A stretch of 64,000 bases of DNA from Sutcliffiella horikoshii (GTDB lineage: Bacteria; Bacillota; Bacilli; Bacillales; Bacillaceae_I), in assembly GCF_019931755.1 (NCBI RefSeq), contig NZ_CP082918.1, positions 3,886,001-3,950,000 on the forward strand, read 5' to 3'. Both the position numbers and the translations under genes were made by a program. This document shows, piece by piece, positions 1 to 64,000 of the stretch. The stretch's first letter is position 1. Each line of letters begins with the position of its first letter. The notes beneath the pieces are model-generated. The model saw nothing but the letters and a program-made list of their open reading frames with translations. It did not search any database and had not been told where the DNA came from.

Positions 1-1088
1 GCTCCCATCTGAAGAGATTCTAAGCGCTGCCCTAGCTTCATGGATCGAGTCTCCATCTCACGGTGCACCTCATCCAAACTGCAACCACATATACTATCAT
101 GGGGATGGTTTTTCATAAGTAGCTTCCATGATTCCTCGAGATACTTTGCAGGATACCTCGCAGACGCAGTTAGCGCTAATAGTGTCTCTGTATAACCCGT
201 TAGTTCATCCTCCATCAATTGATTCTGCTGTTTCAGATACGTTCTTGTTGATAAAACATTTGGAAGGACATAAGCATGTTTATTGCTTCTGAGTTCTCCA
301 TAAAATACCGGCAAATCTTGAGGAAGTTCTGCTTTTAATGAATTTATGTAATTTTCATATGTACTGGATACGAATCGAATTTCCTCTGAGGAGATCTCGT
401 TTATCTTTCCAAGCATATCGCCATGCTTTGGCATCAAGTGATCTCCCCCATTTGTTAAAAGAAGGGCTGTTGTTTGAGCGAATCCCTTCACCTTCTCCAC
501 ATAGTTGGCCATAGATGTTGGAAAGGATTCTTCATTGAGGACAGGCTGGTAATAGCCTTCTGGTAGAAAAACAGTTAACACCTGTGAGCCGTCTGGGGCC
601 TTCCAGATAAGCTCTGAACTGTCTGAATCAATTCCACGCCAAGCAATCGCATTGTCTATCCCGAAGCCTTGAAGAAGTTGAGGCATTTGACTAACATGCC
701 CAAACGTATCGGGTAAATAACCTATCATTTGTGATTCTCCATATTTATTGGCAAGCTTCATTCCAATTTCCAAGTTTCGAATGAGCGATTCTCCTGATAC
801 AAGAAATTCATCCGCCAGCACATACCATGGACCAATGATAATTTTCTTTTCTTTTATAAGAGAGAGGATGCGCTCCTCCATATCGGGTTCGCATACATCT
901 AAGTAATCTTCTAGTGCAGCCATTTGCCCATCAAGAACGAACTGTTCCAGCTCTTTCCTCTCGAGACCGTCGACGATTCTATCAATTACCTGAGTCAAAC
1001 GGTGACGGTACACTTCAAAAGGTAAATACCATTCTCTGTCCCAATGCGTTTGAAAAACGACATAGCAAGTGTATGTTTTCTCTCTCAT
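1..1088 (-). CDS. GH38 alpha-mannosidase, 5' part of gene (runs off left edge)
   Basis: The minus-strand frame is open from the ATG at 1088 to the window edge, giving about 362 residues. Near the N-terminus (residues 13-19) it reads QTHWDREWY, the HWDREW zinc-binding signature of family GH38; further on are YLPDTFGHVSQMPQLL and NGGDHLMP, also typical of GH38, where the Asp of DTFGH is the usual nucleophile. There is no signal peptide, so it should act in the cytoplasm on sugars imported by the ABC transporter just upstream. Its ATG overlaps the permease stop codon (ATGA), implying translational coupling. Full GH38 enzymes have about 850-1000 residues, so over half is missing here because of the window edge, not a mutation. 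Alpha-mannosidic substrate is inferred from the family. Confidence 0.9.
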   Translation of the reverse strand, partial: MREKTYTCYVVFQTHWDREWYLPFEVYRHRLTQVIDRIVDGLERKELEQFVLDGQMAALEDYLDVCEPDMEERILSLIKEKKIIIGPWYVLADEFLVSGESLIRNLEIGMKLANKYGESQMIGYLPDTFGHVSQMPQLLQGFGIDNAIAWRGIDSDSSELIWKAPDGSQVLTVFLPEGYYQPVLNEESFPTSMANYVEKVKGFAQTTALLLTNGGDHLMPKHGDMLGKINEISSEEIRFVSSTYENYINSLKAELPQDLPVFYGELRSNKHAYVLPNVLSTRTYLKQQNQLMEDELTGYTETLLALTASARYPAKYLEESWKLLMKNHPHDSICGCSLDEVHREMETRSMKLGQRLESLQMG

Positions 1089-1978
1089 CCTTTCACGGCT
1101 CCTTTCATCGCACCAGCAATGAAGTGACGCTGAAGGATGGCAAAAATAATGATGATAGGCAGAATAGAGATAATGGAACCTGCTGCTATATAACGCCAGT
1201 TAGCCGAGAAGGAACCTGCTAATGTGTTTACACCAAGTGGAAGTGTATACATGCTAGTATCATTCAATATAATTAATGGCCAAAGGAAGTCTCCCCACGC
1301 CATCATGAACGTAAAGATTGATAACGTAACAATAGATGGTTTTACAAGTGGCATTAGGATTCTCCACCATATTTGGAATGAATTTGCCCCGTCCATCCTT
1401 GCTGATTCATCCAACTCGTAAGGTATTGTCAGGAATGCTTGACGCATTAGGAATATTCCAAATGCAGTCGTTGCATGCGGTAAGATTAATCCTGCATATG
1501 TGTTTTGCAATCCCATTTCTAGCGCCAACAAATAAATCGGTATCATTAGAAGCTGGAAAGGGATCATCATCGTACTTATAATGAGGACAAATACAAGTGT
1601 TTTTCCACGGAATTGCATGCGTGCCAAAGGATAAGCAGCAAGCGAACAGAAAACGATATTTAGGAGGACAGTAACTACCGAAACGATAATACTATTCCAC
1701 AAATAGCGCCAAAAAGGAAAAAAGTTCATCACTTCCACATAGTTCTGGAAGGTGATTTTTTCCGGTATGAACTGTGGCGGATAGGAGAAGATGTTTTCTC
1801 CACCGGATTTCAAAGAGGTTGCCAGCAACCAAAGAAATGGTCCTACCATGATAAGTGTGACAAACAAGAGTGTCCCGTAAGTTAGAGAAGTCTTTATCAC
1901 TTTTTTGAATGTCAATGGCCTTTTCGGTTTTGGATTTATTACGTTCACTTGTTTTGTATTTATAGAAGGAGAATTCAT
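1085..1978 (-). CDS. Carbohydrate ABC transporter permease, MalG type
   Basis: About 297 residues with six predicted membrane segments (first near residues 30-50) and the EAA-like loop ESARMDGANSFQIWWRILMPLVKP that contacts the ATPase. It is the second permease of a CUT1 sugar importer. The frame is open from a GTG at 1987, but the Shine-Dalgarno AAAGGGG sits about 8 nt before the ATG at 1978 and too close to the ATG at 1984, so 1978 is preferred. It follows the partner permease with almost no gap and its stop overlaps the mannosidase start. No ATPase gene lies in the cluster; a shared MsmX-type ATPase is the usual solution in bacilli (inference). Confidence 0.9.
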   Translation of the reverse strand: MNSPSINTKQVNVINPKPKRPLTFKKVIKTSLTYGTLLFVTLIMVGPFLWLLATSLKSGGENIFSYPPQFIPEKITFQNYVEVMNFFPFWRYLWNSIIVSVVTVLLNIVFCSLAAYPLARMQFRGKTLVFVLIISTMMIPFQLLMIPIYLLALEMGLQNTYAGLILPHATTAFGIFLMRQAFLTIPYELDESARMDGANSFQIWWRILMPLVKPSIVTLSIFTFMMAWGDFLWPLIILNDTSMYTLPLGVNTLAGSFSANWRYIAAGSIISILPIIIIFAILQRHFIAGAMKGAVKG

Positions 1979-1983
1979 CGTCA

Positions 1984-2859
1984 TCACCCCTTTATTACAT
2001 TTTCTTTTTTGTTCATGAATTTGATGTTGATAATGGAGAAAATTAATGTAATTAAGAATAAGACAACCCCTGCAGCACTCGCATACCCCATCTGCAATTT
2101 CTCAAAAGCTTCTTGGTAAATATAGAATACAAGGGTTTTGGAGCTGTTGAGTGGTCCGCCGCCTGTCATGACATAGATTTCTTCAAAAACTTTCATAGCT
2201 GAAATAGAAGACATAATGGTTACAATCATAATAGATGGCATCAAAAGTGGGACAGTGATATGCCATATCTGTTTCCACTTGCTGGCACCGTCAATATCTG
2301 CCGCTTCATAAAGGTCATCTGGAATGGACTGCAAGCCTGCAAGATAGATGACCATATAGTACCCAAGCCCCTTCCAAATTGTCACAATCATGACAGCAAA
2401 AATGGAAGTCGAAGTGGAGGTCAGCCAGTTTACAGGAGCTGAAATTACACCTAGAGAATCAAGAATGTAATTAAGTACCCCCTGATCGGCATAAACCCAT
2501 TTCCAAGCAATTCCGACGACCACCATCGACGTAACTACCGGTATGTAGTAAGCAGAACGAAAAAATCCAATTCCTTTTATTTGTTTATTCACTAGGATGG
2601 CAAGGAAGATTGGTAACACGACAAGTGCAGGTACGACAATGATGAGGTAAAGTAGCGTTTGGCCCAATACCTTCCAAAACAACGGGTCTTCCAAAAGAGC
2701 TTGATAGTTTTCAAGACCAATAAATTCGGCATCATTGACAATATTGTAGTTAGTGAAGCTGAGCCAAATGGCATGAAGCATTGGGTAGAAGATGAATGCA
2801 CCCAAGATAATTAATCCTGGAACTAAAAATAAAAATGGTGTTAACGGATTTCTTTTCAA
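1984..2859 (-). CDS. Carbohydrate ABC transporter permease, MalF/UgpA type
   Basis: A 291-residue integral membrane protein with an N-terminal hydrophobic segment at residues 8-28 and the EAA loop EAADIDGASKWKQIWHITVPLLMPS in the C-terminal half. It is the first permease of a CUT1 sugar importer with the MalG-type partner downstream and the binding lipoprotein at 5435-6748. The start is a TTG preceded by GAGGGGAG at good spacing, and it overlaps the end of the ROK kinase gene by 4 nt, so the two are probably translationally coupled. Substrate is unknown from sequence; the neighbours suggest mannose- or ManNAc-containing sugars. Confidence 0.9.
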   Translation of the reverse strand: MKRNPLTPFLFLVPGLIILGAFIFYPMLHAIWLSFTNYNIVNDAEFIGLENYQALLEDPLFWKVLGQTLLYLIIVVPALVVLPIFLAILVNKQIKGIGFFRSAYYIPVVTSMVVVGIAWKWVYADQGVLNYILDSLGVISAPVNWLTSTSTSIFAVMIVTIWKGLGYYMVIYLAGLQSIPDDLYEAADIDGASKWKQIWHITVPLLMPSIMIVTIMSSISAMKVFEEIYVMTGGGPLNSSKTLVFYIYQEAFEKLQMGYASAAGVVLFLITLIFSIINIKFMNKKENVIKG

Positions 2860-3776
2860 ACGGACTCCCCTCTTTTCTCTATAACATGTTGAAGTGCCAT
2901 TGCTGCCGCCCCGAACATTCCAGCTTTGTTGCCAAGTGAAGCAGGTAAGACTGCAGTGGTTACATCCATAGTTCTCAGTTTGTTTTCAAGATCATGCCAC
3001 CAGTGTGCTTTGGAGTCGATGAGACCTCCGCCAATAAGAATGGCTTGCGGATCGATTGCAACAGTGATGTTGTAGATGACAATTGCCAAATAATCTATAT
3101 ATCGGTCAATCACCTTTTTGACCTGTTTATTTCCATCTGAGTATGCTTCGAAAATCTCAGCACCATGTGTAAATTGGAATTCCGTTTCGGTGCGAACGGC
3201 ATGTGCTAGTGCTGTACCTGATAGATATTGTTCAATACAGCCTTCTTTTCCACAATTACACGATTTTCCATGAGGAACAAGAATGACGTGCCCCCATTCT
3301 CCACTTTGAAACTTGTTACCGTTAAGTATTTTCCCGTTTATTGCAGTGGCTCCACCGACTCCTGTGCCAAGAGTCAGCATAACTACAGTTTCTATTTGCT
3401 TCTTATGTGTAGCGCCAGCCCACATTTCTCCGAGTAGAGCGGTATTTGCATCATTCTCAATATAAGATTCCACTTCATACTTCTTTTCCAAGAAAGCTTT
3501 CAGATTCGTACCTTCCCAGTTTGGCAGGTTTGCAGTCGCATAAACTACTTCTCCTTTTTGGGGATCTATTCTACCTGCAGACCCTAGGCCTATTCCAGAA
3601 ATAGGGATATTATTCCGAAATAAGGAATCGATTACAGCTACAACAGAGCGCAAGATGCCTTCCCTACCTTCTGCTATATTGGTAGAGACCTTCACCTCTT
3701 GCAAAATTTCTGCTTCCTTACTGATGATTGCGCCCTTGACTCCAGTGCCGCCAATGTCCACACCTATTACATTCAT
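2856..3776 (-). CDS. ROK-family sugar kinase (candidate N-acetylmannosamine kinase or mannokinase)
   Basis: 306 residues. The N-terminus VIGVDIGGTGVKGAI is the ROK ATP-binding motif, the middle carries GTGVGGA and the zinc-binding Cys cluster CNCGKEGCIEQYLSG (about residues 173-187), and IGGGLI lies near residue 250. ROK enzymes phosphorylate hexoses or N-acetylhexosamines at C6. Next to nanE, the simplest role is phosphorylation of ManNAc (NanK function). Mannose is a real alternative, because a ROK kinase and a GH38 enzyme also sit together in the streptococcal N-glycan locus. The gene follows the RpiR regulator by 19 nt and overlaps the first permease. Confidence 0.85.
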   Translation of the reverse strand: MNVIGVDIGGTGVKGAIISKEAEILQEVKVSTNIAEGREGILRSVVAVIDSLFRNNIPISGIGLGSAGRIDPQKGEVVYATANLPNWEGTNLKAFLEKKYEVESYIENDANTALLGEMWAGATHKKQIETVVMLTLGTGVGGATAINGKILNGNKFQSGEWGHVILVPHGKSCNCGKEGCIEQYLSGTALAHAVRTETEFQFTHGAEIFEAYSDGNKQVKKVIDRYIDYLAIVIYNITVAIDPQAILIGGGLIDSKAHWWHDLENKLRTMDVTTAVLPASLGNKAGMFGAAAMALQHVIEKRGESV

Positions 3777-3795
3777 CTTGTCACCAACTAACTGC

Positions 3796-4662
3796 TTAAT
3801 AAATTTTTTCTATTACGGCTCTTGCCGTCTTTTCTTTCATTGATAAAGAATACTCTTTCTGTTTTACAGCGAGTCCTGTGCATAACAGGTCGATCACAAA
3901 GAGTTGCGCAATCTTTGCAGCAAGTGAACCTCCCTCAAGTGGGGACTCCTTGCCTCCACTTAGCATTACCATGTCAGCAAGTTTTGTAATTGGAGACCTT
4001 GCATAATAAGTGATAGCGATAATTTTTGCTCCATTTTCCTTGGCGATTTTCAACGAGTCAATCGTATCCTTCGTACTCCCAGAGACACTTAATCCAATCA
4101 CAACATCTTCTTCTCCTAATGTGGCAGCTGTCATCGATTGTAAATGGGGATCAATAACGGCATCTGACCGGAAACCGAACCTTAAAAATCGATTTTTCGC
4201 ATCCAAAGCTGTTAATCCTGAAGTACCTACTCCAAAGAATTGTATAGATTTTGCTTTTAATAAAAGCTCGATAACCCCATCTAGTGTTTCCTGATTCAAC
4301 TTATTCATCGTTTCATCAATGGCATTCTTTGTATTATTCGCGATGGATGCCACCAGGCTGGCTGGTTTGTTTTCATCTGATTTATTATGTTCTTTTTCAT
4401 GGTTGATGGAGGATAGGTCCTTGGCAATGGCAAGTTTGAATTCTTGATAACCTTTTAAACCAATCTTTCGGCAAAACCTTAGGACTGTCGTTTCTCCTAC
4501 CTCCGATACATCCGCAAGGTCCGTTACTGAGTAGTAAAGAACTTTTTCCATCTGCTTTAAAACTACTGAGGCAACTTTTTGCTCTGATTTAGTCAATGAA
4601 GGATAATAACTATTAATTAATCCGCCTAACCTGCTCTTTGACGCCGTTTGCACTTCCATCAT
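3796..4662 (-). CDS. RpiR/MurR-family transcriptional regulator
   Basis: About 288 residues. The N-terminal half has an RpiR-type helix-turn-helix (PSLTKSEQKVASVVL, then DLADVSEVGETTVLRFCRKIG, about residues 20-75). The C-terminal half is a SIS sugar-isomerase-like domain (FFGVGTSGLTALDAKNRF; VIGLSVSGSTKDTID) that normally binds a phosphosugar effector. The longest frame starts at 4749, but those extra residues do not look like the family and AAGGAAG lies 8-9 nt before the ATG at 4662, so that start is chosen. The gene overlaps the 3' end of nanE by 50 bp. It probably controls this cluster in response to a sugar phosphate such as ManNAc-6-P (inference). Confidence 0.88.
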   Translation of the reverse strand: MMEVQTASKSRLGGLINSYYPSLTKSEQKVASVVLKQMEKVLYYSVTDLADVSEVGETTVLRFCRKIGLKGYQEFKLAIAKDLSSINHEKEHNKSDENKPASLVASIANNTKNAIDETMNKLNQETLDGVIELLLKAKSIQFFGVGTSGLTALDAKNRFLRFGFRSDAVIDPHLQSMTAATLGEEDVVIGLSVSGSTKDTIDSLKIAKENGAKIIAITYYARSPITKLADMVMLSGGKESPLEGGSLAAKIAQLFVIDLLCTGLAVKQKEYSLSMKEKTARAVIEKIY

Positions 4663-5356
4663 ATCCAGCCACTTCCTTTTCAAAAACTTTTGCAAAACTT
4701 TTTGTGATTTCCTGAGGGCGAGTAATGGCAGATCCAACCACCACCGCAAATGCTCCTAACTCCAAGGCACGTTTTGCCTCCTCAGGAGTGGAGATCCTAC
4801 CTTCCGCAAACACAGGAATGGACAGCTCTTTTACTAACTTTTTCAACAAATAAAAGTCAGGTTCCTGCTTTTGCGGAGAATATGCTGTATACCCAGACAT
4901 TGTAGTTGACACACAATCAACCCCGAGTTCTGCAGCACACTTCCCCTCTTCAAAAGTGGAGATGTCTGCCATGACCAGAATATTGTTGGCTTTTATGTAT
5001 GCTACTAAGGTCTCAAGCGTTTCGGAATTAGGTCGAGTTCTGCTTGTCGCATCAAGGGCGATAATATCAACGCCTGCTTCAATCAGCTCATCCACTTCCT
5101 TTTTTGTTGCAGTAATATATACTTCGCTATCAGGATAATCTCTTTTTACAAGACCAATGATAGGTAGAGCTACCGCTTGTCTTATTGCTTTTATGTCGTC
5201 TAAGCCGTTCGCTCTAATGCCAGAAGCTCCACCTATATAGGCAGCCTTGGCCATTTTAGCCATCACTTCAGAACCATGTAAAGGTTCATTCTCCAGTGCC
5301 TGACAGGAAACAATTAATTTCCCTTTGATTTGTTGAAATATTTGTTTTTTGGTCAT
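4613..5356 (-). CDS. nanE: N-acetylmannosamine-6-phosphate 2-epimerase
   Basis: 247 residues forming a TIM barrel of the NanE family: KLIVSCQALENEPLHG at the N-terminus, GASGIRANG, PIIGLVKRDY, IIALDATSRTRP, VMADIST, and a phosphate-binding region VFAEGRISTPEEAKRALELGAFAVVVGSAITRP. The conserved Lys of VKRD and the Glu of AEGR are present. The enzyme converts ManNAc-6-P to GlcNAc-6-P, feeding the amino-sugar pathway (NagA/NagB, not seen here). It lies between the binding lipoprotein, separated by a terminator-like hairpin, and the RpiR regulator, which it overlaps. It is the strongest clue that the cluster handles ManNAc. Confidence 0.92.
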   Translation of the reverse strand: MTKKQIFQQIKGKLIVSCQALENEPLHGSEVMAKMAKAAYIGGASGIRANGLDDIKAIRQAVALPIIGLVKRDYPDSEVYITATKKEVDELIEAGVDIIALDATSRTRPNSETLETLVAYIKANNILVMADISTFEEGKCAAELGVDCVSTTMSGYTAYSPQKQEPDFYLLKKLVKELSIPVFAEGRISTPEEAKRALELGAFAVVVGSAITRPQEITKSFAKVFEKEVAGYDGSANGVKEQVRRIN

Positions 5357-5386
5357 GTCTTCACCACCGTACTCTTTATCTAGTAA

Positions 5387-5428
5387 ACAAAGAAAGAGAG
5401 TTTGCCTATAAAAACTCCCTTTCTTCTG
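5387..5428 (-). terminator. Intra-operon hairpin with T-tract after binding-protein gene
   Basis: On the minus strand the transcript reads AAGAAAGGGAGTTT, a short loop, then AAACTCTCTTTCTTTG followed by T residues. It lies between the binding-protein stop and nanE. Partial terminators at this position are common in sugar ABC operons and raise binding-protein levels over the membrane and enzyme genes. Confidence 0.7.
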
Positions 5429-5434
5429 TGTTAA

Positions 5435-6748
5435 TTATTGTGCCAGGATTTCATTCCATTTCGCTTCAGCTTGTGCTAATGCTTCATCCACAGTCATTTG
5501 ACCAAGCATCGCTGCATGCAATGCTTCATTCATCGCTGTGCGAAGGTCCTCAAAATTGCTCATTGGGGGAATCAATACTTCACTGTCCTTTAATTGGCTA
5601 GCAGATACGATCCGCGCTTCATCAATTGGAGTTGGTTCAGCCGGAAGTTCATTGAAGAATGGGTCATCCAATGCTGTTTCAATAGATGGAAGAATCGCAG
5701 TTAGCTTATCAAATTCAACTTGATTCTCTGCATTTGTCATAAAGATAGAGAAATCTACAGCCGCTTGTTGGTGCTCAGATTGCTTTGGAACCACAAGGTT
5801 CATCGCTGCTACATTCTTTTTATTTGTTTTCCCAGTAATAATTGGAGCTGTTTTTGTTGCTGCCAAAATATCCGGAGCATTTTCTTCAACAATTGTCAGG
5901 AACTGAGGACCAGAAGCTAAAATGGCAATTTCACCAGCTTGATATAAATCAACCGCCTTAGAGTGTCCTTCTGTCAATACTTCACGCGGAATATAGCCAC
6001 CTTCATAAAGGTCCACGAAAAATTGGAATGCTTCTTTTCCTTCTGCCGTATTAAAAGTTGCTTTAGTCATATCTTCATTCGTTAAGTCCACACCCATCAT
6101 AACCATGGACTCCAAAAGATGGCTTCCATCTAGCGCAGGGAAGAATGCATATTTTCCTGTCTTGTCTTTAATTTGCTTTGCTACTGTTTTTAACTCTTCA
6201 AAAGTGGATGGAGCCTTTTCTGTATCCAATCCAGCTTCTTCAAAAATATCAGTGTTATACATAGTTACTTGTGAAGATAAGTACCAAGGTATACCAAATG
6301 TTTTGCCATCAAATGTGTTAGAAGCCCATACCCCTTCAAAATACTGGCTACGCACATCATCTGGAACCATTTCATCCATGTTTACTAGTGCATCTAGTTC
6401 TGCAAGTTTTGCTGCAAATTGAGGATTTAAGTTCGCTACATCAGGAGCAGTTTTAGATGCGACAGATGTTAAAATCTTCGTCTCCATATCTCCCCAAGGA
6501 ACGTCTACCCACTTTACCTTCACATTCGGGTTCTCTTCTTCAAAATCAGCAATAACGCCATTAATGTAATCATCAAATGTTGGAGAAAGCTGCATTGTCC
6601 AGAATTCAATTTCCACTTGCTCATTAGAATCTGACTCTCCAGTACCTTCACTGTTATTGTTTGCCGTAGAATTGTTACTACTGCACGCAGCGGCAAATAC
6701 CAGTGTAAACATCATCATGAAAGCTAACCAAAATTTTGACCTCTTCAT
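5435..6748 (-). CDS. Sugar ABC transporter substrate-binding lipoprotein
   Basis: 437 residues. A type II signal peptide with lipobox AAAC around residue 22 is followed by a Ser/Asn/Glu-rich linker (SSNNSTANNNSEG) and a family-1 solute-binding domain (VEIEFWTMQLSP, later GKTFGIPWYLSSQVTMYNTD). It should be lipid-anchored outside the membrane and deliver sugar to the two permeases at 1085-2859. AAGGGGAG precedes the ATG by about 10 nt. A terminator-like hairpin follows. The ligand cannot be read from sequence; the enzymes of the cluster suggest a mannose- or ManNAc-containing saccharide. Confidence 0.92.
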   Translation of the reverse strand: MKRSKFWLAFMMMFTLVFAAACSSNNSTANNNSEGTGESDSNEQVEIEFWTMQLSPTFDDYINGVIADFEEENPNVKVKWVDVPWGDMETKILTSVASKTAPDVANLNPQFAAKLAELDALVNMDEMVPDDVRSQYFEGVWASNTFDGKTFGIPWYLSSQVTMYNTDIFEEAGLDTEKAPSTFEELKTVAKQIKDKTGKYAFFPALDGSHLLESMVMMGVDLTNEDMTKATFNTAEGKEAFQFFVDLYEGGYIPREVLTEGHSKAVDLYQAGEIAILASGPQFLTIVEENAPDILAATKTAPIITGKTNKKNVAAMNLVVPKQSEHQQAAVDFSIFMTNAENQVEFDKLTAILPSIETALDDPFFNELPAEPTPIDEARIVSASQLKDSEVLIPPMSNFEDLRTAMNEALHAAMLGQMTVDEALAQAEAKWNEILAQ

Positions 6749-6772
6749 TCTCTTATTCTCCCCTTTGTTTGC

Positions 6773-7507
6773 TTATTTATGGATGAAAAAATCCAACGCA
6801 CGCGGCAAATCCCTCTGCCAAAATGTCCATAAATGTCCTTCGTTTTCTTCGTAGTATGTAAGATTCATAGATAGTGAAGAAAACAATTCCATCAACTTCC
6901 TGTTGTGCGTTAAGATGTGGAACACTTCATTTGATAGTGCATAATAAAAATTGTCTTCTTGAAGCCCTACAACTTGGTAGACATTCCAGTGGAATTCTTT
7001 TTTCTCCGTTTGAAGCGCTTTCAGTTTATCGTATAACACTCCTGGAAACACTCCTGATTGAAGGAGCAGATCGGTCCAAAGACTAGGCTTTTGTATAGCA
7101 ATAGTAAGACTTACTGTCGCTCCAAGAGAATCGCCAAGAAGGCCCATTTTTCTTACTTTCTTCCCCTGTAGCTTTATCTCTTCAAGTACGTCAGGCACTA
7201 ACTCTTGGATAAAAAAGTCCATGTACTCCTTATGCTGTCTTCCATTTGGATGATAATAGTGATATCTTTCCTCAGAGGTCCCGGGTGGTACAAGTACAAG
7301 AAGAATTCCTATCCTTCCTCTGCCACTGGTGCCATGCAACACCTTTTCAACACCCTCTTGGATCTTCCCAATTTCAAGATAATCCCAACCATCCTGAATA
7401 AACAACACATCAACATCCTTACACTCAGACCCATACGAAAGCAAACCATACTCGAAGCCCTTTTGCAAAAAATCACTTTGTATGTACTTTTTAACAGGCT
7501 CGATCAA
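6773..7507 (-). CDS. Alpha/beta-hydrolase esterase (enterochelin-esterase-like)
   Basis: About 244 residues, no signal peptide. The nucleophile elbow GLLGDSLGATVSL (around residues 123-135) and LLQSGVFPG downstream fit the esterase D/Fes-like hydrolases; the acid is probably in the VYQVVGLQEDNFYY region and a histidine in EGHLWTFWQRDLP near the C-terminus. The frame opens at 7516 (GTG) and has an ATG at 7513, but AGAGGTG touches those codons; the TTG at 7507 has about 6 nt spacing and is favoured. The gene is 24 nt upstream of the binding-protein gene, so it is probably first in the sugar operon and might remove acyl groups from imported sugars (inference). Confidence 0.8.
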   Translation of the reverse strand: MIEPVKKYIQSDFLQKGFEYGLLSYGSECKDVDVLFIQDGWDYLEIGKIQEGVEKVLHGTSGRGRIGILLVLVPPGTSEERYHYYHPNGRQHKEYMDFFIQELVPDVLEEIKLQGKKVRKMGLLGDSLGATVSLTIAIQKPSLWTDLLLQSGVFPGVLYDKLKALQTEKKEFHWNVYQVVGLQEDNFYYALSNEVFHILTHNRKLMELFSSLSMNLTYYEENEGHLWTFWQRDLPRALDFFIHK

Positions 7508-7522
7508 ATGCATCACCTCTAA

Positions 7523-7535
7523 GGGGTCTGACCCT
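7523..7535. repeat. GGGGTCTGACCC-type short palindromic repeat, copy 1
   Basis: The sequence GGGGTCTGACCCT contains the odd palindrome GGGTCTGACCC. It is followed 7-10 nt later by TTTAAAGC, as in the copies at 20731 and 22284. This copy lies in the leader of the sugar operon. Confidence 0.7.
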
Positions 7536-7562
7536 CATTACTTTAAAGCGTTCCCTTGTACA

Positions 7563-7576
7563 AGTAACCGCTTTCT
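7563..7576 (-). promoter_or_regulatory. Candidate CcpA cre site and adjacent palindrome before sugar operon
   Basis: AGTAACCGCTTTCT (minus AGAAAGCGGTTACT) matches the cre consensus TGWAANCGNTNWCA at 10 of 12 fixed positions. Immediately beside it (7555-7564) is the perfect palindrome CTTGTACAAG, and both lie inside a larger interrupted inverted repeat with arms AAAGCG and CGCTTT. This suggests catabolite repression plus a second specific regulator, perhaps the RpiR protein of the cluster. Binding is inferred. Confidence 0.5.
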
Positions 7577-7709
7577 ATTTTCATCCTAGCATATGAAAAC
7601 CGATTTGTGAATATGTTCTCCAAAATTTATTTTTTTGGTGGAGAAATGCTCCTTTTTCTATTTTATCGTGTTTTCAAGGCTCCTACCCTCGCCAAACTGC
7701 GATGACAAG

Positions 7710-7718
7710 CATATGTTA
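7710..7718 (+). promoter_or_regulatory. Possible sporulation-type -10 element (CATATGTTA)
   Basis: CATATGTTA fits the sigma-K -10 pattern CATANNNTA and lies 37 nt before the ATG of the next gene. No convincing -35 was found at the proper distance, so this is weak support for mother-cell expression. Confidence 0.3.
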
Positions 7719-7754
7719 TGGAATGGATAGTATGTCTAAAGGAGGCATTATTCA

Positions 7755-8285
7755 ATGTCCTTATATTTTGAATGGAGAAAGAGTTGCGGATGTAGGGTGC
7801 CGTGTAATTGTGACTTGCAGCCTAGAGGAATGGAGCCGCGGTATTATTTTAATCAGAGCGATGAAATGTTGGGAATAGAAGCGGATACGCCAACGCAAGC
7901 GATTGAGTTGAAGGTGAAGACTCATTTTCCAAATGAAGTGGTAAAGCTCGATGCGATGATCGAAGCTTTTATCCTGACGGAAAACAATCCTGCCTATAGC
8001 TTTATTGTGGAGTTTTCTTTGCTGAGGGAGACGACTCCGTTAACAAGTGAAAGTTTTGCATTGATTAATCAATTTGGTCAAAATGATTGTGAAAAAACAA
8101 TTATCAATACTACAAAGATTACTTGGACAGATATCATTCCACTTCCCGGCACGTATACGTATTATTTAGAGGTGAACCACATCACCCTTCCGAATCAAAA
8201 TATTGCAAGCGTAGAGGTTCAGGACCGTTCACTTACGGCCATTTCGTTCCCTTCTACTAAACAAAAACCGGCAATCAAAGAATAG
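7755..8285 (+). CDS. Hypothetical Cys-rich N-terminus/beta-sandwich protein, possibly spore-surface
   Basis: 176 residues with a strong AAAGGAGG ribosome-binding site. The N-terminus has a short Cys-rich stretch (CGCRVPCNC, residues 11-19). The rest looks all-beta, ending with a strand pattern PGTYTYYLEVNHI and then VEVQDRSLTAISFP, reminiscent of a recurrent Bacillus beta-sandwich family whose members end in a similar R-L-x-A-I-x-F-P motif. There is no signal peptide or membrane segment. The Cys-rich start and the CATATGTTA element upstream hint at a spore coat or exosporium role, which is only an inference. It stands alone and a direct repeat starts right at its stop codon. Confidence 0.7.
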   Translation: MSLYFEWRKSCGCRVPCNCDLQPRGMEPRYYFNQSDEMLGIEADTPTQAIELKVKTHFPNEVVKLDAMIEAFILTENNPAYSFIVEFSLLRETTPLTSESFALINQFGQNDCEKTIINTTKITWTDIIPLPGTYTYYLEVNHITLPNQNIASVEVQDRSLTAISFPSTKQKPAIKE

Positions 8286-8385
8286 TATTTTTTAAACAAA
8301 CGTTGGTTTAAACGGAAATGGAAATGTAGGATTCCCAAGGGGTACAGCGGTTGGGTTTGGGATTAACTTTTGAAAATGCTATTTC
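8281..8385. repeat. 105-bp direct repeat, copy 1
   Basis: It begins AATAG with a T-run at the stop codon of the preceding gene, carries the near-palindrome AAACAAACGTTGGTTT, and ends GCTATTTC. About 85-90 percent of the unit recurs 174 bp downstream by eye. No coding function is apparent. Confidence 0.8.
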
Positions 8386-8454
8386 AGAGGAACTTATCTG
8401 GCGGTGTCGAAATGATAAAGTATTTGTTATTTTGTTGAATAAGCACTTATTTAG

Positions 8455-8559
8455 AATAGCTTTTTTTAAACAAACGTTGGTTTAAGCGGTAATCAAAATC
8501 GAGTTTCCCCAAAGGGTACAGCAGTTGGGTTTGGGATTAACTTTTGAAAAAGCTATTTC
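8455..8559. repeat. 105-bp direct repeat, copy 2
   Basis: This is the second copy of the element at 8281-8385. It starts AATAG, keeps AAACAAACGTTGGTTT exactly, shares GGGTACAGC and GTTGGGTTTGGGATTAAC, and ends GCTATTTC. The 69 bp between the two copies has no recognisable gene. Confidence 0.8.
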
Positions 8560-8565
8560 TGTAAA

Positions 8566-8603
8566 ACAAAAAAAGACCTAGGATACACTCCCAGGTCTTT
8601 TGT
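8566..8603 (-). terminator. Rho-independent terminator of the GT2-GtrA gene
   Basis: On the minus strand AAAGACCTGGGAGTGT pairs with CCTAGGTCTTT followed by a T-run, 10 nt after the stop codon of the minus-strand gene. Confidence 0.8.
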
Positions 8604-8612
8604 CTGTTTAAT

Positions 8613-9686
8613 TTATTGTCCCGCTCGCACTTGGTATTTTTTCTTAAAAACCCATTCTCGCTGGATCACGTAACTTGCTAAAAAGAGCAGTCCATCGACT
8701 ACAATTTTTATGCCAACTTCCCCAAAGCCGAGCAATTCAAAGATGAGATACACGCCACCTGCGGATGCCAGCATTTGCCCAATGCTGAGGGAAAAATATT
8801 TTACAATAGCATAGGAGCTGGAAGATTTGAAAACTACCTTCCTGTTTACAGTAAAATTGAACAAGGAAGACAACACCCTTGATAGCACGGTAGCTAGAAT
8901 GATGTATGATTCAACGAAAACACCATTTAACATCATGACAAAGAGTGCAAATAACAGGATATCCAAGCCAAAAGAAAGTACAGAAGATAGGGCGAATTTC
9001 AGAAAGGTCGCGTAGATTTTAATGGAGTCCCTTATCGGCTGAAAGTGGGAAGATTTATTGTCCTCTAGATAGATGGTTTGGATCTTTACTTCTTCTATCT
9101 CAATATTGTTTGGTTTACATTCCATTAACATGTTCATCTCGAATTCATATCGTTGACCGGCAACATGAATCAGTTTTTGGATAAAGTGGGCCGGTATTCC
9201 CCTGAGCCCTGTTTGGGTATCGGAGATTTGCATGCCACATGCAAAGCGGGCTATGTTTTTCGTCAATACGTTCCCGAATTTGCTCCGGAAGGGAATGTCA
9301 TCTGCTGCAAAATTACGAACTCCAAGCACAAGGCTCTCCGGCCGCTCGCAAAGCCTGATGGCGACCTTTTTCATATCCTCGACCGCATGCTGGCCATCCG
9401 CATCCAGTGTAACAAGCCCCACAGCGTTAGGACTGGTGCTTAAGAAGTGGGAAAATGCAGTCTTTAAGGCCTGCCCCTTCCCTTTGTTCACCTGATGCTC
9501 AAGTAAGGTACATTCCTTCCATTCTTTTATCTTTTTAAAAATAGACTCACACTCTGGTTTGCTTCCGTCATTAACGACCAGAATCTGCTTAAAGCCTTCT
9601 TTTACAATATCTCGGATTAGGCTGACCAGTTGTTCATCAGGATTATAGGCTGGAATCAGGACGGTAACTCCATTCGGATTTGTCAT
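8613..9686 (-). CDS. Glycosyltransferase family 2 fused to GtrA-like membrane domain
   Basis: 357 residues. Residues 1-220 are a GT2 domain (VTVLIPAYNPDEQLVSLI; VVNDGSK; VTLDADGQHAVEDM containing the DxD-type motif; DTQTGLRGIP), resembling polyprenyl-phosphate hexosyltransferases. Residues 230-350 carry four hydrophobic segments of the GtrA type (FALSSVLSFGLDILLFALF; FNFTVNRKVVF). Such fusions probably make a lipid-linked sugar and help flip it for cell-envelope glycosylation. A good GGGGGAA ribosome-binding site precedes the ATG. It is a single-gene unit with its own terminator; the sugar and acceptor are unknown. Confidence 0.88.
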   Translation of the reverse strand: MTNPNGVTVLIPAYNPDEQLVSLIRDIVKEGFKQILVVNDGSKPECESIFKKIKEWKECTLLEHQVNKGKGQALKTAFSHFLSTSPNAVGLVTLDADGQHAVEDMKKVAIRLCERPESLVLGVRNFAADDIPFRSKFGNVLTKNIARFACGMQISDTQTGLRGIPAHFIQKLIHVAGQRYEFEMNMLMECKPNNIEIEEVKIQTIYLEDNKSSHFQPIRDSIKIYATFLKFALSSVLSFGLDILLFALFVMMLNGVFVESYIILATVLSRVLSSLFNFTVNRKVVFKSSSSYAIVKYFSLSIGQMLASAGGVYLIFELLGFGEVGIKIVVDGLLFLASYVIQREWVFKKKYQVRAGQ

Positions 9687-9856
9687 GCTATTCCCCCAGT
9701 TCCTTTTACTTTAGTAAAATATGTAATTCGTTCTCTCTTTAGGTACTAATATATGTTTTATATGTCTTAAGTAGTAAATCATTTGTAATTATTTTCCCTA
9801 TTGGGACGTTTTTCTAACATAAATGGTTGCGTTTTTTGAATTATTTTCTAGGTTGG

Positions 9857-9882
9857 GTTACCCTTTTTACATTTCTGGGTAT
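9857..9882 (+). promoter_or_regulatory. Candidate sigma-B promoter
   Basis: GTTACC at 9857-9862 and GGGTAT at 9877-9882 are separated by 14 nt, close to the sigma-B consensus GTTTAA-N13-15-GGGTAT, with the -10 perfect. It lies 36 nt before the start of a gene with a general-stress-protein domain, which supports the assignment. Confidence 0.6.
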
Positions 9883-9918
9883 AAGATTCCTATTACAGCA
9901 CTCTAAGGAGGAAGTTGC

Positions 9919-11283
9919 ATGATCGAGCAACGAAAAGAGGTTATTGGTTCTTATTTAATGGAAGAAGAGGCGCTTGCTAAGATTGATTGGCTTCAATCGG
10001 AGGGGTACCAACCGGAGGATATCTGGATTATTCGAGATAACCGAGGTATTGTAGAGCAATTTGGTGAGGGTGGGTTCTCGCGTGGTCATGATGAAAGGGA
10101 AGCTCAGCTGAGTGAGTATTCTAGCATCAATCCAAGCAGCTCCATAGTAACTCCAAAGAGCCTTTTCACACCTGAAAATAAAAGCGTAGCTATTACTCTA
10201 ATGGAGATGGGCATTGCCAAAGAGGAAGCATACCGCTACGAGTTCGATGTAAAAGTCGGAAAAGTTCTTGTACTGGCAGAACCGATTTCAAGTATGAAAT
10301 TACGCCAAGAAGCTTTGACCGAGAGCCGTATGGAAAGGTATGTGACGGAAGAGACTTCCCTGCATTTAGAGGAAAGCACAGAGCCCGTAAAGGCGGAGAA
10401 ACCTTTAGTTTCTGAGGGTGAGAGAATGGCAGAATCAAGCACCTCCATTAACCGTCCAATGCCGGATACGAATATAGATGGAAGCATTCCGCTGGATGAG
10501 CAGCTCTTGAGCGGGGATCCTGTTGAAACGGAGAAAGATTACGCTCGTGAAGAGGTCACCGCTCTACATGACCAGGCAAGTGTGACGAATGAAGCTACGA
10601 CAATGGGGCGCACGGGAAATCCTGATTTAGAATTAGAGGATAATTTGGCTGGAGAGCAGCATACTCCAACTAATAACGGTAAACGTTATGCGGAAAATCG
10701 TTCTGAAGAAGACGTGGACAAAGCGTTACTTTATGAGCATGGACAACCATTCCCGATGGAAAAGCCGTATGAGGAAGATGTGTATGACCAACGCGTTGTT
10801 TCAGACGGTCCACTAGGTGTGGAGTTGGAGGAAACAGCTGGGGATATGAGCCGTAGTCAAAGTCAAGACGAAAAGCGGCTTTTCAGCTCATCAGAAAGGC
10901 AAGGAGCCGCCACGACTAGATCTGTAGATTCCAAGTCTGCAGGTCATGAAGAGAATTTAAAAGAAGACAAAGGCCCTATTCTCTTTGAAGATACCTTAAA
11001 TGAAATTAAAAGAGATGAGCCTTTGGTGGACAGCTATGAACCCACTTCTTATGAAACAGAACAACCAGGAGACATTTATGCTCCAGAAGAGGAGACGTCC
11101 GTTCATATAGAAGAGGAAACATACATGCAAGAGGAAAATGTCCGCTACACAGAAGAGAACGATGCCCCTCTATTTGAAGAAGACAACTCAGAGGGCCCGT
11201 TCTCAGAACGCAAAAAAGAAAGAATGACCCAAAAGCGCAACAACCTATTCAACGACCAAGACGACGACCTTTTTAAAAGATAA
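9919..11283 (+). CDS. General stress protein 17M-like (YflT) domain with long acidic tail
   Basis: 454 residues with an excellent AAGGAGG site. Residues 1-120 look like the 17M/YflT general stress domain (EVIGSYLMEEEALAKIDWLQSEGYQPEDIWIIRDN and later ALTLMEMGIAKEEAYRYE-like helices, then GKVLVLAE). The remaining 330 residues are low-complexity and strongly acidic, rich in Glu, Asp, Ser and Thr, and predicted to be disordered, ending in a short basic stretch before LFNDQDDDLF. A candidate sigma-B promoter precedes it, so stress induction is likely. Family members are usually much shorter; the long acidic tail is the odd feature. Molecular function is unknown. Confidence 0.8.
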   Translation: MIEQRKEVIGSYLMEEEALAKIDWLQSEGYQPEDIWIIRDNRGIVEQFGEGGFSRGHDEREAQLSEYSSINPSSSIVTPKSLFTPENKSVAITLMEMGIAKEEAYRYEFDVKVGKVLVLAEPISSMKLRQEALTESRMERYVTEETSLHLEESTEPVKAEKPLVSEGERMAESSTSINRPMPDTNIDGSIPLDEQLLSGDPVETEKDYAREEVTALHDQASVTNEATTMGRTGNPDLELEDNLAGEQHTPTNNGKRYAENRSEEDVDKALLYEHGQPFPMEKPYEEDVYDQRVVSDGPLGVELEETAGDMSRSQSQDEKRLFSSSERQGAATTRSVDSKSAGHEENLKEDKGPILFEDTLNEIKRDEPLVDSYEPTSYETEQPGDIYAPEEETSVHIEEETYMQEENVRYTEENDAPLFEEDNSEGPFSERKKERMTQKRNNLFNDQDDDLFKR

Positions 11284-11309
11284 CAAGAGAATATGTTTAA
11301 TAGAATAAA

Positions 11310-11352
11310 AAAAGCAGAGTGGGGATTCGGTAGAATTCTTGCTCTGCTTTTT
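11310..11352. terminator. Terminator after the stress-protein gene
   Basis: AAAGCAGAG pairs with CTCTGCTTT across a 21-nt loop, followed by T residues on the plus strand and preceded by an A-run, so it could work in both directions. Confidence 0.75.
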
Positions 11353-11363
11353 ATTTCGAAAAG

Positions 11364-11374
11364 GGGTCAGACCC
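11364..11374. repeat. GGGGTCTGACCC-type short palindromic repeat, copy 2
   Basis: GGGTCAGACCC is the reverse-orientation form of the palindrome at 7523. It lies just after the terminator and before the convergent oxidoreductase gene. Confidence 0.65.
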
Positions 11375-11421
11375 TCAAAGGATTTTCCCCTTCGACGTCG
11401 AAACCCCTCTTCCCCCTCCTA

Positions 11422-12459
11422 TTATAGACTCACACTTTTTCCGCTTTCGCTGCTGCGGTAGATGGCGTCGATGATGAGGGAGACTTGCATGGCTTGTTGT
11501 GGTTTGACGATTAGTTCTTCGTGTCCGAGGCAGCTGTTTACGAAGTTTTCAGCTTGCGGGAGACTTGGGTCGTCTTCGCCTGGCACCCAGTCTGCTTCTG
11601 TGTTCAGCAGCATGCCGTGCTTCATCTGGTTGACGTGGAATGGAAACAGGTCCACCCCGCCGCTAATTCCGGAGATACTTACACTCTCCTCGTCTCCTTT
11701 TACATTGGCAGACCAGGATGTTTCAAACTGCAACGAAGCTCCGCCTTCAAATTTGATATAGGCTGTTACGTGATCATCCACTTCAAACGTTTCATGATCA
11801 AAGCTCCCCCATTGGTTCACCTGCCCTGGGATTTTACTTAACTCATTATAAGTAGTTCCCATCACTTCCACAGGCTTTGGATTTCCAAGCAACCACAAGG
11901 ATAAATCCAACAGATGACAGCCATAATCAATCAAGCTTCCTCCGCCCTGCAGCTCCTTGTTCGTGAATACACCCCATCCTGGTACCTTACGGCGGCGCAT
12001 ACCCTTGGCTCTTGCCACAATAGGACGACCGATTTCATCCGCATCCACCAAACGTTTTGCTGCAACCGATTCTTTCATAAATCGGTAATGGTACGCAATC
12101 GCAAGCTGTTTGCCTGATTTTTCAGCCGCAGCAATCATTGCTTCACATTCATCCGGTCGCATTGCCATCGGCTTTTCACAAAACACATGCAGACCTGCTT
12201 CTAACGCCGCAATCGTAATCTCAGCATGGAACTTGTTTGGCGTACAAATGGTCACCGCATCCACATGCTCAAACATATCCGCATAATGGGCATGCACATT
12301 GGCAATACCAAATTTCTCCCCTACCATCCTTGCCGTCTCTTCATTCACATCACTTATTGCTGTGATTTTCACTTTCTCTTGCATCTTCAAAAAAGTCGGG
12401 ATATGACGATTCTGCGCAATACCCCCAACTCCGATAATTCCCATTCGTAACTGACTCAT
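11422..12459 (-). CDS. Gfo/Idh/MocA family oxidoreductase
   Basis: 345 residues. An N-terminal Rossmann fold (MGIIGVGGIAQNRHIPTF, residues 5-22) binds NAD(P); TICTPNKFHAE and the signature CEKPMAMRPDECEAM with the catalytic-type Lys in EKP follow, then the C-terminal beta-sheet domain (GGGSLIDYGCHLLDLSLWLLG). These enzymes oxidise or reduce sugars and inositol-like substrates. It is the last gene of the region that includes the second sugar ABC transporter and two-component system, separated from them by a GC-rich repeat. GAGGTG precedes the ATG. The substrate cannot be told. Confidence 0.9.
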   Translation of the reverse strand: MSQLRMGIIGVGGIAQNRHIPTFLKMQEKVKITAISDVNEETARMVGEKFGIANVHAHYADMFEHVDAVTICTPNKFHAEITIAALEAGLHVFCEKPMAMRPDECEAMIAAAEKSGKQLAIAYHYRFMKESVAAKRLVDADEIGRPIVARAKGMRRRKVPGWGVFTNKELQGGGSLIDYGCHLLDLSLWLLGNPKPVEVMGTTYNELSKIPGQVNQWGSFDHETFEVDDHVTAYIKFEGGASLQFETSWSANVKGDEESVSISGISGGVDLFPFHVNQMKHGMLLNTEADWVPGEDDPSLPQAENFVNSCLGHEELIVKPQQAMQVSLIIDAIYRSSESGKSVSL

Positions 12460-12530
12460 ATCTACACCTCATTTATATGTATTGTTTTAATAAAAATTGT
12501 AATCCCTATAGATACTCTAGCTGTTGCTTG

Positions 12531-12647
12531 GAGCACAGGGCGAAGACTCCCGCGGGAGGAAGGGACAGGGGAGACCCCGAAGGCTTGCCGAGGAGGCTCC
12601 CGGACCGCCCGCAGGAAAGCGAAGCCCAGTGCGGAAAGCAGCAACAG
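12531..12647. repeat. Structured GC-rich intergenic repeat, copy A
   Basis: A 117-bp element with outer arms CTGTTGCT (12531-12538) and AGCAACAG (12640-12647), inner arms GCACAGGGC and GCCCAGTGC, and a core containing CTCCCGCGGGAGG, GGGACAGGGGAGACCCCG, GCTTGCCGAGGAGGCTCC and GGAAAGCGAAGC. Two further copies lie at 15246 and 15430. Similar GC-rich dyad repeats are scattered between genes in many bacilli. Confidence 0.85.
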
Positions 12648-12655
12648 CGGTGTGA

Positions 12656-13432
12656 CTATTTTATTAAACTACCTCTATACTCATTTGGCGTCACGCCAAA
12701 AAACTTCTTATATACTTTGCTGAAATACTTCTCATTCTGATAACCAATGTGATACGCAATCTCGTAAATTTTCAAATTCGGATTTGCCAGCAGTTCCTTC
12801 GCCTTCTCCATCCGGATCCGCGTTACATAATCGGTAATGGTTTCATGATATTCTTGCTTGAACTTGCGTGAAATATGCTCCCGGCTCAAGTAAAAACGGT
12901 CGGCAATCTCCTGAAGGGTGATGTCCTGTTGATAGTTGCCCCGAAGAAATTCCTCAATCTTTTCCATACTGGAGATAGAAGCAGATTCTGATGAACGAAC
13001 AGGAATCGTTTCCACATTGCTCACAGAACCCAACGTCCTCTTGACCAAGGCTTCCTCTTTCCATTTTTTCACTGCCCGTTCTAACGTCTCATTTAATAGC
13101 TCCGGATCAATGGGCTTCAAAATGTAATCAAAACTTTTATAAGTAATGGCATTTCGCATAAACGTGTAATCATCGTACCCACTAACCACAATGGTCACGC
13201 TAGGCAAGTCTGATTCTGCAATCCATTTAAGCAGACTGATTCCATCCTTTTTTGGCATAGCCATATCGGTGAAAATAATTTCAGGGCGATGCTGCTTGAT
13301 GAGCATGATCGCCTCGTCCCCGTCCTCTGCTTCATAGATGGTATCAATCCCGTTTTCCTTCCAATTGGCCAACAGCTGCAGCCCGTCCCGCACATGCTTT
13401 TCATCATCCACGATGATTGCTTTCACTCTCAT
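12656..13432 (-). CDS. YesN-type response regulator (REC + AraC HTH)
   Basis: About 258 residues. The receiver domain starts KAIIVDDEKHVRDGL (acidic pair DD), has the phospho-acceptor Asp in PEIIFTDMAMPKKDG (around residue 56) and the Lys of LKPID (about residue 105). The C-terminal 100 residues are an AraC-type double HTH (ITLQEIADRFYLSREHISRKFKQEYHETITDYV ... IYEIAYHIGYQNEKYFSKVYKKFFGVTPNEYR). The frame opens at a TTG at 13441, but the ATG at 13432 has better spacing. It overlaps the 3' end of the kinase gene. It probably activates the adjacent sugar ABC operon (inference from the YesMN/LplA arrangement). Confidence 0.92.
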   Translation of the reverse strand: MRVKAIIVDDEKHVRDGLQLLANWKENGIDTIYEAEDGDEAIMLIKQHRPEIIFTDMAMPKKDGISLLKWIAESDLPSVTIVVSGYDDYTFMRNAITYKSFDYILKPIDPELLNETLERAVKKWKEEALVKRTLGSVSNVETIPVRSSESASISSMEKIEEFLRGNYQQDITLQEIADRFYLSREHISRKFKQEYHETITDYVTRIRMEKAKELLANPNLKIYEIAYHIGYQNEKYFSKVYKKFFGVTPNEYRGSLIK

Positions 13433-15200
13433 CACCCCCAACCCCGAGCGGAAGCTTCAATGTCACCATAAAACCACCGTCATGATGATTTTCCAAATGA
13501 AGCGCTGCCAAGTTATTGTAGTATAGTTGCAAGCGTGTATAAATATTTTTCAATCCTATATTAGTTTCTTCTACATCTGAAGCTGGTTTCCCTTCCGTCA
13601 ACAAGCGGTAAATTTCCGTCAATCTGCTCTCACTCACTCCGACACCATTATCCCGTAGTGTAAGATGAAGGTATTCATCGACTATTTTCCCATAGATTTC
13701 AATCTTGCCGACACCTTCTCGGATATCAAATCCATGCTTGAAATAGTTCTCGATAATCGGTTGAAGAATCATTTTTGGAACCTCTACGTCCAACGCTTCC
13801 TCTTCTATTTCCATCTCATATTCAAAGTTCTCTCCAAACCGCTCCTTTTGCAGTAAAAGAAATGCCTTTAAATAGTTGATTTCTTTTTTCAACGGTACCA
13901 TATCCTCCTCCATATTCATCCCATATCTCATAATTTTGGAGAGGTGGGTCAGGAGAGTATAGATTTGCGGGACATTATTTTTCAAGGCCAGCGTTCCAAT
14001 GGACTGCAGGGCATTATATAAAAAATGCGGATTGAGCTGTGATTGAAGCACCTTTAACTGGTTCGTTTTATTTTCAATCTCTAACTTGTATTCTCTATTG
14101 ATCAGGAGATTGATTCGTTCCATCATCTGTTTAAAACGATATCCTAAAATACCAATCTCATCATTTCCAAGTGACGGGAACTGCACATTCATATTCCCCT
14201 CTTTTACCTGTTGGATGTTTTGGAGCAGCACCCTGATAGGAGACGTAATTTTAAAAGAAACAATTAACGAAGCCAAAATGACCAAGCACAAACCAATGAC
14301 TCCAAAGAGGATGTTGATTTTCGTCACAACGAAGGCATTGTCATACAGCGTTGTGTAAGGAACCCTTTTTACCAAGATCCACCCCCCTACTGCAAGCTCA
14401 GTCTGGTCATACATCATGACGCCCTGGAATTGCCCGTTGTCCCATTCCATCGTACCTTGTGTTGCTTCAGATCTCATTATCTCAGGAATCCATTGTTGCT
14501 CTTCCTTTTTAGAGGCGACCATTGGATTTGAGCTATAGATTAACTCACCTGTTGCAGACAGGATGAAAAATTCTTCATTTTCCTTGTTGTAGAGGTTTTC
14601 ACTTAACTCCAGTATTTTTTCGGTTCCCACTTCAAGGGTGATAAAAGCTAGCACATTGTCTGACGGGACGTTCGTCAAAGCTCTGTGAACGTATAAAACA
14701 TTCCGCCCCTCTTGAAGCTGGGTGGTGTCAATATTGTAGTTGTAAGGACTGAGTTGTGCCCGTTTATATGCGTCTTCGTAGGCATTGGAAATGCGGTCAG
14801 AGAAGACGACAGTGGACCGTTTGGAGGCGGTGATCCCTCTATTTTCTTCTGCAAAAGAAATCTGAACCCTCGTAATGTTTTCTTCCGCGTATAGAATGGT
14901 TTGCAGCACGTTTCTGACAATCCCTATCGTCAAATAGTTATCTTCTTTGTCAGGTGCCCTCATGTAGTTGATGAAATCGGGATTGTTGTAGAGTGATAGA
15001 GTGAGATTATTGAGTTCTTCCAGATAGCTTTCGAGATTTATTTTCCCTTGGTAGAGAAGGTTGCTGTTTTCTTGGACGACGAGGTCTTTGAATGCTTCTT
15101 TTGTTTGGTAGTATGTAATGATGATCGACGTTCCGAATGGGAGGATCGTGATGATTAAAAGGAGTGCGATCAGTTTGTTGCGTATGCTCTTTTTAAACAT
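13404..15200 (-). CDS. YesM-type sensor histidine kinase
   Basis: 598 residues. A membrane segment at 12-32, an extracellular sensor region to about 285, a second membrane segment (about 290-312) and a HAMP domain lead into a His_kinase domain with the phospho-acceptor His in LQSQLNPHFLYNALQSI (around residue 398) and an HATPase_c region ending with LRDNGVGV and TNIGLKNIYTRLQLYY. This is the atypical class that pairs with YesN-type regulators, as here where the reading frames overlap. GGAGGTGAT precedes the ATG, and a cre-like box overlaps the leader. It probably senses an extracellular sugar or its binding protein. Confidence 0.92.
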   Translation of the reverse strand: MFKKSIRNKLIALLLIITILPFGTSIIITYYQTKEAFKDLVVQENSNLLYQGKINLESYLEELNNLTLSLYNNPDFINYMRAPDKEDNYLTIGIVRNVLQTILYAEENITRVQISFAEENRGITASKRSTVVFSDRISNAYEDAYKRAQLSPYNYNIDTTQLQEGRNVLYVHRALTNVPSDNVLAFITLEVGTEKILELSENLYNKENEEFFILSATGELIYSSNPMVASKKEEQQWIPEIMRSEATQGTMEWDNGQFQGVMMYDQTELAVGGWILVKRVPYTTLYDNAFVVTKINILFGVIGLCLVILASLIVSFKITSPIRVLLQNIQQVKEGNMNVQFPSLGNDEIGILGYRFKQMMERINLLINREYKLEIENKTNQLKVLQSQLNPHFLYNALQSIGTLALKNNVPQIYTLLTHLSKIMRYGMNMEEDMVPLKKEINYLKAFLLLQKERFGENFEYEMEIEEEALDVEVPKMILQPIIENYFKHGFDIREGVGKIEIYGKIVDEYLHLTLRDNGVGVSESRLTEIYRLLTEGKPASDVEETNIGLKNIYTRLQLYYNNLAALHLENHHDGGFMVTLKLPLGVGGDESESNHRG

Positions 15201-15212
15201 GATCCATCACCT

Positions 15213-15227
15213 CCGAAGCGCTTACAT
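15213..15227 (-). promoter_or_regulatory. Cre-like site before sensor kinase
   Basis: The minus strand reads ATGTAAGCGCTTCGG, which keeps the TGTAAGCGCTT core of CcpA sites, with two mismatches in the last positions of the degenerate consensus. It lies between the promoter region and the ribosome-binding site of the kinase gene. Confidence 0.4.
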
Positions 15228-15245
15228 TTTAAGAATCTCATATAC

Positions 15246-15380
15246 TCCCTGTTTCCTTACGTTCCAGGTGTTCGCTTTCCGCGGGACGATGCTTGAGCCT
15301 CCTCGGCTTAGCCTGCGGGGTCTCAACCAACCGTTTCCCCCCGCAGGAGTCTCACACCTTGCACTTCAGCCAACAGGGGA
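15246..15380. repeat. Structured GC-rich intergenic repeat, copy B (inverted)
   Basis: A 135-bp copy in opposite orientation to copies A and C. Its outer arms are TCCCTGTT and AACAGGGGA and its inner arms AGGTGT and ACACCT. The core retains GCCTCCTCGGC, GCGGGGTCTC and TTCGCTTTCCGCGGG. The arm sequences differ from those of copies A and C but are still complementary to one another. Confidence 0.8.
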
Positions 15381-15429
15381 AGTCTATGGTAACTAGATGT
15401 ATTATTTTCTATATTACTTCAAATACCAC

Positions 15430-15553
15430 GTTGATCGGAGTAGAAGGCGCGCAGACTTCCGCGGGAGGAAGGGACAGGGGAGACCCCGCAGGCTTGCCGA
15501 GGAGGCTCCCGGACCGGCCGCAGAAAAGCGAAGCGCCTGGAACGGAGATCAAC
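15430..15553. repeat. Structured GC-rich intergenic repeat, copy C
   Basis: A 124-bp copy with outer arms GTTGATC (15430-15436) and GATCAAC (15547-15553) and inner arms AGGCGC and GCGCCT. The core is nearly identical to copy A (TTCCGCGGGAGG, GGGACAGGGGAGACCCCG, CTTGCCGAGGAGGCTCC). With copy B just upstream in inverse orientation, a large hairpin between copies is also possible. Confidence 0.85.
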
Positions 15554-15612
15554 AGTTCAGAGTAACTGCTAAACTACTTTTTCATACAAATCTTTCTTTT
15601 AATTATACCAGA

Positions 15613-15646
15613 AAAGCATGCCTGCTAGGAGACATGCTTTTTAGAA
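15613..15646. terminator. Terminator-like hairpin after binding-protein gene
   Basis: AAAGCATG and CATGCTTT flank a loop of about 12 nt next to the 3' end of the minus-strand binding-protein gene. The T-tract on the minus side is short, so efficiency is uncertain. Confidence 0.5.
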
Positions 15647-15653
15647 ATAGTGA

Positions 15654-16931
15654 TTATTTTAGGTTATCCCATGTCGTTTGGAAGCGCTCTAGGACTGTGT
15701 CATAGTCGATTCTTCCAGCAGCGTATTCTTGGATCGTTGCTGCAAACTCTTTGTTTGCTCCATCCGGCCACATGAACCAAGTCCAAGGAACCGTTTTTTC
15801 CGCTGTAGAGTACTCAAGGATAGATTGACCAAGGTCACCAAGTCCAGCTGGCTCGATGTTATCGAATGCCGGGATGAAGGCGAACTCTTCTGTGATGTAG
15901 CGTTGACCAGTTTCAGAGGACACCATCCAGTTTAAGAATGTTTTTGCCTCTTCGATATTTTCAGAGTTTTTGTTGATAGCCCAGTTGTTAGGAACCCCAA
16001 CAGGAAGGCTGTCTGCACTTGCATCATCATTGATTGGGATAGGAAGGAAGCCCATGTTCATGTCTGGATCTACTTCATAGATCATGTTTTCCGTCCAGTT
16101 ACCTTGTTGAAGCATGGCAGTTTGGCCGCTCGCGAATTGTGTAACTTGTGTGTTGTAGTCCGTTGTTAATGGGTTGTCGTTACCAAAGTTGATCTCCGCA
16201 TCAAGAACTTCTTTGAAGTCTTCGAAATGTTTGTTGCCAACGATTTTCTCTGTTCCGTCATATAGACCAGCGATGAACGCTTCAGGGTCTTCTTGTTGAG
16301 CAAATGGAATGTTAAGTAAATGTTGCCCGATAACCCACCATTCTGCATATCCAGCAGAGAAAGGTGTGATGCCTGCCGCTTCTAATTTTTCAGCAGCAGC
16401 TTTCAATTCTGTAATATTAGTAGGAGGTTCTGTAATACCAGCTTCCTCAAAAAGATCTTTGTTATAGATGAATCCATATCCTTCAAGGTTTACAGGCATT
16501 CCGTAAAGCTTTCCGTCTGCTGGATCTGTCATTGGTACTTTCCCGATTGGAAGAACGTGCTCTGCCCAAGGCTCTTCAGAAAGGTCAGCCAGATGCTCTT
16601 TCCAAAGTTCAAGCTCTTTGAATCCACCGTTGTTAAAGATATCCGGTTGTTCACCAGAAGCGAATTTTGCTTTTAGAGCTGCACCGTAATCTGCTCCTCC
16701 ACCAACTGTTTCAAGCTTCACTTTAATGTTCGGATGTTCAGCTTCAAATTCTTTGATCATTTCCGCTAACTGGTCAGCGATTTCCACTTTAAATTGGAAA
16801 AGATTAAGCGTAACTTGATCTCCATCCCCGGAGTTGTTGTTACTGTTGCCTGATGAATTATCGCTAGAGCAGCCTGCAAAAATACCTACAACCAACGACA
16901 ATGATAATAAAAGAAGTACTAAGCGTTTCAT
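15654..16931 (-). CDS. Sugar ABC transporter substrate-binding lipoprotein (second system)
   Basis: 425 residues. The signal peptide ends in the lipobox FAGC (Cys about residue 21) followed by an Asn/Ser/Gly-rich linker, then a family-1 solute-binding fold (QVTLNLFQFKVEIADQLAEMIKEFEAEHPNIKVKLETVGGGADYGAALKAKFASGEQPDIF). It should be anchored outside the membrane and serve the permeases at 17013-18808. The order permease-permease-binding protein followed by a YesMN-type two-component system is a known layout in bacilli for plant-derived or complex saccharides. GGGGGG lies before the ATG. The ligand is unknown. Confidence 0.92.
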   Translation of the reverse strand: MKRLVLLLLSLSLVVGIFAGCSSDNSSGNSNNNSGDGDQVTLNLFQFKVEIADQLAEMIKEFEAEHPNIKVKLETVGGGADYGAALKAKFASGEQPDIFNNGGFKELELWKEHLADLSEEPWAEHVLPIGKVPMTDPADGKLYGMPVNLEGYGFIYNKDLFEEAGITEPPTNITELKAAAEKLEAAGITPFSAGYAEWWVIGQHLLNIPFAQQEDPEAFIAGLYDGTEKIVGNKHFEDFKEVLDAEINFGNDNPLTTDYNTQVTQFASGQTAMLQQGNWTENMIYEVDPDMNMGFLPIPINDDASADSLPVGVPNNWAINKNSENIEEAKTFLNWMVSSETGQRYITEEFAFIPAFDNIEPAGLGDLGQSILEYSTAEKTVPWTWFMWPDGANKEFAATIQEYAAGRIDYDTVLERFQTTWDNLK

Positions 16932-17012
16932 TGAATTGCCCCCCTTGTTTTAAATGAAAAATTTTATAGTAACTTGACAGTGGCCACATAAAGGATGCGG
17001 CCCATGCTAAGT

Positions 17013-17840
17013 TTACTTAACAGAACCTGCGGCAATCCCCTTGATGATGTGCCTTTGTAAAAATAGGAAGAAAATGATGATTGGCGCGATACCCAGCATT
17101 AATGCTGCAAGCCCCATATCCCATTGCTTTGTGTACTGCGCAAAGAACGAGCTTGTTGCAAGCGGAATCGTTCTAAGCTCTGCTGTCTGCAGAACAAGTA
17201 GCGGGAGAAGATAATCGTTCCAAATCCAAAGTGTATTAAGGATAACCACTGTAACCGTAATTGGCTTGAGTAGCGGGAATACAATCCTCCAAAATACCCC
17301 AAACTGGCTGCAACCATCAATTCGCGCTGCTTCCTCAATTTCCAACGGGACAGTTTTCACAAATCCGTGGTAAAGGAAAAGAGAAAGTGGTACGCCAAAA
17401 CCGAAGTACATGATGACGATTCCAGGGATGCTATTGATAAGGTTTAGTGCGCCACCTAGCTTCATCAATGGGATCATAACCGTTTGGAACGGGATGACCA
17501 TCGCAGAAACAATGATGACAAATAATATTTTACTAAACTTTCCGGGAGTGCGGACCATTTTCCACGCAGCCATCGAACTGATGACAACAATTCCGATGTT
17601 GCTGAGAACCGTGATGATCAGTGAGTTCCAGAAGGCACGCGGGAATTGAATGATTTCCCACACTTTTGCATAGTTGCTAAAAAGTATTTCTGTCGGCAAT
17701 GCTGCCGCGTCAATCAGTATTTCACTAAAACTTTTTACTGAATTTATGATGACAAAGTAAAAGGGAATGAGGAAGATAATCGCTATTAAGATGCCGATAA
17801 TCTCAAGCACAAAGGTTCTTTTCGTATACTTTTGATCCAT
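17013..17840 (-). CDS. Carbohydrate ABC transporter permease, MalG type (second system)
   Basis: 275 residues with six predicted membrane segments, the first at residues 10-32, and the EAA loop EEAARIDGCSQFGVFWRIVFPLLKP around residues 183-207. Its ATG shares one base with the upstream permease stop (TAATG), so the two are translationally coupled. It forms the channel with the MalF-type partner; the ATPase is not encoded here. It is followed by the binding-protein gene after about 80 nt. Confidence 0.92.
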   Translation of the reverse strand: MDQKYTKRTFVLEIIGILIAIIFLIPFYFVIINSVKSFSEILIDAAALPTEILFSNYAKVWEIIQFPRAFWNSLIITVLSNIGIVVISSMAAWKMVRTPGKFSKILFVIIVSAMVIPFQTVMIPLMKLGGALNLINSIPGIVIMYFGFGVPLSLFLYHGFVKTVPLEIEEAARIDGCSQFGVFWRIVFPLLKPITVTVVILNTLWIWNDYLLPLLVLQTAELRTIPLATSSFFAQYTKQWDMGLAALMLGIAPIIIFFLFLQRHIIKGIAAGSVK

Positions 17841-18808
17841 TATGCCTCAACCTCCCTTTTCTTTGTTGCCATTACTTGGAATGTCGTGAAGATCGCGACG
17901 ACTACAAAGAAGATGATTGCTTTTGCCGTTCCAAGGCCATATCGGTTGTTCTGGAACGCTTCTTGATAAATATTGATCGCCACAGATTGTGTCGAGTTGA
18001 ATGGCCCACCGCCTGTTAAGCTCAGGTTCAGGTCGAATATTTTGAATGCCATCGCGATTGTCAGGAAGAAACAGATCGTGAAGGCCGGTAAAATTAATGG
18101 AATAATGATTTTGGTAATGAGGGTGAAGTTGTTCGCCCCATCAATCCTAGCCGCTTCTAGTAAGGAATTGTCTACCCCTTGTAAGGCTGCAATATAGATG
18201 ATCATCATGTATCCGCTGATCTGCCAAGCGAAAACAATAACGATTCCCCAAAATGCAGTTGTTTCATCTCCAAGCCATGGCAGTTTGAAGAAGGAAAGAC
18301 CTGTAAGTTCTCCGACTGACGCGAATCCTCTGACGAAAATGAACTGCCAGATGAATCCGAGCAATAGTCCCCCGATGACGTTCGGGATGAAGAAGACTGT
18401 TCTGAGTATGTTTTTCGTTTTTAGTGCTGCGTTTAATAACAGCGCAAGGCCGAAGCCTATCAAGTTACTGATGATAACTGCCGCGAACATGAATTTTGTT
18501 GTGAACATGAAAGAGTTAAAGAATACTTCATCATTTGTGAAGATTCGTTTGTAGTTATCAAGCCCCACCCATTCGATGGCGGAACTGACACCATTCCAAG
18601 AAGTAAAAGAATAATAAATTCCCATGAGGAACGGGATGATTTGGATGACAAAGAAAAAGATAAGTGCAGGGCCAACAAAAGCCGTGTACGTTAAAATACT
18701 CTTAAGCTTGGCTTTCCTTCTCGGATCGCCTTTCACATCATGCAACTTCGTCCTGCCAGAAGTATTCGGCACAACAGGATCCACCTTAGGTTCAATTTTA
18801 GTCTCCAT
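17840..18808 (-). CDS. Carbohydrate ABC transporter permease, MalF type (second system)
   Basis: 322 residues. A cytoplasmic N-terminus of about 30 residues (basic, with KGDPRRKAKLK) precedes six membrane segments; the EAA loop is EAARIDGANNFTLITKIIIPLILPAF. It is the first gene of the second sugar importer operon, preceded by a ribosome-binding site GGCGGTGAG and a strong cre-like site, consistent with carbon catabolite repression. Confidence 0.92.
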   Translation of the reverse strand: METKIEPKVDPVVPNTSGRTKLHDVKGDPRRKAKLKSILTYTAFVGPALIFFFVIQIIPFLMGIYYSFTSWNGVSSAIEWVGLDNYKRIFTNDEVFFNSFMFTTKFMFAAVIISNLIGFGLALLLNAALKTKNILRTVFFIPNVIGGLLLGFIWQFIFVRGFASVGELTGLSFFKLPWLGDETTAFWGIVIVFAWQISGYMMIIYIAALQGVDNSLLEAARIDGANNFTLITKIIIPLILPAFTICFFLTIAMAFKIFDLNLSLTGGGPFNSTQSVAINIYQEAFQNNRYGLGTAKAIIFFVVVAIFTTFQVMATKKREVEA

Positions 18809-18827
18809 CGTTACTCACCGCCTATTT

Positions 18828-18841
18828 TGTAAACGCTTTCC
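18828..18841 (-). promoter_or_regulatory. CcpA cre site before second sugar ABC operon
   Basis: TGTAAACGCTTTCC (minus GGAAAGCGTTTACA) matches TGWAANCGNTNWCA at 11 of 12 fixed positions. A second, weaker cre-like string GGAAGCGTTTTA lies just upstream, and a TATAAT -10 hexamer occurs at 18845-18850 on the minus strand between them, so CcpA would block transcription near its start. Confidence 0.7.
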
Positions 18842-18951
18842 TACATTATAAAACGCTTCCACCCCATTTCAGGGTCACTCAATTGACAAGATAGGGGTAC
18901 TGGATTGACAGAAGGATGTGGGGGTTCGACAGAGGTGAGGAAATTCCTGCT

Positions 18952-18964
18952 GGGGTCTGACCCC
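18952..18964. repeat. GGGGTCTGACCCC short palindromic repeat, copy 3
   Basis: This is the most perfect copy: GGGGTCTGACCCC, a 13-nt odd palindrome. It lies in the divergent intergenic region between the sugar operon and the diguanylate cyclase gene. Confidence 0.7.
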
Positions 18965-19073
18965 AAATTTTAATTTAAACAGTAATTTACAATTATTAAT
19001 GATGCATTGAATATTCTGATATAATAGAGGTAATATGGTATTTGAAATTATTTATTTGAAAAGTAGGAGTATC

Positions 19074-20696
19074 ATGAATATAAAACAACAATTCTCATTA
19101 TTTTTTGAACAGATGGCCGATATGGTCTTTTTGGTAGAGTGGAAAAGGAACGATCTATGGTACACCAGTGTAAACCCTTCTGCTCAACAGAAGCTTGGTA
19201 TTGAAATGGTAGGCAGACGCTTGGTAGATGTTCTCCCTCAATCCGTTTTTACCTTACTGGACGAAAATTATACAAAATGCATAGAGTCAAAGCAGTCTGT
19301 AACATACTCAGATTTAAACTTATTTGTGAGTGATCTTCCTGCCTCCGAAACAAGCCTCACATATATTGAGGATGACGGAAAAACATTTGTACTGGCTATT
19401 ACCAAAGATATAAGTGACTTAAAAAAGAAGGCAGAGGATTATATTTTCCTAGAATCGTTGGTGGCAAATACAGTGGATGCCATGCTTGTCATCGACACGA
19501 ACGGAATAGTCTTGAAAGTGAATGAAGCCTTTGTCCAACAATTCGGCTGGAGTTCATTCGAACTAATAGGACAATCCTGGGAATCATTCCCCAATACTCC
19601 AAAAGGATTGAAAACGCAAACATTGGTTACGCTGTCCCTTCTAAAGAAAGGTCAGTCCGTTCCTTCCCAAGAGACTGTAAGGCTTACAAAAGAAGGAATG
19701 TCCATACATACTTCTGTTAGCTATTCTCCTATCCTGAATGAAGAAAACAATGTTGTCGCCATTTCCATGATCTATCGCAATATCCAGCATCTAAAAGAGC
19801 TCGAAGAAAAATTAGAAGAAAGCCATGACGCCTATAAATCATTGTTCTCCTATCATAAAAATGCCGTTTGTATGGTAAATGAAGATGGGATTATTGAAAA
19901 TTTCAATGAAGCTTGTTTAACTATTACTGGTTTTCCAAGCGAAGTCATCATGGGATTTAATATTGTGGAGTACGCAAAAAAGGCCGTGCCTGATCTTGAC
20001 TTGGATAAGACTAACCGCGGCGAGGTTACAAACTATGAGTTATTATTCCCCGATTCTAAGGGACATGACCTTTACTTATCCGTTACGAATGTCCCTATTA
20101 TCGTAAAAGGCATTGTAAAAGGTACATATATCATTGCACAAGACATAACGGAAAAAAGAATCATTGAAAAAGAAAGAGAAAAGTTGCAAGAACAACTTAC
20201 TTTTCAAGCCTATCATGATAGCCTTACAGAGCTTCCGAATAGAAGGTTACTTGAAGAAAAACTGGAAGAATCCCTTGAAGATGCGGAAAAAAATGAACGC
20301 ATTCTTGCTTTGTTTTTCTTAGATTGCGACCATTTAAAAGAAGTAAACGATACTTACGGACACGAAGTTGGAGACGAACTGCTTATTGCATTCTCCAGAA
20401 GATTAGTGATGTCTGTAAGAGAAGGCGATATTGTTGCAAGATTAGGCGGAGATGAATTTGTGATCTTGCTTCACGGCATTGAGGAAATGTCACAGGTCGA
20501 TAGGGTTGCCGAACGAATCCTAACAGCCTTAGGAAAGCCGTATACTATTCACCGCCACAAGATTCACGCCACCTCATCCATCGGGATCTCCACCTACCCG
20601 GCCAACGGAACAACTGTTCAACAACTCTTCCGCCAAGCCGACCAAGCCCTCTACACCGTCAAAAATGCCGGCCGCAACGGCTACCGAATAAGTTGA
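19074..20696 (+). CDS. PAS-domain diguanylate cyclase (GGDEF)
   Basis: 540 residues from the ATG at 19074, which has TAGGAG at good spacing; an in-frame ATG at 19035 is also possible. Three PAS-like modules are visible: about residues 10-105, 120-240 (DAMLVIDTNGIVLKVNEAFVQQFGW) and 255-370 (AVCMVNEDGIIENFNEACLTITGF). A short coiled linker leads to the GGDEF domain (DSLTELPNRRLLEEKL) with the active-site motif RLGGDEFVILL near residue 458. All the residues expected for c-di-GMP synthesis are kept. No EAL domain and no membrane segment are present, so it is a soluble sensor-cyclase. A c-di-GMP-I riboswitch lies at 37607. Confidence 0.93.
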   Translation: MNIKQQFSLFFEQMADMVFLVEWKRNDLWYTSVNPSAQQKLGIEMVGRRLVDVLPQSVFTLLDENYTKCIESKQSVTYSDLNLFVSDLPASETSLTYIEDDGKTFVLAITKDISDLKKKAEDYIFLESLVANTVDAMLVIDTNGIVLKVNEAFVQQFGWSSFELIGQSWESFPNTPKGLKTQTLVTLSLLKKGQSVPSQETVRLTKEGMSIHTSVSYSPILNEENNVVAISMIYRNIQHLKELEEKLEESHDAYKSLFSYHKNAVCMVNEDGIIENFNEACLTITGFPSEVIMGFNIVEYAKKAVPDLDLDKTNRGEVTNYELLFPDSKGHDLYLSVTNVPIIVKGIVKGTYIIAQDITEKRIIEKEREKLQEQLTFQAYHDSLTELPNRRLLEEKLEESLEDAEKNERILALFFLDCDHLKEVNDTYGHEVGDELLIAFSRRLVMSVREGDIVARLGGDEFVILLHGIEEMSQVDRVAERILTALGKPYTIHRHKIHATSSIGISTYPANGTTVQQLFRQADQALYTVKNAGRNGYRIS

Positions 20697-20730
20697 GTTT
20701 AACAGGGTGAAGTGGTAACGAGATAAAGAG

Positions 20731-20741
20731 GGGTCTGACCC
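20731..20741. repeat. GGGGTCTGACCC-type short palindromic repeat, copy 4
   Basis: GGGTCTGACCC, preceded by G and followed 10 nt later by TTAAAGC. It lies right after the cyclase stop codon. Confidence 0.7.
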
Positions 20742-20794
20742 TCAATCCATTAAAGCAACAACGCAGTAAAGAGAATCTTCTTTCTCTTCCAGTA

Positions 20795-20830
20795 CCCCCG
20801 AGCTAAACCTTCTCGGGGGTTCTTCTTTTT
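20795..20830 (+). terminator. Terminator between cyclase and glutamate dehydrogenase genes
   Basis: CCCCCGAG and CTCGGGGG form an 8-bp GC-rich stem with a 9-nt loop, followed by TTCTTCTTTTT. It is 35-50 nt before the dehydrogenase start and should separate the two transcripts. Confidence 0.85.
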
Positions 20831-20878
20831 GTTGTATGTTATACTTTTTAAATATACTGATAATGAGGAGTGGTAGTT

Positions 20879-22258
20879 ATGGCTAGTCAGACGAGGAAGA
20901 TTGTACAGGAGTCTTTGGATGCGTTGCTCGAGGATTCTGCTTTTTTGCCAGAGCTTGATGGAGATTCTAGGAAGCAGGCTTTTACCTCCCTTGGTGCGAT
21001 CCTTTCTACACCGAACCATCTACATAAATCATTTCTGCGAATTGCGCTCGAAAATGGAAGCGTTGTCAGAATTCCCGCCTTCCGGGTCCAGCACAACAAT
21101 GCGTTAGGTCCTTATAAGGGAGGGATACGCTTCCATGAAACCGTCAACGAGGAAGAAGTCATTAATCTTGCATCCTTAATGACATTGAAAAACGCCTTAC
21201 ACGACGTGCCTTATGGTGGCGGCAAGGGCGGCATCGTGATAGATCCCCGTTCTTTTTCGGTGAAGGAACTTCATTTAATCTGCAAAAAGTACGTCCAGTA
21301 TTTTAGTGATATTCTTGGACCCGATAAGGATATTCCTGCTCCGGATATGGGTTCAGGTGAACGGGAGATGGACTGGATGATGGCCGAGTACAAAAGCATC
21401 CGACCTGGTCAACCATATAAAGGAAGTTTTACTGGTAAGAGTGTGATAAACGGAGGTTCGCTCGGCCGCCGTGAGGCAACAGGAAAAGGCGTCTACTTTT
21501 CCTTCCGTTACTTGCTGCATGATTTCCTAAAAGAACAGCGTAAGTTCTTGACCAACAACGAGAATGTTTTTGCTAAAACGGCATTGGACTATGACGGAAG
21601 CCCGCTGACAATTGCGGTTCAGGGGTTTGGGAACGTTGGATCGGTTGCAGCGTTAGAAGCTTACCAATGTCAGCATCTGCAAAATAAAGTGGTAGCAGTT
21701 AGTGATCGGAATGTCACTTTATACAATTCGGATGGTCTTGATATCCCATCTTTAGTGAAGTTTGTCGCACTCAACGGCGGAGACCTCCCAACTACAGAAA
21801 ATCAATTAGAGGATGCACAGATTAAAGCCACCATTCGCGATCGCGGGGACATCTTATATTTTGATGTGGACGTTTTGATTTTAGCTGCACTTGAAGATCA
21901 AATACATGATGCCAATAAAGAAAAGATAAAAGCGCGAATTATTGTCGAAGGCGCCAATGCGCCAGTAACAAGCGAAGCAGACGAATATTTAAGTGCCAAA
22001 GGCGTCATTATCATCCCGGATATTCTGGCTAATGCAGGCGGGGTCATCGTATCATATTTTGAGTGGATGCAAGGTCGGGAAACCCAATTCTACACCGAAG
22101 AACAAGTCTTCAACCTCTTACACGAGAAAATGAAGAACACCATGAACACCATACTGCCAGCCTTCTTCGGCGACCCCCACCCACTAAGACAAAACTGCTA
22201 CATCCACTCCGTCATGAAACTCTCCACCGTCCTTTACCGGCAGGGAAAGCTTTATTAA
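20879..22258 (+). CDS. Glu/Leu/Phe/Val-type dehydrogenase (glutamate dehydrogenase-like)
   Basis: 459 residues. GAGGAG lies 8 nt before the ATG at 20879; the frame extends to a GTG at 20870 that overlaps that site and is rejected. The substrate domain has GPYKGGIRFHETVNEEEVINLASLMTLKNALHDVPYGGGKGGI with the catalytic Lys, and PAPDMGSGEREMDWM. The C-terminal dinucleotide fold contains TIAVQGFGNVGSVAALEAYQ. The family interconverts amino acid and 2-oxo acid with ammonia. It is about 30 residues longer than GudB/RocG of B. subtilis because of an extra segment around residues 217-240, just before the nucleotide-binding fold, so it may be a divergent paralogue with a different preferred substrate. 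Confidence 0.88.
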   Translation: MASQTRKIVQESLDALLEDSAFLPELDGDSRKQAFTSLGAILSTPNHLHKSFLRIALENGSVVRIPAFRVQHNNALGPYKGGIRFHETVNEEEVINLASLMTLKNALHDVPYGGGKGGIVIDPRSFSVKELHLICKKYVQYFSDILGPDKDIPAPDMGSGEREMDWMMAEYKSIRPGQPYKGSFTGKSVINGGSLGRREATGKGVYFSFRYLLHDFLKEQRKFLTNNENVFAKTALDYDGSPLTIAVQGFGNVGSVAALEAYQCQHLQNKVVAVSDRNVTLYNSDGLDIPSLVKFVALNGGDLPTTENQLEDAQIKATIRDRGDILYFDVDVLILAALEDQIHDANKEKIKARIIVEGANAPVTSEADEYLSAKGVIIIPDILANAGGVIVSYFEWMQGRETQFYTEEQVFNLLHEKMKNTMNTILPAFFGDPHPLRQNCYIHSVMKLSTVLYRQGKLY

Positions 22259-22283
22259 GGTAGAGATGTAAAGTGATAAATAG

Positions 22284-22294
22284 GGGTCTGACCC
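22284..22294. repeat. GGGGTCTGACCC-type short palindromic repeat, copy 5
   Basis: GGGTCTGACCC preceded by G and followed 8-9 nt later by TTAAAGC, as in copies 1 and 4. It lies just after the dehydrogenase stop codon. Confidence 0.7.
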
Positions 22295-22321
22295 GCTGTG
22301 CGTTAAAGCACTAAAGAAAAC

Positions 22322-22371
22322 AAAAAAAGCCGAAAAGAGTCAGGGGTATCCTTTCTTCTTTTCGGCTTTTG
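22322..22371. terminator. Bidirectional terminator between glutamate dehydrogenase and vanZ-like genes
   Basis: AAAAGCCGAAAAGA pairs with TCTTTTCGGCTTTT; A- and T-runs on both sides suit it to the convergent genes. Confidence 0.8.
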
Positions 22372-22390
22372 GTTTATGCGAATAGTTGTG

Positions 22391-22885
22391 TTAGGTTAGT
22401 TCCCTCGCTTTGTGTTTTCCGTCAAACAGGTAACTAATGATGGCATACAAGGCTATTCCTGCCAAAGCACCCGTGCTATCGAGCAGCACATCACTCACCT
22501 GTCCGCTTCTGCCCGGAACGAATAGCTGATGCACTTCGTCAGAGATGGCATATAGGACAGAAATAATAAAAGCTGCTCCCATGCTCAACGAGCCACGCCA
22601 ACCACTTCTTCTAATTGCATTCAACGTAAACAACGCAAGCGACATATAAGCAAAAAAGTGCGCATTTTTTCTAACAAAGAAACTGATTTCGTCCATCTTA
22701 AATTCAGCATCAGGTGCGACTTGTTCTACAACCTCGTTCACCCACTCTGTTATTCCCCCGCTCAAATCCGCCGATTGTTCTCCTCGCTGAGAGGAAAGAT
22801 AGAAAATCAATGCCATCCATCCAACAACAAGCCCCCAAGATACTATCGCCACCGCAATCTTTTTTTTGTGTATCTGAAACTGCAT
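22391..22885 (-). CDS. VanZ-family membrane protein
   Basis: 164 residues with four predicted membrane segments (about 10-32, 72-90, 98-118, 130-150). Family landmarks are WMALIFYLSSQ near the N-terminus, FFVRKNAHFFAYMSLALF, and the SDEVHQLFVPGRSGQVSDVLLDSTGALAG block. VanZ-like proteins occur widely in Gram-positive bacteria, and one confers low-level teicoplanin resistance; the biochemical role of this one is unknown. It is transcribed alone. Confidence 0.88.
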   Translation of the reverse strand: MQFQIHKKKIAVAIVSWGLVVGWMALIFYLSSQRGEQSADLSGGITEWVNEVVEQVAPDAEFKMDEISFFVRKNAHFFAYMSLALFTLNAIRRSGWRGSLSMGAAFIISVLYAISDEVHQLFVPGRSGQVSDVLLDSTGALAGIALYAIISYLFDGKHKARELT

Positions 22886-22974
22886 CCTACTACTCCCTTA
22901 AAACTGTTAATAATTAACTGGTCATTAAGCAGTATATCACATCTTATATCCTTACTCCGTTCCAAAAACCTTAA

Positions 22975-24021
22975 TCAGCTAACCCTTTTTTTACTCCTAA
23001 TAGGTCCGACAATATATTTTCCAAACGGCAAAATATTAATGATTCGTGCTAGTAAAATGGAACCTAATACTCCTGATAAAAATAAAGAAAGGGCGTACCA
23101 TTTTATGTTCATTTCCGGCAGTACAAGATTGATCAAATTAAACGATAAATAATGAAGTAAAAATATTTGAAAGGAATACTTACTTATAAACATAATTACT
23201 CTTGGAACTTTTGGAATGAATGAGAACAAATAAAACAGTGCGAAAAATAAGGATACTGTATAAAACATAATATCTAATCTAACGGATGATAATAGCGTAT
23301 ACGTTCCAGATGTGAAGATTTTCACCATTAAATAGCCTGTAATTCCTGTTGCCGCTACAGAAAGAGGAAACGCCCATTTTCGGTTTTCTTTCAACTCTGC
23401 TAAATATCTACCCACATAGTATGCTACTGTAAAGTAAAAAATCCAGCCAATGAACGGCATCCTCACAAATGGCAGCCATTCTTGCATCACTTGTGGCAAC
23501 CATTCTGTTTGGTAATTGGCTACGTATAGATATCCTGTGTTTATTGCGAAAGTCAAAGACAACATAACCCATGCGGATATATTTTTGAACCATTTTATAT
23601 ATATCCAATGAATGAACATAAACTGCAAAATGATAACAATGAAATATCCGTGCCAGGCACCAAGAAAAATATCATCCAATATGTTTCCTTTTACCTTTTC
23701 TATCGAAGCATTCTTTATTATTAAGTGATATAAACCATATAAAAATGGTGTTAATAAATAAGGTAACAATAAAAACTGGAATCTTTTCTTAAAGAAGCTT
23801 TTAGGTAAAGAATCCGGATACACTTTAGAGCTTATAATTTCTGAAATTAAAATAAACATCGGTGTAGCAAACATCAGTAAAATTTGGATTGTCTGCAACA
23901 ATTGAACAGTGCTCTCAGGCACATCATAGTGTGTGTACGTTCTGGTCAAGGAATGGATAAATACTACACTTAGACATGCAATAGCCCTTATCCAATATAT
24001 TTCGTAAATCTGCTTTTTCAT
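22975..24021 (-). CDS. Acyltransferase family 3 membrane protein
   Basis: 348 residues with about ten predicted membrane segments. The N-terminal IYWIRAIACLSVVFIHSL has the conserved Arg and His of the acyltransferase-3 family (WxRxxA and VxxxH). These enzymes O-acylate extracellular polysaccharides or lipids. The gene is AT-rich relative to its neighbours and lies beside a GT4 glycosyltransferase and galE, suggesting a small envelope-polysaccharide set. TTGGAGGC precedes the ATG. Confidence 0.88.
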   Translation of the reverse strand: MKKQIYEIYWIRAIACLSVVFIHSLTRTYTHYDVPESTVQLLQTIQILLMFATPMFILISEIISSKVYPDSLPKSFFKKRFQFLLLPYLLTPFLYGLYHLIIKNASIEKVKGNILDDIFLGAWHGYFIVIILQFMFIHWIYIKWFKNISAWVMLSLTFAINTGYLYVANYQTEWLPQVMQEWLPFVRMPFIGWIFYFTVAYYVGRYLAELKENRKWAFPLSVAATGITGYLMVKIFTSGTYTLLSSVRLDIMFYTVSLFFALFYLFSFIPKVPRVIMFISKYSFQIFLLHYLSFNLINLVLPEMNIKWYALSLFLSGVLGSILLARIINILPFGKYIVGPIRSKKRVS

Positions 24022-24105
24022 GATGAGCCTCCAATCAAATACTGTTCATTGTAACATTCCAAACATTATTTCTCCTTATGTTACCCAAATTGTAATAATA
24101 ATTAA

Positions 24106-24117
24106 TATACCGGTATA
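24106..24117. promoter_or_regulatory. Perfect 12-bp palindrome TATACCGGTATA
   Basis: A perfect palindrome 85 nt upstream of the acyltransferase start, in an AT-rich region between that gene and the preceding terminator. It could be an operator; no regulator is assigned. Confidence 0.35.
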
Positions 24118-24138
24118 ACAATGCCGTTTTATGTAATG

Positions 24139-24172
24139 AAAAAAAACCCCTGGAGATCGACTCCAGGGGCTA
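24139..24172 (-). terminator. Terminator of the GT4 glycosyltransferase gene
   Basis: CCCCTGGAG and CTCCAGGGG form a 9-bp stem with a 5-nt loop, followed on the minus strand by eight T residues. Confidence 0.9.
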
Positions 24173-24174
24173 TC

Positions 24175-25302
24175 TTATTTATAAAGTTCGTAATATTTGC
24201 CACCAATATTATTCCAATTAAAAGGTTTAGCCTCTTTTATACAACGGCTTGAAATACTTTCATAGTTATTCAAGATCGTCTGGATTGTATCGGTTATTTT
24301 GGCTGCACTAGTTGGGTCTACTGCATAACCCACTGCTCCATCTTCAAACATTCCGTCTAAGCCTTCCCCTTTGGAATAGATGACCGGCAAGCCTTTAGAC
24401 ATGGCTTCAATATATACCAGGCCGAAAGTTTCCCTGAAGGACGGCATGACAAAGATATCCGATTGTTCCATTGTTGCGGCGATAACTTTTTTATCTGTTA
24501 TATAGCCGTGGAAGGTGACCTTTTGTTGTAAGCCCAGGGACTTTGTAAGGTCTTTGCATTCTTGTTCCAACGGTCCGCTCCCAAAGACCTCCAAAGTGGT
24601 GTCAATGCCTTGTGAATTAAGCATTTCGCATGTTTTTATGACCGTTTTGATATTCTTGTTTTCATCCAAGATCCCGACAAAAACTAATTTTAATCTTTTT
24701 GCAGGTGCCGGTTTGTCTTCCGTGCGCGCATTCTCGTGCCAATAATCGTCTATTCCGTTCGGTATGATAAGGCACTTGTCCTTTATTTGATTTAACACCT
24801 TTTTGGGTAACAACTCAAAGACCTTTTTTTGATAGGCATTAGAAATAAAGACAATATTCTTTGCACTCAAAAGCACTTTGTACATAAAGGGACGAAGATG
24901 GTAACCATATTTATAAAAGGCGTTAATATCTGTACTTCTAACAGATACTACATAGTCGATATTATATTTTTTATGTATTTTGTAAGCAGATCCTCCATCG
25001 CTGAAGATGGTATGTGCATGAATGATATCAATATCATTTTTGGACAAAATTTCTTGCTCGATTTCTTTCTTTTGCTTACTGATTTTATTAAAATACATGA
25101 TCTTATGCTGTGGCTTGACTATGTTTTTGTAATGATAATGGACTGTCTTATAGTCTGACGGCAATTGATTGACGCCAATACTGTTGCTGCTTTTTACAGG
25201 AATGAAAACATCCTGCTCCAATCCCTTTGTGGACAATTGCTTGAACAAATTCATATACAGCTTGTTTGTTATATAGTACGACGATAGATGTAACACTCTC
25301 AT
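24175..25302 (-). CDS. Glycosyltransferase family 4
   Basis: 375 residues. The N-terminal GT-B domain contains DIIHAHTIFSDGGSAYKI and VSVRSTDIN; the C-terminal domain has KLVFVGILDENKNIKTVI, VTFHGYITDKKVI, SDIFVMPSFRETFGLVYIEAMSKGLPVIYSKGEGL with the E-x7-E motif that binds the sugar nucleotide. No membrane segment is seen. It probably adds a sugar to a lipid-linked or envelope glycan. The stop codon overlaps the beginning of its terminator region. Confidence 0.9.
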   Translation of the reverse strand: MRVLHLSSYYITNKLYMNLFKQLSTKGLEQDVFIPVKSSNSIGVNQLPSDYKTVHYHYKNIVKPQHKIMYFNKISKQKKEIEQEILSKNDIDIIHAHTIFSDGGSAYKIHKKYNIDYVVSVRSTDINAFYKYGYHLRPFMYKVLLSAKNIVFISNAYQKKVFELLPKKVLNQIKDKCLIIPNGIDDYWHENARTEDKPAPAKRLKLVFVGILDENKNIKTVIKTCEMLNSQGIDTTLEVFGSGPLEQECKDLTKSLGLQQKVTFHGYITDKKVIAATMEQSDIFVMPSFRETFGLVYIEAMSKGLPVIYSKGEGLDGMFEDGAVGYAVDPTSAAKITDTIQTILNNYESISSRCIKEAKPFNWNNIGGKYYELYK

Positions 25303-25479
25303 TTTTAATCATCCTTTATTAGTAAAGAGAAATATCTCATAGTTTTTTTCTATTCTATCACATTTTATTCATAATGCATGAAATCACAATTTCCTATATT
25401 ATTACTTTAAAGCTACATAGATTTCAATTATGATTAATAGAGAACAGGTAATTTAATTCGAGAAATTGGAGGAAATAAG

Positions 25480-26493
25480 ATGGCGATTTTAGTTACAGGC
25501 GGTGCCGGTTATATCGGGAGCCACACAAGCGTAGAGTTATTAAATGCTGGATATGATATTGTTATTGTTGATAATTTCTCAAATAGTAATCATGTTTCAT
25601 TGGATAGAGTTAAAGAAATCACCGGGAAGGATTTTGCTTTCCATGAGGTCGATTTATTGGATAAAGAAAGCCTTGATAAAGTTTTCCGTGAGCATTCTAT
25701 CGAGGCTGTCATCCATTTTGCCGGTTTAAAGGCTGTTGGGGAGTCTGTGGAAAAGCCTCTATTCTATTACCACAATAACATTACCGGTACATTATATTTA
25801 TGTGAAGTGATGCAGGAGCATGGTGTAAAAAATATTGTGTTCAGCTCTTCTGCGACCGTTTACGGTTTGCCTGAAAGTGTACCAATCTCAGAGTCATTCC
25901 CGTTGAGTGCAACAAATCCATATGGGCAAACTAAACTGATGATTGAGCAGATTATGCGCGACCTTCAGGTGGCAGACCCGGATTGGAGCATCTCCTTATT
26001 GCGTTACTTCAATCCGATTGGAGCACATGAAAGCGGCCGGATTGGCGAAGACCCAAATGGTATTCCGAACAACTTAATGCCATTTATTACACAAGTAGCA
26101 ATTGGGAAGCTTCCGCAATTACAGGTATTCGGGAACGATTACGATACCGTAGACGGTACCGGCGTACGAGATTATATCCATGTGGTGGATCTTGCGAAAG
26201 GGCACCTAAAAGCACTGGAAAAAGTACTTTCAGACAAGGGTGTAAATGCATATAACCTTGGAACAGGCAATGGATATAGTGTTCTTGAAATGGTAAAAGC
26301 GTTTGAAAAAGCTTCTGAAAGAGACGTTCCATATAAAATTGTGGCAAGAAGACCCGGAGATATCGGAGAATGTTTTGCAGATCCTACCAAAGCAAAAGAA
26401 GAGTTAGGTTGGCAGGCTGAAAAAGGCCTTGATGAAATGTGCCAAGACTCTTGGAAATGGCAAAAAAATAATCCAAACGGATACAAAGAATAA
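25480..26493 (+). CDS. galE: UDP-glucose 4-epimerase
   Basis: 337 residues, the normal GalE length. The N-terminal NAD-binding motif [14 protein letters not shown], the catalytic Ser of SSSATVYG (about residues 124-131), and the YxxxK pair in [11 protein letters not shown] are all present, as is [13 protein letters not shown]. GalE interconverts UDP-glucose and UDP-galactose in the cytoplasm and supplies galactose for polysaccharides. It is divergent from the GT4 gene, with a good TTGGAGG site, which suits a role in supplying precursors for the adjacent envelope-glycan genes. Confidence 0.95.
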
Positions 26494-26508
26494 AACAAGC
26501 TCACCTAC

Positions 26509-26553
26509 TAAGTGCCTTCCCTTCTTCGTTCGAAGTGGAGGTACTTTTTTATT
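26509..26553 (+). terminator. Terminator after galE
   Basis: AAGTGCCTTCCCTTCTTCG and CGAAGTGGAGGTACTT form an imperfect stem, followed by TTTTTATTTTT. Confidence 0.65.
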
Positions 26554-26560
26554 TTTCTAC

Positions 26561-26573
26561 AAAATTCCATTTT
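26561..26573. promoter_or_regulatory. ComK-type AT-box (AAAA-N5-TTTT)
   Basis: AAAATTCCATTTT fits the ComK half-site AAAA-N5-TTTT and lies about 100 nt before the comK-like gene, so autoregulation is possible. Only one clear box was seen, whereas ComK promoters usually carry two, and the galE terminator ends just upstream. Confidence 0.4.
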
Positions 26574-26673
26574 TTTCGCCAAAACTATAGTAAATATTAC
26601 CTATTTTATTTTATAATAACTATGAAAGCGTTTTATTTATTGATTTAGGGGTATGGGAGGGAGTTAGATAACG

Positions 26674-27207
26674 ATGGGGAAAGAGTTTCAAGTGATTTAC
26701 CAATATCAGATTAGCCTTACAACAATGGCGTTGCAAGCACATAGGCATCCTCAGTATCAAACCTACATAAAGGATATTGAAGGAGAATATATGACGGATG
26801 ACACCGCGAGAGATATTTTGCATAGTGGCTGTTTAGATGACAGCAGTACCTATGACGGTCGTCGAATTGCCACCATTCATTTTACAAATTATATTCAAAA
26901 GACGCCGATTCTTATTGACCAGGCTGAAGGGATCATTGCCATTCCTACACATTCACCTGATCAGGACGCTTGTTGCTGGCTATTTCTACACCATTTGTCA
27001 CATGTTGAAGCCATTTCCTCCACGAGATGTGTGGTAGTGTTTAATAATCATGATCGTTTGATTCTAAATGTATCTGCCATCACTATTTATGAACAGGTAA
27101 AAAAAGCTTCTGTCGTGTTAACTCGTTTCTGTTCAAACAAACAGTTCAATTTTTCGTTAAACCCGAAAGTAAAGCGCTCATCAAAAACACGTAAAGTAAA
27201 AGACTAA
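26674..27207 (+). CDS. comK: ComK-family competence regulator
   Basis: 177 residues. The middle matches ComK well: SSTYDGRRIATIHFTNYIQKTPILIDQAEGIIAIPTHSPDQDACCWLFLHHL corresponds to the SSYAGRKAGT ... HKPPIMVD ... FPTLSSTRPQCGWISHVHV block of B. subtilis ComK. The C-terminus stops soon after FSLNPK, the counterpart of the FMLYPK motif used for MecA binding, so roughly the last 20 residues present in B. subtilis ComK are replaced by a short basic tail. ComK proteins bind AT-boxes and activate DNA-uptake genes. It stands alone. It may be the sole ComK or a second paralogue. Confidence 0.82.
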   Translation: MGKEFQVIYQYQISLTTMALQAHRHPQYQTYIKDIEGEYMTDDTARDILHSGCLDDSSTYDGRRIATIHFTNYIQKTPILIDQAEGIIAIPTHSPDQDACCWLFLHHLSHVEAISSTRCVVVFNNHDRLILNVSAITIYEQVKKASVVLTRFCSNKQFNFSLNPKVKRSSKTRKVKD

Positions 27208-27289
27208 AATTCATCATGAATTAGTAAGATCTTGCTGCAACCTAAACGTGGAGTAAGGTTACACCAATCTGTTACTAATATACAGGAGA

Positions 27290-27330
27290 GCCGGATTTTC
27301 ATTTCACTGGATGTGAAATGAAAATCCGGC
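27290..27330. repeat. Perfect 18-bp stem hairpin
   Basis: The 18-nt arm GCCGGATTTTCATTTCAC is perfectly complementary to 27313-27330 across a 5-nt loop. It lies 83 nt downstream of comK. There is no T-run after it on either strand, so it is not a standard terminator. Confidence 0.8.
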
Positions 27331-27487
27331 CTAATATTACCTCCTCTTCAACCACTTTTACCCTCTAAATAAACACCCATATTTTACTATAAAATTACAT
27401 AAAAAAGTAATTCTCTAAAACGAACTTTGGTAGTATAATCTTTCTGTTGGGTAAATTTCTATATTTTAAACTGGGGGATTGTTTTAG

Positions 27488-30319
27488 TTGAAAAAGAGTT
27501 TTTGGCTAAATGTAATGGTTGTATTTACCTTACTACTTTCATTAGTAAGTCCTGCTGCACATGCCTATTCGGAAGGAACCGAAGAAGGAACGTCAAAGGT
27601 ATTATTAAAGGAAGCAGTGCCATCTGAGGATGGAAATGTTTTAGTTTGGGAGACTCATAGAGAGGAACCTTCATCAGGCAGCGACGAACAAAGTTTTGTA
27701 TTAGTGAAAAATGGTAATGCAGTTAAAGTAGCCCCTGTGGAATTATTTGATCAGGCTACAGAATTCACAAAAGTCTATACATATACAGACAAGGTAGATA
27801 CCCCAACAGCTATCGAGTATGGTGTAGTATGGAGCTTGAATGGACAAGCTTTGGAGAGCAATAAAATGGTAGTGGATTTGGTGGAAAGTACAACCACTAC
27901 AGAAGAATCTGACTCTACAGATCCTACTGTAGACACAGAAGAGGAAGAAGCAAGCAACAAGGAGAACGGAGAAAACGGGACTGTTTCAAGTGATGAAGAG
28001 TCTGTACCTTCCGAAGAACCTACACCTTCCACTGAGGAAGAGGAAAACACCGAATCTACCATAGAAGAGGTAGACGGATCTGAAGTGAATTTTGTTCCTT
28101 CAGAAAAAGAGAATCTTTTAATAAACAGCTTAATCGGTGGCGAAGAAGAGGAATCCTATCTGTTCCTTGAAAAAATGTTCGTCAATGAACATTCTTTTGC
28201 CGTAATGTGGTTTGGTCACGTAGATAGAAACCTCGGAAGAATTGCCAAGTACGAGCTTTACCTTAATGAGACTTTGATTACTTCAGGTGGTCCTAGATTA
28301 TCAGATTATGAGTTTACAAATTTAACACCTGATACGCTGTATGAAGTAAAGGTGAAAGCATTAGATAAAAACGATAATTTGTTATTAGAAGAAACATTGG
28401 AAATAAATACACTTCCTTCTCCATCAGGTGAAGTGGTGAAATTTGAGGATGCAAACCTCGCGCTTGCCATCCAAACGCAGATGAACCTGGACAGGGAGAT
28501 CCGCGAAAGTGATATGCATCACTTGACAATGCTTGATGCTAGCTCTCTTGGTCTTACAAGCATTAAAGGGCTTGAAAGAGCAGTTAATTTAGAAATTCTA
28601 TTCCTTTACGACAACAGCATTGAAGACCTCTCTCCTCTTGCAGGCTTGACAAAGCTTTTCATGCTGGAAGTGGAAGAAAACAATGTGACGAATGTTAATC
28701 CACTGAGCAATTTGAGCAATCTATATATTCTTGGTTTAGGGAACAACCCTATTACAAAAATTGATGCATTGGCTGGATTAACCAATCTAGAAGGTCTCTT
28801 TTTACACAATACACAGATTTCAGATATCTCTGCATTGACAGATTTATTCAATCTAACATTTATTACGTTAGCAGATACTAACGTCGACTTTTCTCCTGAA
28901 TCTTCAGCTTGGGATCTATTTAATGCGTGGGCTGACGCCGGTGTATATGTTGACGTTCTAGAAGAGGACTACTTCGAACCATTTGAGTTGGAATTCTACC
29001 ACACCACGGAACAAAGCATCTCTCTTGGCTGGTGGTACTACACAGAGAACGAAGAAGATTATGAGAAAGAATACCTCTATAAGGTGTATGTAAATGATGT
29101 ACTTTATGAAGAAACTTATATGAATGAAATGACCATTTTGGGGCTTGAACCGTCAAATGACTACATCATCAAAGTAGAGATGTACGATGAAGATGGAACT
29201 ACTCTACTTCATGAGAATTTTGATATGGCACAGACCCTTGCACCACCAACGGGTGATATTGTTACTATTCATGACAATGGCTTGAACGAAGCCATCCGTC
29301 AACAGCTAGGTCTCCAAGAACTTGATCGTGAAATTTATCAGTCCGATATGGAGAGACTGGAATACTTATACGCTTCCTGGATGGGTATAAAAAAGCTGGA
29401 TGGCATTGAACATGCAATGAACTTGCTTGACTTGGATGTTAGCGGGAATGAAATAAAAGACCTTTCTCCATTAGCAGGGATGGAATCTTTATATTCCCTA
29501 AATTTATCGGATAACCTTATTACAGATATCAGTGCTTTAAAAGACTTATATATTAGTTATCTTGATTTGTCAGTAAACCCTATCTCTGATATTTCAGACT
29601 TAAGCGGGTTGCCAGACCTGGAAACCCTGTACTTGCATCACACCAACATCACAGATATCAGCGTCCTGTTGGAACTTGATTATCTGTGGGAAGTAACTCT
29701 TTTTGGAATGGAAGGGTTAACGTTTGAAGAGGGCTCTCCGGAACTTGCGATTGTAGAGCAACTCAGAGAACTTGGTGTGACAGTGTATCTGACTGAGGAC
29801 GAATTCCACGGTCCTTCCCCTTATACCCTTGAAGTAGTAGATGTTACAGACAGTACTATTGAGGTAGAATGGACTTACGAGTGGGCAGACGAAGTCGATC
29901 ATTATCAAGTCCTTTTAGACGGAGAAATAGTGGATACTACTACTGATATGTCCTACCTTTTCACTGATCTGATGGCTGATACGTTGTACAACATTGCAAT
30001 TGTCCCGGTTAATGTAGGTGGCTGGGAAATGGATTACTTCGAAATTGACGCTTCTACATTACCAGCTGAAGAACAGCCTGTAGATGAAGAAGAAGATAAC
30101 GAGGAAAAAGAAGAAGAAAACACCCCACCAGTTGTGGTGAAGCCGGGGGACGGTAAAGATAAAAACCCTACGGTTAAACAGCCCGCTTCCGACACGAAAA
30201 AAGGCAATAAGCTTCCTGTAACAGCAACGAACACATTAAACTATATCTTGATTGGATTAGCTATGTTGGTCGTTGGTGCAGCGGGAGTTTGGTTTGCAAG
30301 ACGTCGAGTGGCAGCATAA
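27488..30319 (+). CDS. LPxTA-anchored surface protein with two Fn3-LRR modules
   Basis: 943 residues, TTG start after GGGGGA. A signal peptide (1-26, ending AAHA) is followed by an acidic Ser/Thr/Glu linker (about 140-205), a Fn3 domain (about 225-310), internalin-like leucine-rich repeats (about 325-460, e.g. LSPLAGLTKLFML, VNPLSNLSNLYIL), a second Fn3 and LRR set (about 490-585 and 595-740), a third Fn3 (about 770-850), a Glu/Lys/Pro linker and a sorting signal with LPVTA near residue 907, hydrophobic segment and RRR tail. Sortase should attach it to the wall. The repeated Fn3-LRR layout suggests internal duplication. It may bind proteins or glycans outside the cell; no target can be named. 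Confidence 0.9.
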   Translation: MKKSFWLNVMVVFTLLLSLVSPAAHAYSEGTEEGTSKVLLKEAVPSEDGNVLVWETHREEPSSGSDEQSFVLVKNGNAVKVAPVELFDQATEFTKVYTYTDKVDTPTAIEYGVVWSLNGQALESNKMVVDLVESTTTTEESDSTDPTVDTEEEEASNKENGENGTVSSDEESVPSEEPTPSTEEEENTESTIEEVDGSEVNFVPSEKENLLINSLIGGEEEESYLFLEKMFVNEHSFAVMWFGHVDRNLGRIAKYELYLNETLITSGGPRLSDYEFTNLTPDTLYEVKVKALDKNDNLLLEETLEINTLPSPSGEVVKFEDANLALAIQTQMNLDREIRESDMHHLTMLDASSLGLTSIKGLERAVNLEILFLYDNSIEDLSPLAGLTKLFMLEVEENNVTNVNPLSNLSNLYILGLGNNPITKIDALAGLTNLEGLFLHNTQISDISALTDLFNLTFITLADTNVDFSPESSAWDLFNAWADAGVYVDVLEEDYFEPFELEFYHTTEQSISLGWWYYTENEEDYEKEYLYKVYVNDVLYEETYMNEMTILGLEPSNDYIIKVEMYDEDGTTLLHENFDMAQTLAPPTGDIVTIHDNGLNEAIRQQLGLQELDREIYQSDMERLEYLYASWMGIKKLDGIEHAMNLLDLDVSGNEIKDLSPLAGMESLYSLNLSDNLITDISALKDLYISYLDLSVNPISDISDLSGLPDLETLYLHHTNITDISVLLELDYLWEVTLFGMEGLTFEEGSPELAIVEQLRELGVTVYLTEDEFHGPSPYTLEVVDVTDSTIEVEWTYEWADEVDHYQVLLDGEIVDTTTDMSYLFTDLMADTLYNIAIVPVNVGGWEMDYFEIDASTLPAEEQPVDEEEDNEEKEEENTPPVVVKPGDGKDKNPTVKQPASDTKKGNKLPVTATNTLNYILIGLAMLVVGAAGVWFARRRVAA

Positions 30320-30337
30320 GGTACATTTTAATAGTTT

Positions 30338-30386
30338 GAAAACAGCCGGGCAGAGGATTTGATCCTTTACCCGGCTGTTTTTTATT
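30338..30386. terminator. Bidirectional terminator after LRR protein gene
   Basis: AACAGCCGGG pairs with CCCGGCTGTT across a loop of about 20 nt, with T-runs on the plus side and A-rich sequence on the other, between convergent genes. Confidence 0.85.
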
Positions 30387-30401
30387 TATGGAAAACTTTT
30401 T

Positions 30402-31325
30402 TTACCTTTCTATTCCCCGAAATTGGTTTACTGAGCCAGTGCCTCGCCTTTCCAAAGCTCCAGACCCCAGCAACACACCTGCCACAATCAGCACAAGTCC
30501 GATAATGTGAAAATAGGTTACTTTTTCACCGAGCAAAAAGACAGATCCGATGAGGGCAAAAAATGGAGTGAAGTTTAGAAAAATGGACGCTTCTGCCGGA
30601 CCAATCTTACCAATGATAAAGTTATAGGACATATGACCAAGTGCGGTTGCAATAATGGCAGATATGAAGAATGCCAGCCATATCTCTCGTGGTAAAGATG
30701 CAAACTCCCTTACCGCTCCCGGTTCTGTAATCGCCCCAATGATTAATAAGATTCCAGCACCAATGACCAGCATGTATCCTGTCAACAGGCGAGGATCCAA
30801 AGTTTTTGCAAGTTTACTTATAAGGATGAAGCTGAAGGCTTGGGTTAATATGGATAGGAAAACATAGACATCACCTATGTTGACTTCCGATATTCCATTG
30901 CTTCCAACTAAGATGGTAATGGTGACACCAGCTCCGCCTAGGATAAAGCCCGTCCATCTTAGAAGATTTGTTTTCTTTTTAATGAGGACGGTTGCAATCA
31001 GGGCAGTTAAGATTGGCCCCGCTCCTAAAATAATTCCTGCATTAGTGCCTGAAGTCCCTTTTAGTCCAAGCGATAAAAAGTAGTGATGACAGACCACATT
31101 TAGAAAAGTAGCGAGTAAGATATATTTGGCTTCTCTTTTTGTTGGTAGCCTTACAAGTTTAAAAATTGCCAGAATCATAAATACGGTAAGTCCTGCTGTC
31201 ATGACACGGAAAGCGGTCATGATAATCGGACTTAAGTTCTCCACAAGAATTTTCACCAGTGGAACGTTCATGCCCCAGAAGATCATGATGAGGAACAGCG
31301 CTGAATAGTATTTGGTGTTTTGCAT
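30402..31325 (-). CDS. EamA/DMT-family transporter
   Basis: 307 residues from the ATG at 31325, which has AGGAGTTAG upstream; a longer frame to 31406 lacks a good site. Ten predicted membrane segments arranged as two EamA repeats, with ALFLIMIFWGMNVPLVKIL at the start and the second repeat beginning at IGDVYVFLSILTQAFSFILISKL. These are drug/metabolite exporters of usually unknown substrate. It is transcribed alone, convergent with the LRR gene. Confidence 0.88.
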   Translation of the reverse strand: MQNTKYYSALFLIMIFWGMNVPLVKILVENLSPIIMTAFRVMTAGLTVFMILAIFKLVRLPTKREAKYILLATFLNVVCHHYFLSLGLKGTSGTNAGIILGAGPILTALIATVLIKKKTNLLRWTGFILGGAGVTITILVGSNGISEVNIGDVYVFLSILTQAFSFILISKLAKTLDPRLLTGYMLVIGAGILLIIGAITEPGAVREFASLPREIWLAFFISAIIATALGHMSYNFIIGKIGPAEASIFLNFTPFFALIGSVFLLGEKVTYFHIIGLVLIVAGVLLGSGALERRGTGSVNQFRGIER

Positions 31326-31451
31326 GGTGGGGCTAACTCCTTTTTTGTTTTCACATATCGTAACATAATAGGCGATCCAGTATGAAGACATTTTCTTACT
31401 GGGCATTTACTTGAAAGTGTCTTCATATATTTTTCATCCCACCAAAAACAT

Positions 31452-31502
31452 AAAAAGAGTGTGAATCTAGCGTATACTATACACGCCAACCCACACTCTT
31501 TT
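31452..31502 (-). terminator. Terminator of the amylopullulanase gene
   Basis: AAAGAGTGTG pairs with CACACTCTTT on the minus strand with an inner stem GCGTGTATA/TATACGC, followed by T residues, 8 nt after the stop codon. Confidence 0.8.
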
Positions 31503-31510
31503 CTAACCAC

Positions 31511-34500
31511 TTACTTACTAAATTTCAGTCTTCTTCTACCCAGATACATCACGCCACCAAACACTACCATCACCGTTCCAAGCATGATGTAATTGAATGA
31601 AGATGTTGCTGTTTTGGGTAGCTTGTTACCTTTGCCGGGATTCTCTCCACCTTTTCCTGGTGGTGTTTTCCCATTGCCTTTTCCTTTGCCAGGGTTCTCT
31701 CCGCCTTTACCAGGTGGTGTTCCAGGCTTGTTACCATTTCCGTTGCCAGGTGGCGTGTTACCATCGCCGTCCCCGTCACCAGGGTCCGTACCTTCCTGCT
31801 CACCTACGCGAACCACAACCGTTGTCAGTGGCTCTAACGTGATGTCTTCTGCAGTCAATTCGAAACCGCTCGGCTCCGAAACCTCAACCACTCCGGCCTC
31901 ATCCGCATCAACCACTACCACACCGTCCGTCAAATCATCACCCAACGTTAGTGTTCTACTAGAATTATCCGCATTAATAAACGTGTAATACTCGACACCC
32001 GCAGTGGACACGCTCTTGAACGCAACAACTAAGTCTTGCTCCTTGATTTCAGGTGCTGTAACCATTGTTACATTGGTATCCACCAACTCACGATCGCCCA
32101 GGCGGAATGCATCAGAAGAACGACGCAATTCAATTAAACCTGTCGTGTACTCACGTGTCACATTATTTACTGGATATTTCTCCGCATCTGTTGCCTTCTC
32201 CCAATCGATTCGGTTAATGATATCTGAAGAATCATAGGAATCGTGGATGAAATATGGATAAACAAATGGGTTACCTTCAGAGTCTGTCATATAAGTAGAC
32301 TTGTATGGCGCCTCCGTTGCTTCCGCTCTCCATTGCTTTGTACGACCAAATTCCTGGCCAGCATGCAAGAACGCTGTTCCTTGAGACGTCAGTACCATCG
32401 CATTTCCAATACGAATTCGTTTATGAATCTCTAAATTGTTTTCCGGAACATCCGGGTCTTTTTTGATAGATTGCGCAATCACATCATGCAACGTTAAGTT
32501 GTCATGAGCGGCAATGTATTGAACCACATCACCCGGATCATCCGCTTCAAAGTTATACGGCTGTCCTTTGATGTTATCAAAAATTTGCTGCACGTTACGC
32601 GCGCCGCCTGTAATGAAGCGAGGCTGCCCTTCGCTTCCGAAACCGGATTTCAGCTCGTTACGGAATTCATCAGAGAAACTACCCACTGCTTCCGTGTCTT
32701 TCATCCATTGCTGGTCAGCCGCTTGCACCGGCTCCCCTTCGTCACCGGCAAATGTTACCCAGCCTTCGCCGATCATCACGATATTCGGATTCAATTTTTT
32801 CGCTTCATCAAAAGCAAGTTGAATACTTTCTGCATCATGGTCACCCATCATATCAAAGCGGAATCCGTCCACTTTGTACTCGTCCACCCAATGTTTGATG
32901 GAATCCACCAACACGCGGCGGGACATTTCATGGGTCGTACCAAGACGTCCGCCACCAAAACTTGTTCTAGGCGTTCCGTCCGCATCCATGAAGTGATAGT
33001 AATTCGGTACAAGGTCCTCAAAGATGTGAACCTGTGCCGTATGGTTAAACACGACGTCCAATACCACTCCCATGTCGCGTTTATGAATCTCTTTAATTAA
33101 ATTCTTGAATTCTTTGATTCTCAGTTCTGGGTCCTCCGGGTTCTCCGAATACATACCAGATAAAGAGAAATAACCGTGAGGGTCATAGCCCCAGTTATAG
33201 TTCGTATCAGTGGAAGCATACTCTAGCATACGTTCCGCCGACTCAAACTCGTTACTAAAATAGTAGCTCATGACAGGAAGCAATTGAATGTGTGTCACAC
33301 CAAGTTCCTGAATATAATCCAATTTTTCTACAAAAGAAGCAAATGTACCGAATTGCGCTTTCAAATCTTCCCCAATGTTCGGGTCAGAAGTGAAGTCACG
33401 GACATGCACCTCGTAAATGATCGTGTCTTCGCGTTTTTCAAAGCCAGGGATGTCAGCATAATCAAGTTCAGGTCCGATGGAACCAACGTCGACAATCGCC
33501 GCTTTGCCTACCTTCTCTCCTGCTTCATTGTTCCAAGCTGCCATGGACTTTGCATAAGGATCCAGGGCAAGATTCGTTACATCACCATGTGTAATTTCAT
33601 AGTGGTAATAGTAACCTTTCAAACTATCAAGTCCCGTGTTATCTTCTGCTAGTTTCACAGACCAGACGCCACGGTCCCCTTTAACCATTTCAATCGTATC
33701 AACGACTTCGTTTTGGTCATCCTTGTCATAAAGAACTACAGATACTTTTTCCGCTTTTGGCGACCATACTTTTAACGTAGCTGTTCCGTCTTCATGTAAT
33801 TCCGCTCCAAGCTTGCCGTCATAAGCATACATTTCATCAATCAGTTTCCAGCCTGATTTTGCTGAAACCGTCACATCACCATAAGTGACATCGAATGGAA
33901 GCTTCTCTAAGTCAAACTCTCCGTGAACATAGACGGTTTTCGGGCCTTCAATCGTTACATCGTTGAAAGCTACATCGTTACCGTCTACATCCACAATTTT
34001 CAACTGTTCTTTCAGTTCTGCTAAATCTAAGCCCTCTGTTTTTGTAAAAGTCAGGGTAATCAGCTTATCGGACAAAACCTCTCCAGACACAAGCGCCAAT
34101 GGAACTGTTCCATAAGGATTCGTGTAAACCTTATCTTCGCCTTCTTTTACAAAAAGTTGGTTGTATTGTTGTAACATTTCAAACGTCATATCTCCCGTTT
34201 GCGCTCCTGATTGTTTGTTCACAAAAAGGAAGCCGATTTTGTTTGCATCTTCTTTTAGCTTGATGTCGTAGTAAGCACCGTATTTACCGATACCTGCTGC
34301 ATCTGCGGCACCGTTCGGCCAGCCGTCAGATGGGGACTCAACATCTTCCCAATTCCACAATCCCCAACCGTCATAGTCGGCGTTCGTTCTTTCATAATGA
34401 ATGCGGACCGTGTTTTCAGGCAGGTCAGCCGGTTCATATAAAAATACTTCGTCAGAGCCTTGCTTGATCCATACCTCATTCAAGTCTGGACTAAAGAGGT

Positions 34501-37246
34501 CAACCGCCTTGTCGCCGCCGTCTTTATCTCCATTTGTCGTGTTCAAAACAAGGAAGCCGATATTTTGCGCGCCTTCTGCAAGCTCTACGTCCACATATGC
34601 ACCATAGTCTGTTACGTTCTCAGCTTCAAACGGTGTACCGCCTGATGGCCAGTTTTCAGAAGGTGCTGCCACGTCGCCCCACAGCCATAGGCCAAGGTTT
34701 TCGTAGCTGTTATCTGTGCGCTGATAGTGAATGCGAAGCGTGTTTTCTCCGATTTCACCAGGCTCAGTTGGTTCTTCCTCAACAGGTGGAACTGCTCCAT
34801 TTTCCACTTCAAGCAAGACCGTTCCCCCGTCTTCCATCGCCGGAATGGAGAAGCTTACTTGGCCTTCTTTATTTGCTTCGTACTCTTGACCAGAATAGTG
34901 GTCAGTCACCACTGCTTCTGAGGAACCGAAGTTCAACGTCACATCTTTCGCCGTAGCTTTCGTATTCAATCCTACATATACGGAATTTTCTCCGTACGTA
35001 CGTGAAAATAATAGATATCCTTCACTGTCAGATCCCGCTACCTTTTTGCGGTCTCCTTTCGCAAATGTGTTCGGATTATCATTACGGAATGCCAGTACTT
35101 TTTGGTAATGCTCTAGAATTTCATTGCCTTCCACATCATCCCAAGGCATGTTCTGGCGGTTGTCGTAATAAGGGTAATTATTTTTACCAGGCAAGCCCAG
35201 CTCTTCTCCGTAATAGATAACAGGCTGACCTTTTGCCGTCAGCTGAAGGGATGCAGCCACTTGATACTTGCCAAGGTCTCCTCCCACCATTTCATAGAAG
35301 CGGTCCTCGTCATGGCTTCCTAAAAATTGACCCAATGTTGCTGTGTTATTTAGTTTGCTGTTACGCGCCTCAAGCTTTTGCTGGACCGCATCCAGCTGTC
35401 CGTTTGCAAAATCACGGGCATAATTTTTAAAATCAAAATCCAGTAAAGAGTCCATCATTCCGCTGTTCAGGTAGCCTTGGTCGTCATTGACATTTGCTCC
35501 CCATGCTTCCCCAATCAGCTTGTGCTCAGGCATTTCTTTCGTTAACGCATTTTTGAACGCCATCCAAGTAGTGTCTTCCACGTGCTTAACCGTGTCGACA
35601 CGGAAATAATCAATGGTGTTGCCGTTTGCCGTTCTGGACTTTTCGATCCAGTCTGTCTGCCATTGAACCACCTGCTCACGGACAGCAGCGTTTTCCGTTA
35701 GAAAATCCGGAAGGCCAGCCAGCTCACCGCGAACTGTATCTGTTCCGCCATCACGGAGCATTCCGTCAAAGCGTGCGCGGTCCTCATCTGTCGGGAAGTT
35801 CGCTACATTGCTGCTGTCACTTGGTTTCAATCCATACCCTGTGTGATTCAGCACCACATCGACCATGATTTTAATGCCGCGTTCATGTGCCGCATCAATC
35901 ATTTCATGGAAGTCCGCCATGGAACCGAAATGCGGGTTCAATTCCCCGAAATTATCCGCCCAATAGCCGTGGTAAGCATAATATGGAGTATCCGGTCCAT
36001 CGTTATGTCGAACATCATATTTAATGTTATCAACAACCGGACTGATCCAAATTGTATTGATTCCAAGCTCGTCCAAATAATCAAGTTTCTGCGTGATACC
36101 TTTGAAATCCCCGCCCTGGTATGTACCAGACTTGCTTGTGTCGTAGCCAATGTCATGAGGATCATTGTTGGAAGTATCTCCATCAAAGAATCGATCTGTC
36201 AGCATAAAATAAACTACAGACTGATCCCAATCAAAATCTGCCTCTTCACCTGTGAAGGTACGTGCCTGAACCTCTAAAGTTACAGATCCCTCGTGGCTAT
36301 TTCCGAATTCATCAATCGCAGTGACAGGCAAGGTTTTCACACCTGCTGTTACACTTTGCTTGACCGCAACTGTCAATTCATTCAGTGCAGGATCGATGGT
36401 CACTTTCTCGCTGCCACCGATTTCTGATAGATTAATAGACATCTCACGGATTTTCGTCTCCGTTTCTGATTCAACGTCCACTGTCACCACAGCGTTCTGG
36501 TTATAATCGACCTTAGCCGGAGTAACCGAACCTGTTACTTTTAAATCAGACGCCAAGTACTCGACAACGGATTTCCCATCTACTGTGTTATATGGATCAG
36601 ATACTTCCTTTGTCTCTCCATCCACTGTCACCAAATAAGTATATTCATGCTCGCCTGTTGGCAGGTCGTTCACTGTATAGGTAAACCGCTCGTTTTCAGT
36701 CTCTGCAGTCATTTCATATTTTTCGCCCAGTATGGAAAGCTCGACTTTTTCGACCTTGTCCATTTCACCTGTTGCGTACAGGTCTTTATCACGGAAAAAG
36801 AAATCTGCGCTGCCGTCCGCAACAACAGGTGCACTGCCGTCAGGGATTTGAACGAAATTTTCCTGTTGGCTTACTACATCTACCTTGGTGATGTCATCAA
36901 TTTTGTTAACCGGAATGTAGCGATCCTGATCAAAATCTTTTTGATCCCAGCCATCCCCTTTTCGAATAACAAATCCAACTCTGTCTGCTACATCACCTAC
37001 CGCGATGTGAGCATACGCCTTTCCATTTTTGAATTCCGTAAAGTCTATCTGGTCATCTTTGACACCAGTCCCCCAGACCCATAAATTCCAGCCCTCATAC
37101 TCCCCATCAGGCCTTTCATAGCTGAACACAATCCTTTTGTCCCCTGTTTCGGCTACCGCTTTAGTCGGCAGATAGCCCGCAAACATGGAAACAACAAGTA
37201 AAACGGAAAGCAGTACAGCCATTCCCCTTTGAAACCTTCTCTTCAT
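31511..37246 (-). CDS. Cell-wall-anchored bifunctional amylopullulanase (two GH13 domains)
   Basis: 1911 residues from the ATG at 37246 (GGGGCAGGGG upstream); the frame continues to 37393 but those residues precede the signal peptide. Order: signal peptide 1-33; CBM41 about 35-110; starch-binding/linker domains to 330; alpha-amylase GH13 about 335-800 with FRVDTVKH (nucleophile, ~549), LIGEAW (~577) and GSHDED (~645); two CBM41 modules (~836 and ~946); CBM48-like region (~1150); type I pullulanase GH13_14 with YNWGYDPHGY (~1350), FRFDMMGDHD (~1462), MIGEGW (~1492) and AAHDNLTLHD (~1582); a Pro/Gly/Lys repeat linker; LPKTA sorting signal (~1876). It should cut alpha-1,4 and alpha-1,6 bonds of starch at the cell surface. 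All catalytic residues are present in both domains. Confidence 0.95.
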   Translation of the reverse strand: MKRRFQRGMAVLLSVLLVVSMFAGYLPTKAVAETGDKRIVFSYERPDGEYEGWNLWVWGTGVKDDQIDFTEFKNGKAYAHIAVGDVADRVGFVIRKGDGWDQKDFDQDRYIPVNKIDDITKVDVVSQQENFVQIPDGSAPVVADGSADFFFRDKDLYATGEMDKVEKVELSILGEKYEMTAETENERFTYTVNDLPTGEHEYTYLVTVDGETKEVSDPYNTVDGKSVVEYLASDLKVTGSVTPAKVDYNQNAVVTVDVESETETKIREMSINLSEIGGSEKVTIDPALNELTVAVKQSVTAGVKTLPVTAIDEFGNSHEGSVTLEVQARTFTGEEADFDWDQSVVYFMLTDRFFDGDTSNNDPHDIGYDTSKSGTYQGGDFKGITQKLDYLDELGINTIWISPVVDNIKYDVRHNDGPDTPYYAYHGYWADNFGELNPHFGSMADFHEMIDAAHERGIKIMVDVVLNHTGYGLKPSDSSNVANFPTDEDRARFDGMLRDGGTDTVRGELAGLPDFLTENAAVREQVVQWQTDWIEKSRTANGNTIDYFRVDTVKHVEDTTWMAFKNALTKEMPEHKLIGEAWGANVNDDQGYLNSGMMDSLLDFDFKNYARDFANGQLDAVQQKLEARNSKLNNTATLGQFLGSHDEDRFYEMVGGDLGKYQVAASLQLTAKGQPVIYYGEELGLPGKNNYPYYDNRQNMPWDDVEGNEILEHYQKVLAFRNDNPNTFAKGDRKKVAGSDSEGYLLFSRTYGENSVYVGLNTKATAKDVTLNFGSSEAVVTDHYSGQEYEANKEGQVSFSIPAMEDGGTVLLEVENGAVPPVEEEPTEPGEIGENTLRIHYQRTDNSYENLGLWLWGDVAAPSENWPSGGTPFEAENVTDYGAYVDVELAEGAQNIGFLVLNTTNGDKDGGDKAVDLFSPDLNEVWIKQGSDEVFLYEPADLPENTVRIHYERTNADYDGWGLWNWEDVESPSDGWPNGAADAAGIGKYGAYYDIKLKEDANKIGFLFVNKQSGAQTGDMTFEMLQQYNQLFVKEGEDKVYTNPYGTVPLALVSGEVLSDKLITLTFTKTEGLDLAELKEQLKIVDVDGNDVAFNDVTIEGPKTVYVHGEFDLEKLPFDVTYGDVTVSAKSGWKLIDEMYAYDGKLGAELHEDGTATLKVWSPKAEKVSVVLYDKDDQNEVVDTIEMVKGDRGVWSVKLAEDNTGLDSLKGYYYHYEITHGDVTNLALDPYAKSMAAWNNEAGEKVGKAAIVDVGSIGPELDYADIPGFEKREDTIIYEVHVRDFTSDPNIGEDLKAQFGTFASFVEKLDYIQELGVTHIQLLPVMSYYFSNEFESAERMLEYASTDTNYNWGYDPHGYFSLSGMYSENPEDPELRIKEFKNLIKEIHKRDMGVVLDVVFNHTAQVHIFEDLVPNYYHFMDADGTPRTSFGGGRLGTTHEMSRRVLVDSIKHWVDEYKVDGFRFDMMGDHDAESIQLAFDEAKKLNPNIVMIGEGWVTFAGDEGEPVQAADQQWMKDTEAVGSFSDEFRNELKSGFGSEGQPRFITGGARNVQQIFDNIKGQPYNFEADDPGDVVQYIAAHDNLTLHDVIAQSIKKDPDVPENNLEIHKRIRIGNAMVLTSQGTAFLHAGQEFGRTKQWRAEATEAPYKSTYMTDSEGNPFVYPYFIHDSYDSSDIINRIDWEKATDAEKYPVNNVTREYTTGLIELRRSSDAFRLGDRELVDTNVTMVTAPEIKEQDLVVAFKSVSTAGVEYYTFINADNSSRTLTLGDDLTDGVVVVDADEAGVVEVSEPSGFELTAEDITLEPLTTVVVRVGEQEGTDPGDGDGDGNTPPGNGNGNKPGTPPGKGGENPGKGKGNGKTPPGKGGENPGKGNKLPKTATSSFNYIMLGTVMVVFGGVMYLGRRRLKFSK

Positions 37247-37299
37247 ATCCCCTGCCCCTTTCATTTTCTTAATCTCGGCATCAAATACCATGATGACTG

Positions 37300-37426
37300 A
37301 CTTGCTAATTTGCGGAAGCGTTTGCACATTCAGATAGGATTCACCGAATTGGGAAACCGTTTGCACATAATTGCACAAAAAGCAGCCTCCCAACTATAAA
37401 CCTACATAATTATGCAAACGCTACCA
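37300..37426 (-). promoter_or_regulatory. Three cre-like CcpA boxes upstream of the amylopullulanase gene
   Basis: Strings of the form GGAAGCGTTTGCA (37313-37326), GGAAACCGTTTGCA (37342-37357 region) and TGCAAACGCTACCA (37413-37426) each match TGWAANCGNTNWCA at 9-10 of 12 fixed positions. All three contain the heptamer-like core GTTTGCA/TGCAAAC, so a LacI-family maltose regulator is an alternative to CcpA. Their cluster explains the non-coding run from 37247 to about 37430 and implies repression by glucose. Confidence 0.6.
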
Positions 37427-37509
37427 ATATTCTACTTATAAGATACTATGAATTCTGAAAACTTTCAATGGGTTTTTAAGATTTGGGGATAGGCGTGGTA
37501 GCCCACCTC

Positions 37510-37526
37510 TGTCAGCGTGCCTGTCC
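37510..37526 (-). repeat. GGACAGGCACGCTGAC repeat, family 2
   Basis: The minus strand reads GGACAGGCACGCTGAC, closely matching the copies at 63680 and 63718. It lies between the amylopullulanase promoter region and the riboswitch. Confidence 0.5.
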
Positions 37527-37595
37527 ACTCAACCTAAACACACCTAAAGTCCTATGTCTTTACACCCTCTAAAAGACTACAATTAAAGGGTACTT

Positions 37596-37740
37596 CTCAT
37601 AAATCATGGAAAAAGGCAAACCTAGTGAAAGCTAGTGACGCAAAACTATAGGGACTTAAGTATGCTTTTTAAACGGCATAGCAGTTAGCCAGTTACCCGC
37701 ATCAACCTCCGTTGATTTATGAGTGAAAAGGAGGTCCTGC
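37596..37740 (+). ncRNA. Cyclic di-GMP-I (GEMM-I) riboswitch with expression platform
   Basis: The aptamer (about 37607-37700) has the family signatures in order: GGCAAACC, a helix CTAGT closed by a GAAA tetraloop, the invariant GACGCAAA, GGGAC-TTAAG resembling the tetraloop receptor, a TATGC/GCATA helix, and AGTTAGCCAGTTACC at the 3' end. An 11-bp perfect outer helix CTCATAAATCA (37596-37606) with TGATTTATGAG (37713-37723) encloses it. The hairpin ATCAAC-CTCC-GTTGAT (37701-37716) competes with that helix, and its loop CCTCC can also pair with GGAGG at 37730. There is no T-run, so translational control of the next ORF is likely. Ligand binding is inferred from the family. Confidence 0.85.
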
Positions 37741-37741
37741 T

Positions 37742-37909
37742 ATGAAGAGGGTAAAAAACTTACAGTACTTCTGGCACAATATGAGATCGAACTATTACAC
37801 TGTCATTGCTGAAGATTGTTTGGACAAGAACGTGAAGAAGCAACTGGTGGAAAAAGCTGAATCTCATAAGCTAGTAGCAATTCAATGCAGAACAAAAATC
37901 AAGATTTAA
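37742..37909 (+). CDS. 55-residue hypothetical protein under c-di-GMP riboswitch
   Basis: An ATG follows AAAAGGAGG at ideal spacing, giving 55 residues beginning MKRVKNLQYFWHNMRSNYY and ending in a basic stretch RTKIKI. It is basic, probably helical (NVKKQLVEKAESHKLVAIQ), and has no signal peptide or membrane segment. I do not recognise the family. Its ribosome-binding site sits just 3' of the riboswitch outer helix and a terminator follows 50 nt after the stop, so riboswitch, ORF and terminator form a complete unit. A role downstream of c-di-GMP (motility, matrix, sporulation) is plausible but unproven. Confidence 0.75.
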   Translation: MKRVKNLQYFWHNMRSNYYTVIAEDCLDKNVKKQLVEKAESHKLVAIQCRTKIKI

Positions 37910-37955
37910 CTTGTTAGATCTTGATAGACAACTAAGATGAACAGAAAGACGAAAA

Positions 37956-37990
37956 AGAAGAGGCCTCATGTTACTGGGCCTCTTTGTTTT
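37956..37990 (+). terminator. Terminator after the 55-residue ORF
   Basis: AAGAGGCC and GGCCTCTT form a stem with an 11-nt loop, followed by TGTTTT on the plus strand. Confidence 0.75.
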
Positions 37991-38038
37991 GAAGGGACAG
38001 GCACCGTGACCCATGTGGGTCGAGGTGCCTGTCCCTTC
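37991..38038. repeat. GGGACAGGCACC palindromic repeat, family 2
   Basis: GAAGGGACAGGCACC (37991-38005) is perfectly complementary to GGTGCCTGTCCCTTC (38024-38038), with an inner GACCCA/TGGGTC pair. One arm plus GTGACCC recurs at 63718. It lies between convergent genes. Confidence 0.8.
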
Positions 38039-38044
38039 TGCTCA

Positions 38045-38470
38045 TTAAATATGTTGTTCTGTTACTTTCGGCTTTCTTGCAAATGCCATGATTCCTGCAA
38101 TCAAGTAGAGAATTGCTGGGATGATTCCGAAACCAATCGTTCCGATTCCGATGACAAGTGCTGCTAGAATCAGCATGATTCCTGCAAGTACAGGCTTTTT
38201 GTTTCCTTTAATGGCAATAATTCCGATCACTCCAAGAATTAGAGAAATAAGACCGACTGCTATCATTGTTGGACCTGCCGCTGCCAATATATCCATGAAT
38301 GCCGTCATATCCATTTCTCCCATTGCTGGGTCGGCAGCCATTTCTTCTTCCATTACCTCTGTGAATTCAGGATCCGACATTCCTAAGTTCATTAATACTC
38401 CAAAAAGTGCCGTCAATCCGCTGATAATCACTGCGATGACAGTCATTACTATCTCTGCTGTACGTTTCAT
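38045..38470 (-). CDS. DUF4064-family membrane protein
   Basis: About 141 residues with three to four membrane segments: 7-27, about 75-100 (TMIAVGLISLILGVIGIIAIKG) and 105-135 (AGIMLILAALVIGIGTIGFGIIPAILYLIAGIMAF). Between the first two is an acidic Met-rich loop (EEEMAADPAMGEMDMTAFMDILAAAG). The layout and the closing ILYLIAGIMAFARKP match DUF4064 proteins of bacilli, whose function is unknown. AGGAGGAA favours the ATG at 38470 over the one at 38476. It stands alone. Confidence 0.8.
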   Translation of the reverse strand: MKRTAEIVMTVIAVIISGLTALFGVLMNLGMSDPEFTEVMEEEMAADPAMGEMDMTAFMDILAAAGPTMIAVGLISLILGVIGIIAIKGNKKPVLAGIMLILAALVIGIGTIGFGIIPAILYLIAGIMAFARKPKVTEQHI

Positions 38471-38476
38471 TCTCAT

Positions 38477-38804
38477 TTCCTCCTCTTATTATGTATCTAA
38501 CTGTTCTTGCGTTTCCCTTATAGGAGTAATACGAGGATTAACCTATAAAGGTTTCAATTTTTTCAAAAAGATATTCCCATTTTACCACGATAGAAAAGAG
38601 GATAAAATAGTAAAATATTATATTATTTTTCCATAATGGTTATTTTCATTCCTCTCCTTAGCCCTAAGATTCGCTAAAAAAACCTTCAAACCGCGTATTT
38701 CCATGCGGAAAATGTAGGAATTTTTGTTGTTTATATCAAGTTAATAAAAGGTATTTTTATAGTATAGAAACATAGCAGAAAAAAACGAAAGCGGGGGAAA
38801 GTTT
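38477..38804. other. Intergenic stretch without a recognised gene
   Basis: About 330 bp between two divergent small genes. It is AT-rich, contains the short palindrome AACCTATAAAGGTT near 38541, and carries possible promoter hexamers near 38757 (TATAGTATAG) for the 33-residue ORF. I see no gene, RNA or repeat. Confidence 0.5.
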
Positions 38805-38906
38805 ATGAAGATTAAAGTGAAGAGCTGGAGAATGTTAACTGCCCAAGATAAATTGTTCATCCTTAAAGCGGTAAGCCGCCAATCCCAATCCAAAGTAAGT
38901 GCGTAA
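38805..38906 (+). CDS. 33-residue basic hypothetical peptide
   Basis: ATG after GGGGGAAAG at good spacing opens a 33-residue frame beginning MKIKVKSWRMLTAQDKLFIL and ending SQSKVSA. It is basic and probably one helix, with no signal peptide. I do not recognise it. Support is the strong ribosome-binding site and a -10-like TATAGTATAG upstream; absence of other evidence keeps confidence moderate. Confidence 0.45.
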   Translation: MKIKVKSWRMLTAQDKLFILKAVSRQSQSKVSA

Positions 38907-39025
38907 ATTACTTAGAGAACAGGTCTCTCTTCCAAATACCTCATTATAATTAACTCGATTTTTCAACTATTTACTTCTACAAACCAAGCCTACAAAAGTA
39001 GAAACATGACCTGTTCTTTAATTTA

Positions 39026-39052
39026 AATGCCAGCAATAGACTGCTGGCATTA
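39026..39052. terminator. Hairpin terminator after VOC-family gene
   Basis: ATGCCAGCA and TGCTGGCAT form a 9-bp stem with a 6-nt loop, 6 nt after the stop codon of the minus-strand gene. The T-tract on the minus side is only TTTAAATT. Confidence 0.6.
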
Positions 39053-39057
39053 CTAAT

Positions 39058-39444
39058 TTAATTCTCGTACAACTCAATTGGCAAGCCGTCTGGGTCAGAA
39101 AAGAAAGTGAATCTCCCTTTGGTAAATTCATCTACTCTTATGGGTTCGACCTCCACACCCTTTCGTTTTAGTTCCTCTACTGCCGCTTCAATATCAGTAG
39201 TTTGAAATGCCAGATGGCGAAGTCCTTGTGCTTCCGGGTAGCCTGGTCTGACTGGTGCATTCGGAAATGAGAATAATTCCAACTGTGTGCCGTCTGGAAG
39301 AGCCAGATCCAATTTATATGAATCTCTCTCTTTACGGTAAGCCTCACGGATAATGGGAAATCCCATCAGATTAACATAGAACTCTTTTGAAATTTTATAA
39401 TTGGAGCAGATAATGGCAATATGATGGATACCTGTCAAATTCAT
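39058..39444 (-). CDS. VOC-family protein, glyoxalase I-like (YaeR/GloA2 type)
   Basis: 128 residues with the paired beta-alpha-beta-beta-beta modules of the vicinal oxygen chelate superfamily. Metal ligands are likely the His of IHHIAIIC (residues 6-8), a Glu in LELFSFP, the His of LRHLAFQT and the Glu of LPIELYE at the C-terminus. The pattern EAYRKERDSYKLDLALPDGTQLELFSFPNAPVRP.YPEAQGLRHLAF is typical of the SMU1112c/YaeR subfamily of lactoylglutathione lyase-like proteins. In bacilli, which lack glutathione, the true substrate is uncertain; detoxification of small carbonyls is a guess. GGGAGG precedes the ATG. Confidence 0.9.
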   Translation of the reverse strand: MNLTGIHHIAIICSNYKISKEFYVNLMGFPIIREAYRKERDSYKLDLALPDGTQLELFSFPNAPVRPGYPEAQGLRHLAFQTTDIEAAVEELKRKGVEVEPIRVDEFTKGRFTFFSDPDGLPIELYEN

Positions 39445-39553
39445 TTATGTAATCCTCCCTTTCCTTTTTCCTATCTTACAAAAAATTTATCGCATACACA
39501 AAAATAGGACAGTTCTCACTGCCCCTTAAAGTCTTGGAGTCATGTTAGCTCAC

Positions 39554-39709
39554 TTAGCAATGACCCTTCCCGCCGATATTGATGCTGATTCCGAAAATGT
39601 TAATGTTGAAGTGGTTCTCACATTTTTTGCAGTGATGCTTTTCTTTGTGTTTTGGTTTGCAATGGGAGTGGTGTTCATTTTTCGAGCTAAGGTAGTAATA
39701 GCATTTCAT
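39554..39709 (-). CDS. 51-residue Cys/His-rich small protein, probable spore-surface protein
   Basis: The minus strand has AAAGGAGGTG followed by an ATG at 39709 and a 51-residue frame starting MKCYYYLSSKNEHHSHCKPK and ending IGGKGHC. It has six Cys and seven or eight His, with HHCKKCENH in the middle and a Cys as the last residue. No signal peptide is seen. The composition resembles small coat or exosporium proteins. A candidate sporulation -10 (CATAGAATA) lies 78 nt upstream in a block almost identical to that before the C1q-like gene at 40456, so the two are probably co-regulated. Metal binding or disulfide cross-linking is possible. Confidence 0.7.
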   Translation of the reverse strand: MKCYYYLSSKNEHHSHCKPKHKEKHHCKKCENHFNINIFGISINIGGKGHC

Positions 39710-39737
39710 ATGTTTTGCACCTCCTTTAAAAAGAAGG

Positions 39738-39772
39738 GGACGGGTTGTCAGGTGGTTTCGGGCACCCGTCCC
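39738..39772. repeat. GGGACGGGT hairpin in the leader of the small Cys/His-rich gene
   Basis: GGGACGGGT and ACCCGTCCC are perfectly complementary with a loop of 17-18 nt (minus orientation GGGACGGGTGCCCG...). It lies between the candidate promoter and the ribosome-binding site, so it would be in the transcript. Confidence 0.65.
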
Positions 39773-39786
39773 TCTATCTTCTCTAT

Positions 39787-39795
39787 TATTCTATG
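39787..39795 (-). promoter_or_regulatory. Candidate sigma-E/K -10 element before the 51-residue gene
   Basis: The minus strand reads CATAGAATA, fitting sigma-K CATANNNTA, and continues ATAGAG. The following 15 bases are nearly the same as at the C1q-like gene. No clear -35 is seen. Confidence 0.5.
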
Positions 39796-39867
39796 TATTT
39801 TCTAATAGGATGCATGGGCTTATGTCTTCTAGGGAGAGTGGAAATTAATAGAGGCCGATAGATTGGA

Positions 39868-39896
39868 AAAGGCAGAGAGGATTCCTCCCTGCCTTT
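39868..39896 (-). terminator. Terminator of the C1q-like gene
   Basis: AAAGGCAG and CTGCCTTT pair across a 13-nt loop just after the stop codon; the T-run on the minus strand is short (TTTTCC). Confidence 0.6.
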
Positions 39897-39904
39897 CGAA
39901 ATTG

Positions 39905-40456
39905 TTACCTGAATAGTGCCGCTTCGAAACGAGTACTGAAATCTGGTGTGTTTTCATTAATAAATCCCGGTGTCGTACTTGTTAAAAATACCTCTACTAA
40001 ATCTCCTGCTTCTAATTGAAGAATAGTATTGACGTTTATTGCGTTCACGTACAAGAATCGGTCATCAATCTCTGCCCAATAATCATTATCTGCTGCAACA
40101 CTTTCGCCGTTGACACGAATTTCAACACGGACACGGTAAGGAATGGTGCCATCGTCTGCTAGAAACGTTACCGTTCCTGCCACATAATAGACACCGGATC
40201 TGCGAGGGACAAATGTGGAGTTATTGGAGTTGTAGATATCGCCATTATCAAACTGTTCTTCCTGGAATAAAACCTTGTAGAAAGTGTCGATTTCCTCAAT
40301 CGTCTGATTTGATGTATTTACTGCACGGAAGGCGTCTGTTTCACGGTTGCCATCGCCGTTCTCGTCATTGCATTTCACATTAATGTTGACGTTTGTTTTA
40401 CATTTTGACACTTGAGTGGTTTGTTGGTTGGGGCTGTATTTGTAAAAGCATGCCAT
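39905..40456 (-). CDS. C1q/TNF-like jelly-roll protein (BclA C-terminal-like), probable spore surface
   Basis: 183 residues with a strong AAAGGAGGTG site. The N-terminal 40 residues contain three Cys (MACFYKYSPNQQ; SKCKTNVNINVKCND). Residues 45-183 look like a C1q/TNF-like beta jelly roll: AFRAVNTSNQTIEEIDTFYKVLF, FVPRRSGVYYVAGTVTF, RVEIRVNGESVAADNDYW, ILQLEAGDLVEVFLTS and a terminal FEAALFR. Such trimeric domains cap collagen-like filaments of Bacillus exosporium, but no Gly-X-Y repeat is present here. No signal peptide. A candidate mother-cell -10 lies 82 nt upstream. Structural role on the spore is inferred. Confidence 0.75.
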   Translation of the reverse strand: MACFYKYSPNQQTTQVSKCKTNVNINVKCNDENGDGNRETDAFRAVNTSNQTIEEIDTFYKVLFQEEQFDNGDIYNSNNSTFVPRRSGVYYVAGTVTFLADDGTIPYRVRVEIRVNGESVAADNDYWAEIDDRFLYVNAINVNTILQLEAGDLVEVFLTSTTPGFINENTPDFSTRFEAALFR

Positions 40457-40537
40457 ACAATTTCACCTCCTTTCAAACTAGGAGGAAGACGATCCCATGT
40501 TTCCATATCAGGGCATCTTGTCCTCTATTTACTCTAT

Positions 40538-40546
40538 TATTCTATG
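40538..40546 (-). promoter_or_regulatory. Candidate sigma-E/K -10 element before the C1q-like gene
   Basis: The minus strand reads CTATCATAGAATAATAGAG; the CATAGAATA part fits CATANNNTA. The same string with flanks occurs at 39787-39795 and, as TCTATCATAGAATA, at 54783-54796. Confidence 0.55.
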
Positions 40547-40663
40547 ATAGAGATGTGAGAATGATTGGGTAGAAGAAGGAGAAAAACGTACATTTTCTCA
40601 CATATTTCTCTTGAGAATCTCATATATGTAGTCGTGAAACTTATTCACTAGGCGGAGGCTCAT

Positions 40664-40930
40664 ATGTGGTTAATTCTATTGGGGATTGTATATTTATATT
40701 TTGTAATTCAGGGGAATTTGTGGGTCATTATTCTTCTCATCTTGTGCACTGCAGTTATACTTCCTGGATTTAGGATAACTCCTACTCCCTTACTTGATGA
40801 GGATTGTGAAATACACCCAGAAGAATATAAACAAGGGGATATCTATGGACATTACTCTGATCCCCTTGCACTGCTTGAACAAAAAAAAGAACGTGAAAAG
40901 TTGGAAAAGGAGGGGAGAAAGGGTATTTAG
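40664..40930 (+). CDS. 88-residue membrane protein, unknown function
   Basis: An ATG after GGCGGAGG opens 88 residues: a hydrophobic N-terminal half with two membrane segments (about 1-15 and 18-36, WLILLGIVYLYFVIQG and LWVIILLILCTAVILPG) and a charged cytoplasmic-type tail ending in a Lys/Glu-rich helix (LEQKKEREKLEKEGRKG). I do not recognise the family. It ends 5 nt before the convergent next gene. Confidence 0.6.
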   Translation: MWLILLGIVYLYFVIQGNLWVIILLILCTAVILPGFRITPTPLLDEDCEIHPEEYKQGDIYGHYSDPLALLEQKKEREKLEKEGRKGI

Positions 40931-40935
40931 CATAA

Positions 40936-41433
40936 CTAGACCCCTACCATCACTACAATCTTCCCTTCTTCCAACTTATAACTCTTAAGTTTTCCAACTG
41001 GAATTATTCTAACAAGATCCCAACTATTAAAGTCGATTGTAATATGACCGCTTTTGTAGGACAGGTGCGGGGGCTTGTCAAAGATACGTTTATTGAGAAT
41101 ACCAAGGTTCAAAGGTTTCAACTTGACAATTTTAAAGATTAGCTCCCTTCCTTCCATCCTAACCGGTTGAAGGGTAATGGAAAATGAGACATCCTTTTTG
41201 GCCACCTTAAGATTCGCTTCCGCTTTACCGGTGACAATAATTACACCATCTGTAATTTCCACCGCAATTTCCTGCAGTTTATCATTCTGTCTAAGCACTT
41301 CTTGCAGCATAAAAGCAGTGATGGGTACCGGAATGCCATTGCCTTCTTTGACGCGATTAATTCCGCTCTTTACTTTTTCGTAAAAATCCACAGGAAATCG
41401 CCTGCTTTCTTGGAATTTTATATTATCTAACAA
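40936..41433 (-). CDS. Hypothetical beta-rich protein, DUF2993/LmeA-like appearance
   Basis: 165 residues without signal peptide or membrane segment. The central part alternates strands in a way that recalls lipid-binding LmeA/DUF2993 domains (IPVPITAFMLQEVLRQNDKLQEIAVEITDGVIIVTGKAEA and VSFSITLQPVRMEGRELIFKIVKLKPLNLGILNKRIF). The similarity is by eye and weak. The start is uncertain: the frame opens with TTG at 41433 behind a poor ribosome-binding site. It is followed closely upstream by the SnoaL-like gene on the same strand and may be co-transcribed with it. Confidence 0.65.
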   Translation of the reverse strand: MLDNIKFQESRRFPVDFYEKVKSGINRVKEGNGIPVPITAFMLQEVLRQNDKLQEIAVEITDGVIIVTGKAEANLKVAKKDVSFSITLQPVRMEGRELIFKIVKLKPLNLGILNKRIFDKPPHLSYKSGHITIDFNSWDLVRIIPVGKLKSYKLEEGKIVVMVGV

Positions 41434-41459
41434 GGGGCTTTACCCGTCACCAGCTCGTA

Positions 41460-41837
41460 TTAAAACATTCCATGCTCATTCGGCGTTTCTTCCGGAATTG
41501 CCTGGCCGACATCCCACAGCTCTACAATCCTCTCGCCTTCAAAACGGAAAATATGAATCACTGCCGCTCCGAGGTCCTCAGGATTCTGTTTAATATGAGA
41601 GTGAACAGCAACGGCATTTCCATCTGCAATTGCATGCTTCACTTCAAGCGTTTTGTTGGGGCTTTGAGTCGCGTTTTCTTCCATTGCTTGCATGAGCGAT
41701 TCAGCATCCCCACGAAAATAAGGATTGTGGTGACGGAACCCAGGGGCAATGTGGCGTTCGAATGCTTCACGGATTTTTCCAGTAGCCACTAGTTCAAGAA
41801 ATGAGATGGCTGCCTCTTTGAAAATATTACTAATCAT
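41460..41837 (-). CDS. SnoaL-like (NTF2 fold) protein
   Basis: 125 residues. The N-terminal helix AAISFLELVATGKIREAFERHIAPGFRHHNPYF and later strands HAIADGNAVAVHSHIKQNPEDLGAAVIHIFRFEGERIVELWDVGQ match the SnoaL-like/NTF2 fold of predicted ester cyclases. The His-His-Asn patch is usual in this group. Substrate and reaction are unknown. A 22-nt gap to the next gene suggests a two-gene unit. AAAGGTTGAG precedes the ATG. Confidence 0.85.
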   Translation of the reverse strand: MISNIFKEAAISFLELVATGKIREAFERHIAPGFRHHNPYFRGDAESLMQAMEENATQSPNKTLEVKHAIADGNAVAVHSHIKQNPEDLGAAVIHIFRFEGERIVELWDVGQAIPEETPNEHGMF

Positions 41838-41961
41838 TTTCTCAACCTTTCATGTATGTAGTATTTTGCTTACTTAATATCTACCTCTATTGAACCATGA
41901 TAATAGATACTCTTCATAAACTTCGTCTTTTGCTAGCGTAAGTCCTTCACCTTCCGAAAAT

Positions 41962-41998
41962 AAAAACAGACCCCTCTGAAAAAATGCAAAGGAGCCTG
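41962..41998 (-). terminator. Terminator of the subtilase gene
   Basis: On the minus strand CAGGCTCCT pairs with AGGGGTCTG (two G-U pairs) across about 19 nt, followed by TTTTTATTTT, 10 nt after the stop codon. Confidence 0.7.
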
Positions 41999-42008
41999 AG
42001 TATAAAAA

Positions 42009-45000
42009 TTATCTCTTTATAGTCATCTTTCTTGGTGCAGATGTTAATGATAGTCCAGTTTCGTCTGTACCAGTTACGGTTACGTAATAGTCCCCTTCTG
42101 GATAATCTGCGTCAGGAGTCCAACGTAGGCCGTATATAGAGTGTTCATTGTCAATGTTTGCTTCTTCTAAGGAGTTCCCTTCAGCATCTGTAATGACAAA
42201 GTGCCAGTCAAGTCGTTTATAGCCGAAAACTGTGATGGATGCTGGCTTGTTTTCATTAATATTCGTGCCTGATACATGAAGGTAGTTGATAAATGGATCC
42301 GCGTGTTTCAATTCTTCTTTGCCGGCATAACCAACCCCTACATTTCGGGCTGCATCAATGGAGGATACCATGACAATCTCAGGCTTAACAGAAGAAATAT
42401 ATTCATATTTGTTGCCTCTAAGGTTTTTATAAGACTCATTCACCCAAAGCATGCTTCCAATATACCCTGTCCCCTCTTCTTCCACATCCCAAGTAATCTT
42501 ATAGGTCCCATCCTGCTGTTCCGTAACTTTCAAGTTTTTCACTACAGGTGCTACTGTGTCCACCTTTATTGGTATTTTCGTTTCTTGTGGCTCTGCACCT
42601 TCGTAATCCAGAGTACTAGTAAAAACATAGTAGTATTGTCCATCTGGAAGTATATTTCCTTCGTTATCGAGAGAGTTCCAGAAAGGATATTCAAAAGAGT
42701 AATAGTAATTTCGGTAGCTCATGATATTTTTGCGGAAAGGATATGGATTTCCATCTTCTGTGAACTCTTCAAAACTTCCAATAGTAGATACCGTGTTTCC
42801 ATTTTCGTCCTGAATGCTAAGGGACATTTCCTTCAAATTTCGCAGAGCTGTAAAAGATGGGTATGCACCTGAACTGATAGATCTTGGGGAGACTCCTATA
42901 GCATCAGCATCAAAGGTTCCAGTAGCGCCATCGAATCCTAATGGCAAGTCCAGTAATTCATTCCACAGAACTGTGTAGCCAAGAAAAGCATCACCGGTTA
43001 CTGGGCTTTCATCCACATTGGAGATGGCACCCCAATCACCATAATAGCCCATGAAAGGAATAGACAAATTGGTTAACTCCTTAACAGAGCTTCCTTTCGG
43101 AACAAAACGTACATATCCTTCAACAAAGCGGCCCTCACTAAGTTCTTGTGGCAAGGTAATGGAAATGGTCACCTCGTCATCACGGTTTGGCTTGTATTGG
43201 AACTTACTGTCTTCTTTTTCTTGTTTTCCATTAATCTTAATAGAAGCATTTTCTACAGGAATAGAATTTAACGTTAGATACTCTCTTTCTACTCCCTCAT
43301 AGGTTCTCTTTTCCGTTTCATCTGTCAACACATCGACATAGATTTCATATTGATGTCTTGGGTGAACAAGATCTTTGTTCAACGCTTCGACATTCAACGT
43401 GAAGTCAAAGGTACGGTCAATCTCTTTAAGTGCGACAGAAGCAGCTTGTTCAAGTGGCACTCCAACATGCTGAAGCAAGTATGGAGTCGTTAGTGCTTGC
43501 TCGATTTTCATCATACCGGATCCTTGTCTGCGTGGTGAATAGAGTGTGTTTTCATGCGTCGGATTGGTTAACAGCATGGATGTATTCATTAGCGCATTCT
43601 TAGCTTTTAATACTGTTTCCATCGTTTTAGGTAGTTCCATTTCCTGATAATACTTTTGAAGCAAGAGGGCACCACCGGCAGCAACATGTGGACTCGACAT
43701 GGAGGTTCCACTCATTGTTTCGTATTGGTTATTAATGACCGTGGAATTGATTTTTCCACCTGGAGCTGTAATCTCCGGTTTGAAACTTAAATCGGTAGGT
43801 GAGCCAAAGGAAGAAAAAGAAGACATAGGCTCTGTTGCTGTATTCTGTACCCATAGGCCTTCATCAGATAATTGAACAGTTACCTTTTCCCCACTTAGTA
43901 AAAGTTCAACTAGCTTATTCCCTTTTCCCTGCTCAGTGGTGACAGCAGGAATGGAATATGGACTAAAATAAAGGGAAGAATAATCCGACACACCTGGTGG
44001 TGGAATGACGATTGCCGCTGCCGCTCCTTTCTTGTTTGCTTCTATTTGTACTGTAGAATAGAAGGCATAGGCCTTTGCTGGTTTGGAAAGGACAATCTTT
44101 CCTTCCAAGGATCCCAGTTCTTTAAAATCTGCCGCTAACCCCTCTCCCACATAAACGACCTCATATTCCTTTGTTGGGTCTAGATGATCAATCGGCTTCT
44201 TGATGTTGGGTTGAATCTGGTAACCTAGCACACTACCATCATTTAAACCAAAACCATCTACCTTCATTAAGTCATTTTCAGAAGAGGCAACCTGGAGGGC
44301 ATAAGGCGTTATACCAGGATCTCCAACAAGCCCAATATCAGGGTTCTTTGCCAGTGGTAGCTGAGAACGTTCCAAGAGATTTTGTTTAGTGCTGTACGCT
44401 GCATTTCCAGCTGAAGCAACAACCAATACCCCTTGTTCTGTTGCATACTGGATCGCACGTTGAACCGGATCATTCGCATCTACACTGCCTGCATCCGATC
44501 CTAAACTTAAGTTGATGACATCTGCACCAAGCTCCACAGCATGGTAGATTCCTGCTGCAATATCATCATCATACGCATAGCCTCTCGTATCCGAGAAAAC
44601 TTTTTCGGCTAACAACTGCACATCCGGTGCTACCCCTACCGCTTTTTTCTGGGACTCTTCAAATGCTCCAACAATTCCTGCGACATGTGTACCATGAGAG
44701 TTCTTTGCTGGGATAACATCATCATCTTTATCTGCCCAGTCATAGCCTGAAGGTACCTTGTCTGTGTACCATTTATCAGCGATTTCCGTGGCATTCAATT
44801 TTTCCTGAATAGTATCCTGTGTAAGCTTTGCATGTTCTTTTCCATTCTCAGAAAGCGTCAGCGCCTCATGACGATAATCTATTCCGGAGTCAACGATTGC
44901 GACAACCATCCCCTCTCCACGATAGTTATATTTTGTCCATACATTCATCGCTTCGACTAGCTCCTTACTGTTTACAACAGTATGCTCGTAGGTTTTCGCG

Positions 45001-45443
45001 ATACGGACATCCTTTACACCGTTCATGTTCTGGATTTTCTGTGCTTCACCTAGAGTGGCATCCATACTGAACCCGTAAAAACCTTCTGTGTAGGTATGCC
45101 TTACTTCTCCCGAAACATTTCTAGCTTTTACAAGGCTAGTTTTCACCTTTTCTACTTGCTGCTCAGTTTGAGAGGCATCTCCCTTATCCTCTACTTCGAC
45201 TATCAATCTCACTTTTTCATTTGGATTAGATGACTCAACCTTTTCTCCATATAAAAGATCGTTGCTCTCCTGTTCAAACATATTAAAGATGTTTTGCTCT
45301 GCTGGCCCTTTCTTCAGCATGTCCAATTTAGCGTCCGTTTCCTTAGAGTACTCAAATCCAGCACTAGCTTGCGATGCAAATCCACTGAACAGTAGTACAA
45401 AAATAAATAAAATAGATAGTGCTTGTCGCTTGGTTCGTTTCAT
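42009..45443 (-). CDS. vpr: Vpr-like secreted subtilisin-family serine protease
   Basis: 1144 residues. Signal peptide 1-28 (ending ASA); an inhibitor I9-like propeptide to about 145; an S8 catalytic domain with Asp in VVAIVDSGID (~184), His in HGTHVAG (~251) and Ser in GTSMSSPHVA (~580); a protease-associated (PA) insert between His and Ser (~400-510); and C-terminal Fn3-like and beta-sandwich domains. The layout is that of B. subtilis Vpr (806 residues) but about 340 residues longer at the C-terminus, closer to cell-envelope proteinases. No LPxTG motif is present, so it is probably released. GAGGGTG precedes the ATG. It is divergent from a PlcR/NprR-like regulator that may control it. Confidence 0.92.
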   Translation of the reverse strand: MKRTKRQALSILFIFVLLFSGFASQASAGFEYSKETDAKLDMLKKGPAEQNIFNMFEQESNDLLYGEKVESSNPNEKVRLIVEVEDKGDASQTEQQVEKVKTSLVKARNVSGEVRHTYTEGFYGFSMDATLGEAQKIQNMNGVKDVRIAKTYEHTVVNSKELVEAMNVWTKYNYRGEGMVVAIVDSGIDYRHEALTLSENGKEHAKLTQDTIQEKLNATEIADKWYTDKVPSGYDWADKDDDVIPAKNSHGTHVAGIVGAFEESQKKAVGVAPDVQLLAEKVFSDTRGYAYDDDIAAGIYHAVELGADVINLSLGSDAGSVDANDPVQRAIQYATEQGVLVVASAGNAAYSTKQNLLERSQLPLAKNPDIGLVGDPGITPYALQVASSENDLMKVDGFGLNDGSVLGYQIQPNIKKPIDHLDPTKEYEVVYVGEGLAADFKELGSLEGKIVLSKPAKAYAFYSTVQIEANKKGAAAAIVIPPPGVSDYSSLYFSPYSIPAVTTEQGKGNKLVELLLSGEKVTVQLSDEGLWVQNTATEPMSSFSSFGSPTDLSFKPEITAPGGKINSTVINNQYETMSGTSMSSPHVAAGGALLLQKYYQEMELPKTMETVLKAKNALMNTSMLLTNPTHENTLYSPRRQGSGMMKIEQALTTPYLLQHVGVPLEQAASVALKEIDRTFDFTLNVEALNKDLVHPRHQYEIYVDVLTDETEKRTYEGVEREYLTLNSIPVENASIKINGKQEKEDSKFQYKPNRDDEVTISITLPQELSEGRFVEGYVRFVPKGSSVKELTNLSIPFMGYYGDWGAISNVDESPVTGDAFLGYTVLWNELLDLPLGFDGATGTFDADAIGVSPRSISSGAYPSFTALRNLKEMSLSIQDENGNTVSTIGSFEEFTEDGNPYPFRKNIMSYRNYYYSFEYPFWNSLDNEGNILPDGQYYYVFTSTLDYEGAEPQETKIPIKVDTVAPVVKNLKVTEQQDGTYKITWDVEEEGTGYIGSMLWVNESYKNLRGNKYEYISSVKPEIVMVSSIDAARNVGVGYAGKEELKHADPFINYLHVSGTNINENKPASITVFGYKRLDWHFVITDAEGNSLEEANIDNEHSIYGLRWTPDADYPEGDYYVTVTGTDETGLSLTSAPRKMTIKR

Positions 45444-45760
45444 CTTTTCACCCTCTTATAGTTAATAGATTTTCATGATTCTAAACTTAATCTTAGAGGG
45501 ACAAGTTTTGTCTGTAAATTGGGTTAATATTTGGGTTTTTACTGGGTTTTTCGAAATCTATAAATATAGCTCCCGAGAGTAATAGACTATTTTTTATAGC
45601 CAAAAAGACTCAGAACGAAAACCAATCAGCTCTATTGGTTTCAAGGAGGAGTATTTAATTTTCCCAAACCTCGTTTTCCGGTTGTGAAAAATAGACATCC
45701 AACCACTTCCTACTGCCTATTACCTGCCAAAAAAAAATGCTAAGATAGGGGAAAGTATCG
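45444..45760. other. Divergent intergenic region with hairpin and SD-like site lacking an ATG
   Basis: 317 bp between the protease and the regulator. It contains AAACCAAT/ATTGGTTT (45619-45641, 7-nt loop) directly followed by AAGGAGGAG (45643-45651). No ATG, GTG or TTG stands at useful spacing; only an ATT opens a nine-codon frame. No PlcR-box-like palindrome was found. Confidence 0.5.
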
Positions 45761-47035
45761 GTGGTGAAAAGGATGAAAGAAGGGTTGATCATTAAGTTAT
45801 ATCGCGAGCGTTCTGGGATGACTCAGACGCAGCTTGGGAAAGGGATATGCTCTGTCACCCACATCAGTAAGATAGAGAGTGGGAACACTAAATATTCTGC
45901 TGAAATCACTGACCTTATTTGCGAAAGGCTGAATATTGACCTTGAAAAAGAGTTGGCCGATTATGAACAGTTGGAGAAATTGTTAGATGATTGGCTTCAA
46001 ATGATGATTCATCAAGAGACCTATGAGCTTGATTATATAAAAGAAGATATAGAGGAGAACACTTTTATACATATCCCTCAATTGCAACAAACCTATCGAA
46101 TCCTGCTGGCAAGATACTGGCTAACAAAGAGAAATTTAGAACGTGGAAGGAGTCTATTGGAACAGATTCAAACCCGCTCTGAATACCTTGAAAGAAAGAA
46201 TAAAAATCTGCTTTTTCACACAATGGGCATCTATTGCTTATCAGTAGGGAAAACCAAGAAAGCTGCCCAACATTTAATAGATGTAAATCCATTGGAATAC
46301 GGTAATCATGAATTTTACTATCATCTTGCCTCCGCCTTGCATGCTATGGGTGCGAAGGTAAAAGCCTATCATTACTGTAATCTTGCACTGTCTTATTTTC
46401 AAAAAACAAACAACTTCAAGCGAGTATTAGACACACAGCTATTAATGCTTTCTCAGATGGATTCTGATCCTATTTACTTGAAGGACGATGCCTTAAACAA
46501 CTACCAAGAACTTATTAAAAGTTGTCGTAGATATAATGAAGGAGCCAAAGAGGTATACATATGGCATAACCTTGGGGTCCACTATACATCCAGAGGACTT
46601 TACTTGGAAGCAATAAAAGCCTATCGAATGGTCTTAAAACAGTGCGAAAACCCTTTTCTCCCTCACCTCAAGCTAGGAGCCTTAAGGGGTTATATTCACA
46701 GTTCACTTATGACCGAAAATTACATAAAAGAAGTACTGGAGGACCACTTACAAACAGGTATTTACTTGGCCGAGAAAATGTCCAACCATACCTACCTTCA
46801 TGCCTTTCACGCTCTCCAATTGCAGCTCAATAAGAAAGGGGATGAAGAGTACTTCCGCTTCCTCGAAGAAATTTTTCTCCCACAGCTTCAAGCTGAAGGA
46901 AATCAGACCATTCTCACTTTATATGAGAGAGAACTCTTTCACTACTATTGCGAGAAAGGTGAATATGAAAAGGCATGTAAAGTGGCTGAGAAGTATGTGG
47001 AGACGGGAGATTTTTTAAGAAGGCAGCCTTTTTAA
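45761..47035 (+). CDS. XRE-HTH/TPR regulator of the PlcR/NprR (RRNPP) type
   Basis: 424 residues. Residues 5-65 are an XRE HTH (GLIIKLYRERSGMTQTQLGKGICSVTHISKIESGNTKYSAEITDLICERL), like PlcR and NprR. The remaining 350 residues are helical repeats of TPR type (e.g. LLARYWLTKRNLERGRSLLEQI; YIWHNLGVHYTSRGLYLEAIKAYRMVL). RRNPP members bind a short secreted peptide through the TPRs. No pheromone precursor was found directly after the gene, where a terminator follows. The divergent Vpr-like protease resembles the NprR-protease pairing. The GTG start at 45761 has AGGGGAAAG upstream. Confidence 0.85.
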   Translation: MVKRMKEGLIIKLYRERSGMTQTQLGKGICSVTHISKIESGNTKYSAEITDLICERLNIDLEKELADYEQLEKLLDDWLQMMIHQETYELDYIKEDIEENTFIHIPQLQQTYRILLARYWLTKRNLERGRSLLEQIQTRSEYLERKNKNLLFHTMGIYCLSVGKTKKAAQHLIDVNPLEYGNHEFYYHLASALHAMGAKVKAYHYCNLALSYFQKTNNFKRVLDTQLLMLSQMDSDPIYLKDDALNNYQELIKSCRRYNEGAKEVYIWHNLGVHYTSRGLYLEAIKAYRMVLKQCENPFLPHLKLGALRGYIHSSLMTENYIKEVLEDHLQTGIYLAEKMSNHTYLHAFHALQLQLNKKGDEEYFRFLEEIFLPQLQAEGNQTILTLYERELFHYYCEKGEYEKACKVAEKYVETGDFLRRQPF

Positions 47036-47043
47036 CTAAAAAT

Positions 47044-47085
47044 AGCTCCCCACTCTTTTCTGTAAAGAAAATGGGGAGCTTTGCA
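47044..47085. terminator. Bidirectional terminator between the TPR regulator and rarD
   Basis: AGCTCCCCA and TGGGGAGCT form a 9-bp stem with about 20 nt loop; A- and T-rich flanks suit both convergent genes. Confidence 0.8.
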
Positions 47086-47089
47086 TTAT

Positions 47090-48025
47090 TTATATACTTC
47101 TAGATGGGACAACTGCACGCCTTACCCGCCAACTTTTCATTAACGTAAAGGTATACAGCCCAAGCGCCACCCATATACAAACAAACGCAACAAGATGAGC
47201 ATTGGTAAAAGGCTCATGAAACAAATACACGCCCATTATCAGCTTAATAGTTGGCGCAAAATACTGCAGCAAACCGACCATGGAAAGTGGGATCCTTTTT
47301 GCACCACTCGCGAAAAGGAGCAACGGGACAGCCGTAACCACACCGGCAAGTAATAGGAGCAATGTCACAATAAGGTTTCCTCCAAACGCCCCACTCCCAG
47401 TTTTAGCATGCACGTAAGTTAAAAAAAGCAGCGCAAATGGCGTAATCAGTAGTGTCTCAATCGCAAGGCCGATTAATGCACCGACCTGGACCATCTTCTT
47501 AATCAGCCCATAAAATGCAAAGCTTAAGGCAAGCATGATGGCCACCCACGGAAAGGTACCAAAACTGAAAGTCAGCACGAGCACACCGGCTCCTGCTAGA
47601 ATGATAGACAATGTCTGAAGAACAGACAATTTTTCTTTTAACACAATAACTGCTAGTAAGATACTGACGAGCGGGTTGATGTAGTAGCCAAGACTCGCTT
47701 CGATGACACGGTCCGAATTCACCGCCCATATGTAGAGCCCCCAATTAATGCTGATGAAAATTGAAGCAAGGCTAATTCCAATCAGCCTTTTCCTGTTCCT
47801 TACAAGAGCCTTAAGCTCCAATGTAAAGGAAGGAATTTTCCGCAACACAGCCAAAATAATCAGCATAAAGACGAGCGACCAAACAATCCGGTGCGCCAGG
47901 ATTTCCCCAGCCGGTACATCATCCACCAGCTTCCAAAATAAAGGGAGGATCCCCCATAAGATATATGATAAGCCTGCACAGGCAACTCCTACTCCAAACT
48001 CTTTATTTCCTGTTGTTTGATTCAT
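47090..48025 (-). CDS. rarD: RarD-type EamA transporter
   Basis: 311 residues with ten membrane segments. The first EamA repeat has GVACAGLSYILWGILPLFWKLVDDVPAGEILAHRIVWSLVFM and SINWGLYIWAVNSDRVIEASLGYYINPLVSILLAVIVLKEKLS, the RarD subfamily signature; ALSFAFYGLIKK follows. RarD proteins belong to the drug/metabolite superfamily (first named for chloramphenicol sensitivity); the substrate is unknown. It is a single-gene unit. Confidence 0.9.
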   Translation of the reverse strand: MNQTTGNKEFGVGVACAGLSYILWGILPLFWKLVDDVPAGEILAHRIVWSLVFMLIILAVLRKIPSFTLELKALVRNRKRLIGISLASIFISINWGLYIWAVNSDRVIEASLGYYINPLVSILLAVIVLKEKLSVLQTLSIILAGAGVLVLTFSFGTFPWVAIMLALSFAFYGLIKKMVQVGALIGLAIETLLITPFALLFLTYVHAKTGSGAFGGNLIVTLLLLLAGVVTAVPLLLFASGAKRIPLSMVGLLQYFAPTIKLIMGVYLFHEPFTNAHLVAFVCIWVALGLYTFTLMKSWRVRRAVVPSRSI

Positions 48026-48161
48026 GTGGCTGTACCCTCTTCACTAAGAATATTTGTATTTAGTGTAGGGCCGTTTAAACAGAAAAGCAACGAAAAAGTT
48101 TCGAGATGCGAAAAAAATAGAGGCGGCCGGTTACCACCTCCTTTATCATCATTTTCGTCAT

Positions 48162-49376
48162 CTACCCACCGTTCAACACCGACATAAAGGAAAGCAACAA
48201 GAACACGGTTAACACTCCAAATAACAATGGCCGCTCCCCTCTTAAAGTAAATGAGACTGCTACTAAAACAAGAGCGACACTTGTTGTAATGTCTAATATA
48301 GGATTATCTATCAAGAGACCAAGTATAAAACAAAAGCCTGCGAGAAATACGGACAACCTTTTCAACAAGAAGGTTACTCTCCTAAAGCCGGTCTCCTTCA
48401 CCTTCCACTCACCAAGGTAACTTCTATTATTTATTTTTGAATCTCCCTCCAGGTTTTTTTCATCAAACCTTATGTAGGCTGGTTGCATATAAGGGGCGGC
48501 ACCATTAATAGCTTCGTAGCCCCAATGGAATGGCTTTCCTTCTATGTTGAAAAATGAGTTCCTATTAGATGCATTATTTATCTCTACATCTATATATATT
48601 GGTTCAAGAGGAATTTCCCCATCCGTTGAAAAGACTATCCGCTGACCCTCTGTAGTACCAAAATACTTTTTCCATGGGAGTGTGCGAACATCACTAAAGA
48701 GGAACTGCAATTTCTTCTTTTTTTGGATATAGGCCATGCTGCAATCAACTGGAATCCATCCAGTTTCCTCTATATATACTTCATTCCACACATGTGCCTG
48801 CATCTTACCGACTGCCCAGCTTCCGACAATCGTTCGGCAGGGAATGTTCAGCGCCCTGCATAACGCGGTATAAAGAAAGGAGTATTCACCACAATCCCCT
48901 TTTTTCTCTTTCAAAAAAGCAGTCGCACCTCGTACTCTTGGAGGATAAACATATTGATAGTTATCTACTAAATAGTGAAAAAGAAGTTCCGCTTTATCTC
49001 GTGCTCCTTTTGCTCCGGTAGTTATCTCTAGTGCTAATCCTCTGATTTCTTCTGAGATTGGTGATAGTACAGTCGATCTTAAATAAAAGACTCTCGTTTC
49101 ATTTGTAATAGTATTTGAAGAGTCTTCTGGATTATATGCTCCACTTTTAAAAGAAAGCCGAATTTTCTCTCCCTCTTTCAATTCGTAATAAGCAATTTCT
49201 TGATCCAAACTGGGGGAAAGAAGATTAGGAGGACGAGTGACCTGAGCTTCCTTCACCTTTTTATCATCAGGCCACGCTAACCATAGTTTTGTTAGCCCCT
49301 GTTCACGGTTTTTATATTCATATTCATATATGTTTTTTGATTTTCCGCCTTGGAAATTTGTATCTGTTAGAGACAT
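48162..49376 (-). CDS. Transglutaminase-like domain protein with C-terminal membrane segments
   Basis: About 404 residues. The transglutaminase core lies at about 130-235: GDCGEYSFLYTALCRALNIPCRTIVG with the catalytic Cys, AHVWNEVYIEETGWIPVDCSMA with His and Asp. Two or three hydrophobic segments follow at about 335-400 (LSVFLAGFCFILGLLI; SVALVLVAVSFTLRG; LLFGVLTVFLLLSFMS). Such proteins are often proteases or scaffold proteins at the membrane. There is no signal peptide, so topology is unclear. The ATG at 49376 has AGAAGG at 7 nt; the TTG two codons earlier is less likely. Function unknown. Confidence 0.85.
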   Translation of the reverse strand: MSLTDTNFQGGKSKNIYEYEYKNREQGLTKLWLAWPDDKKVKEAQVTRPPNLLSPSLDQEIAYYELKEGEKIRLSFKSGAYNPEDSSNTITNETRVFYLRSTVLSPISEEIRGLALEITTGAKGARDKAELLFHYLVDNYQYVYPPRVRGATAFLKEKKGDCGEYSFLYTALCRALNIPCRTIVGSWAVGKMQAHVWNEVYIEETGWIPVDCSMAYIQKKKKLQFLFSDVRTLPWKKYFGTTEGQRIVFSTDGEIPLEPIYIDVEINNASNRNSFFNIEGKPFHWGYEAINGAAPYMQPAYIRFDEKNLEGDSKINNRSYLGEWKVKETGFRRVTFLLKRLSVFLAGFCFILGLLIDNPILDITTSVALVLVAVSFTLRGERPLLFGVLTVFLLLSFMSVLNGG

Positions 49377-49604
49377 TTTCAAACCTTCTCTCCTTTTCTA
49401 TAGAAGTGACAATTGGAAACATAGGTCAGAGTTATATCTCTAACATTCGTGGTTATTTTCTATAATCCTCTTATTTTTTCAAGAACATCAATATAGTTAC
49501 TAACTTCATTTTTCCAAAAATAATGCATTCGCCTTAAATTTATACGCGATATACCCCTTGCCAAAAGGCCACAAAACCTTCATATTAAAGTAAGGAGGTG
49601 CGAT

Positions 49605-50315
49605 ATGCGAAACGATATACAACCTAATGAACGGGCATATTCGACCAAGGAAGTTGCGGAAGAAGTGGGGATTGCCACTCCAACAGTAAGGAAGTATGGA
49701 CAGATATTAGAGCGGAATGGATACGAGTTTTTAAAGGATGGGGACAGACGAATTTTTGTGGAATCGGATGTTAAAGCGCTTGTAGCGCTGCGCGATACGG
49801 ACAAGCCTCTCGACAGCACGGCACGCGATATAGTAGAGCAACAAAAAGATCGCTTGGAAAACACATCGCAAACAGACATAGCGCTACCCGATACGAGCGA
49901 AACTTTACCAACCGATCCAAACCAGATTAAAGAAGCCTTTAAATACTTAGTGAATGAACTTGCAGCTGCCCGGGAGATGAATATACAACTTAAAAACGAT
50001 ATGACACATATCAAAACAACTGTCTCCCAGCTTCAACAGGACCATCATTTCATTAGTTCCAGCATCGGAAATACGGCACAAAAAACGAATAACAAGATTG
50101 AGAAATTAACAGAGCAACAAAGAGAACACTATGAAACTCTTTTAGAACAAGAAAGAGAGAGAACAGAACTATTACAAGAAGAAATACAAAAGATGCGCGA
50201 CGAACAGAAAAAAGAATGGGTATCTCAGAATGATTTTAATAAGCGATTAGAAGAAGAGATGCAAAAGCGAGATGGAGGCAATTGGGGTTGGTTGTTTTCG
50301 TTGTTTAAGAAATAA
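49605..50315 (+). CDS. MerR-type HTH plus coiled-coil DNA-binding protein (DUF3967/RacA-like)
   Basis: 236 residues with AAGGAGG at good spacing. Residues 10-60 are a MerR-like winged HTH (AYSTKEVAEEVGIATPTVRKYGQILERNGYEFLKDGDRRIFVESDVKAL). A linker and a long coiled coil (about 105-225, rich in Gln, Glu and Arg, e.g. LEQERERTELLQEEIQKMRDEQKKEW) follow, ending NWGWLFSLFKK, as in DUF3967 proteins found on plasmids and chromosomes. RacA, which anchors the chromosome during sporulation, has the same plan. The gene is embedded in a cluster of CGATA motifs that could be its own binding sites. Segregation or nucoid organisation is inferred. Confidence 0.8.
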   Translation: MRNDIQPNERAYSTKEVAEEVGIATPTVRKYGQILERNGYEFLKDGDRRIFVESDVKALVALRDTDKPLDSTARDIVEQQKDRLENTSQTDIALPDTSETLPTDPNQIKEAFKYLVNELAAAREMNIQLKNDMTHIKTTVSQLQQDHHFISSSIGNTAQKTNNKIEKLTEQQREHYETLLEQERERTELLQEEIQKMRDEQKKEWVSQNDFNKRLEEEMQKRDGGNWGWLFSLFKK

Positions 50316-50656
50316 ACACTCAAAGGAAACGTTTGGTACACTTTATAGCAACGTATCGGTGGGCGATATACCGGTAGTAGAACTTTATAATATCCTTTGG
50401 CGCTCATACATATTGAATAAAACTACTATATCGGCGCACGATACAATGGGAGAATTCGATAGAAAAACCGCCTATGATACAATAAATGTTATCATAGGCG
50501 GTTTTTTCGATATTTAAGGGTATTTATGTCAAACCTTGATCTTTCCCACTATTATAATTCTACAATTTCCCGAGAAATATCTTTAATTTTCGTATTTTCA
50601 ACACAGTTTATCGACATTATTTCCCTTAGCATCCTCTTAAATTCAGAGCAAACATG
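50316..50656. other. 340-bp gene-free region with inverted repeats and terminator
   Basis: It holds the two TATCG-N5-CGATA sites, then the strong hairpin terminator at 50463-50512. From 50515 to 50656 there is only AT-rich sequence with no recognisable feature. Confidence 0.6.
50463..50512. terminator. Strong bidirectional terminator
   Basis: AAAACCGCCTATGATA and TATCATAGGCGGTTTT form a 15-16-bp stem with an 11-nt loop, followed by T residues on both strands, between convergent genes. Confidence 0.9.
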
Positions 50657-52147
50657 TCACCACAGAATAATCTCCCACTCATCCTCAAACCATTTAGTAA
50701 CACTTGTGATATCTAGCTGATAGTTAGTTACGCTATTAGGCATGTTTGTCTGGATAATGAAGGTACCTTCATTGGTGACCGTTGTATTTATAACCTCTTT
50801 CGTAACCCATTCTTTGTCGCTATCAACTTCCACTAAAAAACTTTCAATATTACTGATGGTTGTTTTACCTGTTATCGAAACCAACTTGGAATTAGCTGTA
50901 TCCTCCTCGACTGCAACAGATTCAATGGTCCATCCATTCTTATCTGTTTTCTCCATACCGTCAGTCAAATCAAACTGAGTATTTACTGGTTCTTCTAATC
51001 GGAAGCCTTTTAATCTTAAAGTCAACACTTCACTGCGAGGCAAATATTCCATAACGTCCAAACCTTTTACTCGATTTGTAAACTCATAATTAAAAGTAAA
51101 AGACTCTCCCATATGGGATTCTAGATTTACACCATCAATCAATAACTCCTCACCGACACTATTCACAATACTAAGCTCAGGCATAATTATTGGTGTTATC
51201 TCTTCATTATCTCGAGCTTTCATTATTTCTTTAAGCTGATCCTTTTTATCTTCCCTATACTCCGCATGAATTTGCAGGTTGTGTGCATTGGTGGAAAGTT
51301 CCCACTCTATTTTACCTGCATAAAATTCATCGAACATAAACTCAGTATTATATGAGTTACTTTTAGTAAGGAGCTTTGCATCCGTAACATTAATCGGAAT
51401 CTCTAGGCTCCAATCCCCGTCTTGCATAAATAAATCATTAAATTCTATTTGAGCTCGAAACGTATCTGGAAGAGGAAGTTCATCCATTTTAGCAGGTTTA
51501 ATAACGACTGAGTTTTGTAGCCAACCATTGCTACCTAAAGAAACTTCCCTTTGAGGCAACTCCTGTCCATTTAAGTCCACTATCTTCCCGTTCGGCGGAA
51601 AGCTCTCATAGTCATCCCCTACCTGACTCAAATGATTGACATTATGTTTCTTTAAAAAATCTTCTAACACCGATTCTTCAGGTTTTAATCTATAAAAAAT
51701 TTCAATCTTCAAAGGGCTCGCACTTATATCCGTCACTTCCAGCAGAACCCCTTCATCCTCCACTGAATACAGCGCTTCCTTTTCTTTTTGTACTACAGAA
51801 GTCTCCGAATTTCCTGTATCACTTTGCTGGATTTCACTTAGAAAAGAAGCACCTAAACCAAATGCGAGGACAATACTTGCTGCAGTCAACAACTGATAGG
51901 GCCAGTTCCATCTTTTCTTTTTTGCCTGATACGGTTCAAGGTTGCTTAACACTTCATCGTCAAATCCAGTGGGCAGCACAGGTGATTGAATGGCTTCTTG
52001 TAAAAAAGCGTCCTCTTTTTGCAGTGCTGTCACCACTTGGCGACAGGATGGGCAGAACTCCAAGTGTTTTTCCACATGGCTGTTTTCCTCCTCGGTCAAT
52101 ATTCCATCGACATAAGCAGCCAGCTGATCAAATTTAAAACATTTCAT
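50657..52147 (-). CDS. Membrane anti-sigma factor with zinc finger, DUF4179-like
   Basis: 496 residues. An N-terminal anti-sigma zinc finger (about 1-50) has VEKHLEFCPSCRQVV with the HxxxCxxC motif. A membrane segment lies at about 85-105 (LLTAASIVLAFGLGASFL), followed by a large extracellular beta-rich region resembling DUF4179 and DUF5643. It would hold the ECF sigma factor upstream inactive until an envelope signal arrives. Its ATG lies inside the end of the sigma gene (14-bp overlap) after AAGGGGGGC, so the pair is co-expressed. Confidence 0.9.
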   Translation of the reverse strand: MKCFKFDQLAAYVDGILTEEENSHVEKHLEFCPSCRQVVTALQKEDAFLQEAIQSPVLPTGFDDEVLSNLEPYQAKKKRWNWPYQLLTAASIVLAFGLGASFLSEIQQSDTGNSETSVVQKEKEALYSVEDEGVLLEVTDISASPLKIEIFYRLKPEESVLEDFLKKHNVNHLSQVGDDYESFPPNGKIVDLNGQELPQREVSLGSNGWLQNSVVIKPAKMDELPLPDTFRAQIEFNDLFMQDGDWSLEIPINVTDAKLLTKSNSYNTEFMFDEFYAGKIEWELSTNAHNLQIHAEYREDKKDQLKEIMKARDNEEITPIIMPELSIVNSVGEELLIDGVNLESHMGESFTFNYEFTNRVKGLDVMEYLPRSEVLTLRLKGFRLEEPVNTQFDLTDGMEKTDKNGWTIESVAVEEDTANSKLVSITGKTTISNIESFLVEVDSDKEWVTKEVINTTVTNEGTFIIQTNMPNSVTNYQLDITSVTKWFEDEWEIILW

Positions 52148-52694
52148 GAAAATAGCCCCCCTTCTCCTGTTGCACCTTTTTCCTCATTTGATTTTTTGCC
52201 CTGTGAATTTTGTTGGCAACGGTATGTATGGGAATGTCCAAGATAGCTCCTATTTCCTCATAACTCAGATCGTTTGTGTATTTTAGAAGTACAATGAGGC
52301 GATCCTCTTTTTTCAGAGTAGCTAGAAGACTTTCCAGTTGCTTATATTTTTCCTTTTGAAGATAGATTACTTCCGGCGTTAAGGACCCGCCTCCCGTTTC
52401 GTCTGAGTATTCCACTGTGTGAAGTTGCTTTTTCCGGAAGGTGTCCATGCAATGATTGACAGAAACTCTGTACAGCCAGCTGGCAAAGCTACCTTTCCGT
52501 TCATATTTATCAAGTTGTCCGTACACCTTGATGAAGCACTCCTGCACAAGGTCCTTCGCCTCTTCTGAATTCTTCACCATCCGCAGCACCATGGCATAAA
52601 GCCTGTTCTTATACCGATTTATAATAAACGCAAAAGCCTGCTTATTCCCTGCAAGCACTTGCTCCACAAAATAAAAATCATCCTGCTGTTCCAA
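52134..52694 (-). CDS. ECF-type RNA polymerase sigma factor
   Basis: 186 residues. Region 2 is FIINRYKNRLYAMVLRMVKNSEEAKDLVQECFIKVYGQLDKYERKGSFASWLYRVSVNHCMDTFRKK (about 20-85) and region 4 is LLATLKKEDRLIVLLKYTNDLSYEEIGAILDIPIHTVANKIHRAKNQMRKKVQQ (about 120-175). It directs transcription of an envelope-stress regulon together with the anti-sigma factor that follows. The start is TTG with AAGGGGGATG upstream; the ATG inside that string is out of frame. Its target promoters were not identified in the window. Confidence 0.93.
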   Translation of the reverse strand: MEQQDDFYFVEQVLAGNKQAFAFIINRYKNRLYAMVLRMVKNSEEAKDLVQECFIKVYGQLDKYERKGSFASWLYRVSVNHCMDTFRKKQLHTVEYSDETGGGSLTPEVIYLQKEKYKQLESLLATLKKEDRLIVLLKYTNDLSYEEIGAILDIPIHTVANKIHRAKNQMRKKVQQEKGGYFHEMF

Positions 52695-52751
52695 AAGCTC
52701 ATCCCCCTTACCTACCCAGTATAACGTAATGAAAGACGAGAAAATTTCAGG

Positions 52752-52824
52752 ATATGCAAAAGAATTTGGTTTTGAGGCAAAAAAAAGTAGCCCACGGTTA
52801 CCTTGCTTAACCTCGGGCTACCCT
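52752..52824 (-). terminator. Terminator of the thioredoxin-like gene
   Basis: GTAGCCCGAGGTTAA pairs with TTACCGTGGGCTAC (imperfect) on the minus strand, followed by eight T residues; the hairpin itself is at 52786-52824. Confidence 0.8.
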
Positions 52825-52831
52825 AAATCTT

Positions 52832-53395
52832 CTATTTCTTTTCCAAGATGTTCATTAATGTATTTTTAAAGCTATCATACACATATGTCCATAGAATTTC
52901 TTCGCTTACATATCTCTCTCTTAGAGTAGCAATGACTTCTTTTTGCTTTTCTGCAAACGCAGGATCTTCCTTAGGCGGCAGCGCCCCACGGAGTTCATCA
53001 ACAATCTCTTGTACTTCAGGTGCACGAGGTCCCCATTTGCCTAGAAGTTCACCTTTTTCGTCCAAGATTAAAATCATTGGAATTGCTCGTCCCCCATTTG
53101 TCAGATGGCGGTCAATCAGGCTCGTATCTGCATCCCTTAAAGCAACACGGAAATCAATACCTGCAGCTTCAGCCAACTTACGAATCACCGGATTGATCAT
53201 CATTGCGTCACCGCACCAGTCTTCTGTAATGGTTAGGAAGTGCAGAGACTGCTGTTGTAGCTTTTCTGCCAATCCATCTGCAGGCAATCGGAAGTTTTCG
53301 TAGACCGTGAAGCTTTCTTCTTTTAATGTACTCATTTCATCCATGTATGTTTGTATGGATTTTCCCTCTTGGAAAAATTGTTGTTCGGTTTTCAT
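52832..53395 (-). CDS. Thioredoxin-family protein with WCGDA motif
   Basis: 187 residues. Residues 50-150 are thioredoxin-like (HFLTITEDWCGDAMMINPVIRKLAEAAGIDFRVALRDADTSLIDRHLTNGGRAIPMILILDEKGELLGKWGPRA), with the cis-Pro after RAIP. The active site reads WCGDA, with only one Cys instead of CxxC, so it is unlikely to act as an ordinary dithiol oxidoreductase. Proteins of this type are common in bacilli and of unknown function. It has its own terminator and a good AGGAGG site. Confidence 0.85.
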   Translation of the reverse strand: MKTEQQFFQEGKSIQTYMDEMSTLKEESFTVYENFRLPADGLAEKLQQQSLHFLTITEDWCGDAMMINPVIRKLAEAAGIDFRVALRDADTSLIDRHLTNGGRAIPMILILDEKGELLGKWGPRAPEVQEIVDELRGALPPKEDPAFAEKQKEVIATLRERYVSEEILWTYVYDSFKNTLMNILEKK

Positions 53396-53419
53396 GATTG
53401 AATCCTCCTACACTGTTTT

Positions 53420-54277
53420 TTATATTTCCTCGCATTTTTGTGCTTCTTTAGTAAAATGATTCACAATCCATTCACTTTCCTTTTCCAATATCGTTATTGC
53501 TTTGATGCGATCAGCAGGTGCTTTTTCCATCCATTCTTGGAGATTTGTTACCACTTTTTTCTTTTCTGGAAAGTGTGTAAGAAAAATAGCAGCTTGTTCA
53601 TCTAGCTTTGTAGACCAGATTTGAGAACGAGCCATAACCATGGAATAATATGTTCGAGTCAATTTACGTATTAAACTTTGTATGATTGTATGAAACTCAT
53701 CCCAAGATGCAACTTGTAGTTTTTTCAAATATCGCTCTGAAACTTCAGCTATATCCCCATTGAAGCATATCGCTATTTCCGGTGTCAGCTTATAAGGTCC
53801 GAACCGTCCGCGAAGATCCTCGCCATCTACACAAACACAAAGTTCACGTAAGAACGCCTGTTCGTAATAGTTATTCGGATCCATACAATAATCCAGAGTG
53901 GTTTTAGCTATGCCTACATCGCGGACAAGCGAGTGATATTTTTGGGATAAACTCTCTGCTAGCTTCTTCACTCTTTGTTGTTCGTTATAATGCAAGTCTT
54001 GGTTGAATATAGCCAGTATGTCCAGATCTGAATTACCCTTTTTCGCATCACCCCTCGCTACACTTCCGTACACATAAACACTATGTAGCAGGTTAGGAAG
54101 CTGTAGGTGAAGGGTTACTATTGTTTCTTGGACACATTTCAGATAGACAGGTATTATTTTTTCAAAATCAACGTCCCGGACAATAAATCCATTCTCATCC
54201 AATCCATACCCTCTCTGCAAGTAGTTCATTAGAATTCCCCTCTCTAATGTTTCTATCCAATTTTTAAGGTTCATCAT
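53420..54277 (-). CDS. Nucleotidyltransferase-domain protein (minimal NTase plus helical domain)
   Basis: 285 residues. The NTase signature YVYGSVARGDAKKGNSDLDILAIF (about residues 68-91) has the GSxxxGxxxxxSDLD pattern with both metal-binding Asp residues. The rest is helical with aromatic pairs, similar in plan to aminoglycoside adenylyltransferases (ANT/DUF4111). It may adenylylate a small molecule or protein; substrate unknown. Its ATG overlaps the stop of the upstream membrane gene (ATGA), so they are coupled. Confidence 0.8.
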   Translation of the reverse strand: MMNLKNWIETLERGILMNYLQRGYGLDENGFIVRDVDFEKIIPVYLKCVQETIVTLHLQLPNLLHSVYVYGSVARGDAKKGNSDLDILAIFNQDLHYNEQQRVKKLAESLSQKYHSLVRDVGIAKTTLDYCMDPNNYYEQAFLRELCVCVDGEDLRGRFGPYKLTPEIAICFNGDIAEVSERYLKKLQVASWDEFHTIIQSLIRKLTRTYYSMVMARSQIWSTKLDEQAAIFLTHFPEKKKVVTNLQEWMEKAPADRIKAITILEKESEWIVNHFTKEAQKCEEI

Positions 54278-54648
54278 TTACTTATTTCAGTTTTTTTCGG
54301 TAGTAATGCCAGATCAAAGAAAGATAACCCGAGGGACATCCCAATTGCAATAGAGATAGATTTATAGAGATTTGGTTCATTGAAGTTTATAAGCAAGCTC
54401 AAGCCCAAGAAGATAAAAAAATAAAGGACAAATCGGCCCGACCTTCTTTTTAGCTCTTGGCGTGGCAATCTTCTGACTTTCCATAAGGTCACAAGGAGGA
54501 AATAAAATAATGAGACGATTAAGAATACTGCGTAACCTATTACCATCGCCGTTGCGAATGGGTGATCTACATCCTTGTAAACTAGGAAAAGTGTAAGGGT
54601 AGTGCTGAAAGTAAAAAATATTAGGTACGCGATGGACAGTTTCCGCAT
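54274..54648 (-). CDS. Small four-helix membrane protein, unknown function
   Basis: 124 residues with four predicted membrane segments (about 5-25, 32-55, 70-85, 93-115) and a basic loop WKVRRLPRQELKRRSGRF between the second and third. I do not recognise the family. It is translationally coupled to the nucleotidyltransferase gene, which hints at a shared job. Confidence 0.75.
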   Translation of the reverse strand: MRKLSIAYLIFFTFSTTLTLFLVYKDVDHPFATAMVIGYAVFLIVSLFYFLLVTLWKVRRLPRQELKRRSGRFVLYFFIFLGLSLLINFNEPNLYKSISIAIGMSLGLSFFDLALLPKKTEISK

Positions 54649-54751
54649 AGTTCGGACCCCTTCCCTAGTAATTTCCTACTAAAATTGATTATTTCAGAGA
54701 ATGAATGGGAGCTCAAGAGAAATTTTGGCGGAATCCTTCCTCTGATAAAAT

Positions 54752-54768
54752 GGGTCACCGTGTCTGTC
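54752..54768 (-). repeat. GACAGGCAC-GTGACCC repeat, family 2 (degenerate)
   Basis: The minus strand reads GACAGACACGGTGACCC, matching GACAGGCACCGTGACCC at 63720 in all but two positions. It lies upstream of the Cys-ended trio. Confidence 0.5.
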
Positions 54769-54787
54769 GCCTCACCCCACCTTCTAT

Positions 54788-54796
54788 CATAGAATA
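54788..54796 (+). promoter_or_regulatory. Candidate sigma-E/K -10 element before the Cys-ended trio
   Basis: TCTATCATAGAATA at 54783-54796 is identical over 14 nt to the sequence before the C1q-like gene and fits CATANNNTA. It lies 37 nt before the first start codon. No convincing -35 was found. Confidence 0.5.
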
Positions 54797-54832
54797 TAAT
54801 GCTAGATTATTTTTTGATAGGAGGAGATAAAT

Positions 54833-55330
54833 TTGATTAGAAAATATAGTTTGAAGAATGATTTAACAGATTTACGAGAACATGCGGCAACGGTTAACAG
54901 CATTAGTAGTGGGCGTAGGAAGTGCCCTATAAAGAACTATGTGGAGACGCATAAGTTTCAAGGGTTTGGTGAGAACGAGACAGGTAATATTCCGCTTAGC
55001 TTTATTATTAATGCGGGTGATGAGTATGTTTTATTTGAGGATTTCACAGATAGTCATAATAAAACTTACTTTCAGGTCGGGAGTCCTACGTTAGGACCAG
55101 AATTCCTTGATAATAATATGCTTGTGAGGGTAACGACCGATTCTTTGGAGACACCTTTTGAATACAACGTCCCACTCTCACAAACGCGGGCATTTCAATT
55201 GGAAAATGTACGTCGGATTTCGGTGCAACTTAATAATCTACCAATCTTTTTTCAACGAGAAATCAGTTTTTATCTAGAAAAGACATTTTGTATTTCATGT
55301 TCAGAAAGAGGTAATGGCGATGTCTTGTAG
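54833..55330 (+). CDS. Cys-ended beta-rich paralogue 1 of trio, probable spore-appendage or coat protein
   Basis: 165 residues, TTG start after AGGAGGAGA. Shared features with the next two genes: an ETHKFQG strand preceded by a Cys (KCPIKNY), TGNIPLSFI, a FEDFTDSHNKTYFQ block (about 70-84), RAFQLENVRRISVQL (about 118-132) and a C-terminal FYLEKTFCISC. The alternation suggests one beta-sandwich domain. No signal peptide. The RAFxVENxxxIxV element recalls DUF3992 subunits of endospore appendages (Ena), but this is by eye. A sporulation-type -10 element precedes the unit. Confidence 0.7.
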   Translation: MIRKYSLKNDLTDLREHAATVNSISSGRRKCPIKNYVETHKFQGFGENETGNIPLSFIINAGDEYVLFEDFTDSHNKTYFQVGSPTLGPEFLDNNMLVRVTTDSLETPFEYNVPLSQTRAFQLENVRRISVQLNNLPIFFQREISFYLEKTFCISCSERGNGDVL

Positions 55331-55838
55331 GGATAGTCGATTGAAGTATTGCAGGGAAACACTTGGTTCCATAAGTCCGCAAAGAGTCCGTCCTAATGGC
55401 CATAAAAAACTAAAATGCAAAGAAATTAGCTGTGAATTGGAAACCCATAAGGTCCGAGGAAACGGCGAAAGCTTAACTGGAAACATTCCTAACAGTATTT
55501 TTGTTCCCGCTTTTAGAGAAGAGTTAGTTGTGTTTGAGGATTATACGGAAAACCACAATAAAACCTTCCTTCAGCTTTCGGTAGAACCAGCCCCACCTAA
55601 TATTACTTTCAGGGTTTTGGATGTAAGAATTTATACTAGGGATTCCGAGGAACCTATCGATATCCGCCTTACTACAAATCCATTTGGACCTGAATTCACC
55701 GGTATTCCAAGAGGGATTCAAGTGGAAAATTTTGTCCGACTCACAGTTACCAATACGCTTGAAAGTCCAAGCATTTTACAATTTTATATTGAAAAAACAT
55801 TCTGCATTTGTTGCAGAGAAAGCGGGGATAAAAAGTGA
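55320..55838 (+). CDS. Cys-ended beta-rich paralogue 2 of trio
   Basis: 172 residues from the ATG at 55320, which has AAAGAGG at 8 nt (an ATG at 55314 is too close). It overlaps paralogue 1 by 11 bp. The N-terminus has four Cys in the first 40 residues (MSCRDSRLKYC; KLKCKEISCELETHKVRG); then TGNIPNSIF, FEDYTENHNKTFLQ, RGIQVENFVRLTV and FYIEKTFCICC. It has the longest N-terminal arm of the three, with spaced Cys suited to inter-subunit disulfides as in Ena fibres. Function is inferred only. Confidence 0.7.
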   Translation: MSCRDSRLKYCRETLGSISPQRVRPNGHKKLKCKEISCELETHKVRGNGESLTGNIPNSIFVPAFREELVVFEDYTENHNKTFLQLSVEPAPPNITFRVLDVRIYTRDSEEPIDIRLTTNPFGPEFTGIPRGIQVENFVRLTVTNTLESPSILQFYIEKTFCICCRESGDKK

Positions 55839-56230
55839 AAAAGGATAGCCATATTGATAATCATTTTGTCCAAGGCAGCGGGTTTAACCAAGCCGGGAAC
55901 ATCCCCCTCCTCTTCCCCATCCGGCCAAATCAAGCTGAGATCATTTTCTCGGATGAAACCCCAAACCACAATAAAACTCTGATTCAAATTAGATCCGTTG
56001 CAGTAGAACCTTTTCCTCCATTTCCACTTCAAGTTCTCATATTTACAAAAGATAGCTTCGTCCCAATTGTTGCAGAAATAGAAGGCTCCTCTCTATTCAG
56101 TGAAGGCAACACACGAGCATTTGAAGTAGAGGACTTCTTTTTCCTAGCCATCGTTTTTCAAGACGAAGTTGGCCAACGTCAAGCCGCAGCCGAAGTGTTT
56201 ATCCAGAAAACGTTTTGTATGGATTGTTAG
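55835..56230 (+). CDS. Cys-ended beta-rich paralogue 3 of trio (lacks N-terminal Cys arm)
   Basis: 131 residues with a GTG start that overlaps the previous stop (GTGA), after GGGGAT. It is the shortest: the N-terminal Cys arm is missing and it opens at the ETHK-equivalent strand (DNHFVQGSGFNQAGNIPLLF). It keeps SDETPNHNKTLIQ, RAFEVEDFFFLAIVF and FIQKTFCMDC. Without the arm it could be a cap or base subunit. An inverted repeat CAACAGTCA/TGACTGTTG (56242-56329) lies after it. Confidence 0.7.
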   Translation: MKKDSHIDNHFVQGSGFNQAGNIPLLFPIRPNQAEIIFSDETPNHNKTLIQIRSVAVEPFPPFPLQVLIFTKDSFVPIVAEIEGSSLFSEGNTRAFEVEDFFFLAIVFQDEVGQRQAAAEVFIQKTFCMDC

Positions 56231-56466
56231 AGCTGTTTATCCAACAGTCAGTGTTCACTGAAAAGGCAATATTGATAACTAAGCGTAATAGGTTATATAA
56301 ATCTTTGCGCTTTTTTAGTTTGACTGTTGCAAGGCGCTAGAAATGTGAAACAGAGCTATTTTCCTTATGACTATTTTGTTAGAAAGGATATCCAATACAA
56401 GGAAATTCCTTTATAGTTAAAGGGAATAGACTTTACATATTTTCAACCAAAGAAAGAAGGATAGAT
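56231..56466. other. Intergenic region with inverted repeats
   Basis: It holds the palindrome CAGTGTTCACTG (56249-56260), the arms CAACAGTCA (56242) and TGACTGTTG (56321), and a weak AAGCG/CGCTT hairpin followed by TTTTTT near 56309 that may terminate the trio. No gene is seen. Confidence 0.5.
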
Positions 56467-56788
56467 ATGATAAAAGGAAATTCCTATGTTTTAATACTGA
56501 CTTTAATTATATATATCACTCTAGTTTTCATTTCTAGCACTCCTGTCTATATAAAAAGCGTATTTATCTTCTTCTCAGCTTTACTATTTTTCCCTATTTT
56601 CAGAGAAAAGCTTACAGGCTCGTATTTTTATTTCTGGGTTCCTACACATTGGGTTAGGCTTTGCTTCTTATTTTATTGTACCTGAGTACCTGTTTTTAAC
56701 TGTCGGTGCCTCTGCTATTTTCTTTATGGTAGACGAAATTGCTAAAGGGACATCCCATAACACATGGTTAAAGGGAGAGGTTTCTTAA
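56467..56788 (+). pseudogene. Frameshifted small membrane protein gene
   Basis: A good GAAGGAT site precedes an ATG and a hydrophobic frame of about 55 residues (MIKGNSYVLILTLIIYITLV ... FREKLTG). Near 56620 the reading frame must move by +1 to continue as ISGFLHIGLGFASYFIVPEYLFLTVGASAIFFMVDEIAKG and stop at 56788. Taken together this is a roughly 107-residue protein with four membrane segments; uncorrected, translation ends at 56685 in a nonsense tail. Either a true frameshift mutation or a sequencing error is possible. Family unknown. Confidence 0.75.
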
Positions 56789-56822
56789 TGGTTCGAAAGA
56801 GGAAACCTCCCTAGTTGATCTT

Positions 56823-57137
56823 TTATGAAACTAACTTTAAACCAATAACACCCACTATAATTAACATCAAACTAAAAACACGTGAGCCGTTTCTTGATTC
56901 ACCAAAGAAAACCATGTTTATCACTACGGCTCCTGCTGTACCTATACCTATCCAAACAGCATAGGCAATACTCAATTGAAGATAGGAAAATGCCTGATAT
57001 AGCAAGAAAAACGACATTCCAAAACCACCGAGGAACAACGCTCCCGTTTTTAGGTTTTTCTTTGTACTAAATAACTTCAATCCGATTACACCAACTATTT
57101 CACTTATTGCCGCGAACGTAACAAATAACCAACCCAT
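56823..57137 (-). CDS. Paired SMR-family exporter subunit (YkkD-like)
   Basis: 104 residues with four membrane segments. It keeps the SMR features: Glu in FAAISEIVGVIGLK (position 13, the usual coupling Glu), YAVWIGIGTAGAVVINMVFFGE, and VGVIGLKLVS at the end. It forms the second half of a heterodimeric small multidrug exporter with the gene just upstream (1 nt gap). Related pairs export quaternary amines or guanidinium. GAGGGATG precedes the ATG. Confidence 0.9.
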   Translation of the reverse strand: MGWLFVTFAAISEIVGVIGLKLFSTKKNLKTGALFLGGFGMSFFLLYQAFSYLQLSIAYAVWIGIGTAGAVVINMVFFGESRNGSRVFSLMLIIVGVIGLKLVS

Positions 57138-57138
57138 T

Positions 57139-57474
57139 TTACTGCATCCCTTCCTCTGTCTTATTATCAGACAGCTTCAAACCAATAACCCCTGCCACCA
57201 GTACGCCAATAAAAAATAGTTTCAACAAATCTATGCTTCCTTCAAACAGGAAATAATCCATCAATACAGTTCCAATAGAGCCCACTCCGGCAAATACTGC
57301 ATACACCGTTCCAGTAGGCAGTCCTTCACATGCTTTAGCCAAAAAATAAAAATCGATGATGATTACTAAAATGACAAGCGCCCAATGCCATGCCGATTGC
57401 GCTGTACTAAATCCAAAAACCCACACCATTTCCAATGCGCAGGTGATCAGTACATATATCCAATATCTGTTCAT
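57139..57474 (-). CDS. Paired SMR-family exporter subunit (YkkC-like)
   Basis: 111 residues from the ATG at 57474, which has AGAGGAGAA upstream; the longer frame to 57513 would run through an operator. Four membrane segments, Glu in ITCALEMVWVFGF (position 14) and PTGTVYAVFAGVGSIGTVL, as in YkkC. With the YkkD-like partner it should form an antiparallel or heteromeric exporter driven by protons. A TetR regulator is encoded upstream and a TetR-type operator lies at 57500-57512, just before the ribosome-binding site. Confidence 0.9.
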   Translation of the reverse strand: MNRYWIYVLITCALEMVWVFGFSTAQSAWHWALVILVIIIDFYFLAKACEGLPTGTVYAVFAGVGSIGTVLMDYFLFEGSIDLLKLFFIGVLVAGVIGLKLSDNKTEEGMQ

Positions 57475-57499
57475 AAAGATTCTCCTCTTTATAATTTTA

Positions 57500-57512
57500 T
57501 GAATGACATTCA
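57500..57512. promoter_or_regulatory. TetR-type operator before the SMR genes
   Basis: TGAATGACATTCA is a palindrome TGAAT-N3-ATTCA. The same arms occur at 58139-58151 before the TetR gene, which supports one regulator acting at both sites. Confidence 0.7.
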
Positions 57513-57542
57513 TTCATTCTTATTCCAAAATAAAAACACACT

Positions 57543-58112
57543 TCACGGGCGTAAAGCATGCTCCAAGAATTCAAGTAATTCTGCCTTATGCTTTTGCTCA
57601 TTTACTGCCTCATACTCATTGAATAAAAATACCTGCTCAGCAGCAGATTCAATTAACCCAAGCAATAATTGTGAGGTTCTGGCAGGATCTACAGAATCCC
57701 TAATTAAATGACGCTTTTGATTCTCTTTTAAAATAGAAGCAACCAAATCGTATAGAGGGTAATATATGGTTTCCCACTTGCTAATATGCTCTGTGGTAGA
57801 AATCCCTGCATAAACAAGAGCGGAAACATCACGAAACTCCGCGGTTACTTGAAAAATAGCATCCACCAATTGATCAAGTTGTTTCTTTAAAGATGCATCT
57901 GTTGAAACATCTTTTTTGATTTGCTCCATGAACTTTAATACTATTTGCTCTGCTATTGCAGGCATCACAGAAAGTTTGGAAGGAAAATACAAGTAAAACG
58001 TCCCTTGCGCAATTTCTGCTCTTTTCACAATATCTGAAATCTTGGTTCTTTCAATGCCTTTTTCCTTAAATACTTCAATCGAAGCCTGGACAATCTTTTC
58101 TTTTTTATCCAA
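57543..58112 (-). CDS. TetR-family transcriptional regulator
   Basis: 189 residues from the TTG at 58112 (GGAGGG at 7 nt). Residues 4-50 are the TetR HTH (KIVQASIEVFKEKGIERTKISDIVKRAEIAQGTFYLYFPSK); the rest is a helical ligand-binding domain. It lies directly upstream of the paired SMR genes on the same strand and probably represses both itself and them through the two TGAAT-N3-ATTCA sites. The inducer is likely a cationic exporter substrate. Confidence 0.92.
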   Translation of the reverse strand: MDKKEKIVQASIEVFKEKGIERTKISDIVKRAEIAQGTFYLYFPSKLSVMPAIAEQIVLKFMEQIKKDVSTDASLKKQLDQLVDAIFQVTAEFRDVSALVYAGISTTEHISKWETIYYPLYDLVASILKENQKRHLIRDSVDPARTSQLLLGLIESAAEQVFLFNEYEAVNEQKHKAELLEFLEHALRP

Positions 58113-58138
58113 TACAATGCCCTCCAATCGTTAATGAC

Positions 58139-58151
58139 TGAATATCATTCA
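58139..58151. promoter_or_regulatory. TetR-type operator before the regulator gene
   Basis: TGAATATCATTCA has the same TGAAT-N3-ATTCA arms as 57500-57512 and lies 27 nt upstream of the TetR start, suited to autorepression. Confidence 0.7.
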
Positions 58152-58261
58152 TTTTATCTGGAGGGCAATTGTTTGTCAAGGAAGGCGTTCGTTAGGTAGC
58201 CGCATTTATGTATTAGGCTAACCCATCAAGCAAGTATATAATTACCTTCCCTAAAATACTA

Positions 58262-58285
58262 GAAGGGATACCTAGGTAACCCTTC
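58262..58285. terminator. Near-perfect 24-bp palindrome, terminator-like
   Basis: GAAGGGATACCTAGGTAACCCTTC is a palindrome except for one A-A pair. It lies 32 nt after the stop of the minus-strand SRPBCC gene, with only a weak T-run, so it may be a terminator or an operator. Confidence 0.45.
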
Positions 58286-58316
58286 ATTCTCAGTGTTTCT
58301 CCCAAGATATATCCTC

Positions 58317-58823
58317 TTAACGAGACAAGACATGTTCTTCCAAACGATCCCAAGTTTCTTTAATGCCATGCTCCATTCCCATTTCCAACACCGTCTTCAA
58401 AGCCTCTGGAGATTCATACTCCGCGCGATTTACTAGCTTTGTCTTGCCTTCATGCTCCTCAAACGACAATGTGGATAATGTTGCAGGCATTTCCGAAGAC
58501 TCATTGCCTTCTGCATCTGAAAAATAATCGATGTATTCAATTTTTTCATTCGGAACAATTTTTTTGTAAAGTGCTTTTCCCCAAGATTCAAATCCAAAAA
58601 AGTCGCCTTGGCTCTCATCCACACATTTCATGCAATAATGCCAAACGCCACCTTCTCTAAAGTCCAGATCGCAAACTGTCAGCTCCCAGCCACGTGGTCC
58701 CCACCATTTCCTTAGAAGCTCTGCTTCTGAAAAAGCTTTAAATAAAACGTCTTTAGTGGCATTGAATTCACGCTCTAAAACAAGTACGTTTCCGTCTACT
58801 TTTGAGATCATTTTGGTTGTCAT
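58317..58823 (-). CDS. SRPBCC/AHSA1-family protein
   Basis: 168 residues from the ATG at 58823 with GGAGG at 8 nt; the frame runs on to 58907 without a site. The fold signature is EREFNATKDVLFKAFSEAELLRKWWGPRGWELTVCDLDFREGGVWHYCMKC at the N-terminus and LSTLSFEEHEGKTKLVNRAEY ... GMEHGIKETWDRLEEHV at the end, typical of AHSA1-like START domains that bind hydrophobic ligands. Often linked with ArsR regulators, but none is present here. Function unknown. Confidence 0.88.
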   Translation of the reverse strand: MTTKMISKVDGNVLVLEREFNATKDVLFKAFSEAELLRKWWGPRGWELTVCDLDFREGGVWHYCMKCVDESQGDFFGFESWGKALYKKIVPNEKIEYIDYFSDAEGNESSEMPATLSTLSFEEHEGKTKLVNRAEYESPEALKTVLEMGMEHGIKETWDRLEEHVLSR

Positions 58824-58945
58824 ATAACGGTCCTCCATCAATTTTGGCATTACGCTACATGAAGAACGGCATATAAGAGGCGGTTTGTCCAAACCTTTCC
58901 CCCTCAAATCGTCATTTCTTCTCCCTTACTATTCGGCATCGCAAT

Positions 58946-59716
58946 TTAATATCCTTCTTTTTTTAAACGTTCATATCTCCCTAACACATCAAATATAAAC
59001 TTCCGATTATAGCCTGCTTTTTGATATATCCGTTCCATCCAATCCTCTACCCTTACCAAAGCTGGATCCTCTATGATTCCTTCTGTTGTACTCAAAAAGC
59101 TATTCCAATTGTAAAATTCCCAATGAGCTATTTCCTTGTTGTAAGGAAGTCGACACTCAAGTAGGGGCTTTGGATGAATCGAGTTCTGGCATATTTCGGC
59201 TGCCTTTAGAAAATAATCCATTTCCACCGGTTTGGTGTCATAATGTTGGCGAGAGACTTTTCCGTTAGGACGATGATATAGAATCTCGACCTGATCTTTT
59301 TTTGGAAAGATCTGAATATCTGCGGCAGGAAAAAAACCACTAAGCTTTTCTGCGGTGTAATTCTCTCCTTCATTAATAAGAATTGGAGAAAGCCATTGGT
59401 CACCTAAGTCACATAAGTATCGATTCCCCTCTTCATCCAAAGCCATTACACCAATATGGGCATCATCTGTTCCAAGGTCATGGCCGATTGGATAAGCTGT
59501 TATTCCTTCTTTTCTAAATGCATCCAAAAGCCAAATGGCAAGATCATAACAATTCCCAGTGACACCCAGCGCCTCTCTATCCTCCTTCATTTGTGAAACA
59601 GAACGTTGTTTCGGCTTGTTTACTTGAGCATGATACACCCACATTTTTGTCAAAGTTTCCATCGGAAAGGTCGAAAATTTGTCCCAGATGGAACGGATAT
59701 AGATTGGTGGCTGCAT
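58946..59716 (-). CDS. Arylamine N-acetyltransferase/transglutaminase-like fold protein
   Basis: 256 residues. A Cys-His-Asp arrangement is visible: GVTGNCYDLAIWLLDAFRKEG (Cys ~54), DDAHIGVMALDEEGNRYLCDLGDQWLSPILI (His ~89, Asp ~104-107), the order used by arylamine N-acetyltransferases. Overall similarity to classical NATs is weak, so acetyl transfer is not assured. No signal peptide. It stands alone, upstream of nothing on the same strand within 200 bp. Confidence 0.7.
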   Translation of the reverse strand: MQPPIYIRSIWDKFSTFPMETLTKMWVYHAQVNKPKQRSVSQMKEDREALGVTGNCYDLAIWLLDAFRKEGITAYPIGHDLGTDDAHIGVMALDEEGNRYLCDLGDQWLSPILINEGENYTAEKLSGFFPAADIQIFPKKDQVEILYHRPNGKVSRQHYDTKPVEMDYFLKAAEICQNSIHPKPLLECRLPYNKEIAHWEFYNWNSFLSTTEGIIEDPALVRVEDWMERIYQKAGYNRKFIFDVLGRYERLKKEGY

Positions 59717-59829
59717 GGCTGTACACCTGTCCTTTCTTAAATCAGCTAAGTTCCATTAAAACTAATTTAACAAAAAACAGGCATTATGTGCTTTAATTGG
59801 AGGAATTTTGATGAGGAAAAGTAGTGATA

Positions 59830-61281
59830 TTACTTATCCACATTAGGATAGCTATGCTTACTATTATTTAATTTTTCTAATCTGCCTCTAAAAAACGTAT
59901 CATTAAACTCTTCTATACGGAAGGGGATGATTGGGGTTAAGTATGGTACGCCAACAGAGCGACGGGAAACCATGTATATAATCAAAATGGTTGTTCCAAT
60001 AATTACGCCAGAGATTCCATAGAAATTTCCAATCCATAAAAATGCAAAACGCAGTGCATTGGTAGGGGCTGCCATCTGCTTGGAGGCGAATAAAAGACTT
60101 GTTAAATAAGTTACGGCCACTAATATAAGGCTGAACGGGTGTATTATTTTTGCTGACACTGCAGTTTCTCCAATTGCTATAGTAGCCAACAAAGAAACAA
60201 AAATTATCGCACTCTGAGGAATTCGAAAAATCGCATCAGCTAGAACTGTAAGTAAAAAAAATAAAACAATCATACTCCAAAACGGGGAAAGTAGCTCATC
60301 CCCTTTAAATAATGTTTCAGCAACATTTTTGGGTATTTGATCAGAGTAGAATTTTGATGCAACAACATAAACGCTTGGGATATAAATTGTCATAATGAAG
60401 CTAATCAGCCTTATAAATCGAATACTAAAACGCCCCAGTTTCTGATTATATTCATCTGGAGCCTGGAGGGCAGATACAAATAAACCTGGTAAAATGATTC
60501 CATATGGATTCCCATCAACCATCACTACTACTTTTCCATCATATAAAGAGGAAGTAATAACATCAGGACGTTCGGTGTTTTCAGACATAGTAAATAAAAA
60601 ATCCTTGGTTGGATTCTCCATCGCTTCTTCAATTAGTTTTGCCTCTAATACATAGTTTACTTTCAGGTTATCTATACGACGCCTAATTTCAGCTAACACA
60701 TCTTGATCTACTACACCTTGGATGTATAGTATAGATATGGCAGTTTGGGAAAGCCTTCCGATATTCATGGAGTCTATGCAAAGATTAGAAGTTTTTATCA
60801 TGCCGCGCAATAAACCTATATTTGTATCAAGCTTTTCTGTTAAGCCTACCATACCACCCCGCGGAGAACGCTCGCTTACCACCTGCTCCAAACTTCTCTC
60901 TTTCATCTGAGCATTCTTGGCAATGATCCCCTTAGAATATCCTTCTATTAGCATGATCGTATTTCCGTTCAGAAGAGCGTCTGTCAGTTCATTCAATGTG
61001 CTTGCTATTTTGAGGCCGGCAGTTTTAACGATTTTTTGAGACACATTTTCCACCAAGGAATCGTCCCACTCTAATTCACCATCAAACGCTAAAAGAGGTT
61101 CAATAATATTGGTCTCAATTTTATCTGTATCAGCAATTTCCTCCATATACATGAGCGCAACATATAGAGTATTTTCGGTTCCCATTTGCAATTTTCTAAT
61201 GGAAAGTGATGATGTATGGTGAAAACTTTTTTGAAGATCTTTGATATTCTCTTCAAGATTTGTATGAATGGAATTATTCAT
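59830..61281 (-). CDS. Spore germination receptor A subunit (GerA family)
   Basis: 483 residues from the ATG at 61281 (AAGGTG at about 10 nt; the TTG at 61290 touches that site). A soluble N-terminal domain (1-270) with VALMYMEEIADTDKI, LIEGYSKGII, ERSPRGGMVGLTEKLDTNIGLLRG and YDGKVVVMVDGNPYGIILPGLF is followed by five or so membrane segments (about 290-460) and a C-terminal PFRIEEFNDTFFRG tail, exactly the GerAA/GerKA plan. It would sit in the spore inner membrane and take part in nutrient sensing. No B or C subunit gene is adjacent. A CATACTA sigma-G -10 lies 25 nt upstream. Confidence 0.93.
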   Translation of the reverse strand: MNNSIHTNLEENIKDLQKSFHHTSSLSIRKLQMGTENTLYVALMYMEEIADTDKIETNIIEPLLAFDGELEWDDSLVENVSQKIVKTAGLKIASTLNELTDALLNGNTIMLIEGYSKGIIAKNAQMKERSLEQVVSERSPRGGMVGLTEKLDTNIGLLRGMIKTSNLCIDSMNIGRLSQTAISILYIQGVVDQDVLAEIRRRIDNLKVNYVLEAKLIEEAMENPTKDFLFTMSENTERPDVITSSLYDGKVVVMVDGNPYGIILPGLFVSALQAPDEYNQKLGRFSIRFIRLISFIMTIYIPSVYVVASKFYSDQIPKNVAETLFKGDELLSPFWSMIVLFFLLTVLADAIFRIPQSAIIFVSLLATIAIGETAVSAKIIHPFSLILVAVTYLTSLLFASKQMAAPTNALRFAFLWIGNFYGISGVIIGTTILIIYMVSRRSVGVPYLTPIIPFRIEEFNDTFFRGRLEKLNNSKHSYPNVDK

Positions 61282-61305
61282 GTCAATCAATCACCTTGCA
61301 TAAAT

Positions 61306-61312
61306 TAGTATG
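61306..61312 (-). promoter_or_regulatory. Candidate sigma-G -10 element before gerA-type gene
   Basis: The minus strand reads CATACTA, the sigma-G -10 consensus. The -35 region at 17-18 nt (TAACAT-like) is weak. Forespore expression is expected for a germinant receptor. Confidence 0.5.
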
Positions 61313-61403
61313 TTTTCCTTTAAAAGGTAAATGTTAGGTCGTTAACTAATATGCACGAAAGAGGTGAAACTATACTAATTGATTGGTCTAACTCTATTCC
61401 AGC

Positions 61404-61580
61404 TTATTTTAATTTCAAAATTTGTATCACATTCAATATAACGTCCAGTTCCTGACTTATGTTGATGGTTGTATCACTATCAAGACCATTTTCTTTGTAT
61501 GATTGATATAACTTTTCCCTCAAGGTTTCTACTAGATTTTCCAGCTTCTCTTTTGGCATCGTAACTAATTTATTTTGCAT
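61404..61580 (-). CDS. Spo0E-family aspartyl-phosphate phosphatase
   Basis: 58 residues on the minus strand: starts MQNKLVTMPKEKLENLVETL, then REKLYQSYKENGLDSDTTINISQELDVILNVIQ. The two-helix pattern with GL-SD-xxx-ISQELD is the Spo0E/Rap-like small phosphatase signature (SQELD). These proteins dephosphorylate Spo0A~P and delay sporulation. Ribosome-binding site is poor (GAGACGAG). It lies next to a germination gene and a LysR regulator without clear operon structure. Confidence 0.82.
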   Translation of the reverse strand: MQNKLVTMPKEKLENLVETLREKLYQSYKENGLDSDTTINISQELDVILNVIQILKLK

Positions 61581-61636
61581 AATTACTCGTCTCGTTTCTT
61601 TAAATAATATAAGGCTAAAGGTGGGTTTCGGGGCTT

Positions 61637-62530
61637 ATGAATCTTGATCAAATAAAATATATCTTAGAGGTAGCAAAAGAGAAATCTTTAACAAGGGCAG
61701 CTAGTAATTTGCACGTGTCCACACCAGCTATAAGTAAATCCATCTCCCAGCTTGAAAAGGAACTCGGAATAACCATTTTCCACCGCTCGCGCCAGGGGAC
61801 CGTTCCCACGACAGAGGGAAAAAAGATTATTAATAGCGGACTTGAAATATTATCGATTTTGGATGAACTACAAAAGGATCTTGCAACAGGCACTATAACG
61901 AAGACATTCAAAATAGGTTGCGGACCATCTTTGACCTACGTGATTTATGATGCCTATCTGCTTTTCAAAGAAGAAAATAGCCATGTTCAAATAGAAATTA
62001 TAGAGATGGACCAAGATGAAATCTTGAAAGCATTAAAGTACAAAGAAATAGACATAGCATTCTCCCCCTTTGATATAGAAGAGCTAAAAAATGCAAATAT
62101 GCAGGATTCAATGGTTTTTGACTTAATTTATACAGGGCATGCATGTGTATATGTTAGCAAGCATTCAAGTCTCTATCACAAGGATATAATCTATACAGAA
62201 GACATCAAGGATGAAAAAGTGGTCCTCTATAACTCTAAACGAGCACAACTTCTGAACGAAAAATTCTTAAAAAATGTGCAACCTTTCCTTACTTCTAATA
62301 ACGTCGAGGTTTTAAGGACATCTGTTTTATATGGACACGCTATTTGTATTATTTATGATTTTTCATTCAAAAATAATTCAGATGTAAAGAATGGGAATTT
62401 AGCTGCCATTCCATTGGGAAATCCTAACCTAATAAATTTTGATTTCTGGTCAATTCGCCCCAATAATACAGGAATTTCTGTTGAAGTCAGCAATTTTCAG
62501 CACAAGGTAATCAAGTTGCTCCGTGCTTGA
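61637..62530 (+). CDS. LysR-family transcriptional regulator
   Basis: 297 residues. The N-terminal HTH is MNLDQIKYILEVAKEKSLTRAASNLHVSTPAISKSISQLEKELGITIFHRSRQGTVPTTEGKKIINSG (1-68) and the rest is a periplasmic-binding-protein-like effector domain (KTFKIGCGPSLTYVIYDAYLLFKEENSHVQIEIIEMDQDEILKALKYKEIDIAFSP). LysR regulators usually activate a neighbouring divergent gene; here the closest divergent gene is the Spo0E-like peptide, 57 nt away, and the LD-carboxypeptidase lies downstream on the same strand. Confidence 0.9.
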   Translation: MNLDQIKYILEVAKEKSLTRAASNLHVSTPAISKSISQLEKELGITIFHRSRQGTVPTTEGKKIINSGLEILSILDELQKDLATGTITKTFKIGCGPSLTYVIYDAYLLFKEENSHVQIEIIEMDQDEILKALKYKEIDIAFSPFDIEELKNANMQDSMVFDLIYTGHACVYVSKHSSLYHKDIIYTEDIKDEKVVLYNSKRAQLLNEKFLKNVQPFLTSNNVEVLRTSVLYGHAICIIYDFSFKNNSDVKNGNLAAIPLGNPNLINFDFWSIRPNNTGISVEVSNFQHKVIKLLRA

Positions 62531-62753
62531 TTGTTTAACTCATATCTGTAAGTACGATTTACATTAATTATCAAACGACTACAATTATAAGCTCTCAACT
62601 AATTGATGTAAATTCAACAAAAATAAACATAAGTTAACTTTTAGTTAATCTATAATTGTGCTAAAAACGACTTACTAGGTTTAACCTCCCTCTTCTCAAA
62701 AAAAATTCTCCTCATATATATAGAAGTAAATTGATTTTTGAGGAGCGAAGTAC

Positions 62754-63689
62754 ATGGCTATTAAACCACTTGCGCTTCAAAGAGGAGATACAATTGGTTT
62801 GGTTACTTTGGGGAGTCCTCTTGCTGCGACGACAATAAATACGCGGGTGCAATATCTGAGGAACATGGGGTTTAACGTTGTGTTTGGAAAATACGTGTAT
62901 TCCATTGATGGCATTGTCTCCGCTCCTGCTGACAAACGGGCCGAGGATCTCATGGATATGTTCAAAAACCCTAACGTGAGAATGATCCTTGCAACACGCG
63001 GAGGGACCGGGGTACAAGGGATTCTTCCTTACCTTGATTTTGATGTCATCAGGGAAAACCCAAAGTTGATTTCAGGATACAGTGATATCACCGTCCTTTT
63101 GAATAGCCTTTATCAGTTTAGTGATCTCATTACCTTTCACAGTCTGATGCTTATTGATTTTCGAGCGGAAACTCCTTCTTATAGTTTCAATCAATTTTTT
63201 GCAGCGACCTCTACGTTTACCTCTCCGCGTGCCATTATCAATCCACCGGAAGTTGTGCGAATGGGGATAAACCCTGGAAATGTGACCGGGCCAATTGTTG
63301 GGGGAAATATCACTTCCATCGTTAATGCGATTGGAACGCCGTATGAAATCAATACAAAAGGTAAAATTCTGTTCCTTGAGGACACCCATACACCAGCCAA
63401 CATGATGCTTCGTTACTTTACCCAACTGTCGATGGCGGGTAAATTTAACGATTGCCTCGGCATTATTATGGGGGAATGTACGAATTGCCCTGTGGCGTAT
63501 AACACTTCCTATGCAGACCTAATTAATACGGTTCTCGTTCCTACTAGGAAACCATTAATCACCAACTTTGCCACCGGCCACGGGAGATTTAAAGCCGCCA
63601 TTCCGGTTGGGGCTAGGGTGAATATGAACGCCACGAACAATACCATTACGGTGATGGAGCCTGCGGTGTCGTGGGAACAGGCACGCTGA
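62754..63689 (+). CDS. LD-carboxypeptidase/MccF-type S66 family peptidase
   Basis: 311 residues with GAGGAGCG at good spacing. The S66 pattern is clear: RGDTIGLVTLGSPLA at the N-terminus, LMDMFKNPNVRMILATRGGTGVQGILPYLDFDVIRENPKLISGYSDITVLLNSLYQFSDLITFHSLM with the catalytic Ser probably in TRGG/GYSD region, and a distal Glu-His pair around LFLEDTHTPANMMLRYF and ATGHGRFKAAIPVG. Members remove the last D-amino acid of recycled muropeptides (LdcA) or cleave microcin C (MccF). It has no signal peptide. Family certain, substrate not. Confidence 0.88.
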   Translation: MAIKPLALQRGDTIGLVTLGSPLAATTINTRVQYLRNMGFNVVFGKYVYSIDGIVSAPADKRAEDLMDMFKNPNVRMILATRGGTGVQGILPYLDFDVIRENPKLISGYSDITVLLNSLYQFSDLITFHSLMLIDFRAETPSYSFNQFFAATSTFTSPRAIINPPEVVRMGINPGNVTGPIVGGNITSIVNAIGTPYEINTKGKILFLEDTHTPANMMLRYFTQLSMAGKFNDCLGIIMGECTNCPVAYNTSYADLINTVLVPTRKPLITNFATGHGRFKAAIPVGARVNMNATNNTITVMEPAVSWEQAR

Positions 63690-63738
63690 CCCAGTTGTTT
63701 GGGGGAAGAGCGTGTTGCGGGGACAGGCACCGTGACCC
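63680..63738 (+). repeat. Two direct copies of the ACAGGCAC-GTGACCCAGTT repeat
   Basis: ACAGGCACGCTGACCCAGTT and ACAGGCACCGTGACCCAGTT are arranged head to tail about 38 nt apart, starting at the S66 gene stop. They match family 2 copies at 37510, 37991 and 54752. Confidence 0.75.
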
Positions 63739-64000
63739 AGTTAGGATGGAGCAATTTATGGTACTCGAAGAGTTCTTCTGAGAATATATGGATTATCGTT
63801 AATTTGAATGGTTTTATTGAATAATTGGGCGGTTTTATTGATTAGTTTATGTCATTTATTGAATAATTCGACTCGTTTATTGTATAATTCAGCTCGGCTT
63901 ATCTAGCTACGAGATCCCAACCAACCATTCACCACAACTACTCTATAAACACAACATTATCTCAATATACCATGCCAAAATAGTCGATATTTGGCATACT
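63690..64000. other. Repeat-rich right edge without a gene
   Basis: Contains the family 2 repeat pair and the AT-rich tandem repeat above. From 63897 to the end I see no gene or signal; any gene beyond the edge cannot be judged. Confidence 0.5.
63810..63896. repeat. Degenerate tandem repeat, four units of 21-22 bp
   Basis: Four AT-rich units with the core TTTATTGAATAATT, starting near 63810, 63831, 63853 and 63875; units 3 and 4 add TCGACTC or TCAGCTC. They do not code for a visible protein. Confidence 0.6.

Follow-up and report, generated by a model that had tools for sequence, protein, structure and literature searches.

The locus lies on the plus strand of a 64-kb stretch of the Sutcliffiella horikoshii genome, hereafter the window, and comprises a structured leader, a short open reading frame (ORF) and a terminator-like hairpin. 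A c-di-GMP-I (GEMM-I) riboswitch aptamer occupies positions 37605 to 37700. It matches RF01051 over model positions 1-87 with 57.1 bits against a gathering threshold of 35 (E 1.6e-8), in agreement with the GEMM-I assignment of the initial sequence-only reading, and RF01051 is the only Rfam family above its gathering threshold in the entire window. In the RF01051 alignment, the window aptamer shows both the GNRA-capped P2 and the conserved junction (GGCAAA..GACGCAAA). Across an alignment of 37 related leaders, the junction pairs are paired in 37/37 and P2 in 97.7%, and the ligand-contact G of GGCAAA, which we take to be position G20, is a G in the window and invariant throughout. Variants of the class that recognize c-AMP-GMP carry an A at aptamer position 20. 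Judged by these features, the riboswitch is a further member of the known class RF01051 with a well-conserved, putatively translational platform, and we infer that its aptamer binds c-di-GMP. Seven GGDEF matches were found in the genome; the best of them (E 1.4e-51) is a domain at 20208-20678 of the window, roughly 17 kb before the riboswitch.

The aptamer is enclosed by two 11-nt arms, CTCATAAATCA at 37596-37606 and TGATTTATGAG at 37713-37723. They are exact reverse complements and form the perfect 11-bp outer helix (an extension of P1) that had been described before. The arm word occurs in the window at these two places only, where 0.13 occurrences would be expected. Downstream of the 3' arm lies the Shine-Dalgarno (SD) sequence GGAGGU (37730-37735), which precedes the ATG (37742) by 7 nt and is conserved in related leaders. 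The 7-nt spacing originally given for the 3' arm has to be corrected, since the arm ends 2 nt before AAAAGGAGG and 6 nt before GGAGG. The proposed pairing between CCTCC and GGAGG is borne out by an anti-SD sequence, ACCUCC (37705-37710), which is complementary to GGAGGU and, in the minimum-energy fold computed without constraints, pairs with it. As a whole, the window leader is no more stable than its shuffled versions (z -0.01). Upstream of the 5' arm, the sequence TACAAT (37578-37583) is possibly the -10 box of a leader promoter, and GACTACAAT is found upstream in 11 leaders (L003-L013); a promoter scan gave no plus-strand site.

We saw no terminator in the stretch that separates aptamer and ORF. 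Behind the ORF, a G+C-rich terminator-like hairpin (GAGGCC/GGCCTC) followed by a T-run is located at 37960-37990, consistent with the suggestion that the gene has its own terminator. A terminator scan returned none; with 11 nt, the loop of this hairpin exceeds the 8-nt limit of the scan. Directly past the hairpin, a palindromic repeat (GAAGGGACAGGCACC...) occupies 37991-38038. Its 19-nt arm was found at 34 places in the genome with at most two mismatches (reversed control: 0), 25 of which fall in the section of contig C1 from about 484 to 640 kb.

The ORF at 37742-37909 encodes a basic protein of 55 amino acids. By its substitution pattern it is a real gene under purifying selection, because dN/dS is 0.11-0.29 against nine orthologues (three further pairs are saturated in dS). 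In a search of 61 genomes, 14 of the 16 that belong to the genus had a close copy (at least 48% identity, the window included), and the remaining two contained distant relatives only. In each of these 14 Sutcliffiella orthologues, the window again counted, an Rfam-confirmed aptamer immediately precedes the gene, and its GGCAAA lies 119-128 nt ahead of the start codon. Neither outcome that would have contradicted the sequence-only reading, a missing covariance-model hit or a lack of conservation of the ORF behind the aptamer, was seen. For the window protein, modeled with ten orthologues, AlphaFold predicts a helical hairpin with helices at residues 2-24 and 29-54 (mean pLDDT 95.0). The family comprises proteins of about 40-60 aa. 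In an alignment of 21 relatives (A1), Y18, C26, D28, K32 and H42 are invariant; with 50 relatives (A4), H42 is the sole invariant residue and H12 and C26 are conserved at 90% or more. The A1 profile matches 92/397 sampled genomes of the order, representing 33/135 genera, and the A4 profile matches 14/299 genomes sampled from the class, some of them shared with the order-level set.

The sequence-only reading had called the family of this ORF unknown, and the curated libraries searched agree with it. Neither the single protein nor the A1 and A4 alignments had a significant match in Pfam or NCBIfam; A4 had none in PHROGs, and A1 had none among PDB chains at an E value of 1 or better. Stray matches of single members reached best E values of 0.0042 (Pfam), 0.014 (NCBIfam) and 0.0036 (PHROGs). 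A Foldseek search against the PDB gave no hit at 0.001 or better. Its best hit, at E 0.6, would be an encapsulated-ferritin-like helical hairpin, a type of structure that weakly resembles many unrelated ones; what we take to be the diiron ligands of that fold are not conserved here, and we rejected this candidate. A distant relation to SinI, the SinR antagonist (PF08671), was also discarded, given no SinI match among the 21 and 50 members and an hhalign probability of 0.3%. A metal site formed by H12, C26 and H42 would be at odds with the AlphaFold model, which places C26 in the turn, away from both histidines along the hairpin. Plasmid records yielded one weak protein match, a hypothetical protein of Rossellomorea whose surrounding 12-kb stretch has no Rfam match, and phage records searched with one paralogue yielded none. 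Nor did we recognize the family as described in the open-licence PMC literature. Both the small-protein family and its recurrent link to the riboswitch seem to be unrecognized.

To quantify this link, we collected 120 distinct members from 84 genomes and 35 genera, leaving out about two dozen weaker matches from the order-level sample. An aptamer is located within 350 nt upstream of 55 of the 120 members, in 54 genomes and 21 of the 35 genera, so that homologues do follow GEMM-I aptamers; outside Sutcliffiella, this holds for 41 of 92 members. Fifty of these 55 aptamers carry the motif GGCAAA..GACGCAA within 250 nt, one lies at 316 nt (L080, confirmed by Rfam), and four were identified by Rfam alone (L077, L084, L093, L112). 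Among the motif-positive loci, 20/20 were confirmed by Rfam in one batch and others were confirmed as well, with L117, L118, L119 and L141 relying on motif and alignment. The 65 members counted as having no aptamer within 350 nt lie at loci that lack the motif and were also scanned with Rfam, or at copies of such loci. RF01051 occurs in 351/397 sampled genomes of the order. Because there are only few copies per genome, we estimate the chance of finding an aptamer before a given gene at roughly one in a thousand. At one locus (L085, 13395-15828 of its contig), three family members are arranged in tandem, two of them each with their own c-di-GMP-I aptamer.

On a tree of 111 members, presence and absence of the aptamer require 16 state changes, compared to a mean of 37.2 for shuffled states, and at least 8 changes are forced by well-supported branches; this tree, built from 55 columns with unsettled bootstrap values, does not separate gains from losses. 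The link to the riboswitch has accordingly been gained or lost repeatedly. The aptamer-less paralogues of Sutcliffiella (L026-L032, L020, L063-L067) share an upstream motif, GTTAnA-N13-GGGTAT, which resembles what we assume to be the consensus of sigma-B promoters and could possibly represent a stress input to the same protein family. Since 65 of 120 members have no aptamer and the Sutcliffiella paralogues among them carry this motif, the family appears to serve more than one input. Three leaders (L092, that of the third member at L078, and L102) keep 3' parts of the platform (CUCC, arm and SD) without a recognizable full aptamer, and that of L092 additionally retains the 3' end of the aptamer. 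They are possibly remnants of riboswitches.

We compared the leaders in two alignments of 48 and 37 sequences (the latter A5). L083 and L091, which have no clear outer helix, were left out of both, and L076 and L082, for which a start codon too far downstream had been assumed, were left out of A5. Both alignments show one shared architecture of 5' arm (of the CATAAATCG or UCGUACGA type), aptamer, CUCC, 3' arm and AGGAGG-type SD. In A5, the structure consisting of outer helix, P2 and two junction pairs is paired in 90.6% of cells, compared to 28.3-42.8% when slid, and 0/500 shuffles reached this value. The outer helix alone is paired in 84.8% of cells, with two-sided changes in 7/11 pairs; these outer-helix figures are conservative, because UCGUACGA-type leaders, whose pairing is offset in register, were counted as partly unpaired. 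An outer helix of at least 8 bp together with an anti-SD pairing of at least 4 bp is possible in 28/39 leaders but only in 127/1560 shuffles. The alternative pairings proposed to govern the ribosome-binding site are thus conserved, the outer helix with covariation.

A further hairpin was postulated to compete with these folds and to expose CCTCC. It is present in the window leader as ATCAAC-CUCC-GUUGAU, and a stem of at least 4 bp with the anti-SD in its loop was found in 27/50 leaders vs 290/2000 shuffles, the 50 leaders including L076, L082, L083 and L091. By group, it occurs in 14/14 leaders within the genus and 13/36 outside. The conservation of this hairpin stands, if less firmly than that of the outer helix; it may either expose CCTCC or hide it, and may represent a third state.

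The direction of switching was addressed by constrained partition functions for the same 50 leaders. Without ligand, the blocked fold is favored in 39/50 leaders, and 11/50 are predicted to be open or balanced. The difference between blocked and open folds amounts to +1.3 kcal/mol for the window, with a median of about +2.2 and a range from -6.8 to +15.0. A ligand that stabilizes P1 would tip such leaders open, and we read this as an ON switch. A geometric argument points in the same direction: the 3' arm sits in the loop of the anti-SD:SD hairpin and close to the SD, so this hairpin and the outer helix could hardly coexist. In our model, a c-di-GMP-I riboswitch and the gene behind it form a stand-alone unit. 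At low c-di-GMP, ACCUCC (37705-37710) would pair with GGAGGU and keep the ribosome off, with the 3' arm held in the hairpin loop. Binding of c-di-GMP would stabilize the P1 junction, and the outer helix between 37596-37606 and 37713-37723 would form. This would remove the 3' arm and compete with the anti-SD:SD hairpin, such that the ribosome-binding site becomes accessible and the small protein can be translated. Provided that the leader switches at all, we are rather confident that c-di-GMP turns translation ON.

The same leader could work the other way round. If the ligand-stabilized outer helix crowded the SD, or freed the anti-SD in a loop, expression would be permitted at low c-di-GMP. 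The short distance between 3' arm and SD (0-10 nt in 38/50 leaders) would fit such an OFF switch, as would the local hairpin that carries the anti-SD in its loop and recurs in 27/50 leaders. But the conserved position of the 3' arm within the anti-SD:SD loop implies that the outer helix competes with the block, and the SD stays unpaired when the outer helix is formed. We therefore consider an OFF switch unlikely. Even less probable, in our view, is a non-functional or ligand-blind riboswitch, in which the aptamer binds and expression is set elsewhere. There is a precedent in Bc1 of Bacillus thuringiensis, a conserved c-di-GMP-I aptamer that reportedly binds its ligand while exerting hardly any regulation (PMC11218506), and the nearly balanced folds would agree with it. 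The covariation of the outer helix and the conservation of the platform across many genera argue against a leader of this kind.

With regard to the function of the protein, the riboswitch of the window has a counterpart in the same genome. The genome (4.5 Mb) contains one further c-di-GMP-I aptamer, at 3686001-3686104 of contig C1 (L001:1501-1604) and hence outside the window. It precedes the gene for a 46-aa SinI (PF08671, E 4.5e-9), which is followed directly by a gene for a SinR-like regulator (HTH_3 and SinI domains). In the genus, there are 39 c-di-GMP-I places, 14 of which belong to the family of the 55-aa protein. From the other 25, 21 were read: 16 precede a SinI-like ORF and 5 other genes. 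A SinI-like ORF behind an aptamer is present once per genome in 16/16 genomes of the genus, with the Pfam assignment made in the window genome.

A relation to exopolysaccharides is suggested by the surroundings of family members in other genera. At one locus (L173), the aptamer and the member are followed on the same strand by a Wzz-like, a tyrosine-kinase-like, two YwqE-like and one GtaB-like gene, and at L171 and L172 an aptamer-less member lies inside a polysaccharide-like cluster; these gene names are presumptive and based on likeness, and Pfam was applied to a kinase-like piece (AAA_31) and to a nucleotidyl transferase. We compared 18-kb regions around members from other genera with regions hand-picked in the same genomes as controls, using markers taken from such loci: 17/40 family regions vs 1/20 control regions contain exopolysaccharide markers (Fisher p 0.0026). 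Excluding the six regions that had supplied markers, the ratio is 11/34 vs 1/20 (p 0.02), and several of these 11 regions count through just one weak match. The remaining 23/40 family regions have no marker. In Sutcliffiella itself, the window gene included, exopolysaccharide genes are absent from the vicinity.

This last result, together with the sigma-B-like GTTAnA-N13-GGGTAT motif of the aptamer-less Sutcliffiella paralogues, would also fit a small protein that is no matrix factor but regulates more generally, e.g., in motility, stress or sporulation, with inputs differing between lineages and an incidental proximity to polysaccharide genes. We regard this as a real possibility, if one with less than even chances. 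Against it speak the excess of markers in family regions, the one-strand run of polysaccharide-like genes headed by aptamer and member at L173, and sinI as sister target. A small matrix regulator remains the likeliest role that we would assign to the window protein. More tentatively, and without wishing to press the point, this widespread helical-hairpin family of the Bacilli might be an output module of c-di-GMP-I riboswitches, made at high c-di-GMP and directly switching exopolysaccharide synthesis, e.g., by binding the Wzz/tyrosine-kinase machinery or its repressor. Aptamer, ON platform and ORF would then form a cassette, with the riboswitch repeatedly acquired, lost or replaced by other promoters.

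Taken together, the product of the locus would be a basic two-helix hairpin of an unrecognized family that recurrently uses such a leader, acting as a small regulator or accessory of exopolysaccharide and matrix production in the sessile state, in parallel to SinI. As a whole, we hold this combination of an ON riboswitch gene and a matrix-related small protein to be moderately probable: the aptamer, the alternative pairings and their conservation, the purifying selection acting on the ORF and the association with the family were derived from sequence comparisons, while ligand binding, ON direction and the role of the protein are what we would predict from them. The overall interpretation of the sequence-only reading is supported, the protein being a presumptive effector. 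To our knowledge, c-di-GMP has few known protein outputs in Bacilli. A conserved family behind aptamers in 21/35 genera offers a concrete and testable one, and a reason to annotate these nameless genes. Together with sinI, it points to an action of c-di-GMP on the matrix via small proteins under riboswitch control.

Several known systems resemble the one described here. The sinI riboswitch of the same genome is likewise a c-di-GMP-I target that encodes a small protein (46 aa), although SinI and the window protein are different proteins by profile comparison (probability 0.3%). The link between aptamer and sinI is shared with Bacillus methanolicus, for which a c-di-GMP riboswitch before sinI plus two targets of unknown function have been reported (PMC4342826). 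Bc1 and Bc2 of B. thuringiensis, a Bacillus relative, belong to the same c-di-GMP-I class; Bc1 is located before other genes and acts via terminators, whereas translational control is predicted for the window leader (PMC11218506). Translational control by anti-SD and SD has itself been described for the class (PMC11218506). We found no description of the platform paired with this family in the open-licence PMC literature searched. The window aptamer resembles other members of RF01051 in scoring above gathering over the full model and in its location in a 5' leader. It differs in its target, a 55-aa protein without a name that belongs to a family found repeatedly behind the aptamer. The riboswitch class itself is already known; the notable part is the unrecognized small-protein family.
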